Source of the DNA: Miscanthus floridulus
Lineage: Eukaryota > Streptophyta > Magnoliopsida > Poales > Poaceae
Direction: 5' to 3'
DNA: 64,000 bases
Assembly: GCF_019320115.1 (NCBI RefSeq)
Contig: NC_089583.1
Span: 79,315,928 to 79,379,927, forward strand
Position numbers and translations under genes: made by a program
The notes under the pieces: generated by a model
Seen by the model: only the letters and a program-made list of their open reading frames with translations
What the model was told of the DNA's origin: nothing
Databases searched by the model: none
In this document: piece after piece, positions 1 to 64,000 of the stretch
Layout: the number at the start of each line of letters is the position of its first letter
Numbering within the stretch: position 1 is the stretch's first letter

Positions 1-33
1 GTGAGGCACAGTACGTCACATTTTGTGTCAACA
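1..33 (+). repeat. 3' end of the 5' LTR of element A
   Basis: These 33 bases match 10573-10605 with a single difference (c at position 9 versus t). Both end in GTGTCAACA, the complement-type partner of the LTR start TGTTAACAC at 9230. Confidence 0.9.
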
Positions 34-40
34 CACTTTT

Positions 41-60
41 TGGCACGCTCGGTGGGACCA
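41..60 (+). other. Primer-binding-site region of element A
   Basis: TGGCACGCTCGGTGGGACC lies 7 bp after the LTR end, where the tRNA primer site of an LTR retrotransposon is expected. It starts with TGG, as primer sites do. It is not the initiator-Met site TGGTATCAGAGC. Which tRNA is used cannot be decided here. Confidence 0.6.
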
Positions 61-74
61 TCTGTTAGTTCAAG

Positions 75-3000
75 ATGGCATCTGAGATCAACAATGATCA
101 TGTTCTGGATGTAAGCATGGCAGAATTGCTAGATAATTACAAGGATTTAGTGCTTCAAGCATGTGAGCAATACCAACGGAAGTGTTTGATGTCTTTTTCC
201 AAAAACAAGAGCAATAAAGTGTTTCAAAAGCAGTCAATGCCAAGGGTTCTTCTTCCGCATCAAACTGATTACACTGAAGAGGAAGATGCTCAGAAGATGG
301 CAGCCCTGGTCTATAAAGCCATGGGAGAAACCATGACAAACCATCACACAGCTTTTCTGAATACCTTTCGGGCGATCATGATCAGTACTTTTGGTCCAAT
401 GGTTGATAAATACTTCGAAGAAAATGTTGGACCACTCAGTGGGCCGACGCTTTTCAATGTTCCAAAGCATCAAGAGAAGCCTGTTGGGAAAGAAGTAGCG
501 TCACCTTCAAATATAGGTGGATTGACTCATACTGAAAAGCAATCACATCCCACCTATGGCCAGATGGCATTTGGTACCACAGGGGAAGTGCCACCTTCAG
601 CTTATAGAGTTTCTCCAATATCAAACAGATTGCAAAAGAATATGTATGGTGATGGGTATCAAGAATTTACTGATTACAGTGCTATCAATGCTGTGCTAAA
701 TCTAGGGTATAGAAGTGTTTCAGGATTGCCTTCTGGAGTGCAAGTACAAGGAAATCAGGATTCAGGCATTGATGTTTTGATGCACAGGATGGCTGATATG
801 ATGCAAAATCAGTTCGGCTTGAAGCCAAAGAATCAATCCTATTCATACAAGTCTCCTTATCCAGAATGGTACAACAGAGTGGTGTTACCTCCAAGGGTGA
901 AGCCTCCAACAGATTTAACTAAGTTTTCTGGTCAAGATGATACTAGTACCATAGAGCACGTCAGTCGATACTTAATGCAGCTTGGAGAAGCTGCTTCAGA
1001 TGAAGCTTGGAGGATTTGATATTTTCCTTTGTCTCTTATAGGACCAGCTTTCACATGGTTCACGTCTCTACCAGCTCATTCCATTGGTACGTGGGCAGAA
1101 CTAGAGCAGAAGTTTCATTCATATTTCTATACGGGTACTAATGAGAAGAAGTTGGTTGATCTCATGAGTCTGAGGATGAGAACAAATGAGACACCATTGG
1201 AGTATCTTCGCAGGTTTAGGGAGACCAAGAATATGTGTTATTCTCTAAATTTACCAGATGATCAACTACCTAGAATAGCTATAGCAGGAATGTTGCCGAA
1301 TATCAGGGAGAAGTTGTTCGGTTTAGAGTTTGATGATCTTGGTCAACTTGCACAGCGTTTAGCAGCTATGAGTAATCAAGTCCAAGGATTCAGGAGAGAT
1401 AATCGCTTTCAGAAGAACAGTGCCACTAATGAGGTGTATCAAGGCTTTCTGGATGAAGCGACTGAGTATATTGATGAAGATGAGATAGCTGCAGCTGAGT
1501 TAAATTGGGCAAAGGAACCCACTCAAGTTAGTCAACGCTGGTTGAAACAACAAAAGGGAACCTATGATTTTGATGTTACTAAGGCAGACAGACTTTTTGC
1601 ATTGTTGATAAAGGAAGGACGCATCAAGCTACCAGAAGGACATCCTATGCTACATCCTGAAGGAGTGAAGGACAAAAAGTATTGTGGTTTTCATAACACT
1701 AATTCTCATTCTATTAATGATTGCCGAGTGTTCAGAATACGAATCCAGAAAGCTATCCAAGAGGGACATTTGAGGTTTGACGGTAAGATGAAAATTGATG
1801 ATCAACCTTTTCCACAAAATATGATTTCTTTCTCTGTGAATATGGTCTCTGCCAATGATCTCAAGGGTATGGGCAAGGTGAAGGTGTTGACTTCTGATAG
1901 AGCAAAGGAGAGTGGTGCTGTTGACCCAGATCGGCAAGTCACCAGTAGAGAGCTGCAGCAACGAGTTCGGTTTCAGAATAGCCGAACCGAGAAAGGTCAA
2001 ACTTCCAAACCCAGAGTTACATCACGTATTTTGCTAAACAAGTGGCAGAGGGAACAAGAGAAGGAATACTGTAAGAAGCAATGGTTTATGCAAGTATACC
2101 GAAGGGAGCAAGAAGAATACATGACAGAACAGGAGCAGTCTCATTGGGGTTGTTCGTTCTTTAGGCATTGTTGGAATGAAGGTTTGAGGTTGCCTGCAAG
2201 AAATAATTGTCCGGAGTGTAGTATTCAGTACTCCGAGTATAGGCAATCTCGAGTCAACCGCCGTCCCGTCTATGAAAGACTTGGAACGAAGGTTCCTGAA
2301 GATGATCGGCGCTTAAAGATAGGTGGCTTTGAGAATCAGCAAAGGAAAAGAGTTGCAGGTTCGGGTTGGATTCATAATAGAGTGCATGATGAGGAAGCTG
2401 ACTTCTATAAATACGTATGGCAAAAAGGACAGTGGTGTCCTCCAGGCCTAAGGAAAAGTCAGAAAAGAAGAGTGCAACGGTTGAGGAATAGGGAGCTGGA
2501 ATTGGAAGTTGCCGAAACAAAGCAAATATGGCGTCCTAAAAAGAAGCCTGATGGATGTGGTCCTTCGGCTAATGCTTGCATGGCTTTCTTCCTCCCATCA
2601 GAGTTTATAGCTCCCGAAAGCCAAGATGTCCAAGAAGAGGTGTACTCTGATGTTGATGAAAGTGAATGTCAGGATTTGATGACTCAGCTTGTATTAACAC
2701 AGCAGGCTGTTTTTGATAAACCAATCAAGAATCGTCACTTGAGACCACTCTATTTAAAGGGATATGTCAATGGCAAGCCTTTAACTAAGATGTTTGTCGA
2801 TGGAGGGGCTGCTATCAATATCATGCCTTATACTACCTTCAGGAAACTTGGGATGACTAATGAAGAATTGTTGAAAACTGACATGGTGCTCAGAGACTTT
2901 GCTGGCAATCCTTCCGATACCCGAGGTGCTATCCATGTCGAGTTGACCATTGGATCGAAAACTCTGATTACTACCTTTTTTGTCATTGATGGCAATGGGG

Positions 3001-3269
3001 CATATAGTCTACTCTTGGGCAGAGATTGGATCCATGCTAATTGCTGCATTCCTTCAACCATGCATTAAATTCTCATTCAATGGATTGGAGATGATGTTGA
3101 AATTGTACATGCTGATGATTCGGTAAGTGTTGCTGCCACAGAGTCTACCTATTGGGAATATGAAGGCGTTGATTGTTTCTCTGGAAAAGTGTGGAAAGAA
3201 GGTCCTGTGAATGTTTTCAGCGAGGACCAACAGCCGATCCAAGCAGTCGGCTCTCATAGTAATTTTTAA
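75..3269 (+). pseudogene. gag-protease gene of element A with two in-frame stops
   Basis: One reading frame from ATG 75 to TAA 3267-3269 (about 1064 codons), broken by TGA at 1017-1019 and TAA at 3066-3068. Protein similarity continues across both stops in the same frame. Visible parts: an acidic-basic N-terminus, a retrotransposon gag domain (motifs PLSLIGPAFTWF and LEYLRRFRETKN) around codons 290-430, a CX2HX4HX4C cluster (CGFHNTNSHSINDC) near codon 540, a second Cys-rich patch (CX6C...CX2C) near codon 700-715, and an aspartic protease with an FVDGGAAINIMP active site near codon 910. DGG in place of DTG/DSG is an acceptable protease variant. Gag would form the particle and the protease would process it. 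Its stop overlaps the ATG of pol. Confidence 0.85.
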
Positions 3270-6049
3270 TGGGAAATCCTGTCAATGGCAACAAAGGAAA
3301 GTTGGGACGTGGTTTTATGTCGGCTGATAAATTGGAAGAAATTGATGTTGGTGATGATTCTAAGCCAAGGCCGATGTATATTAGTGCGAAGTTAGACCCA
3401 GAATATAAATCAAAGTTGATAAACCTGTTGAAAGAGTTTAAAGATTGTTTTGCTTGGGATTATACGGAAATGCCTGGATTGGATCGTTCCATTGTTGAGC
3501 ATCGATTACCCATTAAACCTGGATTTCGTCCTTACAAACAACCTCCATGGAAGATATACAAAGAGGAGGTATTGGCCGATGTAAAGAAGGAAGTTGAAAG
3601 ATTAATAGAAGCAAACTTCATTCGGCCATGCAAGTATGTAGAGTGGATTTCGAATATAGTACCAGTATACAAGAAAAATGGAAAAATGAGAGTTTGTATA
3701 GATTTCAGAAATCTTAATAAGGCAACTCCCATGGATGGTTACCCAATGCCAGTTGCCGATTTGCTGGTAGATGCAGCAGCAGGTTATGAGGTCATTAGTT
3801 TTATGGATGGTAATGCTGGCTATAACCAAATTTTTATGGCAATAGAAGATATTTCGAAAACAGCTTTCAGATGTCCTGGTCATATTGGTTTGTTCGAGTG
3901 GATAGTCATGACGTTTGGGTTAAAGAATGCCGGTGCAACTTATCAAAGAGCTATGAATTATATTTTTCATGAGCTGATCGGCAAGATTGTAGAAATCTAC
4001 ATCGATGATGTAGTAGTCAAGTCTAGAAATCATGAAAGACATTTAGCCGATTTAAGAAAGACTCTGGAGTGCACAAGAAAGCATGGCTTGAAGATGAATC
4101 CAAACAAATGTGCCTTTGGAGTTTCGGCTGGTGAGTTTTTGGGATTTTTAGTTCATAAAGGAGGAATTGAAGTTGGTAAGAAGAGCATGGAAGCAATAGA
4201 CAAAGTTGTGCCGCCAACTAATCTCACAGAATTGCAATCATTGTTAGGCAAAATCAACTTTGTAAGAAGATTCATATCCAATCTATCAGAAAGAGTTTTA
4301 CCCTTTTCCCCTTTATTGAAGCTCAAGAAAGATCAAAAATTTGTATGGGGTGACATACAACAAAAGGCTTTTGATGAGATCAAACAATATATGAAAGCAC
4401 CACCTGTGCTGGTACCTCCACAACTTGACAAGCCTTTTAAGTTGTATGCGGCGGCCGATAGCCTAACGATGGGATCGGCCCTTATGCAAGAGTTTGAAGG
4501 AAAAGAAAGAGTCATAGCTTATCGTAGCCAAAAGTTGTTAGACCCGGAAACAAGGTATTCGGCTGCAGAAAAACTTTGCTTATGTGTATATTACTCATGT
4601 ACCAAATCTCGGCACTATTTGTTGAATTCCGAATGCGTGGTGGTTTCTAGTTTTGATGTAATCAAACATATGTTATCAATGCCGATTTTGAATGGAAGAA
4701 TTGGCAAATGGATTTTAGCATTGTCGGAATTTAATTTAAGATATGAATCGGCAAAGGCGGTAAAGGGTCAAATTATTGCCGATTTTATTACCCAACATCG
4801 GGATCTTTCTGTTGAAGTGGTAAGCATTGTGCCTTGGGCTTTGTTCTTCGATGGATCATCTTGTAACAAAGGTGGTGGTGCTGGTATTCTCTTGATTTCC
4901 CCACAAGGAAAAACTTTTGAATACGCGGTTCCTATTGAATTTCATGTTACTAATAATCAGGCAGAGTATGAAGCATTGATTAGAGGGCTTCGGCTTCTTA
5001 TAGAAGTAAAGGCCGCTGCTGTCGAGATCTTTGGGGATTCTGAGTTGGTGATTAATCAATTGAATGGTCAGTATGAATGCAAGAACAATGTGTTAAGAGA
5101 ATATTATGAGGAGTGTAGAGAACTTTTGAAGAATTTTCTGGTAGTAACCTTGCATCATGTCCCTAGAGAGTGCAATGAAGAAGCAAATAAGTTAGCTCAA
5201 GCTGCTTCTGGATATCGAGAGAGTCGGGAAATTTTTGCTATAGAAGAAGGTGTTTTAAATACTGATCAAGTAAATGGTGATTGGAGATACGAAGTTACCA
5301 ATTATTTGAAAGATCCATCTCAAAAGGTTTCCCGAAAACTCAGGTACAAAGCTCTCAAATTTGTGTTTCTTGATGATCAGTTATATTACAAGTCCATCGA
5401 TGGAGTATTGCTCAAATGCTTAAGTCAAGAAGAGGCCAAGAAAGTGATGTATGAGGTTTACGAAGGATTGTGTGGTGCACATCAGTCAGCTTATCGGATG
5501 AAGTGGATAATTAGGAGAACTGGTTATTTTTGGCCAACTATGTTGGAAGATTGTTTTGAATATTACAAAGGGTGTCACAATTGTCAGAAATTCGGCAATA
5601 TTCAAAAAGTTCCAGCGTCTGCTATGAATCCTATAATCAAGCCTTGGCCGTTCAGAGGATGGGGTATAGATTTAATTGGTCAGATCAATCCTCCTTCTAG
5701 TAAGGGACACAAATTTGTACTCTTGGCCACGGATTATTTCACCAAGTGGGTGGAAGCTATCCCTTTGAAAAAGGTAACGTCAGAGAATATGATCAGTTTT
5801 GTTAAGGAGCATATAGTTCACAGATTCGGGATTCCTCAGACTATAACAACTGATCAAGGAACTCAGTTTACTTCTTCAGAATTCTATGACTTTGCCAAAA
5901 GTATGGGGATTAAGTTGTATAATTCTTCTCCTTATTATGCACAAGCTAATGGTCAGGCAGAAGCATCAAATAAGATTATGATTAAAATTATCCAGAAGAT
6001 GATTGATTGCTTCTATGGCCTCGGTCCTGATTCTTCTAACATTATCTAG
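3269..6049 (+). CDS. pol polyprotein of element A: RT, RNase H, integrase lacking its C-terminus
   Basis: Open for 926 codons from ATG 3269, which overlaps the gag-protease TAA as TAATG in the -1 frame. RT covers roughly residues 60-340, with YIDDVVVKS near residue 243. RNase H starts at FFDGSS near residue 527. Integrase has an HX..CX2C-type region (residues about 730-775), then a catalytic core with GIDLIG near 800, TTDQGTQF near 861 and GQAEAS near 896; D and E are separated by exactly 35 residues (DD35E). About 12 residues past the catalytic Glu the similarity to integrase stops near base 6006, and the last residues are read from the tail of the opposite-strand gene. The integrase C-terminal domain is therefore missing, so the product is probably not integration-competent. 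Confidence 0.88.
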   Translation: MGNPVNGNKGKLGRGFMSADKLEEIDVGDDSKPRPMYISAKLDPEYKSKLINLLKEFKDCFAWDYTEMPGLDRSIVEHRLPIKPGFRPYKQPPWKIYKEEVLADVKKEVERLIEANFIRPCKYVEWISNIVPVYKKNGKMRVCIDFRNLNKATPMDGYPMPVADLLVDAAAGYEVISFMDGNAGYNQIFMAIEDISKTAFRCPGHIGLFEWIVMTFGLKNAGATYQRAMNYIFHELIGKIVEIYIDDVVVKSRNHERHLADLRKTLECTRKHGLKMNPNKCAFGVSAGEFLGFLVHKGGIEVGKKSMEAIDKVVPPTNLTELQSLLGKINFVRRFISNLSERVLPFSPLLKLKKDQKFVWGDIQQKAFDEIKQYMKAPPVLVPPQLDKPFKLYAAADSLTMGSALMQEFEGKERVIAYRSQKLLDPETRYSAAEKLCLCVYYSCTKSRHYLLNSECVVVSSFDVIKHMLSMPILNGRIGKWILALSEFNLRYESAKAVKGQIIADFITQHRDLSVEVVSIVPWALFFDGSSCNKGGGAGILLISPQGKTFEYAVPIEFHVTNNQAEYEALIRGLRLLIEVKAAAVEIFGDSELVINQLNGQYECKNNVLREYYEECRELLKNFLVVTLHHVPRECNEEANKLAQAASGYRESREIFAIEEGVLNTDQVNGDWRYEVTNYLKDPSQKVSRKLRYKALKFVFLDDQLYYKSIDGVLLKCLSQEEAKKVMYEVYEGLCGAHQSAYRMKWIIRRTGYFWPTMLEDCFEYYKGCHNCQKFGNIQKVPASAMNPIIKPWPFRGWGIDLIGQINPPSSKGHKFVLLATDYFTKWVEAIPLKKVTSENMISFVKEHIVHRFGIPQTITTDQGTQFTSSEFYDFAKSMGIKLYNSSPYYAQANGQAEASNKIMIKIIQKMIDCFYGLGPDSSNII

Positions 6050-9000
6050 CACTTTTTGATCTTCATCTTCAGAACTCTGGATGCTGGATAACTTATTTTT
6101 GATCTGCTGGTCTTCTTTGATGGTCGAAGCTATCTTTAGTGAAGTTGCTTCTATGTTCTTCGGCAGATTGGTTATATGGGCCCTGTGAGACTGAATTTTG
6201 GCATTCAGTTCGGCTAGTTGAGCTTCTAGTCTGATTTTTTCATCCTCCATGGATTTCAGTTTAGGCTCCAAGGTTGCCAAGGAATTTCTCGTAGTCTGGA
6301 TATGAGAGTGAAGATCTTTAATATCCAACTTTTTCAAAGATCTATCCTTCTGCAGAGCGGCCCTCGAAGATATGTTCTTGGTTGCCCTTCTCACCATAGC
6401 AAAGTGATCATCAAGATGGGCTGCAGATTCTAGGGGAGCCTTGAGAGCAGAAGGGATATCTTGATCAATGAGTTCAAGGAGGTCTTTTATCTGGTCTGCA
6501 TCCTGAACCAGACTAATGGTATCTTTATTCAGCAGAATAATCACTTCTTTTAGCCGAGCCTGATTCTCCAGTGATAAAGTTTGATGAGAAGTGATCTCTT
6601 CACCTTTCTCAATAATGTAGTCCTCAATAGAGAAGGAGTAACTGGTGGTCGGTTTAGTGATGTTCTTCTAGACAAAGAGGAAGAAAGAAGGTGTTAGCCG
6701 ATTGGGTAATTTTGCTAAAATATAGTATGAGACAAGGCATTACCTGTTGGGCTGATTGGTCATCAGGATGGGTTATACCCTGGCTTGCTGGAGGACTTTA
6801 TTGAAGGTTCAGAAGAGACGGGTCTGGAGATTGATCAGGAGAAGTTTCCCTTGCCAGTTCATCTAAGATCTCATCTATTCTCAGTAAAGTAAATGATAAT
6901 GAGCATAAGAGATAGATGTTGTTAAAGAGAAAGGAGAGGAGAATTGGTTGAACAATGTTACCTATAGTCTCATCAGGTCTATGAGCCTTTGAACCTTCAG
7001 CTTCATGGGTCCCTGAAATTTCGCTATCATGGATTTCTTCATCTTCAGTAGAAACTTCAGGGGTTGGTTCTGCAGGCGCTGAGGTATTACCCAGTATGGG
7101 AATTTCGACTTGTGGCTGCAATGGAAGAAATGAATGTAGAGGTAGTCAGGCTTACTGCTAAATGAGATGGTTGACCTGATAAGAAAACAAAAGGTTCATG
7201 CCTTAAGGGATAATCTGGCTTTCTTGGTCCTTGGTTTCTTGGGTAAGAGAAAACTTTCAGGTGTTTTCCTTTTGCTTTTTCCTCTAGAAGATGCAGCAGC
7301 TGAAGTAGCAGGAGTTCTCATGAGTGCCTTTAGAGGTGCTGAATCCAAAGTTGCAGAAGTTTTCATGAATTCCTTTAAGTTTGGAGCATCAAACCCCAGA
7401 GCAGGTTTGGGACCAGCCGGATAGTACTGAATTGCTTTGGCAGGGGGAGTAAACTCAAGATCCTGTGCATGACCAGATGTTAAAATAAGAAGTGGATTCA
7501 AGAACAAGAAATGATGGGCATAATGAAATTACCTCACTGTCAGAAGCAAAATCGGGTTGCAAGTTTTTGCATAAAGAATGAACTGATATATTAAAGATAT
7601 GAGCATGCCATTCTTGCCACCAAGAGACAAAGAGGGGATGAGCAGCATCTATTAGCCCAAATGGAGATGGTTCGTATATTGGTAATTCCCATCCTAATTC
7701 AAAGACCTTCTTGGCTTCTATTCCTTCTGTTATTACTTCCCTTGATTTTATGATTGTTGAGAAGAGGAATTTTGGAGGCAGTTGGCCGCATCCTAATTGT
7801 CTGGCCACCATGTTTGGATAATAGAATTCATAGGTGGATTGTACTAATCTCCCATGATGAAATTCGGCTGGCAAAGTGCAAGGTTTGATAAAGGAGTTGA
7901 AAATCTCTGTGGATTCTTGGCCTGAACAACCAATTTCATAGCTAAACTTACAGGGCAAAGTCAGATCTTCATTTTCTCTGTAAGGAAACCAGAGCACATT
8001 GCCGAATCCTTTGAAAAATAGCTTGAAGAGATGACCAATGTCTATATCAATGCTTATAGATGCTGCTGCTTCCCCATAAGTCTGACAAGCCTTAACCTTT
8101 GCTGTGCTGCCTTCAGCATAGTTAACTGAGGGGAAACTTAGGTTGAAGAGGCTCACATGGGTTATCTGATGCATATATAGTTGGAGCCACATTTGAATTA
8201 GCCACCAGGGACCATTCACACAAGAAATTTCTCCACCTTGGCGCATCTGAAGGGTGATCTGATGCATCATATGATAAGCAGACCCTAAAAGATATTTGCC
8301 TAATGGGATCTGGGTGCCTGCAGCTAAGTCTTCAGCCATTACCATGTGATTCAGGGTTGGTTCATTGGATTTTCCATAGAAGATGAATCTGCATAGCCAC
8401 ATATTCATGAAGGCTTTCAACTCTTTGTCAGAAACGGTGCCAGATGCATTCATATAGTTCTGGATATGTTTGACCCATCCACATCCAGAACTGATGGCTC
8501 TTTGATTACTCTTGCTCTTGTACTTATAAGGATATACTGGCAATGACACATTCAAACCAGTCATCATGAATACGTCGGCTAGAGTGATGGTCATAATACC
8601 ATGACCAAAGATAAAGGCATTGGTAGCGTCAGACCAAAAATGAGAAGCTGCTATCAGAAAGGAATCATTCCTGGATGTCTCTGCTAAAGATAACTCCAGA
8701 CAATGACTGATGTCCTGACTTTCCCAGTGGCTGCTGCTCTTCTCCAACATTCTCCTGTACCAGTTGCGCCATCCGGTGATTGGGGGAAATGGCCAATTCT
8801 TGAACGTGTTTGGCCATCGGTTTGGTGAGGTAATCCCAGACTTGAAAGGAATTCTTTGGGTTTCCTTCTCAATGATTTCAGAAGGGTCAAGATTTCCCAT
8901 TGGGCCGAGGAAATAGGAGTCAGGGTTGGCAGCATAAGAGATCAAAATCTGGCTCTTGTACTCCTTTAGAAGATGATTGAAATCAGAGGGGAGTAAATCA

Positions 9001-9079
9001 AAAGAGGAACGGAAAGATGAGATGAAAGTTGCCGAATATAAATAAAGTTTACCTCTGGAATTTCATCCTGGGTCGCCAT
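5966..9079 (-). pseudogene. Antisense six-exon gene of element A: plant-mobile-domain-like protein with coiled-coil tail
   Basis: Read right to left: exon 1 9079-9053 (ATG, 9 codons), exon 2 8963-7533, exon 3 7462-7202, exon 4 7115-6962, exon 5 6874-6744, exon 6 6667-5966. The five introns are 89, 70, 86, 87 and 76 nt. All end in AG; four start with GT and intron 3 starts with GC (AAG|GCATGA). Phases agree at every junction (0,0,0,1,0), giving 902 codons including the stop. Exon 2 resembles the plant mobile domain (aminotransferase-like PMD family), with motifs SYFLGPMG, WYRRMLEKS and FMMTGLNVSLPVYPYK. Exon 3 is Lys/Arg-rich at its end (possible nuclear signal), exons 4-5 are acidic, and exon 6 is a long heptad-rich coiled coil. 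One TAA interrupts exon 5 at 6800-6798. The last ~12 codons are antisense to integrase. The function of such proteins is not established. Confidence 0.75.
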
Positions 9080-9203
9080 TGAAGATTTGAAGGAGGTCCG
9101 AGGTTGCGCTGAAAGCTTGAATTTTTGGGCAGCGGCTACGGTTTTGAACGGTGATGACCTAGGAGGATGAAAGAGCTTGTGGTCAATTTCAGAATAAAAC
9201 AAC

Positions 9204-9210
9204 TTTTATC
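9204..9210 (-). promoter_or_regulatory. TATA-like box for the antisense gene of element A
   Basis: The minus strand reads GGGATAAAAG, about 131 bp upstream of the antisense ATG at 9079 and just inside the internal region next to the 3' LTR. It is a weak match (ATAAAA), supported mainly by the same spacing in element C. Confidence 0.35.
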
Positions 9211-9212
9211 CC

Positions 9213-9229
9213 GAAATTGAGGGGGCATG
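9213..9229 (+). other. Polypurine tract of element A
   Basis: GAAATTGAGGGGGCATG lies directly before the LTR start TGTTAACAC and contains a purine run, as expected for the plus-strand primer. Confidence 0.8.
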
Positions 9230-10605
9230 TGTTAACACTAGATTTTGGTCGATTCTGGAAGATGACAGGTAGACCCACATGCGGGAAGAAGGGTGTTCGG
9301 CAAACAACGCAAGCGGTCGGCTAAATGCTTGTGCGGTCGGTTATTCTGGAAGGCGGTAACTCCATTCGGGAAAACAGAAGATGGCAGATAAGACCGATCG
9401 GAAAGATGAGAGTTGTATTAATAAAGGAATCTGTAAGTTTAGGGTAAAGAATCGTAAGTTTCCAAGTTTGTTTAGAAGTTCCTTTGTAAATCGTAGTCCT
9501 TTAGGACTCACATTTCGTCTAGGGTATAAATATTGACCCTCGACCATTGTAATAAGGGTACACAACCAAATCAATACAACCGGCCCCGTGCCAACTTTCG
9601 AGTCCTCTTGTCATGTCATCGAGTTCTTCGAGAGGAATCATCGATCCGTTGACCTCCGTAAGTTCCGACAACCTTGTTATCATGTTTAGTATCATGCGGT
9701 GGATTTAGACATGGTGCAAGTAGTCTTGTTTGTTTTCAATGGTCGTGCGGCGGATCTTTGCTTGACAATCAAGAAGTCTTTGCTTATGCTTCGTTTATGA
9801 GTAGATACCGTGCGGCAGGCGTTTACTCATATGCTTAGTGAAAGCGAGATAGTTATCGGCTCTATATTAGATATGGCAAATCTAAATAGATTCATTAAGT
9901 TATCCAGTGTTGCATGTTTTAAACCTCTTATATATTTGTAACACACTTCTGCCCAATCTAGATTGATATTGTTCGGCCTTCTTTCTCTTGTGGTTTTATT
10001 CGTGCTTCAACGATCATTGTTTATTTTTATATTACCCTTGCAAAATAGATAACATACTCATAGTGGCTGAATTGTCTTAATCTAGATTGTCACATGTTGC
10101 GGGTTCATGCATGTTAATCACGTTTAAGCTTTAACGAAACTAGGTGTCGTGCGGCAGATGCAGGTTTTGGTTTAGTTTAATCGCTTTTATTTGTACGTTC
10201 CTTCTTCATGGATCCCAATTCGGCTGGACTGCCGAGCTTGGTTATGCATTAACTCATAATTAATTTCACTTGTTCAAACATGTCTTCCCATGCACATGCA
10301 TTCGGCAATTAGGTCTTTACGTGCATTTACCCTACGATTAGCTGAATGGTTTATGAACTTGTTGGCAGACAGCTCTCTATAGCCGTATGTCGTTGTAAGT
10401 GGCTTCAGGGCTGTATATGTGGAACTGTCCGGTATTACCCGACATGTTCTGGTTTGACATTTAATTATTTTATCCCTTGTTAGTTTTTTTTCAGGTCAAA
10501 CTGACTGGCACGCTTCCGGATCACGAAACATCCGGGAACCTGATTGAAGCCACGCTTTTCGGCTTGCTGTGTGTGAGGCATAGTACGTCACATTTTGTGT
10601 CAACA
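9230..10605 (+). repeat. 3' LTR of element A (1376 bp)
   Basis: It starts TGTTAACAC after the polypurine tract and ends GTGTCAACA, giving TG..CA ends in a near-perfect inverted repeat. It holds a promoter at 9524. No coding sequence is supported in it. The motif GTGCGGC(A/G)G recurs (near 9690, 9740, 9800 and 10145). Confidence 0.93.
9524..9531 (+). promoter_or_regulatory. TATA box of the element A LTR
   Basis: TATAAATA lies about 300 bp into the LTR. Transcription would start about 30 bp downstream, near 9555, which sets the U3/R boundary. The start position is inferred from spacing only. Confidence 0.7.
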
Positions 10606-10904
10606 GATGGCCAATGGCCCAAGGCTATGAGGCCCAGGCGGCCCAATGCACGATACACAGGGAACGAGTGGGCCAAGTAGACGGAGCGCTTGCATGCGTG
10701 TGCTAGAGATACCTGTCTCCATGTACTTAAGAGAGAACGAGAGGAGGAAGAGAACAGACAATTTTGTAAACAACTCTATGAACTCAATACAACCCTGCCT
10801 TCCGGGCTCCTGTCGGATCCGCCTTCATCCCCTTCGTGCTCTCCAAATCCTTCCTAATTCTTCCCCAAATCCCTTGCTATCACTCACAAGGGGTTGCTCA
10901 ACTG
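10606..10904 (+). repeat. 5' LTR/leader remnant of element B
   Basis: No supported gene. The sequence begins with the GATGG target copy and holds GGCCCA-rich LTR-like sequence that ends around the CTCAATACAACCCTGCC stretch (10777-10805), then a short leader into RT. Assignment to the LTR rests on position. Confidence 0.45.
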
Positions 10905-11907
10905 ATCCATTTATGTCAGGTTCAACCAACCCAATCGGAGGATACTATACCAGATTCAGTACAGCAACTTGTACAACAGCATGATAATCTCTTTAAGGAA
11001 CCTGACTCTCTACCACCCCAACAGGAGTTTGATCGCAACATTCCTCTCCTCCTAGGCATGAAACAAGTGAATGTCAAGCCATATCGCTATGCTCCAATGT
11101 AGAAAGACAAAATTGAGCGTCAGATTCAGGAAATGCCGACTAACGGTATTATCTAACCTAGTCAGAGCCCATATGCCTCTCCGGTGCTCCTAGTGAAGAA
11201 GAAAGACGACAGCTGATGTTTCTATGTCGATTACAGACAGTTCAACAACATTACCATGAAGAATAAGTACCCACTCCTAGTAGTCGATGAGTTACTGGAT
11301 GAAACATGGAGCTACCTGGTTTACTAAGCTTGATATGCGTTCGAGTTACCATTAGATCAGATTGTTGCCTGCAGACGAAGCTAAAACAACATTCTGCACA
11401 CATAACGGTCACTGGGAGTTCTGAGTAATGCCCTTTGGGCTAACCAACGCTCCTATCATGTTTCAGGCGTTGATGAATACAATCTTCAAACTTCTTCTGC
11501 GCTAATGCGTCCTTGTATTTGTTGATGATATTCTGATCTGTAGCCAAACATTGGCAACCCTTCTTGTGCATTTACAACAAGTTTTCAAGATACTGGAGGA
11601 ACATCAATTGTTGTTAAAGCGCTCTAAGTGCTCGTTTGCTCAACAAACCCTGGAATACTTGGGCCACATTATCTGCCATCAGGGGGTGTCTACAGACCCT
11701 AAGAAAATTGAGGCCGTGGCCAACTGGCCTCCACCAACTAATGTGAAACAACTTAGGGGATTCCTTGGACTATCTAGTAACTATAGGAAATTTATCAAGA
11801 ACTATGGGCTTTTAAGTCGGCCACTCTCCGATCTCCTCAAGATGGATACATTGTTTCACTGGACTCCATAGCTTAAACTCAGTTTTGATACCTTGAAGCA
11901 CGCACTA
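10905..11907 (+). pseudogene. Reverse transcriptase fragment of element B
   Basis: Broken reading frame with typical gypsy RT order: an N-terminal FKEPDSLPPQQEFDR segment, PSQSPYASPVLLVKKKD, the FTKLDMRSSYH palm motif, VMPFGLTNAP, FVDDILI (the catalytic Asp pair) near 11522, then a clean stretch at 11551-11871 covering the RT thumb (GHIICHQGVSTDPKKIEAV). In-frame stops occur near 11101, 11154, 11216 and elsewhere. It stops at 11907, where a giant LTR is inserted; the next codons of the protein resume at 18998. Confidence 0.85.
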
Positions 11908-12791
11908 TGTGGTAGAACTGCCTAATCTAATGCCTCCCAGGAGTGCTCGTCTTCCATTAGACACTAAGCACCCAAGAGAGAACACTAAATTACTCGGTTT
12001 CGTCGGGCACACCCCAGTGGAGAACCCGAAAATCCACATTTTTCCATTAGGATCACAAATGAGAGAATAAAGCTTACATCATTCTTAACCATTTCTTACA
12101 TCACTTTTAATACAACATCAGAGTATAATATTTGTTATTATAACAATGGAATGTAATCATATTATCAAGGTTATAAACAATTTAATTGAAAAATGGAATA
12201 TAAATATGTGATCAGAATTACAGCAGAAATAAATATCTAATCATGATATGGTGAAGTATTGATATATAAACTACAACAACAGATTATGAAACTTTTATTT
12301 ATAAAAGCATTTGGTGGGAGTTATAAATAATAACTATGATCGCAGCGTAAAGAAAATCCTCTCTGAGCCCGTCAGGAGGAATCCACACACAAGAGTCAGC
12401 TCTAGCATCCATCTGTCACCTACAATAGGGGAAAATAAAACCCTGAGTACTCAATTGTACTCAGCAAGACTTACCCGATAAGAGGAAAGAAAAGACTCTA
12501 AGGATATGCAAGGCTATCTGGCTTGTGGGTTTATTGCATCTACATGAAGCATTACTAAATGTGCGTCCTTATATTCGATTTTTATTAGCAGTGCATTAGT
12601 TCATTAACTAACCATTCTATGTAAGCACCTATACTACTTTCAAGCAGGTGGTAAGCAATCATAGTTTCCTTTTTTCATCTTTCATCTTTTAGTTCTTACT
12701 ACGGTGCTAGAGTTAAGACAAGTCGTACCGACTCGGTGGTGATTCGTGAACCAATGTCCCTAGCTAGATACCCCAAAAACACATGCCCCAC

Positions 12792-15132
12792 TGAAGGGTC
12801 GAGATGGCGACTAGAGGGGGGGGTGAATAGTCTTTTCTAAAACTTAATCACGTCGGCTAACCGAAACAAATGCGGAATTAAAACTATTGGTCTAGCTAAG
12901 ACTATACCCCACTATATATGTTCACTAGCACCTTGCAAAGATAACAATTATGCAACAAAGGTGCCGGGCTAGTTAGAGCTCTCCTAAACAATTCTAGGAG
13001 CAAGGTTACACAAACCTATGCCACTAGTACTTTAAGCAACAAGGGAGCTCCTACACATGCTAGTAAGCAAAAGCACAAAGCTAACTAAGCTCACTAGCAA
13101 TGCTCAATAACAAGGCAACCAATGCCTAATTAGAGAGCGCAAAGACTTAGCTACACAAACTAAGCAATGTGACTAACAAGGTTACTAAAACTAAATTAGC
13201 CACGCAAGGGAGCTACTTCTATGCTACACAAGCAAGAAGGTAATTAGCAAGCTACACAAGCTATCTAATTACAAGAGCAACTACACAAGCTTAATATGTA
13301 TAAAAGTAATTGCAAGCTTGTATAATGGGGATGCAAACCAACGGGAAGAACAAGGTTGACACGATGATTTTTCTCCCGAGGTTCACGTGTTTGCCAACAC
13401 GCTAGTCCCCGTTGTGTCGACCGCTCACTTGGTGGTTCGGCGGCTAATTAGCATCACCCGCTAAGCCTGCATGTCGGGCGCCGCAAGAACCTACCCCTTG
13501 AGTGAGGGTAGCTCAATGACACGCTTTACTAGAGTTGCTCTTCGCGACTCCCGTGGGGCGAGCACAATGCCCCTCACAAGCACTTCTCCGAAGCGCCGCA
13601 CAAGCTTCTTGCATGCTTCGACGGAGACCACCACCAAGCCGTCTAGGAGGTGGCAACCTCCAAGAGTAACAAGCACCACCGGCTTGCAACTCGATCACCT
13701 AGTGCCACTCGATGCAACCTCACGATGCAATCGCACTAGAATCGCTCACTCACACAATCGGATGATTACTATCAAGTATATGTGTGATGGAGGGCTCCCA
13801 AGCACTCACAAGCATGGACACTAAGTCCCTTGAGGTGCTCCACACCAGCCATGGCCGAAGGCCACTTCTATTTATAGCCCCAAGGGCTAAACTAGCCGTT
13901 ACCCCTTCACTGGGCAACGGTCGGGCCGACCGGACGCTCCGGTCGTGTTGACCGGACGCTGGACCTCAGTGTCCGGTCGCTCGCAGATGACCACGTGTCT
14001 TGGTTCCAACGGTCACTTGACCTGACCGGATGCAGCAGCACTCAACTGACCAGACGTTGGACCCTCAGCGTTCGGTCGTTTCTAGTAAGCTCCTGAGCAT
14101 GATCGGACGCGTCCGGTCGAACGCGATCGGACGCAGCCAACGTCTGGTCACACTCCAGCTTCTGCGTCACCGTATGTCAGCCTGACCGGACGTAGCCTTC
14201 CAGCGTCCGGTGCATTTAGATCTAGCGTCCGGTCAGTTGACCGACGCCAACATCTTCGCGACCAACTCGTTTTCACTTCTAACTTCTTCACCCTTGCACC
14301 AATGTGCTAACCACCAGAATTTGCATCCGGCACAATAGAAAATAGGCATTCCATTTTCCCGAAAACGCCGAATCTTTGTAAATGTGCCAACACCACCAAG
14401 TGTACACCACCATGTGTATGTGTGTTAGCATTTTCACAATCATTTCCCAAAGGATGTTAGCCACTCAACTTGCCACGCCACTCGATCCTAGCGACAATGC
14501 AAAGTTAGATCACTCGAGTGGCACTAGATGACCGATATGCAAACAAGTTTGCCCCTCTTGATAGTATGGCCATCTATCCTAAACCCGGTCATAAACTTCT
14601 CTACACACCTATGACCGGTAGAATGAAATGCCCTAGGTTATACCTTTGCCTTGCGCATTCCATTCCATCTCCTCCAATGTTGATGCAACACATGCACCAA
14701 CACGATCAACAATGATATGATCCACTTCATATCATCATATGATCATATTGGTTCATCGATCTTGACTCTACTTGCTCTTCACCATTGCCATCGTCCATCG
14801 GCGCCAAGTCTTGCTCAAGCTTCACCGCCACGTGGTCCATCACTCCAAAGCCTTTGACTTGCCCTTCACGCTTGCAACCAGTCCATCAAGCCAAGTCTTG
14901 TCTTGATCTTCTCCACCTTGATCACATGACTCAATGTCATGTCTCATGTGCATTTAAGCTCCTTCATCATCACATGTGTGAGCTTTGCAACATCTCCAAG
15001 CCATTTTCACCTTCATGGCATATGTTGCTCACACACATGTACCTGTGGACTAATCACCTATGTATCTCACATAAACACAATTAGTCCACCTAAGTTGTCA
15101 CTCAATTACCAAAACCAAACAAGGACCTTTCA
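12792..15132 (-). mobile_element. SIRE/Maximus-type copia solo LTR with TSD CCCAC
   Basis: 2341 bp. Flanked by CCCAC at 12787-12791 and 15133-15137, a perfect 5-bp target duplication. On the minus strand it begins TGAAAGGTCC and ends with the CACCCCCCCC..TCTAGTCGCC stretch and CCCTTCA. It is closely related to the LTR at 52926-55072. No polypurine tract or primer site is attached, so the internal region was lost by LTR-LTR recombination. It holds no gene. Confidence 0.92.
13915..14250 (-). repeat. Array of CCGGACG / CGTCCGG half-sites in the copia LTR
   Basis: About fifteen variants of TGACCGGACGC and its reverse complement GCGTCCGGTCA are spaced at 10-40 bp. The same array is seen in two other LTRs of this family in the window (54059-54310 and 45039-45460). 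Confidence 0.75.
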
Positions 15133-18100
15133 CCCACTTGTACCCCGAGCACAAGCAGGACTAACCCATCACCCTCCTATCTTGGGTGTCCAGGTCCCTA
15201 TCCAAACTAGGACTCCAAGCCCCCGCTCCTGAGTCCCGAACTCAGTGCAGTGCAAGGACCTACTATCCCAAAAACCACCAAGACAGTCGGTTCAGAAAGA
15301 GCTGGATCCACGACAAGAGAGCAACAAGTCTTTCAAGTGCCCATACACAAGTATGTGCTCGGGATAATAAATCTATGATTTGCCTAGCATCTTATGCAAT
15401 AGCCGGTCCTTAACCGACACAGACAGAGAAAACAGTGTAACCAAGCTATGCCCTACATCCACGACGACACAACCTCTTACACCTACCAATACCCAAACCA
15501 TATCCCTGCCCGGTCACCATTTTCCTTTTCCACCATTTTTATATATTCTAAGTGATAATAATCCAATAATATATTTCCTAGCTCTCGCGAGTGACAACCA
15601 TCACTCGACTTCTATCGGAGTCCTATAGCATAGCAATCTACACGATCCTGTAATACTAGTGAGACTCATAGGATATATATATATATTTCATTCATCTCCT
15701 TAAAACTCAATGCACAAATATAATTTAAACTACAAAAAAGTAGGGGTTATGTACCGGATCTTGCCTGGGTAAGATATATATTTAAAAGTTAGTATCTACA
15801 TCTTTAGATCATCCACCATCAACTGAGTAGAAAACCCATTGCATCATCTCCTAGAGAGAATACCATTACACCATCTTTGGATCCCCAATCATCCTTCAAT
15901 TGATCCGTTGATCCACCATCGTACCTATATGATATGCATTGATGCAAATGCATAGACATAAATAACCAACGATAGCCGAAACACTTGGATACACGATCAT
16001 GCCTCATAAGCTAACAAGCTCACTCTAACGACGTCTGTACTTAGGCTACATATCCATGTTGGCAAATAAGGCGTTATTTCCCAACGAATGTTTTAGTTAT
16101 ATAAACCCAAGTTGTTTCTTTATTTCATTCTATCGATTTAATCATTATTCGGAATAGGACATCATTATCTATCTAGCAAACTAATTATTCTGGAGCCACA
16201 AAAACTACAGTGACTACCTAATATTGCTAGGAGCCTACTATAAAAATTTCAGATCCAACACGATTACCAATTTATCACAACAATTCCTACAAGTTTATAT
16301 TTTTACAATATTAAGTACCTTAAATTAATTATATAACTTATAAGAATATTATCAAATTACATGAACAAAATATACTAATAGGTAGATCATGATTTTAGGA
16401 GACTAACAAAATTGGTTTCACCATTTTTAGACAACTACATCAATTTATATTGATTTTACAATTTTATCTCCTAAACTAAATTAGCAATCGCTTTAGAAAG
16501 CTAAAGGGGCCAGCGGCCTCCTATTCGGCCCAGCGGTGGGCGTGACCTCAGCAAGGCCCACGGCGGGCGAGCTGGTTTGGTCCATAGGCGCACAGCGCGT
16601 GCATGGCCTAGTGGTGCAAGGCCGGTCTAGACAGGGCGCGCGGCCGGTGGCCCAGGCGGCAACGCCGTAACGGCGCGGATGACCCAAGCAGCAGGCAGGC
16701 CGCAGCCCAGTAAGCTAGCCCACGGGGAAAACCCAGTGGCGGCGGTACTACTTTGTGAGAAGGCCCCTGGGTTATCTCAAAATTAATCCGTAGTACCAAA
16801 CACTATTCACTTGAGTCACATAAATTACATTAGGGACCCTGAAAAACTTTGTTCTTACCACACGGTCCCTCTCGGCCTCCACACAAGCAGAGCACGGATA
16901 GGGGAATCCGGCCAGCGGCCGACTTCCGGTTGGGGAAGGCACGGCGGTGGCGGAGGACCGGCCGCGGGGCAGCGGCGGACTTGGACGCGCGCGGGTGTGG
17001 CCTAGACACTCCCTGCCGTGCCCCACAGAGGCATGGCCACGCGTAGCAGCGGGTGCGGCAGCATGGCATGGCGGTTCCCTATGCGAACGACGGCGATAGG
17101 AGCGGCACGGTCTACAGCGGCCGCGGAGGCGAGTAGCTGCTGCTGGCCGACAGCCAGGCGGTGCGAGGGCACAAAAATGCAGCGCGGGGAAGCCGTGGAC
17201 CAGCATGAGGCCACGGGCATGCGCGTGCTCACAAGGGCTGGGCGACGGACGGCGGAAAATGCAGCGACAGTGGCTCGACGGTGATGCAGCAAGCCTGAGC
17301 AGAGCGTGCGCGGGGATGCGTCGTGATTGCGCTCGCTGGTGACAACCACCGAGGTGCAGGCTATGCGCTTGGTGGTGGCGGCGCCGTGCGGGTCGTGGCT
17401 TGGCGCGATGGCATTCTCGGGCGGCGTTCGGCGAAGGCCACGGTGAAGAGATGGAGCGGCAAGGTGCTGTAGCATGGAACGTGATGCAGGGAGGAGAAAG
17501 GGGGTGCTAGTGCCACATGCGGAGGAGTGGAGATGCGGTGCACGACAGCGTGAGCTCGGGCACATGAAAGGGGCAGCGTAGGGAAGCTGTAGGTCCAGTG
17601 CAGCCGAGGGCACGGAGGTGGAGTGGGTCATGGAGGCGGCTAGGTGCTGCGACTGTCATGGCTGTAGGTGCGTGCGGTTGCGGCTCGGCCGGGCGCTTTG
17701 CGGTGGCGAGGAGCGGGGAATGGAGGGGCGACACTGCAGATACCGGGGTGTAGGGCGCGGACGCTGGGGTACCGAGCAGACACCGATGAAGGATGCAGTC
17801 AGAGGCAAGGAAGAAAGGGCCTATCGCAGCTACGATGGCTCGGCTGCTGGTGCTATAAAAATGCACTGGCCGCTGGTGCTCTAAAAGATGGGAACGTCAC
17901 CTATGCAGGACAGTGGATAGGAATTAGGCATGCAGGATGAGACACTAGCTTTTCCTGGCCTAACTCTGAGCACATGCGTGTAGCTCCACGCTACTCACAC
18001 GCGAGAGCCAGCTTTAGGTGATACCAAGAATCCTCGGCGCCACCAGCTGTCTCTCTCTGCGCCAGAGCACGAACGCGGGGACCAGGCAAGACAACGCGGC

Positions 18101-18997
18101 ATGGCCGGCAGCGGTGCGCCTACGCGCGCACATAGAGGTGAAAGGACACAGCATGGGACAGGGCGGCTTGACACATCAAGTGAGGGCCAAGGCAGAGGTA
18201 GGCACCTGTCGGAGGCAGTCAGTGGGCTAATCAAGCTATAGGGTGGAGGAAATAAGGAGACTGAAGCTCAGAGCAAAGAACAAGCTCACATGTGCTAAAC
18301 AATGAGACGTCTATGTGTAACAAGTCTCATCACATTAATTGGACCTATAGCGGCTCCATATATAACAATGACTATACACATAGTAAATGATTGTTGCATG
18401 GAGAAGTGACCACTGGTGGCGCTGCACTAATGCACCACGTGTATCACTCCTAGGCTATCAGCTGCACACATGCATCCAACACACGTACTACTCCATGCAA
18501 GCACCATCAATTCATCATATCCTTTATCATGCCTCAGCCTTTCAGTTGCATGCATGCATAAGTCATCACCACATTCATCAAACACCTGGCTGCATGCACT
18601 CATCGCATTTAAGGCTTCCCATTCATGCATGATCCAAGAGGTTCGAAAAATTGAATGGGAGGCTCAAGAAGCCATGAGGACAAGACCACAATACGTGATT
18701 CATAAGTATGTTTATACCTTAATTGACTAATAACCTTTAGCGCTTTTTGCTATAATTTTTAATATACCTAAACCTAATTAATTTCAACCACTTCGCATTT
18801 CAAACACTAGTCCATACGTCACACTGACTCATAGAAACAAAACATTTAGGAACTAATTAACCTATTGTTTAATATAATTTGCCAAAATGACACTTTTAAA
18901 CATAAGTTAAATTTTAAAATCTGAGAAAATCATTTTAGAAATTTTCTTAGGCCTAAATCTCGGCGCTAAACAAGATCATAACACCAGGGGTGTTACA

Positions 18998-19391
18998 CCC
19001 TCATATCTGCACCAGTGTTAGTGCTGTTGAACTTCCATAAATCGTTCACAATCGAGACTGATGCTTCCTCAACTGGCATAGGTACAGTGCTGTCTCAGGA
19101 ACATCATTCAGTCGCTTATATCAGCAAAGCTTTAGGGCCTAAGGAACAAGCTCTATCGACTTATGAAAAAGAATGTATGGCTGTGATTCTGGCTGTCACC
19201 AAATGGAAACCTTATTTACAGCATAAGGAGTTTACAATTCTCACCGACAACAAGAGCCTAGTTCATTTTGGTGAGCAGAAATTACATGACGGAATGCAGC
19301 AGAAGGCTTTTGTCAAATTACTCGGTCTCCAGTACAAGATATAGTACAAGAAAGGTTTGGAAAATAAAGCTGCTGATGCATTGTCACGATA
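18998..19391 (+). pseudogene. RNase H fragment of element B
   Basis: The frame picks up exactly where RT stopped at 11907 (…KHA then LISAPVLVL). The motifs FTIETDASSTGIGTVLSQ, YISKALGPKEQ, YEKECMAVI and FTILTDNKSLVHF hold the RNase H acidic residues. An in-frame stop follows at 19342-19344, after which similarity continues (ALSR-type end near 19389). Confidence 0.85.
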
Positions 19392-19439
19392 GCCTGAACC
19401 TCTGTAGTTACAAGCCATATCGTAGAGTACACCAAAGTG

Positions 19440-20890
19440 GCTAGAAATCATCATAGAAGGTTACACCAAAGATCATGATGCCAAACAACTTTTGATAGAG
19501 CTCAGCCTCACAGGTTCCAATGATAAGGGATTTACCTTAACTGATGGCATAATCAAATATAAGAACATAATTTGGTTGGGAAATCATACTGAAGCACATC
19601 AAGCTGTTCTTCTAGCTCTCTATTCCAGTGGATTGGGTGGCCACAGTGGCATCACCAGCACATATAATAAGATCAAGGCTCTGTTTGCCTGGCCTCAACC
19701 AAAAAATCTATCCAAGACTATATCAATGCTTGCGATGTATGTGCCCAGGCTAAACCTGAACACTGTAGATTACCTGGCCTCCTCCAACCCCTCCCTGTCC
19801 CAAACCATGCTTGGCACACCATAAGCTTGGATTTCATAGAAGGTCTACCCAAATCCAAACATTGATACAATTATGGTAGTGATCAACAAATTGACAAAAT
19901 ATGGTCATTTCTTGTGTCTATCTCACCCATACACTGCCCAATCCATTGCCCAAATCTTCCTGTCACATGTTTATAAGCTGCATGGTATGCCCTCTGTCAT
20001 TATTTTGGATAGGGACTGCATCTTCACTAGTGCCTTGTGGCAAGAGTTGTTTAGACTCACAGAAACCACTCTTAACATGAGTTTGGCATATCACCCTCAA
20101 ATAGACGGCCAAACTGAGCATTTAAATCAGTGCTTAGAAACTTATCTTCGCTGCATGGTTCACTCTTGTCCTCAAAAGTGGGCTCAGTGGATTCCACTCA
20201 TAGAATTTTGGTATAATACCACCTACCATTCTGCTCATGGTCTCACTCCCTTTGAAGCCCTTTATGGATATCCTCCTAAGCATTTTGGCATTACTACCAC
20301 TAACACATGTTCTGTTTCTAATCTGGATGAGTTCATCAAATCTCAAAACACCATGATCGAACATATCCAACATAATCTTGCTCGGGCACAACAATGAATG
20401 AAACATCAAGCTAACAAGAATCATCAGGAAAGAACATTTTAGGTTGGTGACTGGGTTTATGTGAAGCTCTAGCCACATATTCAGTAGTCGGTGACTCACC
20501 GAACTAATCAAAAACTAAGTTACAAGTATTTTGGGCCCCACTTGATCCTTCAAGCTGTTGGTAAAGTAGCTTACAAGCTTCAATTACCAGCCACTAGCCA
20601 GATTCACCCTGTTCTGCATGTGTCTCAGTTGAAGAAGGCCCTTTCTCCATCTGCGATGCTGTCTACTACAACGAATTGCAGCTGCTCTACATGTTGGATT
20701 CTCTGCCTCCAAGTCAGGTATTGACTCAACGTTTGCATTTGGTTGGTCATCGTGTGGTGCCTTTTGTTCTTGTGCAGCAAGAATCTTGCCCTCCACACTA
20801 GGCAACTTGGCAGGCAGCTACCACTATTCCTCATCTATTGCCGGCACCATCCTCTTCACCAGCATCGTGAGGGCGCGCTGCAACTTAATG
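19440..20890 (+). pseudogene. Integrase and C-terminal GPF/Y-type region of element B
   Basis: An integrase zinc-binding segment (HSGITSTYNKIKALFAWP, then a frameshift before ACDVCAQAKPEH near 19730), then ISLDFIEG near 19825, ILDRDCIFTS near 20003 and GQTEHLNQCLE near 20110 carry the D, D and E residues. The motifs LIEFWYNTTYHSAHGLTPFEALYGYPP are typical of chromovirus-like gypsy integrases. A downstream GPHLILQAVGKVAYKLQLP segment with HPVLHVSQLKK fits the GPF/Y module, followed by a degenerate possible chromodomain. At least two frameshifts and several stops are present. Confidence 0.83.
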
Positions 20891-20899
20891 GGGAGGAAT

Positions 20900-21403
20900 T
20901 GTCATGGATCGGCCTTGTGCTGTGCATATGGGTATTGGGCTACACTAGCTAATGGGCCTGTAAGTCGGCATGTAAGCCGCAAGGGTGTAATATTGGGCTT
21001 TGTCCCGTTTGCTATATTGTGAACTAAATTCATATAGCTGTGTGGGTGGATGGGATGACAACTAAGCAATAACAAAAACCATTTTGTCTTTCCTTCTATT
21101 GTCTTCCTCCCATGCTCTCTGCTGTGAGATGGCACCGCCGTGCTCCACCGCCGTAGTGCACACCGACACACCTCTCCAAACTATCTTGCCCATAACAGAA
21201 GGACTGGAGGTTGAAGATGACTCGACGTCTCGGGCATAGTGGTGCACCATAGGCGAGGGGCGACGCCATCTGGGCCTCAAAACTTATGGCCGGGAGATGG
21301 GGTGCATAGCAGATTAGGTCGTCTGGCTAGCAGGCCAGGCCCATCACTTAGCCTAGTTAGGCCTTGACCCTTAGGGTGCAGAGGCACAGTGTAACACCCT
21401 CAC
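20900..21403 (+). repeat. 3' LTR of element B, cut at its right end
   Basis: Starts TGTCATGGATC right after polypurine AATGGGGAGGAAT. It is interrupted at 21404 by a second giant LTR. Bases 21389-21403 (TGTAACACCCTCAC) resemble the start of that LTR, so the exact boundary may hold an extra small duplication. Confidence 0.65.
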
Positions 21404-24400
21404 TGTTACACCCTAAATCATTGACTAAAATATGTCATGAGCATCATGTTTATATGTTAGTGCATGTGATAAAGTGTGTAGATCAATTTCTTATAACCTA
21501 AAATGACTAATAAAAATGTTAAACGAAAGTGGATTCAATAGCTCATGTATATCAAGTAGGGTTTAAAACTAATTTTTATTGAACAAAAATGCTATAGAAC
21601 ATATATGTGGCGCTTAAATAAAGATTGGAATTTGAACTTTTTAGATGACAATGCAACTTTTGCTGTAGAAAAATAACATTGCTAGCTAGTAATTCTAGTA
21701 GCTTAGAAATGGAACTTGAAATTGAATTTAGCCAAGACTTAGAAGATTCTTTAAGTTTATTGACAACTAGACAATGTCAAGTTTGGAGATTTATTTTGTG
21801 AAATTGAGTTAAGAGGTGGTGTCGTGTTTTAGCTCAGATTGGTAGCCTAATAGACCCTCTTTAGCATAGTGAAGGCGGTTTAGTGTGAACCTCAACCGTT
21901 TAGTTGCTATCAACGCTTTAAAATTCGTGCAAGATACGGTCTTAGGCTGGCTCGCCGGGTGGACGTGGTCACCAAGCTCGGGCACTCGACATCACCGTGC
22001 TGGTTGCGCGTGCGTGCACTACCACACATGGCCGACCATGGCTGCCTCTGGCTTGGCTTTGGCCTGGCCGCCACTAGTCCCGCCGCGTGGAGCCGCTGCT
22101 GCTACCGCCTGCCTCGCCCCACGCCACGATAGAGCTACTGCTGCTGCTACCGTCTGCACTGCTGCCCTACCTCGCATTGTCGCTATCGATGCTACTACAA
22201 TACTGTGATGCACTGCTGCTTGCCTTGTCCCTGTGCGCACATGGGCTGTCCTGGCTGCCTCACGTTGTCGCCTCGCCTTAATGGCGCTGCATCCACACAT
22301 GCCGCGCCCCCACCTACCCTTGCACGCACACATGGTCTGGCTACGTTGTCGCATAGAGGGTGCACAGACGCTGCCTCTGGTCCGGTCGACCGCTTGCGGC
22401 TAAGGTGAGGACGTGCCGAGCTAGACCTGCTCCTCTCTCTCTGCCACCATGACCGGCTGACCCCGCTCGCTTAATTCGGCATGGTTGAGTCACCATCGTC
22501 TGATTCATCACGTCCCTAGCTTCTCCATTAAGCCACCTAACCCTCCCGACCCCACCCAGCCTTGAAGCGAGCTCAGCTAAGCTCCAATTTGTAGTTTTCC
22601 CCACTGCCATGCCATTAAGGCCACGTCCGGCCATGGATGAGGGCGTCCCTCCTACCATCCCTCCCGAGCCAATTCACTTGTGCCACTAGCTTCGCCTTGC
22701 CTCCCTCTCCACCTTGCGCATGTCAGTGGAACCACTACCGCCTCCCCGTCATTGTTGACCTGACCATGTCGCCGTAGTGTGCCGTCATACGGCTTGGTCG
22801 CATGTGGCTAGCCCTCCTCTATCATCCTCCACCCCAACCGTCACCTCGACCTGGTCTATGGTAGCCTCCTAATGCTCATGCGCTAACCAATTAGGCCTAT
22901 AGCTACCCAGCACACCGAAACAGTGGCACCGTCATCGCGGATGGCCGCACACCGCTGCAGCCTTCCCCATCCAGTCGTGTCACCCCGCACCTCCACTTAG
23001 CATAGCCGCTTAGGCCAGAGATGGTGACCGGCTCGTTAGGTGGTCTGTCGTAGGCCCCTGGTGGCCGGCGCAGCCGCGCTGTGTCACCAGCCGCCACACC
23101 GCCGTGCACAGGGTCATCGAGGGTGTGAGAGGGGGAATTCCAGGAAAACTAGTGGGTTAAGTGAGAAGGCTTGAGAGAGGGGGAAATAGTGTTAGCACTT
23201 AGTTATAATTCGAGAGAAGTTCGAGGTCTCTTTTGCTAAATCACCAGCGTGCGCGGGCTTTCCCTGGCATGGGCCATCTCTGCGTGGGCCTTGCCTATAG
23301 GCCGCTGCGCGCGCGTGCTGTGTTGCGTGGGTTGCACGTGTGGGCCGCACGGGAGAATTCGTTTTTCTTTTTCATAAGGAATTAGAAATAGTTTTCTAAT
23401 TTAATTTCTGAGCTGATCTTTGGCAATTAATATAAAATTATGTAGGTGTCCAAAAATTATGAAATAAATTTTGTTAGGTTTCTAAAATTGTGATGTATCT
23501 ATTAGTGTATTTAGTTCATATATATACATGTTGATACTAGGAGCTATTAAATCATTTAAGAGTGCTCAATATTATTAGGTTAAATATTGTAAGAATTTTT
23601 GTGGTAAATTGGTGATAGCTTTAGTCCTGAAATTTTTATGGTAGCTTTATTGTATTATTATGTACTCTCTATAATTTTTGTAGCCTTAGAATAGACTAAG
23701 CATTAGGGTAGTTAAATGCTCTTTGTTTCAATATACATTAAATCACTAGTACCAATAAAGATATATCCTTAATTTGCTAAGCTAAGTGTTTGTTAGTTGA
23801 ATCTAACACCTTGCTTGATGAAGATGATAGTTAGCTTAGTACCTTAGTCATTAGAGCTAGCTTAGTAGCTTAGTATACGTATTCTTAGTTTAAGAGTTGC
23901 TGTTGCCTAAATGCTAAGTGTAGCATCATCATCGTATGCATGTTGAGGACAAGTTGGCAGAGATCGTGACCATCGGCGATCACGAGTTCGAGGAGATCAT
24001 CGAGGAGTATGAGGAGGAGATTATTGTGTAGGAGGAGGTCCCGGAGCCACCACTGACTAACTCAGCTGACACCACGCCTGCCCAAGGCAAGCCCCGGTGC
24101 ATAATCCTTATTTTTTATAATAACTAAATATATATATGTGATGTGCATTTATGTTACCAGAATTTTATGAAAACCACATGCATATATATATCTGTCCTAT
24201 GAGTCTTACTAGTGCAGGTTCGAGTAGATGCTATGCTTAGGTTTTCGGTAGCGTGTGTAACCTGCCGTTACTCATAATAAGTGATTATTATATTTACTCT
24301 CATGATAAAATGATGAAAGGAAAAATGGAGACAGGGTAGGGATATGGTATGGGTATTGGTGGGTGTAATAGGTTGTGTCTCATGGCCAATGAGGCTTAGC

Positions 24401-25434
24401 TTGGTTACACTATTTTCCCTATTCATGTCGATTAAGGACCGTCCGTTGCTGTGGATAGTAGTCAGGTCACAGACTTATTATCCTGAGCACATACTTGCTT
24501 ATGAGAGTGGAAAGGCTCGTTACGCTCTATCATGGGTTCTGGCTCTTTCTGGACTGACTGATTGGAGGTGGAGAAAGGTGGAGGTCTAAGCACCATATTA
24601 AGGCTAGGTCTCAAGTATGGGGGCTTGGAGTCCAAGTTTGGACGGGGACCTGGCCCCCATGACAGGAGTGAAATGGGTTGGTCTTGTTTGTGCCTAGGGT
24701 ACAAATGGGGCATGTGTTTCAGGGTACCCAGCTGGGATACATTGGTTCTTGAATCACCATTTTCATAAGACGGTATGACTTGGCTATGGTCTAGCACCGG
24801 AGTAAGAATTAGAAGATGAAAGATGGTAAAATGGTTCTAATTGCTCAACCCTTGCTTGAAAGTAGAACAGGTGCTTACTTAGAATGGTTAGCTAATGAAG
24901 TAATCATGACTGCTAATAAAACTCAATCTTAAGGACGTACTTCTAGTAATGCTTTTCGTAAACAAAAAGAAAACAACAAACCCATATTGCCTATCATATG
25001 CCTTGGAGTCGGGAAAGTATTCCCACTAGTCGGGTAAGTCTTACGAGTACATTGTGTACTCAGGGTTTATTTTACCCCTATTGCAGGTGCAACTTGAGGA
25101 GTAGCTCTTGTGTGGAGGATGCTTCTGGTGGGCACAGATGGATCCTTGTATCATTTCCGCTAGATGTTTATTTTTATTCCGCTGTTTCATTATCGCACTC
25201 TAAACTCTGGTATTGTAATAAATAATTTTCTAGAACTTTTATTGTATGAAATGGACTAAGTATTGTAAACTCATACTCATTATCAGATTCTGGATGTAAA
25301 ATGTGGATTATTTCGAGTTCTCCCTTGGGGTGTGCTTGATGGAATTGCCCGATGTAGCTCACTTTCAAGGTGCTTAGTGTCTAGTGGAAGACGAGCGTCT
25401 CCGAAAGCATGTTATTTCAGGTGGTTCTGCCACA
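21404..25434 (+). mobile_element. Del/Tekay-type LTR (4031 bp), 5' LTR of a truncated element
   Basis: Begins TGTTACACCC and ends GGTTCTGCCACA, then GG and an initiator-Met primer site. It shares its ends and the GTAAGT…TTGCAG cassette (25034-25086) with the LTR at 11908-18997, which is in the opposite direction. It has a GC-rich block at 21950-23340; ORFs there look like composition artefacts. No gene is supported. Confidence 0.78.
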
Positions 25435-25436
25435 GG

Positions 25437-25448
25437 TGGTATCGGAGC
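25437..25448 (+). other. Primer-binding site, initiator tRNA-Met type
   Basis: TGGTATCGGAGC is one base from the common plant LTR-element primer site TGGTATCAGAGC and lies 2 bp after the LTR end. Confidence 0.85.
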
Positions 25449-25702
25449 TAATAATGAGTCTACGAGTTTAAAAACTCTTTTCAAAACCTAAAATTTGACC
25501 AACAAAAGCTTTGCGAAAAGTAGGATGCGATAAATTACGTAAATAAGTATAAGCCCTAGTAATATGGTCTATCTAGGATAGTGGCACTGGTTTTATCTAA
25601 TCAATCTTCTACAGGTACAATAACTTACGCTGCGTAAGAATCGTTTAGCATGTGGGAAGTGAGTGTGCACTAAAATTTGACCAACAAAAGCTTTGCGAAA
25701 AG
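25449..25702 (+). repeat. Remnant of Tekay-type leader with a 33-bp direct repeat
   Basis: Only a short leader follows the primer site. A 33-bp stretch containing AAAATTTGACCAACAAAAGC occurs at about 25488-25520 and again at 25670-25702, about 180 bp apart. No gene is present. Confidence 0.7.
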
Positions 25703-26100
25703 AGGTATGTTGCAAGTGTTTTATATCGATGTTGCAAAAGTATATTGGGATGTTGCACATGTTGCAATGACTATACACATATGTTTCAAGTGTACGTTCC
25801 AAATATTTTATCTATTTTAGACGTATGTTGCAAGTGTTTCATCAGGATGTTGCAAAAATAGATCTGAATGCCACATATATATGTAAGTGTTTCAAGTGTT
25901 CTAATACGTATATTGTAATTGTTCTTATCTGGAAGTTACAATGTTTGTAATGCCTACACATGTGTTTTCAAGTTTTTTCTGGTGTTTTATAAATGTTTCA
26001 GACGCATGCTGCAAATGTTTTAGCTGTTTTGGACGTATGTTGCAAGTGTTTCATCTGAATGTTGCAAAAGTGGATTAGATGTTGCACATGTTGAATGAGA
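25703..26100 (+). repeat. TTGCAAGTGTTTCA-type irregular repeat array, left block
   Basis: Many short variants of ATGTTGCAAGTGTTTCA and GATGTTGCAAAAGT, unevenly spaced. A similar block in the same direction lies at 27505-27905. The two may belong to one unclassified transposon whose interior is 26100-27505. No gene is recognised. Confidence 0.6.
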
Positions 26101-26589
26101 CCCACTTGCCACAGCAGCTGGGCGCCACCGAGCAGGCAGACGGTCCTCACATGCGGTCGGTTGGCGCGGGAGGCATCGAGGCGGTGTGGCCCCACGTGGG
26201 CACGCAAAACGAGAAGGCATAGGAAACAGGGTGTAGGAAAACAGGCTAGCACGCACGGGCATCCATTCAGATGTCTGTGCGCTAGCATCTCCGTAATGAT
26301 AATGATACGGTCAGGATGTCTGTTCGTCCGTCTAGACGCCATCTTCCCAAATAAAAAATATCTCCTACTACGTCTCACGTGCTCCCACAGGCTTCGCTCC
26401 ATGCCTCTGCTTTCTCCTCCCTGTGGCCTTCACCCGCCTCCATGACACCAGGCTTCGTCGCTGGAGTCGCGCCTTTGCCCCACCCTCATCGCTATTGTTG
26501 GCGCCAGCATCCTCCTCATCACCTCCTCCTATGGCTGGAGACGACAAGGGCAGCATTGCGGCCGAGCCATACTTCGTGGCAGCCTCGAG
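26101..26589. other. Unrecognised GC-rich interior between repeat blocks
   Basis: Bases 26400-26589 and 27346-27500 read as one broken stretch once the hAT insert is set aside. Short ORFs on both strands show no family that can be named. It could be a captured gene piece, but this is not shown. Confidence 0.3.
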
Positions 26590-27337
26590 TAGGAATGAAA
26601 ACGGATCAGATCAGAGCGGATAATGTCTTCCCCATATTCTAATCTATTTTTAGGGTCGGATTCGGAGCGAAACGGATATTATATGGATTCGGATGCAAAT
26701 GCGGATTATTTAGGATGTCGGAAATGGTACGAATTCGGACCGGTATTAGAGCAGAAGCGAACTTTTAAAAATCGGATAATATGTGCTTAAGTGTTGTTTT
26801 TTATGATGAGAAATAATTCATTAACCAAAGTCATAAAGCGGCAATACAACAGAAAATAATCACCATCAATTCACCATTTCGATTTAAGAGTAAAAAAAAG
26901 CATATAAAAGAAATAAATATATTCTTAATTAACCAAAACTTCGCTGTTTGCTGATTAGCCACTAATTAGGCAAATAGGCAATCACTAGGAGTACCATTTC
27001 ATGTCGTGTGAAAAGATACTTAAATTAATATATTTAGTTGACTAGCTGGCTTGTAGACTACAATATAATGCTTGTATCATGGGCTGTGCTAACTTGTATT
27101 CTTGCCGCTTTGGATCCTTAAAATATTCTGATTATCTATTATAAGTGTCTCATAATCCACGTTCAATTACCGAATAATCCATATATCCGTCCAATTTTTC
27201 TAATCCCATTTCCTATACCGCATCTGCATATAATAGGATTTGGGTTATGCACGTCCACACAGATATTAAAAACACTTCTCCATATCCTTAAAATTTGGAT
27301 TCGGAGCAGAGGATTATCCATACCACTTTCACCCCTA
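26590..27337. mobile_element. Non-autonomous hAT element (748 bp) with 8-bp TSD
   Basis: Ends TAGGAATGAAAACGGAT and (reverse complement) TAGGGGTGAAAGTGGTAT form an imperfect terminal inverted repeat. GCCTCGAG at 26582-26589 is repeated at 27338-27345, the 8-bp target duplication typical of hAT. The interior is AT-rich without a transposase ORF. Confidence 0.9.
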
Positions 27338-27504
27338 GCCTCGAGGCTCCTTGTACCCTAGAAGCGGAAGAAGCTCACGGGGGGCCAAGTCCGTGGTGCT
27401 CTTCGTTCTGTCGCGTCCTAGCCTCAATCTGCCCATCGAGGCGGTTATCGAGTACCTCAGCACGCCTAACATGATGGTCGCTGCCCACTAGAGTGTCGCA
27501 CCTG

Positions 27505-27905
27505 ACATGTTGCAAGCGTATGTTTCAAGTGTTTCAAATGTTTCAGAAGTATGTTCCAAGTGTTTCACGTGGGTGTTGCAAAATTAGATCGAGGTGTTGT
27601 AAGTGTTTCAGAGGCATGTTGCAAGTGTTTGTTTAAAATGTTGCATATGTTTTTAGACGTATGTTTACAAGCGTTTTTTATTTGGATGTTGCATATGTTT
27701 CACACATGTTGCAAGAGTATGTTCCAATGGTTTTAGCTGTTTCAGTCTTATATTGTAGTAAGTGTTTTCATGTTGCAAGTGTTTTATCTATATGTTGCAT
27801 ATTTTTACACACATATTTCAAGTGTATGTTCCAAATATTTTGTCTTCTTCAGACGTATGTTGCATTCAACCGTTTCATGTTTCTGAAGTATGTTCATAGA
27901 GTCAT
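27505..27905 (+). repeat. TTGCAAGTGTTTCA-type irregular repeat array, right block
   Basis: Same motif family and direction as 25703-26100. The 140 bp after it, up to 28044, hold nothing recognisable. Confidence 0.6.
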
Positions 27906-28044
27906 CGGGGCATGGCCTAGGCTCCTAGGGATCGGGCGCAGATCAGGATGCATGGCGCGCCTAGGTGCTGTGGACGGCGGCATGCTTGTCCTTATCCCAG
28001 CTCTCGGGTCCCGCCCACACAGAGAGAGGAGTGTGGTCGTTGGG

Positions 28045-28975
28045 AAAGAGTCCATTAGAAACTCTATTTATGTAATAATACTACTTAAGTACTTTTTATA
28101 TGTGTGGGATATGGACATATATTAATTTATGTTGTCGCTTGTGATACAATTGTGCTAGAATATATATTTTTATATGTATTACATGATGTGTGGTGTCTGT
28201 TCTGATCTGTGCTGTTACAGCAAGTGCGGTAGTGCCACACTCTGGTGCGGCAGTGCCACACCCAGCTACAATAGCAAACCATGTTGTGCATAAACTATCA
28301 TTTACATCATGTTTTACATACCTGACACAGTATGCAGCACCCTATAGGAGCATGGATGTAGGGGGAGCCCCATCACTTTCAGTAAAATATGAATCTTGGC
28401 TTCTTATGCCAATTTGAAAATTCAATTCTCTATTCACATACTTAGGGGGAGGCTCTACACCCATGGCTCGAAAATCTCAGTATTTATTTCATATCTTTTG
28501 TAAGCTCTAATTGGGTTGTCATCAATCACTAAAAAGGGGGAGATTAAAAGTGCAATCAAGCTCTAATTGTGGGTTTTGGTGATAATGACCATGCAATTAG
28601 AGGACTAATGAGATTTATCGAGATGACAAGCAGGGAATTTATGTTCGAGGATGCTACATGGAATGGAGGAGCCCCCAATTATAAATATAGATGGCTTCAA
28701 ACTTAAAAGAGGTTTAAATTCTTTTATATTTTAAATTTGAGTATAGGAGAAGCTGTACTATAAATAGGGACACAATGCTTAAGCTAATATGTGCTACCAA
28801 GTGCTCAAACATACACATGCATCATTAGATTCACAGCCAAGACAGTCTACACTTCACTCTTACCCTTGCTGTCTTGCATGGTGCGGCACTGCCGTACTGA
28901 CGCGACTTAAGTGACCGTAGGGGCCTAGAGGTATTTATACCCTTCCCCTTCCTTCCCAACTATACTTTGCCTCTT
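28045..28975 (+). mobile_element. SIRE-type copia fragment: 3' UTR, polypurine tract and partial LTR
   Basis: Direct copy of 32303-33228. It contains the 3' UTR (28045-28530), polypurine AAAAAGGGGGAGAT (28531-28544) and about 430 bp of LTR starting at 28545 with a TG-to-TA change. At 28976 it switches abruptly into pol coding sequence, so part of the LTR and everything up to the end of RT is deleted. Confidence 0.8.
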
Positions 28976-29924
28976 CGATGACATAATATTTGATAGTACT
29001 AATCATTCTTTTTGTGAGGAATTTAGTAGGATCATGACCAAGAGATTTGAGATGTCCATGATGGGTGAATTGAAGTTCTTCCTTGGATTTCAAATCAAGC
29101 AAGTGAAGGATGGAACTTTCATTAGCCAAATAAAGTACACCCATGATATGCTCAAGAAGTTTGACATGGTGAATGCCAAGCCTATCAAAACTCCTATGCC
29201 AACCAATGGACATCTAAATCTCAATGATGAAGGGAAAGCCATTGATACTAAGGTATATCACTCCATGATCGTCTCTCTACTTTATTTGTACGCATCTAGG
29301 CCCGATATTATGCTTAGTGTGTGCATGTGTGCTAGATTTCAAGCTAACCTGAAAGAGTATCACTTAGTGGCCGTTAAGAGAATCTTGAGATATTTAGTAC
29401 ACACTCCTAACCTTGGCTTGTGGTATCCTAAGGGCTCTAGGTTTGATCTACTTGGATATTCAGATTCCGATTACACCGGTTGCAAAGTAGATCGAAAAAG
29501 CACTTCAGGGACATGTCAATTCCTTAGATGGTCCCTAGTGTCTTGGAGTTCTAAAAAGCAAAATTGTGTAGCCCTTTTCACCGCCGAGGTCGAATATGGT
29601 GCAGCCGGTGCATGTTGTGCTGAATTACTTTAGATGAGGCAAACCCTTCAAGATTTTGGATGTCACTTCACAAAAATCCCACTCTTGTGTGATAATGAAA
29701 GTGCCATAAAGTTAGCCAATAATCCCATAAGTCACTCAAGAACTAAGCACATAGACATCCGATATCATTTCTTGAGAGACCACGAAGCCAAAGGAGATAT
29801 CGAAATTCGCCATGTGAGCACCGAAAAGCAGCTAGCCGATATCTTCACTAAGCCTCTTGATGAGTCAAGATTTTGTGCTTTGCGTAGTGAGCTAAATATA
29901 CTTGATTCTCGTAACATGGTTTGA
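28976..29924 (+). pseudogene. copia pol 3' end: RT C-terminus and RNase H
   Basis: Begins inside the RT YVDD-type motif (DDIIF), continues with FSRIMTKRFEMSMMGELKFFLGFQIKQ and the Ty1/copia RNase H (GYSDSDYTGCKVDRKSTSG, VSWSSKKQNCVAL, TAEVEYGAAG, CDNESAIKLANNP, RTKHIDIRYHFLRDH, STEKQLADIFTKPL). A TAG at 29631-29633 splits the frame. The upstream gag, protease, integrase and most of RT are absent. RNase H as the last pol domain confirms copia order; the SIRE/Maximus placement is from the following extra ORF and LTR type. Confidence 0.88.
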
Positions 29925-30466
29925 ACTATAGCACACCTTGATTGATAAACTAGCATGGATAGGAGAAATGAATTGCGAAGTATAAATATTGTGCTTAAAA
30001 TATTTTATCATAAGAAACAAGTGCATTATGATCATTATTTGTATTGATTATTTGTTGTTGATCATAGTGTGCTTGAGATATGTGTCCATATCCTATATAT
30101 ATAGAGGTATTTAGTTAGTAGCTCAATTTGTTGTACTAGGAAGTACGGCTATGCCGCGCCTGCCCTACGACAGTGCCACACTTTGAATTTTAACTAAAAT
30201 TCGGCCCACGACAGCAATTACCGTGGGGGCCCATCTTACCTCTTATTTCCCTGGCCCCTAGGGTAACTCTCTCCCTTATCCCGACTGCAGCCGTCGCCTC
30301 TCCTCTCGCACACGCATGTCGCCGCCATCACGCCTCTGTCCAGCCACACTGCCACCTCTAGCATTGCCATAGCCTATTGCTATTCTTCTACGTCATCATC
30401 AGCAGCAGCCCTAGCTCATGGGCGAAGCTGATTCATCTCTTTTCTCCTTAATCCTCGAAAACCAAG
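29925..30466 (+). other. Spacer between copia pol and the extra ORF
   Basis: No gene is supported. It contains CGGCTATGCCGCG and CGACAGTGCCACAC, members of the dyad motif family also found in the LTR of this element. Confidence 0.5.
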
Positions 30467-32149
30467 ATGGCCTCCGGAGGTGATGATGACCGGAGGGGGA
30501 AGAGGAAGATGATAGAGCCTCGAGAGAAGCAAATGCCTCATCGTGGTCATGGTAGGACCATAGGGGGCAACAACAGTGCAGCAGACAGAGATGTTGCTAG
30601 AGAGAGGGGGAGGAGAAATCAGATGATCTAGGATGAGGAGAACTTGGAGAGGGCTGGACACACTATTCCTCCAGGTGCTTGCCCAGATATTTCACCTCAT
30701 CTTAAGGAGTTTCACAGGAGCTACATCAGAGAGTATTCTGAGGATTTAGTCATGAGGCGTCTTGTTGACACACATGCTCATCCCGTGCTCAACTATGCGG
30801 GAAAGCTGAAGATGGTGGAGGAAGCACGTGAGAACAATCCCTATGAGCAGCCAAAGGATTTAGAGATAGACTACAAGTTTTGGAATGAGTTTCATTCCAA
30901 CTTCTATGTATCTGTGAACTTCAACTCCAAGAAATCCAAAGTTGTTAAGATGCAGTATGTTGATTAGGAGGAGATGAAGGCAAAGAATGAGCCAGAATTC
31001 AATAAGGTGATCAAGGCTTGCGAGTTGTTTGGCCTCACTGATATTATGGGCTTTAGATATAATTGGAATGAGGAAGTGCTAGCCTAGTTCCATGCCACTT
31101 TCTTCTATAGCATCTACACTGATGAGATTCACTGGATGACTGAGGGATGCCATTATAGAGTTGATTTTGTGACTTTCAGCAAGATCCTTGGTTTTGGAGA
31201 GGAAGAGCGGGGCTTCACTTATATTCATGATGAGGCTAGAGCTGAGATCCGTGATATTGCCTATATGTGGATTGACAGGAGAAGTGTAGATGGAAAAGTC
31301 AGTGGCCTAAAGAGCTATTATTACATTCTGAGTAATTTGATCAGGACACTATCAATCCCAAGGATGGAGTAGTCTCTGATCTTAATGGCTATGTGAGGAA
31401 TGTGCTTGCTAGATTTGCTCCTAGAGGTGACAGGTTTAATGTCCCTCGCTTCATGTGGCATGAGCTAAGGAACGCCATGGAGGATGGGAGAAAGGGGATA
31501 CCCTATGCTCCTATCTCATGTTTATGATTGAGAGCATCTCTGGCTAAAGATTTGAGAAAGATGGTCTTCACACTGTCTACAAAATTGAGAAGACCCGAGG
31601 GGCAACTGCTAGCAGGGCAGTGAGATGCTCTCCATCAGTTAAGGACGTGCCTGAGTCATCCTGCTCTAGGCCTCGCAAGGAAAAGAAGATAGAGAAATTT
31701 GGGAAGTGGATCAAGGCCATCTTCACCATATGCACTTATGCAGCGAGGACTGCATATCAGGACCGGTTGTAGAATCATGAAGCCAATCGGGAGGCTAGAG
31801 AGCGTGCAGGGCTGCCATCTCTTTCTCCAGTTCAGTCACCGTCGAGGTTAGTTGGCCTCCCTAGTCTTTCTGAGATAGATTCAGAGAATGAGGAGGATGA
31901 AGAGCAGGAGCAGCCAGAGCTTGATCCACACACCAGTTTGAGATCCACCTTGCAGTCCATGAGGAGGAGCACCAGGCGTGAGCGTCACATTTCGACCACT
32001 CATCGCCAAGGGAGGGCGGTGGTGTCTTCTTCTTCCTCCAATAACAACGATTATGATGATGATGGTGAAGAGGAGGACGTCGCAGGTCTAGTGCAGCTGC
32101 TAGTGGCGATGATGTCGATTGGGACACCATCCAAGAGGATGAGGAGTGA
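30467..32149 (+). pseudogene. Extra (envelope-position) ORF of the SIRE-type copia element: putative plant transposon protein
   Basis: Read from ATG 30467 to TGA 32147-32149, with stops at 30629, 30965, near 31085 and 31370, and a frameshift near 31345. The N-terminus is basic (DDDRRGKRKM). The middle (VLNYAGKLKMVEEA, FYVSVNF, KVIKACELFGLTDIMGFR, HYRVDFVTFSKILGF, YIHDEARAEIRDIAYMW) resembles the putative plant transposon protein family (PF20167 type). The C-terminus is acidic and Ser-rich. It sits between pol and 3' LTR, the place where SIRE-like elements carry an envelope-like ORF. No membrane segment is evident, so an envelope role is not supported. Confidence 0.75.
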
Positions 32150-32783
32150 GTGTTGGTCTTTCTTCTTTTCTTCTCTTTTTGGTGCTTTATGCCAAAGGAG
32201 GAGAAAATTAGAGGGGTCAACAACTTTTTTGACGCCATGGAGATTGCTATAGCTAGAGTTATATTTGTATCCGTTTAGAGTAGTCTTCGTTAAGTGAGAG
32301 TTTGAGAGTTCATTAGAAACTCTATTTTATGTAATAATGCTACTTAAGTACTTTTTATATGTGTGGGATATGGACATATATTAATCTATGTTGTCGCTTG
32401 TGATATAATTGTGCTAGAATGTATATCTTTATATGTATCACATATTGTGTAGTGTCTGTTCTGATCTATGCTGTTACAGCAAGTGCGGCAGTGCCGCATC
32501 CAGCTGCAACAGCAAACCATGTTGTGCATAAACTGTCATTTGCATCACGTTTTACATACCTGACACAGTATGCCGCACCCCACAGGAGCATGGATGTAGG
32601 GGGAGCCTCATTACTTTCACTAAAATATGAATCTTGGCTTCTTATGCTAATTTGAGAATTCAATTCTCTATTCACATACTTAGAGGGAGGCTCTATACCC
32701 ATGGCTTAAAAATCTCAGTATTTATTTCATATCTTTTTGTAAGCTCTAATTGGGTTGTCATCAATCATCAAAAAGGGGAAGAT
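32150..32783 (+). other. 3' UTR and polypurine tract of the copia element
   Basis: No ORF of note. It ends with AAAAAGGGGAAGAT (32770-32783), the polypurine tract. 32303 onward is duplicated at 28045. Confidence 0.7.
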
Positions 32784-34019
32784 TGAAAGTGCAATCAAGC
32801 CCTAATTATGGGTCTTGGTGATAATGACCACACAATTAGAGAACTAATGAGATTTATCGAGATGGCAAGCAGGGAATTCATGTTCGAGGATGCTACACGA
32901 AATGGAGGAGCCCTCAATTACAAATGTAGATGACTTCAAACTCAAAGAATGTTTAAATTCTTTTATATTTTGAATTTGAGTATAGGAAAAGTCATACTAT
33001 AAAGGGAGACACAATGCTTAAGCTAGTATGTGCTTCCAAGTGCTCAAACATACACATGTATCTTCAGATTCACAGCCAAGATAGTCTACACTTCACTATT
33101 ACCCTTGCTGTCTTACGTGGTGCGGCACTGCCGCACTTGAAGAGAGGCACTACCGCGACTTAAGTGACCGTTGGGGGCTGGGGGTATTTATACTATTCTC
33201 CTTCCTTCCCAACAGTACTCTGTCTCTTCTTTCTCACTTTAGCACTTCCAAAACAGAGCAGGAGCTCTCTCTCTCCCTCCATTGTTGACCTCAAGCCCCT
33301 AAGCAAATCTATTGATTTTCCCATCAATCCTTGAGGGAAAAGGGGTGCAAAACTCGATTAGAGAGCAGCTCCATTGATTCTCCAACTCTAAAGAGCAATT
33401 GGTTCATGTTTTAGCCGACGGTTGTGTTGTTACTCTTGGAGCTTGGCTCCTAGCCAGCTAGAGCGTCGCCCGTGGAGCTTGCCAACTTATGTGGTAGTCC
33501 TGAAAGGTTTGTAACCATCTCTTAAAGCTAGTGAACTCACCCCTCATCTCAAGAGTTAAGTCTCTTGATTTGAGAACGAGGAAGGGTTGAAAAACCCTAA
33601 GCCTTAGTGGCTAACATCAACAACGTGGAGGTAGGCAAGCCTTAGTGGCGAGCCGAACCACTGGATAAATCATTGTGTCACTTGTGCTTAATTTACATTA
33701 CTTGCATGACATATTGTGGTTGAGGTGATTACTAGAGTTTCTAGTCGATCTACTTGTGTGTTGTGTTCCTAACACTTCTAGCTCTTGATCTGTAATTGTC
33801 ATACATGCAGTTAGTTAGAAAATTTCTCCGATCTAAGTTTTCGTTCACGGATTTTGAACTATGATTCGAAGTTATCTGCAGGTACGACAGTGCCGCTGTT
33901 CTGGCCCGGGAGTGCCGCCCTCCAGAGCGACAGTGCCGCTGGATGAATTTAATAAAAGTTTGAGTATTTATTTTAACAGACCTATTCACCCCTCCTCTAG
34001 GCCAACCAGAGATCCTACA
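32784..34019 (+). repeat. 3' LTR of the SIRE-type copia element (1236 bp)
   Basis: Starts TGAAAGTGCAATC after the polypurine tract and ends GATCCTACA; the CTATTCACCCCTCCTCTAGG stretch near the end is typical of this LTR class. A TATA-like TATTTATA lies at 33185-33192. It contains several GCGGCAGTGCCGC-type dyads. Confidence 0.85.
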
Positions 34020-34692
34020 CACGCCCTTATGGTAAGTATTTGGATTGGGAGCGTTACCAACTCTTAATATTACCTACGAAGAAGATCTGTCATATGTCCA
34101 GTACGTGTTAGCAAATGAGACTAAGTGGATTGAAGATTATACGGAAGATGGTGGAATAGAGTCGAAGATGTGGTTTATATTCAAGCGCTGGAGATTGCAG
34201 CAGGTTTCCCCAATGTTTCCCCACTTCTAGTTAGCTACGGTTTCTGGGAAGATATCCGTAGCATGAGTTTGATCATTCTCACATGGGATTGGATGGTCTA
34301 TATTTTGAGATTTGGAAGCAAGTTGCTAAAGCAAAGATGAGTTTCGGAGCTTTGTTGGAAGTGCATAGAAAAGACATGTTTCCCTCGCTCAGTATTCATA
34401 CAAAACATGAGCTTGAAAACGCTGTATGGGGTCACAAATGAAAGATTTTTATGATGCCCACGTTGCTGGCATTGACAAAACGGCTTGAGACGATAAAGCT
34501 CGTGAGGTGATAACAGAGGCTGTTACAGAAATGTTTCCAAGACACAGTTAACTATCTGGATTACGCCAGGAAAAAGTTAGACATTGCCAAAGATATAAGA
34601 GTGGCGTGGCAACTGCTCAGATTTACATGTACGGTGAACAAGAGCGTACAGTACAATTTTTTTATCCATAGTTTATTGCGTGTACATACTTA
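34020..34692. other. Unrecognised sequence right of the copia LTR
   Basis: A 61-codon open stretch at 34045-34230 (plus) begins without ATG and is rich in acidic residues. No family is recognised. It may be an old transposon remnant. Confidence 0.3.
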
Positions 34693-35066
34693 CTCCCTCT
34701 ATCCCAGTTTATTTGCACGTTTGGGTTCAAATTTTTTCCCATATTAATCGGTCACCGAACCCGACGGAGCATGCAGCAGTGGCAGGAACCATCAGAGCAA
34801 TGCAGCGCTAGACAACCGCACAACGCCAGTGTGTCAGACCAAAACAATAAAAAAAACTAAAAAAAAATCAACGGAGGCTACATCGGCTCCATCCAGAAGC
34901 TGCGGGGGCTACGTGACCCATCCTGGCATAATAAAATGGCCTTGCCTCCGCACAACTATCCACCACTGCAACCGGTCTATATTTATAGGGGTATTTTAAT
35001 AATTTTCTATCTATTTTGGTTGCCGTGCTCAATCTCAGAAATGCAAATAATTCGGGACGGAGGGAG
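34693..35066. mobile_element. Stowaway-type MITE (374 bp)
   Basis: Left end CTCCCTCTATCCCAG, right end CGGGACGGAGGGAG, an inverted repeat typical of Stowaway/Tc1-mariner MITEs. Flanked by TA at 34691-34692 and 35067-35068. No coding capacity. It lies 98 bp past the stop of the glycine-rich gene. Confidence 0.88.
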
Positions 35067-35164
35067 TATATTTATGTATACGGATACACAGAAAGAGGAC
35101 ATCAGAGCTCAGAGAACTGACAGTGGCAATCACACACTGGTGAGGGAGCCATCGTTCACCATCT

Positions 35165-35872
35165 TTATTTGCCATTTCCAGAACCAGAGCCGTAGCCGTA
35201 GCCGTGTCCCTCGCCGTAGCCTGAGCCTGTACCAGCTCCGTATCCACTTCCTGAACCCTCACCGTATCCAGAGCCTTGGCCATGACCGGAGCCCGAGCCA
35301 CAGCCGTAACCTTCACCGTAGCCGGATCCTGATCCATGGCCGGAGCCAGAGCCGGAACCTTCGCCATAGCCAGATCCTCGACCGGAGCCACTTCCATGAC
35401 CATGCCCTTCGCCATACCCAGATCCTTGGCCGTGACCTTCACCTTCACCTGCACCTTGCCCTTGACCATAACCATAACCATAACCATAACCATAACCTGA
35501 ACCTGAACCTGAACCCGTGCCGGCACCAGCTCCTGACCCCGCACCAGAGCCGGCGCCAGAGCCAGCATACGATCCTGCACCAGAGCCCGCACGGGATCCC
35601 GCCGATGAACCGGCACCGGACCCGGAACCTGAGGCCGAGCCAGAGCCTGATCCCGACCCGGACGCTGAGCCAGAGCCAGAGCCAGCGGCACCACCACCAC
35701 CTATGCCGATGCTAATCCCAGTACCGATCCCAATGCCTGCGCCGCCGCCACCACCGAGGTCGATGCTCAGGTCCATTCGAGAAATGCGGCCCTCGGATGT
35801 GAGAGCAAGGGCAGCAAGCACGATGATGGTGATGCCAAGGAAAATGGTCGTGATCGGAGGTCGAGACATCAT
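35165..35872 (-). CDS. Secreted glycine-rich protein (putative cell-wall GRP), apparently intact
   Basis: Single-exon frame of 235 residues. The start is the first of two adjacent ATGs (35872-35870); longer upstream extensions lack support. Residues 1-28 (MMSRPPITTIFLGITIIVLA and following) form a signal peptide with a hydrophobic core. A short basic/acidic linker (RISRMDLSIDLGG) is followed by alternating Gly-Ile, Gly-Ser/Ala, Gly-Tyr and Gly-Glu/His/Gln dipeptides to the end. Such proteins are exported and thought to be structural in cell walls. A TATAAAT box lies at 36035-36029, about 160 bp upstream. A broken paralogue in the same direction lies 3 kb upstream. Part of the repeat is a hexanucleotide run (ataacc) near 35466-35500. 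This is the best candidate for a living host gene in the window. Confidence 0.72.
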   Translation of the reverse strand: MMSRPPITTIFLGITIIVLAALALTSEGRISRMDLSIDLGGGGGAGIGIGTGISIGIGGGGAAGSGSGSASGSGSGSGSASGSGSGAGSSAGSRAGSGAGSYAGSGAGSGAGSGAGAGTGSGSGSGYGYGYGYGYGQGQGAGEGEGHGQGSGYGEGHGHGSGSGRGSGYGEGSGSGSGHGSGSGYGEGYGCGSGSGHGQGSGYGEGSGSGYGAGTGSGYGEGHGYGYGSGSGNGK

Positions 35873-36028
35873 CCTAAATTCCTCTAGGAGAAGCCGGAAC
35901 AATAATGCACCTGTACAGATTGTGTTCCTTTCTATGGATTCAGGTGTATGTTCAAAGGAGTATATGCTATGTATGTCTCCTTTCAACTCCTGGTCTTTCC
36001 TGCTGCTCGAGACGCAGCAAGCTGTGGC

Positions 36029-36035
36029 ATTTATA
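36029..36035 (-). promoter_or_regulatory. TATA box of the glycine-rich protein gene
   Basis: The minus strand reads CCTATAAATGCC, about 157 bp upstream of the ATG, implying a 5' UTR of roughly 130 nt. Confidence 0.6.
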
Positions 36036-36224
36036 GGACCCAAAAGCAGGGTTTCACAAATAGTGCCTGGCTTATTGGTGGCACGAAACTTGTGGTGCTG
36101 TGGCCATTGGACGGCTGAATTTCGGAGTGGTGCTCTTGGTATCTTGTTAGAGCGTACAACGCAGTAGTGGAGTAAGGACGGTGCAAAAGGACATGGGCCT
36201 GACACTATAGGAAAAGCACTGGTG

Positions 36225-36890
36225 CTTTGAGAGGTTGTGATGGAACAGGCCACTGGTCAGCGACGACCCTGGCCGGCACGCCCGCCACGACGGCCCCGTC
36301 GGGGAGGGCCAGCACCGGCGTCGTCCACCAGGCTTGGCGCGGCCCAGACGGAGGTCCTCCGCCGCGTCCTGCACGATCATGCGCGCGCCCGAGGAGCCCC
36401 ACATCGTCGTCGTCCGTCGTCCGGTCCCCTGCTTTGCCCTGTGCATGCGGGGGTTATAACGAACGGAGCCGCGAGGGGAAGGCTGACCCGAGATCTTTCG
36501 TGCCGCCCCTGCCGTGCTTCTCCGCGTCACGCTCGCGCCACACGCGGCCCCCGACGCCGCCACGTTCGGCATCCTCACCTCCTTGCTCTGCCGCGCCGGC
36601 CAGCCCTCCGCCTCCGTGAACATCCTCCGTGGGATGCCGCCCCTCCTCCTCCTCAACCCGGGACCCGCACCACTGCCGCACGTACTCGCTTCCCTCCTGC
36701 TCCGGGGCGCGTCAGGCCGGGACGTGCTCGGGTTCCTCAACGACATGCTCTGTCGGGTGCTCGAGGAGAGCAGGGCTTTCTTCCAGGTGCACAAAGGCGG
36801 AAGGCGCCGTGTACATGCACCAAGGCGTCAGCTACTTGATGTAGCAGCTCGATCTCTCGTTGAGGATGGCGTACTGCACCAGAGTTGATG
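36225..36890 (+). pseudogene. GC-rich gene fragment with a PPR-like segment
   Basis: The frame at 36514-36888 contains PDAATFGILTSLLCRAGQPS and SASVNILRGMP, which fit the spacing of pentatricopeptide (PPR) repeats, followed by HVLASLLLRGASGRDVLGFLNDML. There is no start, full repeat tract or organelle signal. The preceding 280 bp are GC-rich with overlapping ORFs on both strands that cannot be named. A piece of a plant PPR gene carried here by a transposon is likely, but only from pattern. Confidence 0.45.
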
Positions 36891-37000
36891 ACATCAACGA
36901 GATCAACATCCTCCAACAAGGCGAAGGCCATGGCTACGGTGATGAAACTGCATCGTCATCATGGAGATCTAACGACGGAACGGGTAAGGTTTTTACCGGA

Positions 37001-37330
37001 TATGGAGATCGAATGACCAGCTGTCCAACAGCGTCGAGTTCGACCTGCGTCCGTACTCCTACACCCAGGCGGTCTGGGTGAGTGTTCCCGAGCCGGTGAA
37101 GGCGGCCGTGGAGCAAACGAGGCCGGGGTTCCACGGCGGTGTGCATGCGCTCCTCTGCATCCTGCTGCTGCGCATGACGTGCACCGCCTCTAACCTCAGG
37201 ACGCGGTGCACCACCATGGCGTGCGGAAGCGGGAGCGGAGCTCCGGGTGACGGTGATAGGGCCGGGGTGCTTGCTGCAGCGGCGTTTGATGCAGTGGCGT
37301 TTGAGCATCATGCAGCTTAGGCGAGGGTCT
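37001..37330 (+). pseudogene. Fragment resembling the DUF1998 region of an Hrq1-like DEAD/DEAH helicase
   Basis: The frame reads SVEFDLRPYSYTQAVWVSVP, then EPVKAAVEQ, FHGGVHALLCILLLRMTCTA and SNLRTRC. The pattern (aromatic-rich strand, QAVWV, GG(L/V)HA followed by a hydrophobic helix, then Cys) fits the DUF1998 domain at the C-terminus of plant ATP-dependent helicases of the Hrq1 type. The helicase motor is absent and the frame decays after about 37210. It lies next to the PPR-like piece in the same direction. Confidence 0.5.
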
Positions 37331-38040
37331 GGGCACCGAGGCAACGCCGGACCGGATAGGTTTCCAGGGGTTCCGTGCATATTTGCCCGCCATGTGGCAA
37401 CGCCGCAGGGCAAATATGGACAAACGGTGTATTAGTTTATAGGTTTAGGTATCTAGAAATGCGTTCCAGGGCCTAAGTGACACACGGACAAGTTTAAGGA
37501 CCTCTTATGCATTTAACTCAAAAGAAAATCATAACTTTTCTATATATGAATATGAAGTTGGATGTAGATAATTTATTTTACGAATCACTGAAAGATTGAG
37601 ATTGAGTTGCTGTTGATGATCACGTTGCCTAGTTTCACCATAAAATCAACCAACGCTCAATTCACAAAAGAAGATGAATTGTGGAAATCAACGCAATCTA
37701 TAACTTCGTAGTTGATAACATGGTACACTAATAGCTAACTGATGTATCTGAAATCTGAACACAACTTATATATTCAGGGAAATAGAACGAACGTAAACTC
37801 AGGTCTCGTACAGCATCCATTCATCTAAACGTACATATAAAACGTCCACAGAACCAACATGTAAACATGTCATCGGATCACTACAATACATAAAACCTAA
37901 CTGCAATTGTTATTTATATCTTCCTATAAGCTAATCCAGGGATGATAATGATTATTAGAGAAACAGGTCTTCAAGGTAGTAACACACACATGCATATATC
38001 AGTGGTGATCTTGCCCACTTCGAGATCCAGGCATCCAGCG
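37331..38040. other. Intergenic sequence, nothing recognised
   Basis: AT-rich from 37440; no ORF, repeat or end structure is evident. Confidence 0.5.
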
Positions 38041-38999
38041 CTAGACCCTACGGCCTACGCTTGATCTTGCACTAGACCCGGCACTTGATCCTGCACTGGA
38101 CGCAGCGTGTGAACTGCCATCGGAGCCTGAAACAGAACCTGCAGCTGATGAAGCACTTGATCCGGTACTTGAACTACTTCCAGAGGACCCGACGCTGATT
38201 TGGCCTCGTGGACGTGTCTGCTTCCACCTCCTAAACTTTAGTCGCTGTCCCATCAAATATTTGGACACATATATAGAAGAATATTTAGACACATGTATGG
38301 AGTATTAAATATAGACTATTTACAAAACTAAATGCACAGATTGAGACTGTTTTGCGAGACGAATTTTTTAAGCCTAAGTAGTCCATGATATGATAATGTG
38401 GTGCTACAGTAACATATGCTAATGACGGATTAATTAGCTTAATAAATTCATCTCGCGGATTACTGACGGATTCTGTAGCTTGTTTTTTTATTAGTATCCA
38501 AACACCCCATACAACATCTCCATGTGACACCTCTTAAACTTTAGTGTCTGAATCCAAACACCCCCTAATTCAATACCAACTCCAGCACCGAGTCCAAGCC
38601 CCAAGCCCCGAGCCTGAGCCTGAACCAGAAGCTGATGCTGATCCAGAGCCTGAACCAGACGCAGATGATGGGCCTGATCCAGAGCCTGAACCAGAGCCAC
38701 TGCCACCTAGACCTATACTGACCCCAACACCAAGCCCAAGACCCGGACCTCCTGATCCTGATCCAGAGCCCGAGCCAGACCCTGACCCTGAGTTAGAGCC
38801 AGACGCTGATGCTGAACCAGAGCCAGAACCCCCGGGCACCAACGCCTGCACCTAGACCGATCCCGACTCCGATCCCAAGACCATTCCCAAGGTTGATGCC
38901 AAGGTCCTTCCGAGCAGCACGGCTCTCCCCCACCCCCACTGGCGCAAGCAACACGCCAACCACAAGTACGATTCCTAGTGGAAGAATGGCCTTCTTCAT
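38041..38999 (-). pseudogene. Broken paralogue of the glycine-rich secreted protein gene
   Basis: ATG at 38999-38997 opens a signal peptide (MKKAILPLGIVLVVGVLLAP) followed by a linker (RAARKDLGINLG) like that of the intact gene, then Gly-Ile/Val-Gly repeats. Near 38840 a one-base shift in a C/G run (plus GAACCCCCGGG) moves the Gly-Ser repeats to another frame. Near 38612 a second shift is suggested, where Gly-Leu repeats resume in a third frame. At 38565 a MITE interrupts it. A Ser/Gly/Ala-rich tail at 38220-38044 ends in TAG and may be its original C-terminus. Tandem origin with 35165-35872 is inferred from N-terminal layout and direction. Confidence 0.6.
38225..38565. mobile_element. MITE inserted in the glycine-rich paralogue
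   Basis: About 340 bp, AT-rich, with ends CACCTCCTAAACTTTAG and CTAAAGTTTAAGAGGTG (reverse complement of the right part), internal GCACAGATTGAGACTG and CTCGCGGATTA segments typical of a very common grass MITE whose ends read GGGTGTTTGG. The left end seems slightly truncated and no clear target duplication is visible, so the superfamily is left open. Confidence 0.65.
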
Positions 39000-39764
39000 G
39001 TCTTGTTGATCTGTATTTTTTTGCCTACGAACAGTTTGCTATGTTATGTGCGATGCAAGCTTCGACAAACCCCCATGCTTGTTAGCGATAAGGACTTTTC
39101 GGAGTGGTGTGGTTGAATCGCGCGCGTGTTCGCTCTGGAGCCTCCGTGCGTCGTACATGTGGCCGCGAGCTGAGCAAAGTGAGAGTTTTAGCACAGCAGC
39201 GGCCGCCGTGCGCGTGCTCACGGTCACGGCCATGCATGGTGTGTAGTGCAGTGGGCGGCTGGTTTAGTCGCCGCCGGCGAGCTATTGACTAGCGCGCTGT
39301 TCGACACGTTTTTGGCGGCCCTTGTGGGATGTAAAGTTGTTAGTGGTGGGAGGAAATAAAGTTGTGAGAGTGGGAGAGAATGGCCAGGTGGCAATGGCTT
39401 ACCTGCCTCAAGCAAGTACGTAGATGACTACTGGAGGCAGGTGGGACGACTAGTTGGTGCTGTGTGCAAACGTCCCGTTCGCTTTGCCTTACCGATCGTA
39501 CTTTTTTTTTAGTCAATAAATAATATTTTTCTTAAATAACAAATCAGCTAGCCATAACTTATCAGCAGGACAAAAGCTGATGTATGTGCCTACCGACGAC
39601 GTAAACAGATAGATACCCACGCATGTGCGTTTTCTTCTTCATTTGGTTCATAGTTCATACACGGTAGGACTTTGTCGATCCAGCGGTGCCTGCCATTTTT
39701 TTAGTCAGCACTGCTGCTGGTCAAATCTACAGTTATTTGCCTCACAAGTCATAGTCCTCACTAT
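39000..39764. other. Upstream/intergenic sequence of the glycine-rich paralogue
   Basis: No gene supported. Short GC-rich ORFs at 39040-39290 on both strands have no recognisable content. Confidence 0.4.
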
Positions 39765-40050
39765 CCATGCATATTTCATGCTCATTTTAAATTAGGGTAA
39801 AATACATTTTCAACCTTCAACTTGCAATAAAGTTTGATTTTCAACCTTCAACTATGAAACCGGGTAACATACGCCCTACAACTATCAAAACCGGTCAAAT
39901 TTAATGTCCATGCATACTCCATGCTCATTTTAAATTAGGGTAAAGTACATTTTTCAACCTCCAACTCGCAATGAAGTTAGATTTTCAACCTTCAACTATG
40001 AAACCGGAAAACATACAGCCTACAACTATCAAAACCGGTCAAATTTGGTC
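39765..40050. repeat. 143-bp tandem duplication covering the left end of the Mutator-type MITE
   Basis: 39765-39907 and 39908-40050 are near copies. Each contains CCATGCATA…TGCTCATTTT, the TTTAAATTA target sequence and the MITE end GGGTAAA(A/G)TAC followed by the first ~110 bp of the inverted repeat. Confidence 0.85.
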
Positions 40051-40631
40051 CTCGGTTGGTTTTAAAAATGATTTTCTATTTTCTAATAATAATAAAATCC
40101 AGTTCGATCTCTAGAAGTTCATAATTAATTTATTTTAAAATAAATGCAGGCAAGAGATAGCAATGCTACCGTATACATTAACACAGGGCTTGACGCTCGT
40201 GGTTCACCTCTCGAGTTGTTTTTGGCCAAAAGCAAGGCGGTGCGCGCAGAGACGAAGGCATCAAACTGTCATGTAACAGAACAGAAAGCAAACAATTTAA
40301 TTTCGTGCAAAATTAAATTCCGTACGAAATTTAATTCCATGCAAAATTTAAAACAATTTTTAAATATAACATCAACATATGTATAGCATCTTTAGAAGAA
40401 AACATGAACTAGTTTCATATTTTTATAATTTAAAATAAATTAATTACGAACTTGTAGAGATCAAACCAGATTTTTATTATTATTAGAAAATAGAAAACCG
40501 CTTTTGAAACCAGCCGATGACCAAATTTGTCCGGTTTTGATAGTTGAAGGGTGTCTGTTACCCGATTTCATAGTTGAAGGTTGAAAATCAAACTTCAATG
40601 CGAGTTGGAGGTTAAAAAATATACTTTACCC
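39938..40631. mobile_element. Mutator-type MITE with ~200-bp inverted repeats and 9-bp TSD
   Basis: 694 bp. The left arm (39938-40140) and right arm (40424-40631) are inverted repeats ending GGGTAAAGTAC / GTATACTTTACCC-type. TTTAAATTA occurs at 39929-39937 and 40632-40640, a perfect 9-bp duplication that is the Mutator hallmark. The interior (40141-40423) has no transposase; an 80-codon ORF there shows no known family. Confidence 0.92.
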
Positions 40632-40640
40632 TTTAAATTA

Positions 40641-40900
40641 CTATATCCATCCATAAAAGAAATCAATTCTCGTATTTCGAGAAGTCAAACAGTTTAAGCT
40701 TTGACTAAAATTATACAAAAATATATTAATCCTCACGAAACAAAATAAGTACCATTACATTAGTTATAGAATATATTTTCATAATAAATTTAGTTGGAGA
40801 CATAAATGCTAATACTATTTACTATAAATTTGGTCAAAGTTAAACTTGTTTGACTGGTACGTTTCCTATAATTGCATTCTTTTGGAGAATGTGGGAGTAG
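40641..40900. mobile_element. Stowaway-type MITE (260 bp)
   Basis: Ends CTATATCCATCC and GGGAGTAG in inverted orientation (right arm reverse complement CTACTCCCACATTC), with TA at 40639-40640 and 40901-40902. It abuts the target duplication of the Mutator-type MITE. Confidence 0.78.
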
Positions 40901-41036
40901 TATATACAGTGAGCGTGTGCATTTGAATAATGACAGTGAAATTAAGATTTTTTTGAGAGATTAGACTGATGCACTCAACATCAACAGTATTGCAAAATGA
41001 AAGCCTCATCAGTCATCAGTACCTAAGATGGTTACT

Positions 41037-43200
41037 GTCGGTGTTTGATGATAGGTAACTCATCACGGGGTTATCCGGGACAATGTTTGAAGGACTTCAA
41101 CGTACGCAGAACTCAATAGTAAATGTAAAGAGACGAACGATTTATACTGATTCGGGCCCTCTTGTCGAGTAATAGTCTTTACGTCTAGTCGGCGTGTAGC
41201 CTTTTGCGTTGGATTGATTGTATGATTGTTAGGATTAAACGGGGTACGCCATACCACTCTTTATATAGGAGAGAGGGTAAAGACACATATCTAGTCCTAG
41301 TTGGTTACAAGAGAAGAGTCGTAGTCCTATTACAAAATCTAGCTTTGATAGTAAGCCGACTAAGTCAATCTAGAATAACTTGAAGTCCACGCCACCTTGT
41401 CTCACGTCCTTCAATAGATCGTAGGTCATCCCAGGGCCCATCCAGGTAGTACCCCGTGGGGAACTCCTAGGACCCTAGTCCGTCAAGCCACCGAGCGTGT
41501 CATGGTTGTACTCGGAAGACTTCTTGTTCCTCCTGGTCTTGCCAAGTAGAAACAAGCGTAGTCCGAGTGCTTTCATGAGTGAAGCCATGAGGTGCTCTGT
41601 AAAGCCTTCGGGCGACGTGCACTTTTTAAAAAAGTGCACTCACTGAGTGTAGCCCCCGAGCGTCTTGCTATTTGCAAAACAAAGAGTTAGAGGGTCTAAA
41701 AGAAAAAAAACATCCGTAGAGGATATGTACCCTGTAGCCCCAAGCCTATGTCCAAGTACTTGTACTCGAGATAAGGATCTAAAAACAATATACTCGAGGA
41801 TGAGAGTGTCAGCGAAGATTATTGTCCTATCTGCTTGTGCAGAAGCAGGTAAGACGTGTCAGAGTCAGATACAAAGCTTTAGTACAGTTGATCCAAAGAT
41901 GCTCAAGATATTCATGGAAATATGCCATAAAAGGTGCTACCGGGTGTACTATGACTTCACATGCACTGGGAAAAGGCCGTCGATACACTAAAAGGTGTAG
42001 TGGAACGCACTGTACCCTTGTAGTGTAGCACGTGAACTTGTGTAGGAGTCAGTAGCTTATTCGTGTATTCCACGTGAACCCGGTCCATAGACAACACCAA
42101 GACGCCTATAAAAACCCTCCTAGCGAGCACTTGAACTTTAGTTGTAGAAGAAGCAAAGTGGCTCAGAGTTTGAAGCTTGCAAATATGGTGGTGAGCGAAG
42201 TAGACTAGCCCCCGAGAGTACTTGGTTGGTATAACCAAGAGCTGTAGTGACTAGAAGAATTCTTGTGAGATGGTTTAGAGTTAGGCTAAACCCGCAGTTG
42301 TGCACAGTAGAGAAGTCTAGAACTACAACTAGAAGAAGTCTTGTGACGTCTGGTATGGTGGCACATCCAGCAGTCCCATGTCAGTTCGTCTAGGGTGCCT
42401 GTCAACATCTGTTCATGAAGGGTCATACCCGGACCCGAATGTGTACAGTTGGCATCGGTTGGGTGGCAAGATGTGTGAGTAGCTCATACTGCATACTAGC
42501 CTACAGGCTTCCTCTTGCAGTAACTATGCTCCTAAGGGTAGTTGGTCAACAAATATTCATAGCTAGATAGTCTACCCAAGGTTCTAGGCTAGGACACACT
42601 GCACTTCTGTTATCTACCAGATGCATTACTCTTCTCTTGGATCCAGGTGCATCGGGTACGAAAGTACCTACTGAGAAGCACTTAGAGTATGAGTACTCTA
42701 TTTTATCCAAGTAGGTGTTGTATTTGTTATTGACTGAAAAGATCTTGTATCCAATACTTGTAACTCTCTAAATAAATAGTCGCTCATTATTCTAAGTGGT
42801 CATGAATCTTGTAAAGTGTGCAACTCTATGTCCATTGAACTTTTGTTGAATAAAAAAATCTTCATCTGAGTACTGTGCTATTAGTGCATACTGTTAAGCT
42901 ATTGTCCGAGTACTACATCAATCATCTGGGTACTTCATGATGTGGCCATGTAGATAATGGTCGTAGCATGGCAGGTACCCGGAGGGAGTGAATCCAAAGG
43001 ATAAGTTTGAACACATTGTGATGCGTTGGAAATCCTGAAAAGGCGTGCAACCATTGTATCAACCGCTTAGCTGCATTAAAATGGAAGGGAAACCGAAATG
43101 CCGTGTCTGTTGGTGTGATTATCGGGCCACAACACGGTGAAAACTCTATAAAAAGGGAACCATTCCTATGCATCATCTTCATCTGCTCCATTTGCTTTCT
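41037..43200 (-). repeat. 3' LTR and adjoining UTR of element C
   Basis: The 3' LTR boundary (plus TGTCGGTGTTTG) is clear at 41037. A minus-strand TATATAAAG at 41269-41261 lies about 230 bp from that end, as expected for a minus-oriented LTR. The other LTR boundary was not found; AGCCCCCGAG recurs near 41652, 42212 and 43207 (minus CTCGGGGGCT), and one of these may be the polypurine tract. No gene. Confidence 0.55.
43147..43154 (+). promoter_or_regulatory. TATA box for the antisense gene of element C
   Basis: CTCTATAAAAAGG lies 130 bp upstream of the ATG at 43277 and is a strong plant TATA match. Confidence 0.6.
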
Positions 43201-43276
43201 ACCTAAGCCCCCGAGCCACTGTGAGCGCTGCCAATCTCGCATCCTAAAACCCTAGATCTATAAAAAGCTCTGCTTG

Positions 43277-44532
43277 ATGGGTAAGGGCAAGAACTCGAGC
43301 GCCACCACCAAGAAAGTCACCGAGAAGAGGGCGTTTGAGGTGCCAAAAATGGCTGCCGCTACTCAGATCTGGCCAGCGCTGGTCACAAAGTAGAAGCATG
43401 TCTTGAAGCTCCATGAATAGGGCCATCTGCCGGAGCAGAAACTTGGGGAATGAAAGGTGCCTGGAGAGCACCGTATTCCCAATCTTGAGCCAGGTGAGAT
43501 TGTTCTCTTTGTGCCGTTCATCTAGCATGGGTTAGGGGTGCCTGCTTATCCCTTTTTGCATAGGTTTTTGCATTACTATGGCATAACCCTAAATCATTTG
43601 AATCCTAACTCCATCCTGCATCTTTCTATTTTTGTTCATCTTTGTGAAACTTTCCTTGGCATCCCCCTGTCTATATATCACTCTTTTCCGCTACTTTTTC
43701 AAACTGAAACCACACTCGAACACCACAAATCCAAGTGTTTGGGGGGGGGTGCTGGTATTCATTTCCGCATAGGGAGGAAGAACGAGTATGTCCACTATAC
43801 CCTGGTGGATTCTATAAAGAACTAGTTTTATGCGGGGAACATGTGGCCCCCTAGAGGTGCATAGAAACACCGCACCAGTACCCAACAACCACTGGGATAA
43901 AGAGATGCTGAGTGCGACATAACTTGAAGGTATTCATCCTTTCCTTAAGCAAATCTGAGCCATAAAGGACCAAGGCCTTAGTGGAATCAGAGTGGTTGCC
44001 AGCTTCACTAGGCGCCAAGTACAACCTCTATAGGAGAGGATACACTATGGGTTCGAGTACACTAGGCCAGAGGACCCTGCCTGAGTAACCACTGATGAAC
44101 TGATGGAGGATAAAGTTCTAGAGAGAATTTAGAATGTGCTTGCATCGGTACAGGTGATACCATACCAGTACCAAGAGTGTGATCATCAGAATCCACCAGC
44201 CGTTGTAAGTATATTGACATTGTGATCTGTAAATATCTTAATACTGTGAAAAATTTGACTCATGTGTGTTGATGTAGGAGTTGGGGCAAAATTTCAATGA
44301 TTTGTCTACCTGTCCTCCGCATCTCGACTCTAGAGGAGTTGGCAGAAGCAGAGTGGAGTCTAGCAGAGTAGACGGAGGGAGCGCCGCCTCCGCCATCCCT
44401 ATAGACCAGGAAGCCAGGGTTGAATATGAAGGGAGCCCATACATCCTCATAGTCCTGGCAAACCCAAGTGCCAGGCAAGGAGCCGCTGGTGGAAAACGAT
44501 CGTTGGAGGCCGATGTTGCTGCCAGGAGCGGG
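43277..44532 (+). pseudogene. Antisense gene of element C, 5' part: Transposase_28-like domain
   Basis: From ATG 43277 the frame MGKGKNSSATTKKVTEKRAF runs through several stops (43391, 43418, 43457 and others). The segment GVPAYPFLHRFLHYYGITLN, SILHLSIFVHLCE, GAGIHFRIGRKNEYVHY and LVDSIKN resembles the 'putative gypsy type transposon' family (PF04195, Transposase_28). A run of nine G at 43741-43749 lies in it. Later exons are likely, as in element A, but boundaries were not resolved. It is cut at 44532 by a copia solo LTR and continues after 47236. Its direction is opposite to pol. Confidence 0.68.
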
Positions 44533-47231
44533 TGAAAGTTCTGGTTTGGTTTTAGTGAATTGATGAAACCCTAAGTGCTAACCTAATTTATAAAAGTGAT
44601 CATGAGATAGGTAGCGCTATTCCAAGTGGTGGAGCAATGATGAAGATCATGATGATGGTGTGACCATGGTGATGATCAAGTGCTTGGACTTGGAAAAGAA
44701 GAAAGAGAAAAACAAAAAGCTCAAGGCAAAGGTGAAATTTGATAGGAGCTTTTTGGTTTGGTGATCAAGACACTTAGTGAGTGTGATCACATTTAGGATC
44801 TATAGCCGTACTATTAAGAGGGGTGAAACTCGTATCAAAATGCGGTTATCAAAGTGCCACTAGATGTTCTAACTCATTGCATATGCATTTAGATCTAGTG
44901 GAGTGCTAACACCCTTGAAAATGTTTGTGAAAAATATGCTAACACACATGCACAAGGTGATACACTTGGTGGTTGGCATATTTGAGCAAGGGTGCAGAAG
45001 TTAGTGAAGTAAAGGAGGTGATTGTCACTAATTTTCAGTGACCGGACGCTGCTCTCACAGTGATCGGACGCTCAGGCGGGTGAATCCGATTAGTAGAGGC
45101 CAAGGCAGTGTAACCTAGGGTATTGCACCAGACATAGTTAAGGGTCCGGTCGAGATGCACCAGATGTGTTCGGTCACTCTAGAACCTCTCTGGAAGTGAT
45201 CGGACTCCAGGCGTAGATGCGTCCGGTCATCTCAGCAGAGCGTACGGTCACAAGGTGAAGGCTTGGGCGCGTGTGGGCTGAAGTGAGCACTGGTGCATCC
45301 GGTCTTGGACTGTGGTGCGTCCGGTCGTTCTTTAACACATGCGAGGAAGCGAGTTGACTGTTGAGATCTTATGCGCGAGGTTGAACATACGAGACACATG
45401 GACGGCGATCGGTGACCGGATGTTGGGGCTAGTGCGTCCGATTGATCAAACTGATGCGTTCGATCACCTCGAGTTGGGCTGCAGTGAGAGCTCAACGGCT
45501 CTATTTTGTGGGGGCTTCTATTTAAGCCCCATGGCTGGCTCAAGCTCACTCTCTTGTCCATTTGCATTGACTTAGCAACCTTGTGAGCTTAGCCAAAGCC
45601 CTCCCACTCATCTCCATCATAGATTGATCATCTTTGTGAGTTTGAGAGTGAATCCAAGTGCATTGCTTGAGTGATTGCATCTAGAGGCACATGGTATTCA
45701 TGTTTTGCTGTAGATTTCACTTGTTACTCTTGGTGGTTGCCACCACCTAGACGGTCTGGTGCAACGAGGATCGTCGAGCGGAGGAAGGTGCATGTCTCCG
45801 ACTCTGATCGTGGTGATTGTGAGGGGTACTCTAGTGGATTGCTCATGGCTTGTGTGATCCTCATCTTATGTTGGTTGTGCGGCACCCTATTGAGGGTTTT
45901 GCGTGTGATGCTAATTAGCCGTGAACCTCCAAGTGTGTATATTGCCACAATAGGGAGTAGCTTGCCGGCAAGCAAGTGAACCTCGGCGAAAAATCATCGT
46001 GTCACCTCTTGTCACCGGGACTCTATTGTAATTGATTGGCTTCATCTTGTGATTGGCACACCTCTCTACATGGCGGTATACACATCTGATGAGGACATCA
46101 CTACTTCGTCGCATACAAGCCAAGGAGAGGAGAAGGTCTAGCATGGGCGTCCAATTCATCTTTTTCATGGTGGAAGCCCAGTCTAACTAACGTTGGAGCC
46201 CATCTCGGGTTCTAGGACTAGTCTGCCTTAAACTGGTCACCCAGGACATATCCAGACTCCGTTTTCGACGATCCACATATGGTTGGAAAGCTAATTTGAT
46301 AAGGAAGCCAATACAAGTGGTCTCATATCAAAAGACCTTTGGAATCAATAGGAATTGTCGAAACAAGTTAGAGTCCAGAATCTGCTAGGGTGCTGCAACA
46401 CCATCTTTTGGTCCGTTGGACCGTGTATCATGTTTGGGCCCATTAGGGAGCGCGTCTAGGGGGGATGACGCCCAAGACTCTATAAAGAGCAGCCGTTGCT
46501 CTCCTTAGGATTTGGGTTTTGTTTAGTTCTTGATTTCCTCGTGAAACAGACATCATTTTGCTACAACTATGCCGCCAAGGCTGCTTGCTGTGAACCAGGG
46601 CCCCAGTTCTTGATCTTGTTCACCTGTGGCGATTAGTCCTTTCGAATAAAGTCTTGAACTCCTCGTTATCATAAGCCTCATATTTATTTGTAATTTCAGA
46701 TTGCATTCATCTCGTTCTTGCTTGTGTTCTCAATTCGCTTGCAGAAAAGCCTTCTTAGCGAGGTCAATCGCGTTTGCGTGGTTGATAACCAATGGAGCAG
46801 TGGTGTAATGGTTGCGGGGGTCTGAATCAGTCTTGGTTCGAAGCCTAAATCATGAACGTTGATTCTCCACCAATCGATGCTATCATACCTTTCGAAAGAT
46901 CGGGCCTAGTCTACATCAATATCTCAACCACTTGTGCATTTACATTCATAGTATAGCTAAGCTCTTTAGTGTAATTAGTTTTGAGAGCTAGCTTGTGTCG
47001 TATCTAGTGGTTAGTGAGTCTCTTTAGTTAGTCATTGAGAACTCACTAACTTAGTGTAGTGACATACCCTTTGTGTGTAGATCATAGAGACTAGAATTGT
47101 GGTAGGTGGCTTGCATTTTAGTAGGCTAGCGCAACATTTGCTTCGCCTTATAATTGTCTAACCATTTTGTTTAGTGTTGTTGTATAAATTTTTATAGGCT
47201 ATTCACCCCCTCTATCCATTAGAACCTTATA
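44533..47231 (+). mobile_element. SIRE-type copia solo LTR with TSD GCGGG
   Basis: 2699 bp. Starts TGAAAGTTCTGG and ends AACCTTATA (CA changed to TA). GCGGG at 44528-44532 recurs at 47232-47236. It contains the CCGGACG motif array (45039-45460) and the CTATTCACCCCCTC stretch before its end. The extra length against its relatives is explained by a foreign block at about 46190-46920. Confidence 0.87.
46190..46920. mobile_element. Possible gypsy LTR fragment nested in the copia solo LTR
   Basis: The block starting TTGGAGCCCATCTCGGG and ending ACATCA differs from other copies of the copia LTR and has the composition of a gypsy LTR. A clean target duplication was not found, so boundaries are approximate. 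Confidence 0.4.
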
Positions 47232-47236
47232 GCGGG

Positions 47237-49233
47237 GTAGTGCCAAAGAGGCCTCGTCGAGCTTGTACACTGAGACCAAGGAGACCAGGTAAAAGATATA
47301 TGAACTATCTCCATGTAGTCTGAATTTTACCTTGTGTTAAATCCAATTCTTGAACAACTACTGCACATGACACTGTGGAGGAACAACCAAAAGAGGAGTA
47401 GGAAGACACCACGTTTTCTGTTAGATAGTAAGTATTCTTTCTGAATAAAATTCTGTTACTGAATTCTAACATAGGTATACTTGGTGACATTTACTTGCTC
47501 TTGGCAGGATGCCACCACTGGACCTATTGAGCACCCGAGTGCCAACTCAGGGTGACGGGATCACACTTGGATAGGATGCTAGCACTATGAGTCATCAGGA
47601 GGACTCAGTACTATCAGCATCAGTATCAAGCCTAGAGCTGGGTGGATTATTTAGTGGTATATCACTAGAAAAGCCTGCCCTAAAGAAGAGATCCAGTGCC
47701 AGGTAAGTTTCAAAGTTTCCTCTATATGTTAATTCATTCCCAGGACATCACTTGACTGCTACTCATACCAGGGTAAAAAAGACACTGAGTACCCAAGCAC
47801 AGAGTGAAGAGCCCCGGGTTGAAGAAAACCCATGTACTGATGGTGACCTAGTGCAAAAGGCTAGGTAAGCAGGCCTGTGTCTCCACCCAAGTCCACTGAA
47901 ACACCATGGGCGCAGGGTTCGATGTCCGTTGATAGTGAAGCGGAGCAACCAGCATAGCCTAGTACTACAGAGGGTGTGGAGGCGCCATAGCCACAGGAAG
48001 CGGTGCCCGTTTATGATGAAGCGCACCAGCCACCAGGGCTGGAGCCTATGGAGGCTACTACTGAGAGCGCGAGGGTTGACCCAAGCATCACTGCACTGAG
48101 TGCTCCTGCCCCAGATATGCCGATGACAAGTGCCCAACAAATAGGGGAGGATGACATTGTCCTAGTTACAGGACCAGGTACCTAGCTCCAGACATATAGT
48201 CTGGAGTTCACCAGGTTGATGATGTCATGGTCCAGGCTACTGAACTAGGCTTCTATCTTCGATGGCTAGCTAAGGGTAAGTCTTGTACTTTGTTGCTTCT
48301 TATGTGTTGATATTTTCTAGGTTCTCTTCTCTAGAATAGTCATATACCTAGGACACGGAGCTAAAGGTCTCTGTCAAGGTTTAGGAAGCCTAGGCAAAGC
48401 TCACCAGGTTGAAGGAGGAGCAGGCCAAGAAGGAGGCCGAGTGGATGTTTATGCAAAAATAGCATGAAGAGACTCTCTGCATCCTTTGGGCTCAAATTGG
48501 TGAGGCTGAGCGCCAAAAGGCAGCCACTGAAACTAGAAAGAATGACACCTTTGATTCTTTGTTGAAGATGACAGAGAAGGCCGAGCTCTTTGATACCAAG
48601 CTAAAAGGGAATAGAACTGTATGACTTCTCTATAGTTCCTGACATGCAGTAGTTGGCGATCAATATAATGATCGTGTATGGTCCTCTTTTGTAGAAGAGC
48701 AGATCAGGACCCGGTGGTTGGAAGGCAAGGTGAAGGAGCTGAATGAAGCCCTAAGAACCAAGCACAATAAAACCAAAGAGGTAACTGAGCGAGCGAGTGA
48801 AGAACTCATTCGAGCTAAGCTAATAAAGTGGGGAGTTGATTGTGATCTGATGCAGGCTCTGAAGTCTGTAACTGACACGAAGGCCCAGCTGGAGAGAGCA
48901 TAGTCAGAGCAGAACACACTCTGGGAAGCTGTGAAGCCACTCGTCCTCCTATTCCATAAGCCAGAAAATGGTGAAAAAAGGTTGGTGGATATAGTGAAAG
49001 AAATCCCCAACTGCTTCGAGAGCTATGTGCGTGGAGCCACCAAGGTCTATGTCTGGAATGTACTCGGTACGCTCCGAGTGCTATACCTGGCTATGGATCT
49101 CCATTAGGTAGCCATAGACTATGATGATGAAGGCCATCTTACTGCTGTGGAAAGAGCTGAGGAGGAACTCGACAGACTCGCAACCACCATAACAGATGAA
49201 TTAGACCTTAGGATGGAGAAGCTTGACGAATAG
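47237..49233 (+). pseudogene. Antisense gene of element C, 3' part: coiled-coil tail
   Basis: From about 48360 a broken frame reads EAQAKLTRLKEEQAKKEAEW, then AERQKAATETRKND and, at 48718-48900, a Lys/Glu/Leu heptad pattern (EGKVKELNEALRTKHNKTKE) ending with a TAG at 49231-49233. In-frame stops occur near 48380, 48461 and 48901. Bases 47237-48300 hold short exon-like pieces (acidic, Pro-rich) with GT/AG candidates that were not resolved. This matches the layout of the element A gene: domain, acidic linker, coiled coil, ending next to the integrase end of pol. Confidence 0.6.
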
Positions 49234-50232
49234 GCTGTGTTAAGTTTGAAAAAACTTGTTATGCATATGTGTCGGGTAGGCGTGTTGTAAGATACAATGT
49301 TCTTTTGCTTGTGTAGGTTGTTAGTTTAATGACAAAACTTAGCTTGTGTGTTGCAAATGTGATGTGTCCTGTTAGGGTACTTAAATGCTTAACACGACTT
49401 TTTCCAGCTAGCTTGTCTCTGCAAAGCTAGCATCTTTTAGACTTGGTAATCTTTTGAGTAAGATTGTAGTCTGCTTAGGCTATAAGTTTGTCTTGTGGAG
49501 TCCTTTAGAAAGGCATGTAAAACTGAGTAGCCAAGTAAAAAGTGATCAATGTAGTCGCTATGATTAGAATCATGTTAGACCCTTCCGTCGACGTTAAGTG
49601 CTCAAAGTCACTTGTTCAAGGAACCCTTATAACGATTGTCTTCTGTTAGGATCATGTCCCATAGCCAACGAATCAGGTACTTGCTTATGGGAATCACCCT
49701 ACCCAGGATGACTTGCAATAGTTAAACTAAATGTCGGTAATTGGCTCTCGGCCAAGGAGATGTAAGCCATTCGAGTAAGAGGCGTATCTCGTATAATATA
49801 GCCTAGTACTTTGTATATAGAATAAGAACTATGTGTTGAGTAAATTTATCATATTGAGATATGTGTAGCCATACAATTAGTCAGATGTATATCTCATATA
49901 TGATGTAATAAAGTCTGCAACAAAGAGAGACAACTAGAATAGTTGTGTATCTTGCACAAAAGTATAAAGATAGATTCATCTAGTGAAGAACATTGACTCT
50001 ATATTATTAACAAAGAATCTTAAGTGCAGAAGCTAGAACACTAAATTTACTTAAATAGGGAAACTACTTAATAATATTAAGCATAAAATCTCCATAGCTG
50101 ATCGATGTTCCAGGAGTTAGGCACAGGATCGCCGTCCTATGTGATTAACTCGAAGGAGCCTCGCCGTGTAACTTTAGAGATGATAAAGGGCCCTTCCTAG
50201 GGGCTAAGTAGCTTGTGTCGTCCCAAGGTATT
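49234..50232. other. Spacer between the antisense gene and integrase of element C
   Basis: AT-rich, no supported gene. It separates two convergent coding regions; in element A this spacer is gone. Confidence 0.5.
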
Positions 50233-51330
50233 CTAGATACGCTTGAGGACTAAATCTCTAACTTGAAAAGTATAGGGGCGCACGTTCTTATTGTAGTGAC
50301 GTCGTAGGCCTTGTGGTTGCCTGGCAGACTGGAAGAGTGCGTTAAGTTTGATTTCTTCGGCACTGTCAAATTCTAGCCGTTGAGTTTCATCTACTTCGCC
50401 TTCATTGTACTGTTCAACCCTCAGAGAGTTCCATATCAAATCTGCTGGCAAAATGGCTTCTGAGCCATAAACTAGAAAAAAGGGAGAGTACCCCGTCGCT
50501 CTGCTTTGTTGAGTGCGCAGTCCCCAAACTACCTTGGATAACTTGAAGATCCACTTGCCGCCGTAGTCTTTAAGCTCATCGAATAGCCTGAGCTTTAGTC
50601 CGACTAGAAGTAGCCCATTAGCCAGCTCTACTTGGTCGTTCACTTGAGGATGAGCTACAATAGCATAGTCGATGCTGATGCTGCAATCATGAGCCCAATT
50701 TCTAAACTCAATAGCTTTAAAAGGTGAGCCAAGATCTATAATGATCCAATTGGGCATACCAAACCGGTGCATAATGTCTTGCATGAACTCGTCTGCATTT
50801 GTAGCGTTGAATTTGACGAGTGGCTTATACTCTACCCACTTAGTGAATTTGTCAATAGCCACGTAGATATACTCAAAACCACCTAGTGCTCGTTTGAGAG
50901 GTCCAACCATGTTAAGCCCCTAGCATGAAAAAGGCCATGATGGAGGGATGTAGATAAGGTTGTGAGCTAGGACAAGAGCTTGCTTGGTGAAGAACTGACA
51001 ACCCTTGCAGTGTCGCACTAACTCTTCTACGTCTTTCAGTGTTGTAGGCCAATAGTACCTAGATCTGAAAGCCTTGCCGACTAAGGTCCTAGAGGCTGCG
51101 TGGTTGCCACAACACCTGGAGTGAATTTCCTCCAAGATTTTCTGCCCTTCTTTAGGTGTAATGCATTTGCGGAGAACACCATATGATGCACCCCATCGGT
51201 AGAGCCTATCACCGACTAAAATGTAATTCTTGCTTCTGCATGTGATCTGCTCTGCCTCTACCTTGTCATCGGGCAACTTATGGTCTTGGATGTAATCAAT
51301 AAATACTTGCGTCCATGTTGGGTTGACCAC
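50233..51330 (-). pseudogene. Integrase of element C
   Basis: Two long minus-strand frames. The first (51330-50920) has the zinc-binding region (HSRCCGNHAASRTLVGKAFR, YYWPTTLKDVEELVRHCKGCQ). The second (50910-50233) has the core: AIDKFTKWVEY, IIDLGSPF and HPQVNDQVELANG. In the usual DNGSxF motif the middle residues are altered here (DLGSPF). The region after it (VWGLRTQQSRATGYSPFFLVYGSEAILP) is the typical gypsy integrase C-terminal half, present here but absent from element A. Confidence 0.85.
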
Positions 51331-51349
51331 TAATACCTAGACATCAAGA

Positions 51350-51881
51350 GTCAGAGTACTAGTGGATGTGGAGGTTTCTTGTTTGATTGAAGGGACTTTG
51401 AGTTCCTGAATAAACACATCAGGGGTTCCTAGGCTCTATCTAATCCCAATTTGGCCAAAACATCAGCCACAACGTTGAGATCTCACATAACATGGAGGAT
51501 TTCTAGACCTTGGAAGTGTTTCTCAAGTTTGTGGACTTCTACGCAGTAAGCGTCCATGGTCTCCTTGGTGTAGTCCCAATCCTTGTTGACCTAGTTGATG
51601 ACCATCGAGGAGTCACCATAGACGAGCAAACGCTTGATGTCGAGTGAGACTGCTACCCAGAGGCCATGAAGGAGGGCCTCATACTTGGCTTCATTGTTGG
51701 TAGTAGGCCAAAGTATTTGTAGGACATATTTAAGCTGATTTCCACCTAGAGATATGAAGAGAACTCCAACACCTACGCCTCCAAGCTTGAGGGAACCATC
51801 GAAATACATCTTCCAATGGTCGAGGATAACTGTCTGAGTAGGTTGCTGGGCTTCAGTCCATCCGGCTATGAAACCAGTCAA
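51350..51881 (-). pseudogene. RNase H of element C
   Basis: WKMYFDGSLKLGGVGVGVL gives the first catalytic Asp; NNEAKYEALLHGL gives the Glu; YGDSSMVIN gives the second Asp. It belongs to the HGLW-type RNase H used by Tat-like gypsy elements. It ends in stops near 51590. Confidence 0.82.
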
Positions 51882-51899
51882 GACTTGGGATTTGATAGC

Positions 51900-52925
51900 C
51901 TTGCAGGAGATGGACTCGATGTTCGGAGCTCCAAGTTCAATTGACCACTTGGATATGCGTCTAGTTGCATCCTAATTACATAGGACATCACCAAGTGGGA
52001 AGTCGGATATCACTGTTACCTTGTGTTCGTTAAAGTAGTGTCACAGTTTGTGTGAAGTGATCAAGAGGGCATAGAGGAGCTTTTGCACATGTGGGTACTT
52101 GGCCTTGGATTCTGATAGCACCTCGCTAGTATAATAGATAGGTCATTGTACCTTATATACATGCCCTTCTTTAGTCTGCTCCACGACCATTGTTGTGCTA
52201 ACTACCATAGTTGTAGCTACAATGTAGAGTAGGAGTGGTTCGTGCTTCTTAGGTGGAGTAAGTATTGGAGAGGTGGACAGGTATTCTTTGAGCTTCTAGA
52301 AGGCTTCATCAACTTCAGTTGTCCACTCGAAGTTGCCTGACTTTTTCAACAACTTGAAGAAGGGCAAACCTTTTTCCCCGAGTCACGAGATGAAATGATT
52401 GAGGGCAATATGCACCCTATCAGTTTTTGAACATCTTTAATGTAGTGAGGTCGAGTCATCTGAGTGATTGCTTGAATCTATTTCATACTAGCTTCGATAC
52501 CCTGATGGCTCATGAGGAAACCCAATAGTTGTCTAGAAGGAACTCCAAACACACACTTTGTTGGGTTAAGCTTCCACTTGTACTCACGAAGACTGTCAAA
52601 GGTTTGCTTCAAGTCTGCGATCGGAGTAGAAGGGTCCTTGGTTTTGATGATGACATCATCTACGTAGGTGTCTACATTATGACCGATCTATTCACTTAGG
52701 CATGCTTGGATAGCCCGCTAATAGGTTGCACTGATGTTTTTTAAATTGAAGGACATGGTCATGTAACAGTAGGCACCAAACGGAGTGATGAAGGATGTCT
52801 TGCTCTAATCTTCTTTATGGAGGGCAATTTGCTGGTAACCCAAGTACCAATCAAGGAAGGATAAAAGAGTTGACTCAGCCATAGAGTCTACAATTTGATC
52901 AATGCAAGCTAAGCTAAAGGGATCC
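51900..52925 (-). pseudogene. Reverse transcriptase fragment of element C
   Basis: On the minus strand a broken frame reads FLDWYLGYQQIALHKED, SKTSFITPFGAYCY, YVDDVIIKT near 52660 and KCVFGVPSRQLLGFLMSHQG. It starts abruptly at 52925, where a copia LTR is inserted, so fingers and N-terminus are missing. Several stops and frameshifts. Confidence 0.8.
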
Positions 52926-55072
52926 TGAAGGATCGAGATGGTGACTAGAGGGGGGGCATTGAATAGTCATTATTAAAACTTAATCACGTCAGCTAACCAA
53001 AATAAGTGCGGAATTAAAACTATCGGTCTAGCCAAGACTACACTCCTCTATCTATGTTCTCTAGCACCTTGCAAAGATCCTAATTAAGCAACAAAGGTGT
53101 CGGGCTAACTAGAGCTCACCTAACCAATTCTAGTAGCAAGGTCACACAAACCTATGCCACTAGTATTTCAAGCAATGAGGGAGCTCCTACACATGCTAGT
53201 AAGCAAAAGCACAAATCCAACTAAGCTCACTAGCAATGCTCAATAACAAGGCAACCAATGCCAAATTAGAGAGCGCAAATACTTAGCTACACAAACTAAG
53301 CAAAGTGACTAACAAGGTTACACAAATCAAATTAGCCACGCAAGGGAGCTACTTCTATGCTACACAAGCAAGAAGGTAAGTAGTGAGCTACACAAGCTAA
53401 CTAATTACAAGAGCAACTACACAAGCACAATGTATATAAAAGTAATCAAAAGCTTGTGTAAGGAGATTGTAAACCAACGGGAAGAACAAGGTTTACATGG
53501 TGATTTTCTCTTGAGGTTCACGTGCTTGCCAACACGCTACGTCCCCGTTGTGTCGAGCGCTCGCTTGGTGGTTCGGCGGCTAATTGGCATCACCCACCAA
53601 GCCCGCACGTCGGGCACCACAAGAACCTACCCCAAAAGTGAGGGTAGCTCAATGACACACTCAACTAGAGTTGCTCTTCGTGGCTCCCGTGGGGCGAGCA
53701 CAATGCCCCTCACAAAGCTCTTCTCCGGAGCACCGCACAAGCTTCTTGCGGGCTTCGATGGAGACCACCACCAAGCCGTCTAGGAGGTGGCAACTTCCAA
53801 GAGTAACAAGCACCACCGGCTTGCAACTTGATCACCTAGTGCCACTCGATGCAATCTCATAATTCAACGCACTAGAATCACACTCACTCGTAATCGATTC
53901 GCACTCTTGGAAGCACAAGTGAGTTAGAGGGCATCCAAGCACTCCTACACAAGCCGCATAGGCGTGATGGTGCTAAGCGACCAGCCCAAGGCCGGCCACA
54001 CACTCCTTTTATAGCCCCAAGGGCTAAAATAGCCGTTACCCCTTCACTGGGCAAAGTGCGGACTGACCGGACGCGCAGGTCATAACGACCGGACGCTGAA
54101 ACCTAGCGTCCAGTCACTTACAGAGAGGTTCCAACGACGTTTTTCAGCGACCGGACGCGTCCGGTCATCACTGACCGGACTCTCCCAGCATCCGGTCACT
54201 TATGGACATGCTAAAAATACTGACCGGACGCTGTGACCGGACTCACAGGTGCTGACCGGATGCTGGACCCCAGTGTCCGGTCATTTTTCATGCCAGCGTC
54301 CGGTCATAGACCTTTCAGCGCTAAAATAGCTATAACTCTTAGCTCCGAACTCTGATTTTGATGATCTTGGACATTTTGGAAAGCTTACTCAGAGGGCTAC
54401 ACATCCCACATGCATACTTGATCCAAATCATAATGGATCAAAACAGTATTCCAATCCAAGGACCATCCTATAGTTCAGAGTACACCGAAAAACTTTTTTC
54501 TCTTCTCTAAGTTGATTCATGACAACTCTAACTTCTTCTCCTTTGCAAATGTGCCAACACCACCAAGTGTGCACCACCATGTGTATGTGTGTTAGCTTTT
54601 CACAAATATTTTCCAAAGGATTAGCCACTCAACTTGCCACACCACTCGATCCTAGCGATGATGCAAAGTTAGATCACTCGAGTGGCACTAGATGACCGAT
54701 ATGGAAATAAGTTTGCCCCTCTTGATAGTACGGCCATCTATCCTAAACCCGGTCATCAACTCCTCTACACACCTATGACCGGTAAAATGAAATGCCCTAG
54801 GTTATACCTTTGCCTTGCTCACCGGTCCATCAAACCAAGTCTTGTCTTGATCTTCTCCACCTTAATCACGTGACTCAATGTCATGTCTCATGTGCAATAA
54901 GCTCCATCATCACATGTGTGAGCTTTGCAACATCTCCAAACCATTTTCACCTTCACGGCATATGTTGCTCACACACATGTACTTGTGGACTAATCACCTG
55001 TGTATCTCACATAAACAAAATTAGTCCACCTAGGGTTGTCACTCAATTACCAAAACCACACAAGGACCTTTT
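52926..55072 (-). mobile_element. SIRE-type copia 3' LTR, inserted in element C
   Basis: 2147 bp, strongly similar to the solo LTR at 12792-15132 along its length. On the minus strand it starts TAAAAGGTCC (TG changed to TA) directly after an AAAAAAGGGAGAT polypurine tract (plus 55073-55086) and ends GATCCTTCA at 52926. Left flank GATCC is the candidate target copy. CCGGACG motifs lie at 54059-54310. Confidence 0.87.
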
Positions 55073-56482
55073 AATCTCCCTTTTTTGGTAATTGATGACA
55101 ACTCTACAAAGATATGAAAATTAAGCTCTTTTGGATTCATGTTGCTTGCCCAAGCAATTTTACCATGTGTAAATGATTTTGGACAAGTACCACAAACCCG
55201 AAATGGTAGTGTTATCTCCCCCTACATATGTGCTAGAGTGTTTGTTTTGAAGCTCGCACATATGCATAGATTGAAATTGTGGGAGAGTAATTACTACTAA
55301 ATGATGCTAAGGTGTATAGAGTAAACCTTTGAAGCATGATACCAATCGAAGTTGCACCTTTAAGTTCATCCTTAGCACCATGGTTAGCTAGATATCACTT
55401 GGAAATAAAATCACTAGATACCTCGTGAGATCAACATTAAGACCAAGGTACTAGCATTACTTGAAAAGCATACCAAGTGTCTAGCTATCATCCTAAGCAT
55501 GCTAGTTTTTATTTCATCAATCAAATTCTACAACTAGCATACTTCACACAAGCATGCATATTGAATTTAAGAACTTATGTAATGTAAGCAAGCACATGAA
55601 TATGCACATATCAAATGCAATCAATCAAAGTTCATAAGCTTGCTCCCCCTATTTGTGTGCTTCTCTTGTCCAAGAATTTTGATCCATCTCTTTTCTTCAA
55701 TGTTGCTACCTCTTTGTCCATGCCCATGTCCAACCTCTACTTCTTTGTTTCAATTTCTCCTAAAGCTTTCATATCTACAATCTCAATCTTAAAGCTTTCA
55801 TATCTTTGTACAATCTCTCCCCCTTTGTCATCAATTTCCATAAAAGGTGTGCTTCTCATTGATGCAAAGGTATGCATTTTGGGTAGATGGTTCAGGCTTG
55901 AATCTTGCATTTTTGATGGACATCACTTGATTGTTGGAATGACACCACTTGAAGATACCACTTTTAACTTGTACCACTTGTATCTTGTGTAGGGCTTCTT
56001 GAGATACCACACATAGGATCTTTGATCTTGATATCAATTTGTATGACACCTCCCCCTATGTGATAGCATGGGTCATCCATTTGATACACTTGAGCTCTTG
56101 TGGGTGAGGGATGCATTCTTCATTTGATGATCACTTGTGGAACCATCGTCTTGCATGATTGATGCCATGTGTAGATGTGATATCACTTGAAAGAATCTTC
56201 TAGTATGGAACCACTTGTTGGATTTATCAATAAAAACCATTTCTTGAACATTTTCTATCTTCATGAGTACCACTTATAGGATGTCACCTATGAGTTGATC
56301 TAGACATCACTTGTAGATTCTTGATGAAATACTTGAGTCTAGATACCACTTGTAACAAACAAACTAGATATCCATTTGCATTGTTGTCTTGTGCTTGTAC
56401 TCTTATCACTATCATAAGTTTCTATGATTGACTTGAACTAAATTGATTTGCTTAAGCTTCCAAGTCCAGTTTGAACCAATAA
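55073..56482 (-). mobile_element. 3' internal region of the minus-strand copia element, non-coding
   Basis: It begins with the complement of the polypurine tract and contains Ser/Leu-rich low-complexity ORFs with no recognisable pol domain. It looks like the long 3' UTR of a SIRE-like element. It is interrupted at 56483 by a CACTA element; the rest is outside the window. Confidence 0.6.
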
Positions 56483-56509
56483 CACTAGTACAGAAACAAG
56501 CTATACTCC

Positions 56510-56710
56510 CGGTTGGGAAACCCCTTCAGTCCTGGTTTCCCAACCGGGAGCACAAATCTGGGACTAAAGGGCCCCTCCTTTAGTTCTAGTTTCTCGCTCA
56601 CCTTTAGTCCTGGTTGGTAATACCAATCGGGGCTAAAGAGGCCTCCCGACCTGGCCACGTGTGGCGGCCCTTTAGTCCCGGTTGGTATTACAAACCGGGA
56701 CTAAAGGTTT
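56510..56710. repeat. Left subterminal repeats of the CACTA element
   Basis: Four or five direct and inverted copies of CCTTTAGTCCCGGTTGGT and its complement, able to fold into hairpins. In En/Spm elements subterminal repeats bind the element's TNPA-type protein; whether that holds here is not shown. Confidence 0.75.
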
Positions 56711-57167
56711 TCTTTTTTTTCTTTTTTTTTATTTCTATTTTCAATTGATGATTCGTTTTGGTTTTTGAATAGTTTTTCGAATACGCATTCTACGCTGCTA
56801 ATAATATATGTATTCTACACGCTTATAATGTTCAAACATTTTGTACAAACTAAAGTATGAAACTAACGTATATATTACATGCATATACATATATTGTACA
56901 TTATTTTATGTACATATAATATGTATATATATATTACAAATAAAGCTTGCAATGTATATTCTATCATATCCTTGGGATAATAAATTCACTCCATCTGGTT
57001 TGGCTTCCATGTTTCGTTCATGTCATTGTAGAACTCGTCGGCGGGGTTTAAGACCTAGTCATTAAGAAATCCTGCTATGGTCTCTTAAATTACTTTCAGT
57101 TGGTCACGTCGTATGACTTTTTCCTTCAACCATAGAGTCTTCAATAAAAGTTAAAGGAAAAGTATTA

Positions 57168-57168
<1 letters not shown>

Positions 57169-57229
<61 letters not shown>
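57169..57229. repeat. (TA)n(TG)n microsatellite
   Basis: A TATATA run followed by about 24 TG units, inside an intron-like spacer of the CACTA gene. Confidence 0.97.
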
Positions 57230-57230
<1 letters not shown>

Positions 57231-57811
57231 GGTCACGTGATTACTTATATATATGACCAATAAAAGAAATTGTGAATATATGAATATATTTATATAACAT
57301 ACTTTGAGGATCTCTTCAGGAGTTCTTTTTGAGTACGCCATGATGAACTCGCAAACATAGTATCCGCAGTAGTTGGTCCCCTATTCTTGCCTCAGAACCC
57401 ACTTTTACGAGAAAAAAAATCCGATGAATTGAAAGCATGCATGGTGTTAATTGAATTATATATATATATAAATGTAGCTAGTACTTACTTTGTGTGCGAT
57501 TACATCCAGTGGCACTTTGCAATGTTTCATGTGGTGTTCCTCAATGAAACTTTTCCAAACACTGCGCCTAATAAAATAAAAAATTAATTTGACCTTTAAT
57601 AATTGTTGCAGTTAAGAGATCGGGGTATATATAGTTGCTAGAGAGACCAAATTACCCTTGAATAATATCTATCATGTCTTAGTACTCTGTTTGCTCTTTT
57701 CTTAATGAGTCTAAGATGCTCAACCGACTATTGGCCATATCGATGACCATCAATATCTAGTGATTGCTGCATATATTTTTATACACAAATATGATCGACA
57801 TTAACTAGAGT

Positions 57812-57815
<4 letters not shown>

Positions 57816-57881
<66 letters not shown>
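57816..57881. repeat. (TA)n microsatellite
   Basis: About 33 uninterrupted TA units. Confidence 0.97.
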
Positions 57882-57883
<2 letters not shown>

Positions 57884-60800
57884 GAGATAGCTTAGCTAGT
57901 AAGCAAATAATTGAACAAATGTCCATATGATCGACATTAATTATTTAACACTCACTTGAAGTTGTAGGGGAAGAGTATGTCCTTGTTTTGTTGGTTCACT
58001 AAGAACCTCATGAGATTTTTCTCGAGTTTAGCTTTTCATTCAGGCGGGGGATTAGGGTGTTTGAATACGATATTTGGATCAATGAAACCAACATTATTAT
58101 CCTTTCTCTTTTTGAGTTCTGTCATCGCATATCTGCATATATAAAAATATAGTGTGAGGATATATAATTTATATATATACATGTAGCTTTATATATATAC
58201 ACTTTAATAGTAGAAAATAATCACACTTACAGACAATAGCAGCTAATGAGACTTTTATTGAGAGAGTCCAGGTGGCATAGTTGGTGTAATTTTAAAAACT
58301 CGACATATATAACGTCATCGTCACGGAAGTAATGTTGGTTTCTAACTCTGATAGAAACAAAGGTCATCTCTCCCCATTCATACGCCGCCATGTACCACTT
58401 GTTTAGCAGGTATATTTGCGTGCCCAGTTCACCTAAGGCCTCAGGGTTGTATAGACTCTTTCCATGTTCAAATTTCTTCCAAGGATCCACTTTCGGAGTA
58501 GATGATCCTTCAGCGAGCACTTGTGCAAGGTCTAAACCAGTATCCTCGTAAAACCAAACCAGGTCCTCAAAATCGACGTCCAGTAAGTCTAAGTTGGAAC
58601 CATATTCATTACGAATGACAAGAGGGGGGACTGATTGTTGCAATTGTTGTCCGAGTTGTGCAACACATTTCCCTGCTCTAGTTTTTTTCTGTGCTGCCTC
58701 AAATGACTTGGTGAAAGAGCGGTCGTAGTCTGATTTTGGCAGGGCCTTTTGAGATTCCCGCTTTTTTGGTCCACCTTCTTTCTTAGAAGATCTGGAGGTA
58801 GGTAGAAGTATGGTTTCTCCGGGTTCTCCCTCGCTTCTCATTGCTTTCTTACTTTTTTGAAGAAATTGTTCACATCTTTTTGTACTGCAGCATTTAATTC
58901 CTTTTCACTTTTCTCGTAAGACAGTTTTTGGAGAATAACTAGATTAGAGGAGGCTTTCTTCTTTATCGGCTGGTGGGCCAACAGCTCCGTTTGTGGGGCG
59001 GACCTCTTAGGAGCTGGCTGCTTCTTGGTCATCAAGGGAGGCAGGGCAGCTGTTGGAGACCTCCTTGGAGGTGGCAGCGGTGGCGGCGTTGCATAATCAT
59101 TGCCCAGAGCACTATGATGATCTGGAGATTGAATAATTAGACTTAGATTGGCTGAGGCCCTGCTGTGTGAGTACAAAAAAGAATAATTAGGTATAAGAAA
59201 TTATTATTATTAATCATGCATGTCAATAGAAAATTAGTGAAAAAATTGTTTCGTTCACTTTTGTCCACACCTATTGTTTGACAATTGAGGAAGTGGCAGT
59301 GGACTAGAGACTCTAGGAATAATGATGTAGCGCTTGCGCCATAGTATGAATGTCTTCTCTGCTTCTCCTAGAGTCTTCTCCCCATCACCTCCTAGATGTC
59401 AAGAGCCAGATCACTAAAACCTTTGTTAACTCTATCCACTGAGACACTATCATATCCAGGTGATATTATTGCCCCATGGATTCTTGATGTCTTGGTAGGA
59501 TCTGGAGGAGAAAAAATACCGAGAGCCACTATGATTGTGGTATTCCCTTTTGGAATATGTAGCTCACATGATGTAAATGGTGCAGTGATGTCATCCACGG
59601 AGAAACGTAGCATTGCGTCATCTTGATTTGGCAACTCTGTGAAAGCGTAGCTACTTTTCAACTGATCAGGGGGGCTAATATTAATGTTGATTCCTGAATC
59701 TGATGCCTACAATTGGGCACTCATTGCTATTTGCACTAGCTTTATGATTTCCTCCTGCATTCTAGCTTGCATGTCTTTTTCATGCTCCTGTGTTTGAAGC
59801 AATGCCTCCCGTGACTCACGAACATATTCCTCCAACTTGTTGATCCACGCTGCTTCCTCATCCTTCTTTCTCTACTAGATTTTGTAGGTATCTCTGTTGT
59901 TAGGGAAACCATGCTCCCAAGAAATGTTCCGTCCTAAACCTCTTGTTCGGCCACTGTGTGCAGCAGTCCCGATGGCATACGTCAGTTCATCCTTCTCTCT
60001 ATTAGGCCTGAACGCACCAATAGCTTTAGCTTGTAGAGCATAAGAAAATCTTTGTATTGCTCTTTTGAGTTTTGGGCCATGAACCAGCTTCCCAGTCTCT
60101 AGGTCCAGTCTTCCCCCATGAACAAAAAACTAATTCTTCGTGTGTTTGGGCCAATTGAGTGATTCTGGTGTGATACCCTTGGCAAGAATGTCCGCTTCCA
60201 TTTTTTCCCACTTGGGAATGGCAGTCGTGTAGCCACCTGATCCCATGCCATGGTGGTATACCTTTTGTCGGGCATTCTCTTAGTTCCTTCTCACTTGTTT
60301 CTCACCCTCTTTCGATGTCTTATACTATACAAAATCATTCCAGTAGGGCCTCAACTTCACGAGCGGGCCCCTAGTATTGAAATTGGGCATTAGGTTCTTC
60401 TTGATGTATTTCATGTATAGGGATTTCTTCCAAGTCTAGAATTGTGTGGCCATCTTCTTCATAGCCCACTTTCGAACTAGCTCCTTCAATTCATCATCGT
60501 TGATATCATCATAATCATCCGCTTACAACGTAAAATGTTGAAGGATATCATCCCAAGTTAAATTCTTATCAAGATCAGAGACAAAACTAACATGAGGCTC
60601 ATTGATCTTTTGCTTCCATTCACGGGCACTGATTGAAAGTCTGTCCCTTATAAGATACCCATAGTGTTGCACAAATTTCCTTGCATGTGGACCAAGTGGT
60701 TCGCCTGTCTCAATATTGAATTCCGATATTATGTAGTACCCCTCCAATGGCTTTTTCGGGCCTCGAATATTTTTGCTTTTCGCAGTTGTGGTCGTCGATC

Positions 60801-61219
60801 CAGAGGGCTACGTATAAAAAAAGAATAAATGAATATCATGTGTACACATAATAGATGATAGATATTCAAAAATATATATATAATATTCAAATATATATAT
60901 ATATAAATATATATACCTTGCTAGTATTTTCTTGCATAATATTTTCTTGCTTATTTTTAAGAGACAGGTATTGACTCCCGTCATCTACATCCTGCTGGTC
61001 ATCATCGGTAAATTGAGTGCCGGTGTTGATAATATCCATCATTTCTTCATCTATGTTGTCTCTCGGGGCAGCCATGTAGCTTTTACACCACTAGATATAT
61101 CTATAAAAAATAAAAACCATATATCTATAAAATGGATCGAGTCATGTGCTTAAAATTAATTAAATAACTACACTCAAAATTTAAGTCTCCAAAGCATAAC
61201 TTTGATTTCTTATTTTCTA

Positions 61220-61580
61220 GAAATATTTATTGGCAAGTGATATATATAACAAATTTATATATATAACAATATAAATTTAAAACTCTCTAATATGTATAAC
61301 AAATATATATATAACAATACAAATTTATAACTCTCTAATATGTATGTATAACAAATTTATATATATAACAATATAAATTTATAACTCTAATATATATGTA
61401 TAACAAATTTAGCTATATAACAATATAAATTTATAACTCTCTAATATAGATGTATAACAAATTTATATATATAAAAATACAAATTTATAACTCTCTAATA
61501 TATATATATAACAAATTTATAACTCTCTAATATATATATACATATAATAAATTTATATATATAACAAATTTATATATATC
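61220..61580. repeat. AT-rich minisatellite upstream of the CACTA accessory gene
   Basis: About six degenerate copies of a roughly 55-65-bp unit with the core ATAACAATATAAATTTATAA followed by CTCTCTAATAT. It lies between the PEX7-like fragment and the start of the accessory gene. Confidence 0.8.
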
Positions 61581-61633
61581 AATACACAGTACGTTGGGGC
61601 CGGCGGCGTTGGTGGCGCGCGGGGCGGCCGGCG

Positions 61634-61827
61634 TTGGGGTTCCAGTCGAGGCCGCGCACCTCCCACGCGTGCTCGCGGAGGAGGCGCATGGGGTTCTGCG
61701 GTGACGGGAGCCGCATGGCGTCGAAGAGGCGCATGGAGCCGTCCCTAGAGGCGGCGGCGCAGAGGGAGTCATGGGACCCAGAGACGGTGATAAGGGCGGC
61801 GGCGACGGCAGTGGCGATGGGCGACAA
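61634..61827 (-). pseudogene. PEX7: Captured fragment of a PEX7-like WD40 protein gene
   Basis: The minus-strand frame reads SHDSLCAAASRDGSMRLFD, then PSPQNPMRLLREHAWEVRGL and DWNP. This is one WD40 blade plus the start of the next, with the sequence style of plant PEX7, the cytosolic receptor for PTS2 peroxisomal import signals. About 65 codons out of roughly 320 remain; no ATG precedes it (first codon is TTG). GC-rich composition contrasts with the AT-rich surroundings. A minus-strand TATATAAG at 61869-61862 stands about 40 bp upstream. Capture by the CACTA element is inferred from its position just inside the subterminal repeats. Confidence 0.7.
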
Positions 61828-61861
61828 AGACGAAGAGTGAGGAGGAAGAAGAAATAGCTAC

Positions 61862-61869
61862 CTTATATA
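61862..61869 (-). promoter_or_regulatory. TATA box between CACTA subterminal repeats and the PEX7-like fragment
   Basis: The minus strand reads CCCTATATAAGGTAGC, a strong TATA match placed to transcribe through the captured fragment. Confidence 0.55.
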
Positions 61870-61871
61870 GG

Positions 61872-62092
61872 GGAGGGACCTTTAGTCCCGACTCGTGTAA
61901 ATGCCCGGGACGAAAAGACCTTTAGTCGCGGCTGGTATACCTTTAGTCCAGGCTGTTATTACAAGGTTACTAGCTGGGACTTAGTCCCGGCTGGTATTAT
62001 GAGCCAGGACTAAAGGTGTATTTTGGCGGGCCACAAAAAATGTAGCCCACCTTTAGTCCCTGGTGGTATATCTACCCGGGACTAAAGTTGGG
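61872..62092. repeat. Right subterminal repeats of the CACTA element
   Basis: Several copies of CCTTTAGTCCCGGCTGGTATTA-like units and complements, matching those at 56510-56710. Confidence 0.75.
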
Positions 62093-62425
62093 CTGCAGTT
62101 TCACTTCCCACCCGTTTCAAGCTCCATTTGTTTTTTTATATATTTCTTTCTATAAAATGTTAAAGTCTTGTTAATTGCACAGTAAATTAAATACAAGGCA
62201 TAAAATTGTTTTAAAAGAATATGGATTTACTTTTGCTTTATTGCACACAGGAAAATTGTGTGACCTAAAGTTTTTTGTTTTTTCTTATAAATATTGAAAC
62301 ATAATGTCATTAATAATTACTATTTATTAATGCAAAAATGTAGTGTTTAATTTAAATCATTAAAACTTTTGTTTTCGATTGGAAATTTGTTTTCACATCA
62401 TTTTAACGTAAATATTTTCATTAAA
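62093..62425. other. AT-rich spacer, no gene
   Basis: Nothing recognisable; it lies between the subterminal repeats and the truncated TNP2 gene. Confidence 0.45.
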
Positions 62426-63019
62426 CCTTCGGAAGCATCTTCTTTTGGATTTTCAGTAACTCCCCAAATCCCTTATCAGATACACCATTCTTTGCCTTCC
62501 ATTGCAGCAATTCCAGTGTGGTACCCAACTTTTTCTGCCCCGCATCACAAGTTGGGTATAGCAATTTCTTGTGATCCTCTAGCATGCGCTCGAACTTGAT
62601 CTTCTCATTTTCACTTTAGCATTCTCTTTGTGCGTCACGAATGGCCTGACCAAGATCATCAGTGGACTCATCTTCTGCCTCTACCTCTTCTTCAGCTTCC
62701 CCCATTGCAGTATCATTGAAGGCACCATATTCAGCAATAATGTCATCATCGTCTCATTGTTCTTCTTCACCTTCTTCCATTACAACCTCGGTTTCTCCGT
62801 GCTTCGTCCAATAAATATAGTTTTGCATGAAACCCGACTTCAACAAGTGTGAATGAAGACTCCTTGAGCTAGCATATTCCTTCAAATTCTTACATATGGC
62901 ACTTGGGCAGCACACGAAACCATCTCATTTGTTTGCCTCGGCCACACGTAAGAAAGAATGCATGCCTCAATGAACTCTTGGGAGCGGCGATCAGCATTGT
63001 ACATCCAATGCTGGCTCAT
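62426..63019 (-). pseudogene. N-terminal fragment of a CACTA TNP2 transposase
   Basis: From ATG 63019 the frame opens MSQHWMYNADRRSQEFIEAC, the transposase-associated N-terminal domain. A frameshift near 62958 leads into a second frame with LRVAEANK, the Cys pairs CCPSAICKNLKEYASS and HSHLLKSGFM, then DDDDIIAEYGAFNDTAMGEA and ERMLEDHKKLLYPTCDAG. Stops occur in that frame (TGA twice, TAA once). Similarity ends near 62426 at KKMLPK; the whole catalytic region is gone. It may belong to the same or a second CACTA copy. Confidence 0.75.
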
Positions 63020-63107
63020 CTGCATTACATGACATACATACCATATTAAAACCTAAAACATAATTAGTTAATTATACGATATGCATGCCACCACACAAGG
63101 TATTAAT

Positions 63108-63631
63108 TTATGAAAGTCTTGCTACAATGTAGATAATCCCAACTACCACTAAAAAAACTAAAGCTAAAATGCACTTCAGCAGCATAAGGATTTCACGACC
63201 AATCCCAACTAAAACAGACATATCATGCGTTTGTTCAACATCTATGGGCTTCTTCCACAAGATCACTGTCTCATCAGCCGCCGTAGCCGCCTATGCAAGA
63301 GAGTTTTGCACGTGTTCAACATACTCTTCCTTCTAGTACCAGCCTAAACATCCAGTGCCATCCCACTGAAATTAAAACAAAAAATTAGAACTTTACTCAC
63401 AATTATCATGAAAATAAGTATAAATTAACCATAATCATCAAATGCGATAAAATAACTCACATTACGATCCAGACACTTGTAGAAGATACGGCCCTTGTTG
63501 GGACACTCCTTCCTCACCCGGTACTCCATCACAATCTTCTCCTCACACTTGCCGCATGCAATGAGAGGGAGGTCCGGCCTCAGTCGCTTTGGAACCCGAT
63601 GAGAGGCCAAGGACCCAGAAGCAGTTGCCAT
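63108..63631 (-). pseudogene. GRF-type zinc-finger protein with C-terminal membrane segment, two exons
   Basis: Exon 1 63631-63461 (ATG; MATASGSLASHRVPKRLRPD, then LIACGKCEEKIVMEYRVRKE, GRIFYKCLDRN). The intron is 63460-63366, GT..AG, phase 0, 95 nt. Exon 2 63365-63108 (WDGTGCLGWY… ending VARLS, TAA 63110-63108). The Cys residues with GRI(F) fit a zf-GRF domain. The C-terminus (MLLKCILALVFLVVVGIIYI) is a probable transmembrane helix. Two TAG codons lie in exon 2 at 63335-63333 and 63293-63291. Such short genes are common beside grass transposons; a role is not known. Confidence 0.7.
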
Positions 63632-64000
63632 CTACTCTCTATACTCATTTTTAATATAATATACATTTCTCATTTTATAAACAAATAAAATTAAAAAAAT
63701 CTAAAATTCTCTATATCTCTAAACCATGAAGTGTGCTATGCATGCTAGAAATGAAAGCTGAATACTAGTTTTGAATAACTACTTTAACCTTCCTTCATCC
63801 AAATATGCAAACTTTAAAGTGATTTTGAGCTTAAATGGCTTACAAATAAAAAAATCCACCATAAAAAACCACATATATCTAGTCCACAAAATGAGATATG
63901 CTACTGATGAAATATGAGAGTATAAAGTTGGTAACCTTTAGAACCAAAGAATCGATGGAGGAATCAAAGAAATCTTATGATTACCGGCGATGAGGAAGAA
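63632..64000. other. AT-rich sequence at the window end, no gene seen
   Basis: Upstream region of the GRF gene; no clear TATA box, ORF or repeat end. Confidence 0.4.

What the first reader, a model, noticed from the sequence alone, without database searches (positions are those of the whole stretch)
5966..9079. Five-intron PMD-like gene encoded antisense inside a gypsy retrotransposon
Retrotransposon genes are normally intronless because they pass through RNA. Here the strand opposite gag-pol carries a 902-codon frame in six exons whose five junctions all use GT/GC..AG sites, agree in phase, and have introns of only 70-89 nt, typical of plants. On the sense RNA these introns cannot be spliced, so they survive retrotransposition. 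Antisense extra ORFs in Tat-lineage elements and links between plant mobile domains and transposons are known; the full six-exon structure with a coiled-coil tail is read from this sequence and may be undescribed.
Basis: partly seen in the sequence, partly recalled or inferred. Interest (0 to 1): 0.88.

Follow-up and report, generated by a model that had tools for sequence, protein, structure and literature searches.

The report
Retrotransposon's five-intron antisense accessory gene
A plant jumping gene that copies itself through RNA carries, on its opposite strand, an extra gene still cut up by five introns, and that gene's protein is predicted to fold like a known DNA-binding protein that another plant transposon uses to escape silencing.

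The parts
1..33 (+). 3' end of the 5' LTR (the rest lies outside the window)
   Evidence: 1-33 matches 10573-10605 at 96.97% (32 of 33)
41..58 (+). primer-binding-site-like stretch beginning TGG, 7 bp after the LTR end
   Evidence: sequence printed; likeness to a tRNA-Arg 3' end is recalled, not tested
75..3068 (+). gag-protease region, interrupted by stops near 1017 and 3066
   Evidence: PF03732 E=1.9e-10 and PF13975 E=1.1e-7; reading frames
3269..6049 (+). pol: RT, RNase H, second RNase H (RVT_3), integrase; frame change near 3270; integrase runs only 36 residues past its core match
   Evidence: PF00078, PF17919, PF17917, PF13456, PF17921, PF00665 in that order; tail is antisense-gene sequence
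   Evidence: 12 of 15 exon-6 relatives reach the C-terminus and all 12 end two residues after the level of 5993; pol tail
5993..6667 (-). exon 6: coiled-coil tail (long helix about 6086-6415)
   Evidence: model helix 85-194, pTM 0.38
6668..6743 (-). intron 5 (76 nt, GT..AG)
   Evidence: joined in P0134, read through in P0130
6744..6874 (-). exon 5; carries a premature in-frame TAA at 6800-6798 in this copy
6875..6961 (-). intron 4 (87 nt, GT..AG, phase 1)
   Evidence: joined in P0134
6962..7115 (-). exon 4 (acidic stretch)
7116..7201 (-). intron 3 (86 nt, GC..AG)
   Evidence: joined in P0134
7202..7462 (-). exon 3, with a basic, NLS-like stretch at about 7211-7279
   Evidence: NLS reading is by eye
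7463..7532 (-). intron 2 (70 nt, GT..AG)
   Evidence: in 31 relatives running past exon 2, V next in 29 and I/M/T after that in 31; none starts like exon 3, and P0013 and P0040 reach exon-3 sequence only after about 24-25 further residues
7533..8963 (-). exon 2: plant mobile domain (about 7617-8711)
8964..9052 (-). intron 1 (89 nt, GT..AG)
   Evidence: P0002 and P0112 show a 9-codon exon 1, then V, then K or Q just before exon 2
9053..9079 (-). exon 1 (9 codons, ATG)
9219..9227 (+). polypurine tract (GAGGGGGCA) next to the 3' LTR
9228..10605 (+). 3' LTR (about 1,376-1,378 bp); antisense start site expected in or just before it
   Evidence: match of its end to window 1-33; promoter location is inference

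Best explanation
It is an accessory gene belonging to a Tat-clade Ty3/gypsy retrotransposon family of grasses, placed antisense between pol and the 3' LTR and split into six exons. Steps supported by sequence: gene, exon borders, PMD, conservation of the borders in relatives. Inferred: an antisense promoter in or beside the 3' LTR makes a transcript that the host spliceosome joins. The genomic RNA runs the other way, so its splice signals are not read and the introns pass through reverse transcription; the spliced mRNA lacks LTR, PBS and PPT and cannot be copied. The product (about 890 residues) has a PMD, a basic NLS-like linker, an acidic stretch and a coiled coil, and most likely enters the nucleus as a dimer and binds element DNA. 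Its fold match to DNA-bound VANC21 makes counter-silencing of the element's own copies the most likely role. This copy is dead.
Confidence: 0.5

Rival explanations
1. The gene is real and multi-exon, but its product is a general nuclear regulator of the element (transcription, RNA export or import of the integration complex), as proposed in print for antisense ORFs of Grande and Retand, not a counter-silencing factor.
For: Grande gene23 has its own promoter and a nuclear product, and regulatory roles are suggested by comparison with retroviral accessory genes (PMC7264820, parts 1-2 of 3; PMC11963269, parts 1-3 of 5). Basic linker and coiled coil fit any nuclear dimer.
Against: The fold match is specifically to a transposon-encoded anti-silencing protein bound to DNA.
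Confidence: 0.3
2. The function lies in the antisense RNA (dsRNA or interference with the sense transcript); the protein is a relic of a captured host gene.
For: PMC7264820 raises antisense RNA as a possible regulator. This copy is broken.
Against: Relatives down to about 34% identity still match PMD, and the exon-2 border is kept while what follows differs; an RNA role would not need either.
Confidence: 0.1
3. A host PMD gene or a MULE was inserted into this one copy (nested insertion), so the introns say nothing about the element.
For: Nested insertions are common in plants; PMD also occurs in MULEs (PMC5418596).
Against: The gene fills the stretch from pol to about 150 bp before the 3' LTR. 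P0001 and P0010, at 97% and 95% identity, stand for 68 and 105 member sequences, so it is repeated. PMD in Ogre-lineage extra ORFs is published (57%, PMC6317226). Whether the relatives lie inside elements could not be seen.
Confidence: 0.06
4. The introns are an artefact: stops and frameshifts in a decayed single-exon ORF mimic junctions.
For: The copy is decayed: stops in gag-pro, frame change in pol, TAA in exon 5.
Against: 31 relatives share the exon-2 border and donor-like codons, none running straight into exon 3; P0134 joins three others; the five introns have GT or GC after an exonic AG, AG acceptors and T-rich bodies.
Confidence: 0.03

Closest known systems
Antisense extra ORFs of Tat-clade elements (Grande gene23, RIRE2, Retand; Vicient 2025, PMC11963269, and 2020, PMC7264820)
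   Same: Antisense, between pol and 3' LTR, conserved in a family, nuclear or DNA-related features.
   Different: PMC11963269 used ORF finding and names TRP28 (PF04195) in the parts I read; 'intron' and 'PMD' have no occurrence in its main text. Here PF04195 was not found and six exons are joined.
PMD-bearing extra ORFs of the Ogre lineage (Neumann 2019, PMC6317226) and Gypsy-encoded PMD-A clades (Ikeda 2017, PMC5418596)
   Same: PMD encoded in a Ty3/gypsy element; Ogre belongs to the Tat group.
   Different: In the passages read no exon structure is given for them; extra ORFs in PMC6317226 were called as frames of at least 250 codons with getorf.
Ogre sense-strand intron between gag-protease and RT
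   Same: An intron kept inside a plant LTR retrotransposon.
   Different: That intron is on the sense RNA and is spliced from only part of the transcripts (PMC6317226); here five introns lie on the other strand.
VANC21, anti-silencing protein of VANDAL21 (MULE DNA transposon)
   Same: Predicted PMD fold matches the crystallised DNA-bound part; transposon accessory gene with introns (PMC5735166).
   Different: No sequence kinship detected; different class of element; no target-motif arrays found here.
Host PMD proteins MAIN and MAIL1 of Arabidopsis
   Same: PMD fold family, linked to TE silencing.
   Different: PMD-C clade, genic, act in silencing (PMC5418596, PMC7156037, passages).

Membership tests
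Tat clade of Ty3/gypsy | second (archaeal-type) RNase H; between RH and INT in angiosperm Ogre and Retand (PMC6317226) | tested here: met
   RT, RT_RNaseH, RVT_3, H2C2, rve in that order; that RVT_3 is the archaeal-type domain is inference
Tat clade of Ty3/gypsy | flanking LTRs with PPT | tested here: met
   5' LTR end 1-33 matches 10573-10605; GAGGGGGCA before the 3' LTR; most of the 5' LTR is outside the window
Ogre lineage | gag-protease and RT ORFs separated by an intron-like stretch (mean 274 bp) | tested here: inconclusive
   frames change near 3270 without a clear non-coding gap in a decayed copy
Ogre lineage | PMD in the extra ORF (57% of elements) | tested here: met
   PF10536 E=2.9e-25
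Ogre lineage | place in an RT tree | not tested
   no reference RT set was on hand
Retand lineage | TRP28 (PF04195) in an antisense ORF | tested here: not met
   no PF04195 match for the window gene or any of 60 PMD members
Plant mobile domain (PF10536) | profile match above the curated cut-off over the domain | tested here: met
   89.6 bits against cut-off 34.9, profile 2-346 of 347
VANC anti-silencing proteins | DUF1985 and DUF287 | tested here: not met
   no match in 60 members at E<=10
VANC anti-silencing proteins | fold of the DNA-bound VANC21 domain | tested here: met
VANC anti-silencing proteins | arrays of the bound motif in the element's non-coding DNA | tested here: inconclusive
   none found in one decayed copy; most of the 5' LTR outside the window
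VANC anti-silencing proteins | causes loss of methylation of its own family | not testable with these tools
   needs plants

The most novel reading that the evidence does not exclude
The PMD genes of gypsy elements are the retrotransposon counterpart of VANC: sequence-specific DNA-binding anti-silencing proteins that share a fold and perhaps ancestry with VANC21. They are carried as multi-intron genes on the antisense strand because only there can introns survive passage through RNA. The host silencers MAIN and MAIL1 would then be domesticated or counter-captured versions of a transposon's anti-silencing protein.
Probability: 0.35. Interest if true: 0.88.

Novelty: new variant of a known kind. 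Interest (0 to 1): 0.62.

Why it matters
A gene with several conserved introns inside an element that replicates through RNA shows that such elements can carry a eukaryotic-style gene if it faces backwards, and it bears on how these accessory genes were acquired: from intron-bearing DNA, not from a processed mRNA (inference). It also suggests that surveys by single-frame ORF finding truncate these proteins. The fold match to VANC21 turns the open question of what the plant mobile domain does into a direct test: does it bind DNA, and which sequence.

Tried and rejected

The novelty statement rests on the ten answered paper searches and on the passages and parts read; it cannot exclude that the 2011 survey describes introns.

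Full report
What is there. The window opens in the last 33 bp of a 5' LTR: bases 1-33 match 10573-10605 at 32 of 33. The element runs through gag-protease (75-3068), pol (3269-6049), a polypurine tract at 9219-9227 and a 3' LTR at about 9228-10605. Pol holds RT, RNase H, a second RNase H (RVT_3) and an integrase core in that order, the arrangement PMC6317226 gives for angiosperm Tat elements (passages). [quoted passage not shown] 500 dinucleotide shuffles gave at most 212.

The antisense gene. Pooled introns are T-rich and G-poor against the exons. The product matches the plant mobile domain over nearly the whole profile, E=2.9e-25. Exon 6 is modelled as a long helix, pTM 0.38; a basic stretch in exon 3 looks like a nuclear localisation signal (by eye). 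The database lists DUF1409 for 13 of 15 exon-6 relatives, but my own scan did not find it in the window's exon 6.

Corrections. A TAA interrupts exon 5 at 6800-6798. The last eight codons and the stop belong to integrase read backwards: of 15 exon-6 relatives, 12 reach the C-terminus and all 12 end two residues after the level of 5993, and pol ends in antisense-gene sequence. So a deletion took the end of both genes. With stops in gag-protease near 1017 and 3066 and a frame change near 3270, this copy is dead. Relatives whose frame is open across exon 5 exist (P0130, P0134); a relative intact over the whole gene was not seen as one unspliced record.

Are the introns real? Many database proteins here are frames that look called on unspliced DNA, so what follows the last exon-2 codon shows whether an intron begins there. 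One search found 147 PMD proteins and listed 120; I used those 120. My query ended at the last exon-2 codon, so the residues beyond it were read off. In 31 of the 120 the alignment reaches that codon and the protein goes on. The next residue is V (GTN) in 29, A (GCN) in 1 and G in 1; the one after is I, M or T, all codons starting with A, in 31 of 31; V makes up 4.4% of the residues in the set. The window's own intron 2 reads V-I-S. None of the 31 continues as exon 3 does. Tails run from 2 to 94 residues, median 15, against 87 codons in exon 3; further positions vary more, although the fourth is still L in 18 of 24. Of the 11 tails of 25 residues or more, two reach exon-3 sequence: P0013 (42% over 64 residues, E 1e-16) and P0040 (19 residues), both after about 24-25 intervening residues, the length of a 70-75 nt intron. 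These hits are related, so they are not independent events.

Twenty further hits align only to positions 457-476; by eye four close ones (P0046, P0073, P0081, P0120) and six distant ones (P0003, P0037, P0083, P0098, P0115, P0119) show a V near the expected place, P0066 does not, six end or diverge before it, and three are joined rice models. For intron 1, 18 of the 120 reach the first 15 codons of exon 2: six are joined rice models, seven begin at or inside exon 2, and five extend upstream; all five have K or Q (NAG codons) at or within two residues of the border, and two of them (P0002, P0112) also show a 9-codon exon 1 followed by V. For intron 5, P0130 reads through both borders. P0134, a Miscanthus floridulus database protein, joins exons 3, 4, 5 and 6 at the same three junctions in one ungapped alignment, 221 of 249 identical. 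The basis of P0134 is not visible; it is probably an automated model. Rice models P0031, P0033, P0049 and P0095 unite PMD and the C-terminal part.

What is known. Antisense extra ORFs between pol and the 3' LTR are a standing feature of Retand elements (PMC11963269, parts 1-3 of 5 and passages) and of Grande and RIRE2 (PMC7264820, parts 1-2 of 3). PMD was found in 57% of Ogre elements (PMC6317226, passages), in Gypsy-encoded clades PMD-A1 and PMD-A2 (PMC5418596, passages) and in gypsy consensuses from ten species (PMC9289625, passages). Counter-silencing by TE-made PMD has been suggested (PMC8616336, passages). A review of late 2025 says that plant LTR elements generally lack introns, with Ogre and EVADE among the exceptions (PMC12786077, passages). 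Two papers in the library hold both VANC and plant mobile domain; the passages I read draw no structural link. The survey most likely to have noted introns, Steinbauerova 2011, was not held.

Verdict. Gene and exon structure at family level: about 0.92 likely. Translated, nuclear and DNA-binding: about 0.6. Counter-silencing: about 0.4. New variant of a known kind; expression and selection remain to be shown.

Noticed in passing
window 1017, 3066, ~3270, 5966-6049: This copy is decayed: two stops in gag-protease, a frame change before RT, and a deletion fusing the truncated integrase to the 3' end of the antisense gene.
   Followed up: yes
window 7201-7200 and relative P0015: Intron 3 has a GC donor; at intron 2 the relative P0015 has an alanine codon (GCN) where 29 of 31 relatives have valine, so GC donors may recur in this gene family.
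   Followed up: no
window 29034-29633 (+): Fragment matching a Ty1/copia-type reverse transcriptase model (PF07727, E=6e-9).
   Followed up: no
window 50233-50910 (-): Fragment with an integrase-core match below the curated cut-off (PF00665, E=4.9e-5).
   Followed up: no
window 34936-37413, both strands: Relatively GC-rich stretch with long overlapping frames on both strands and no Pfam match at E<=0.01 in the four frames scanned.
   Followed up: partly
PMD relatives in alignment A2: Two of 60 PMD members weakly match DUF7745 (PF24924, best E=0.074); possibly a distant relative of PMD.
   Followed up: no
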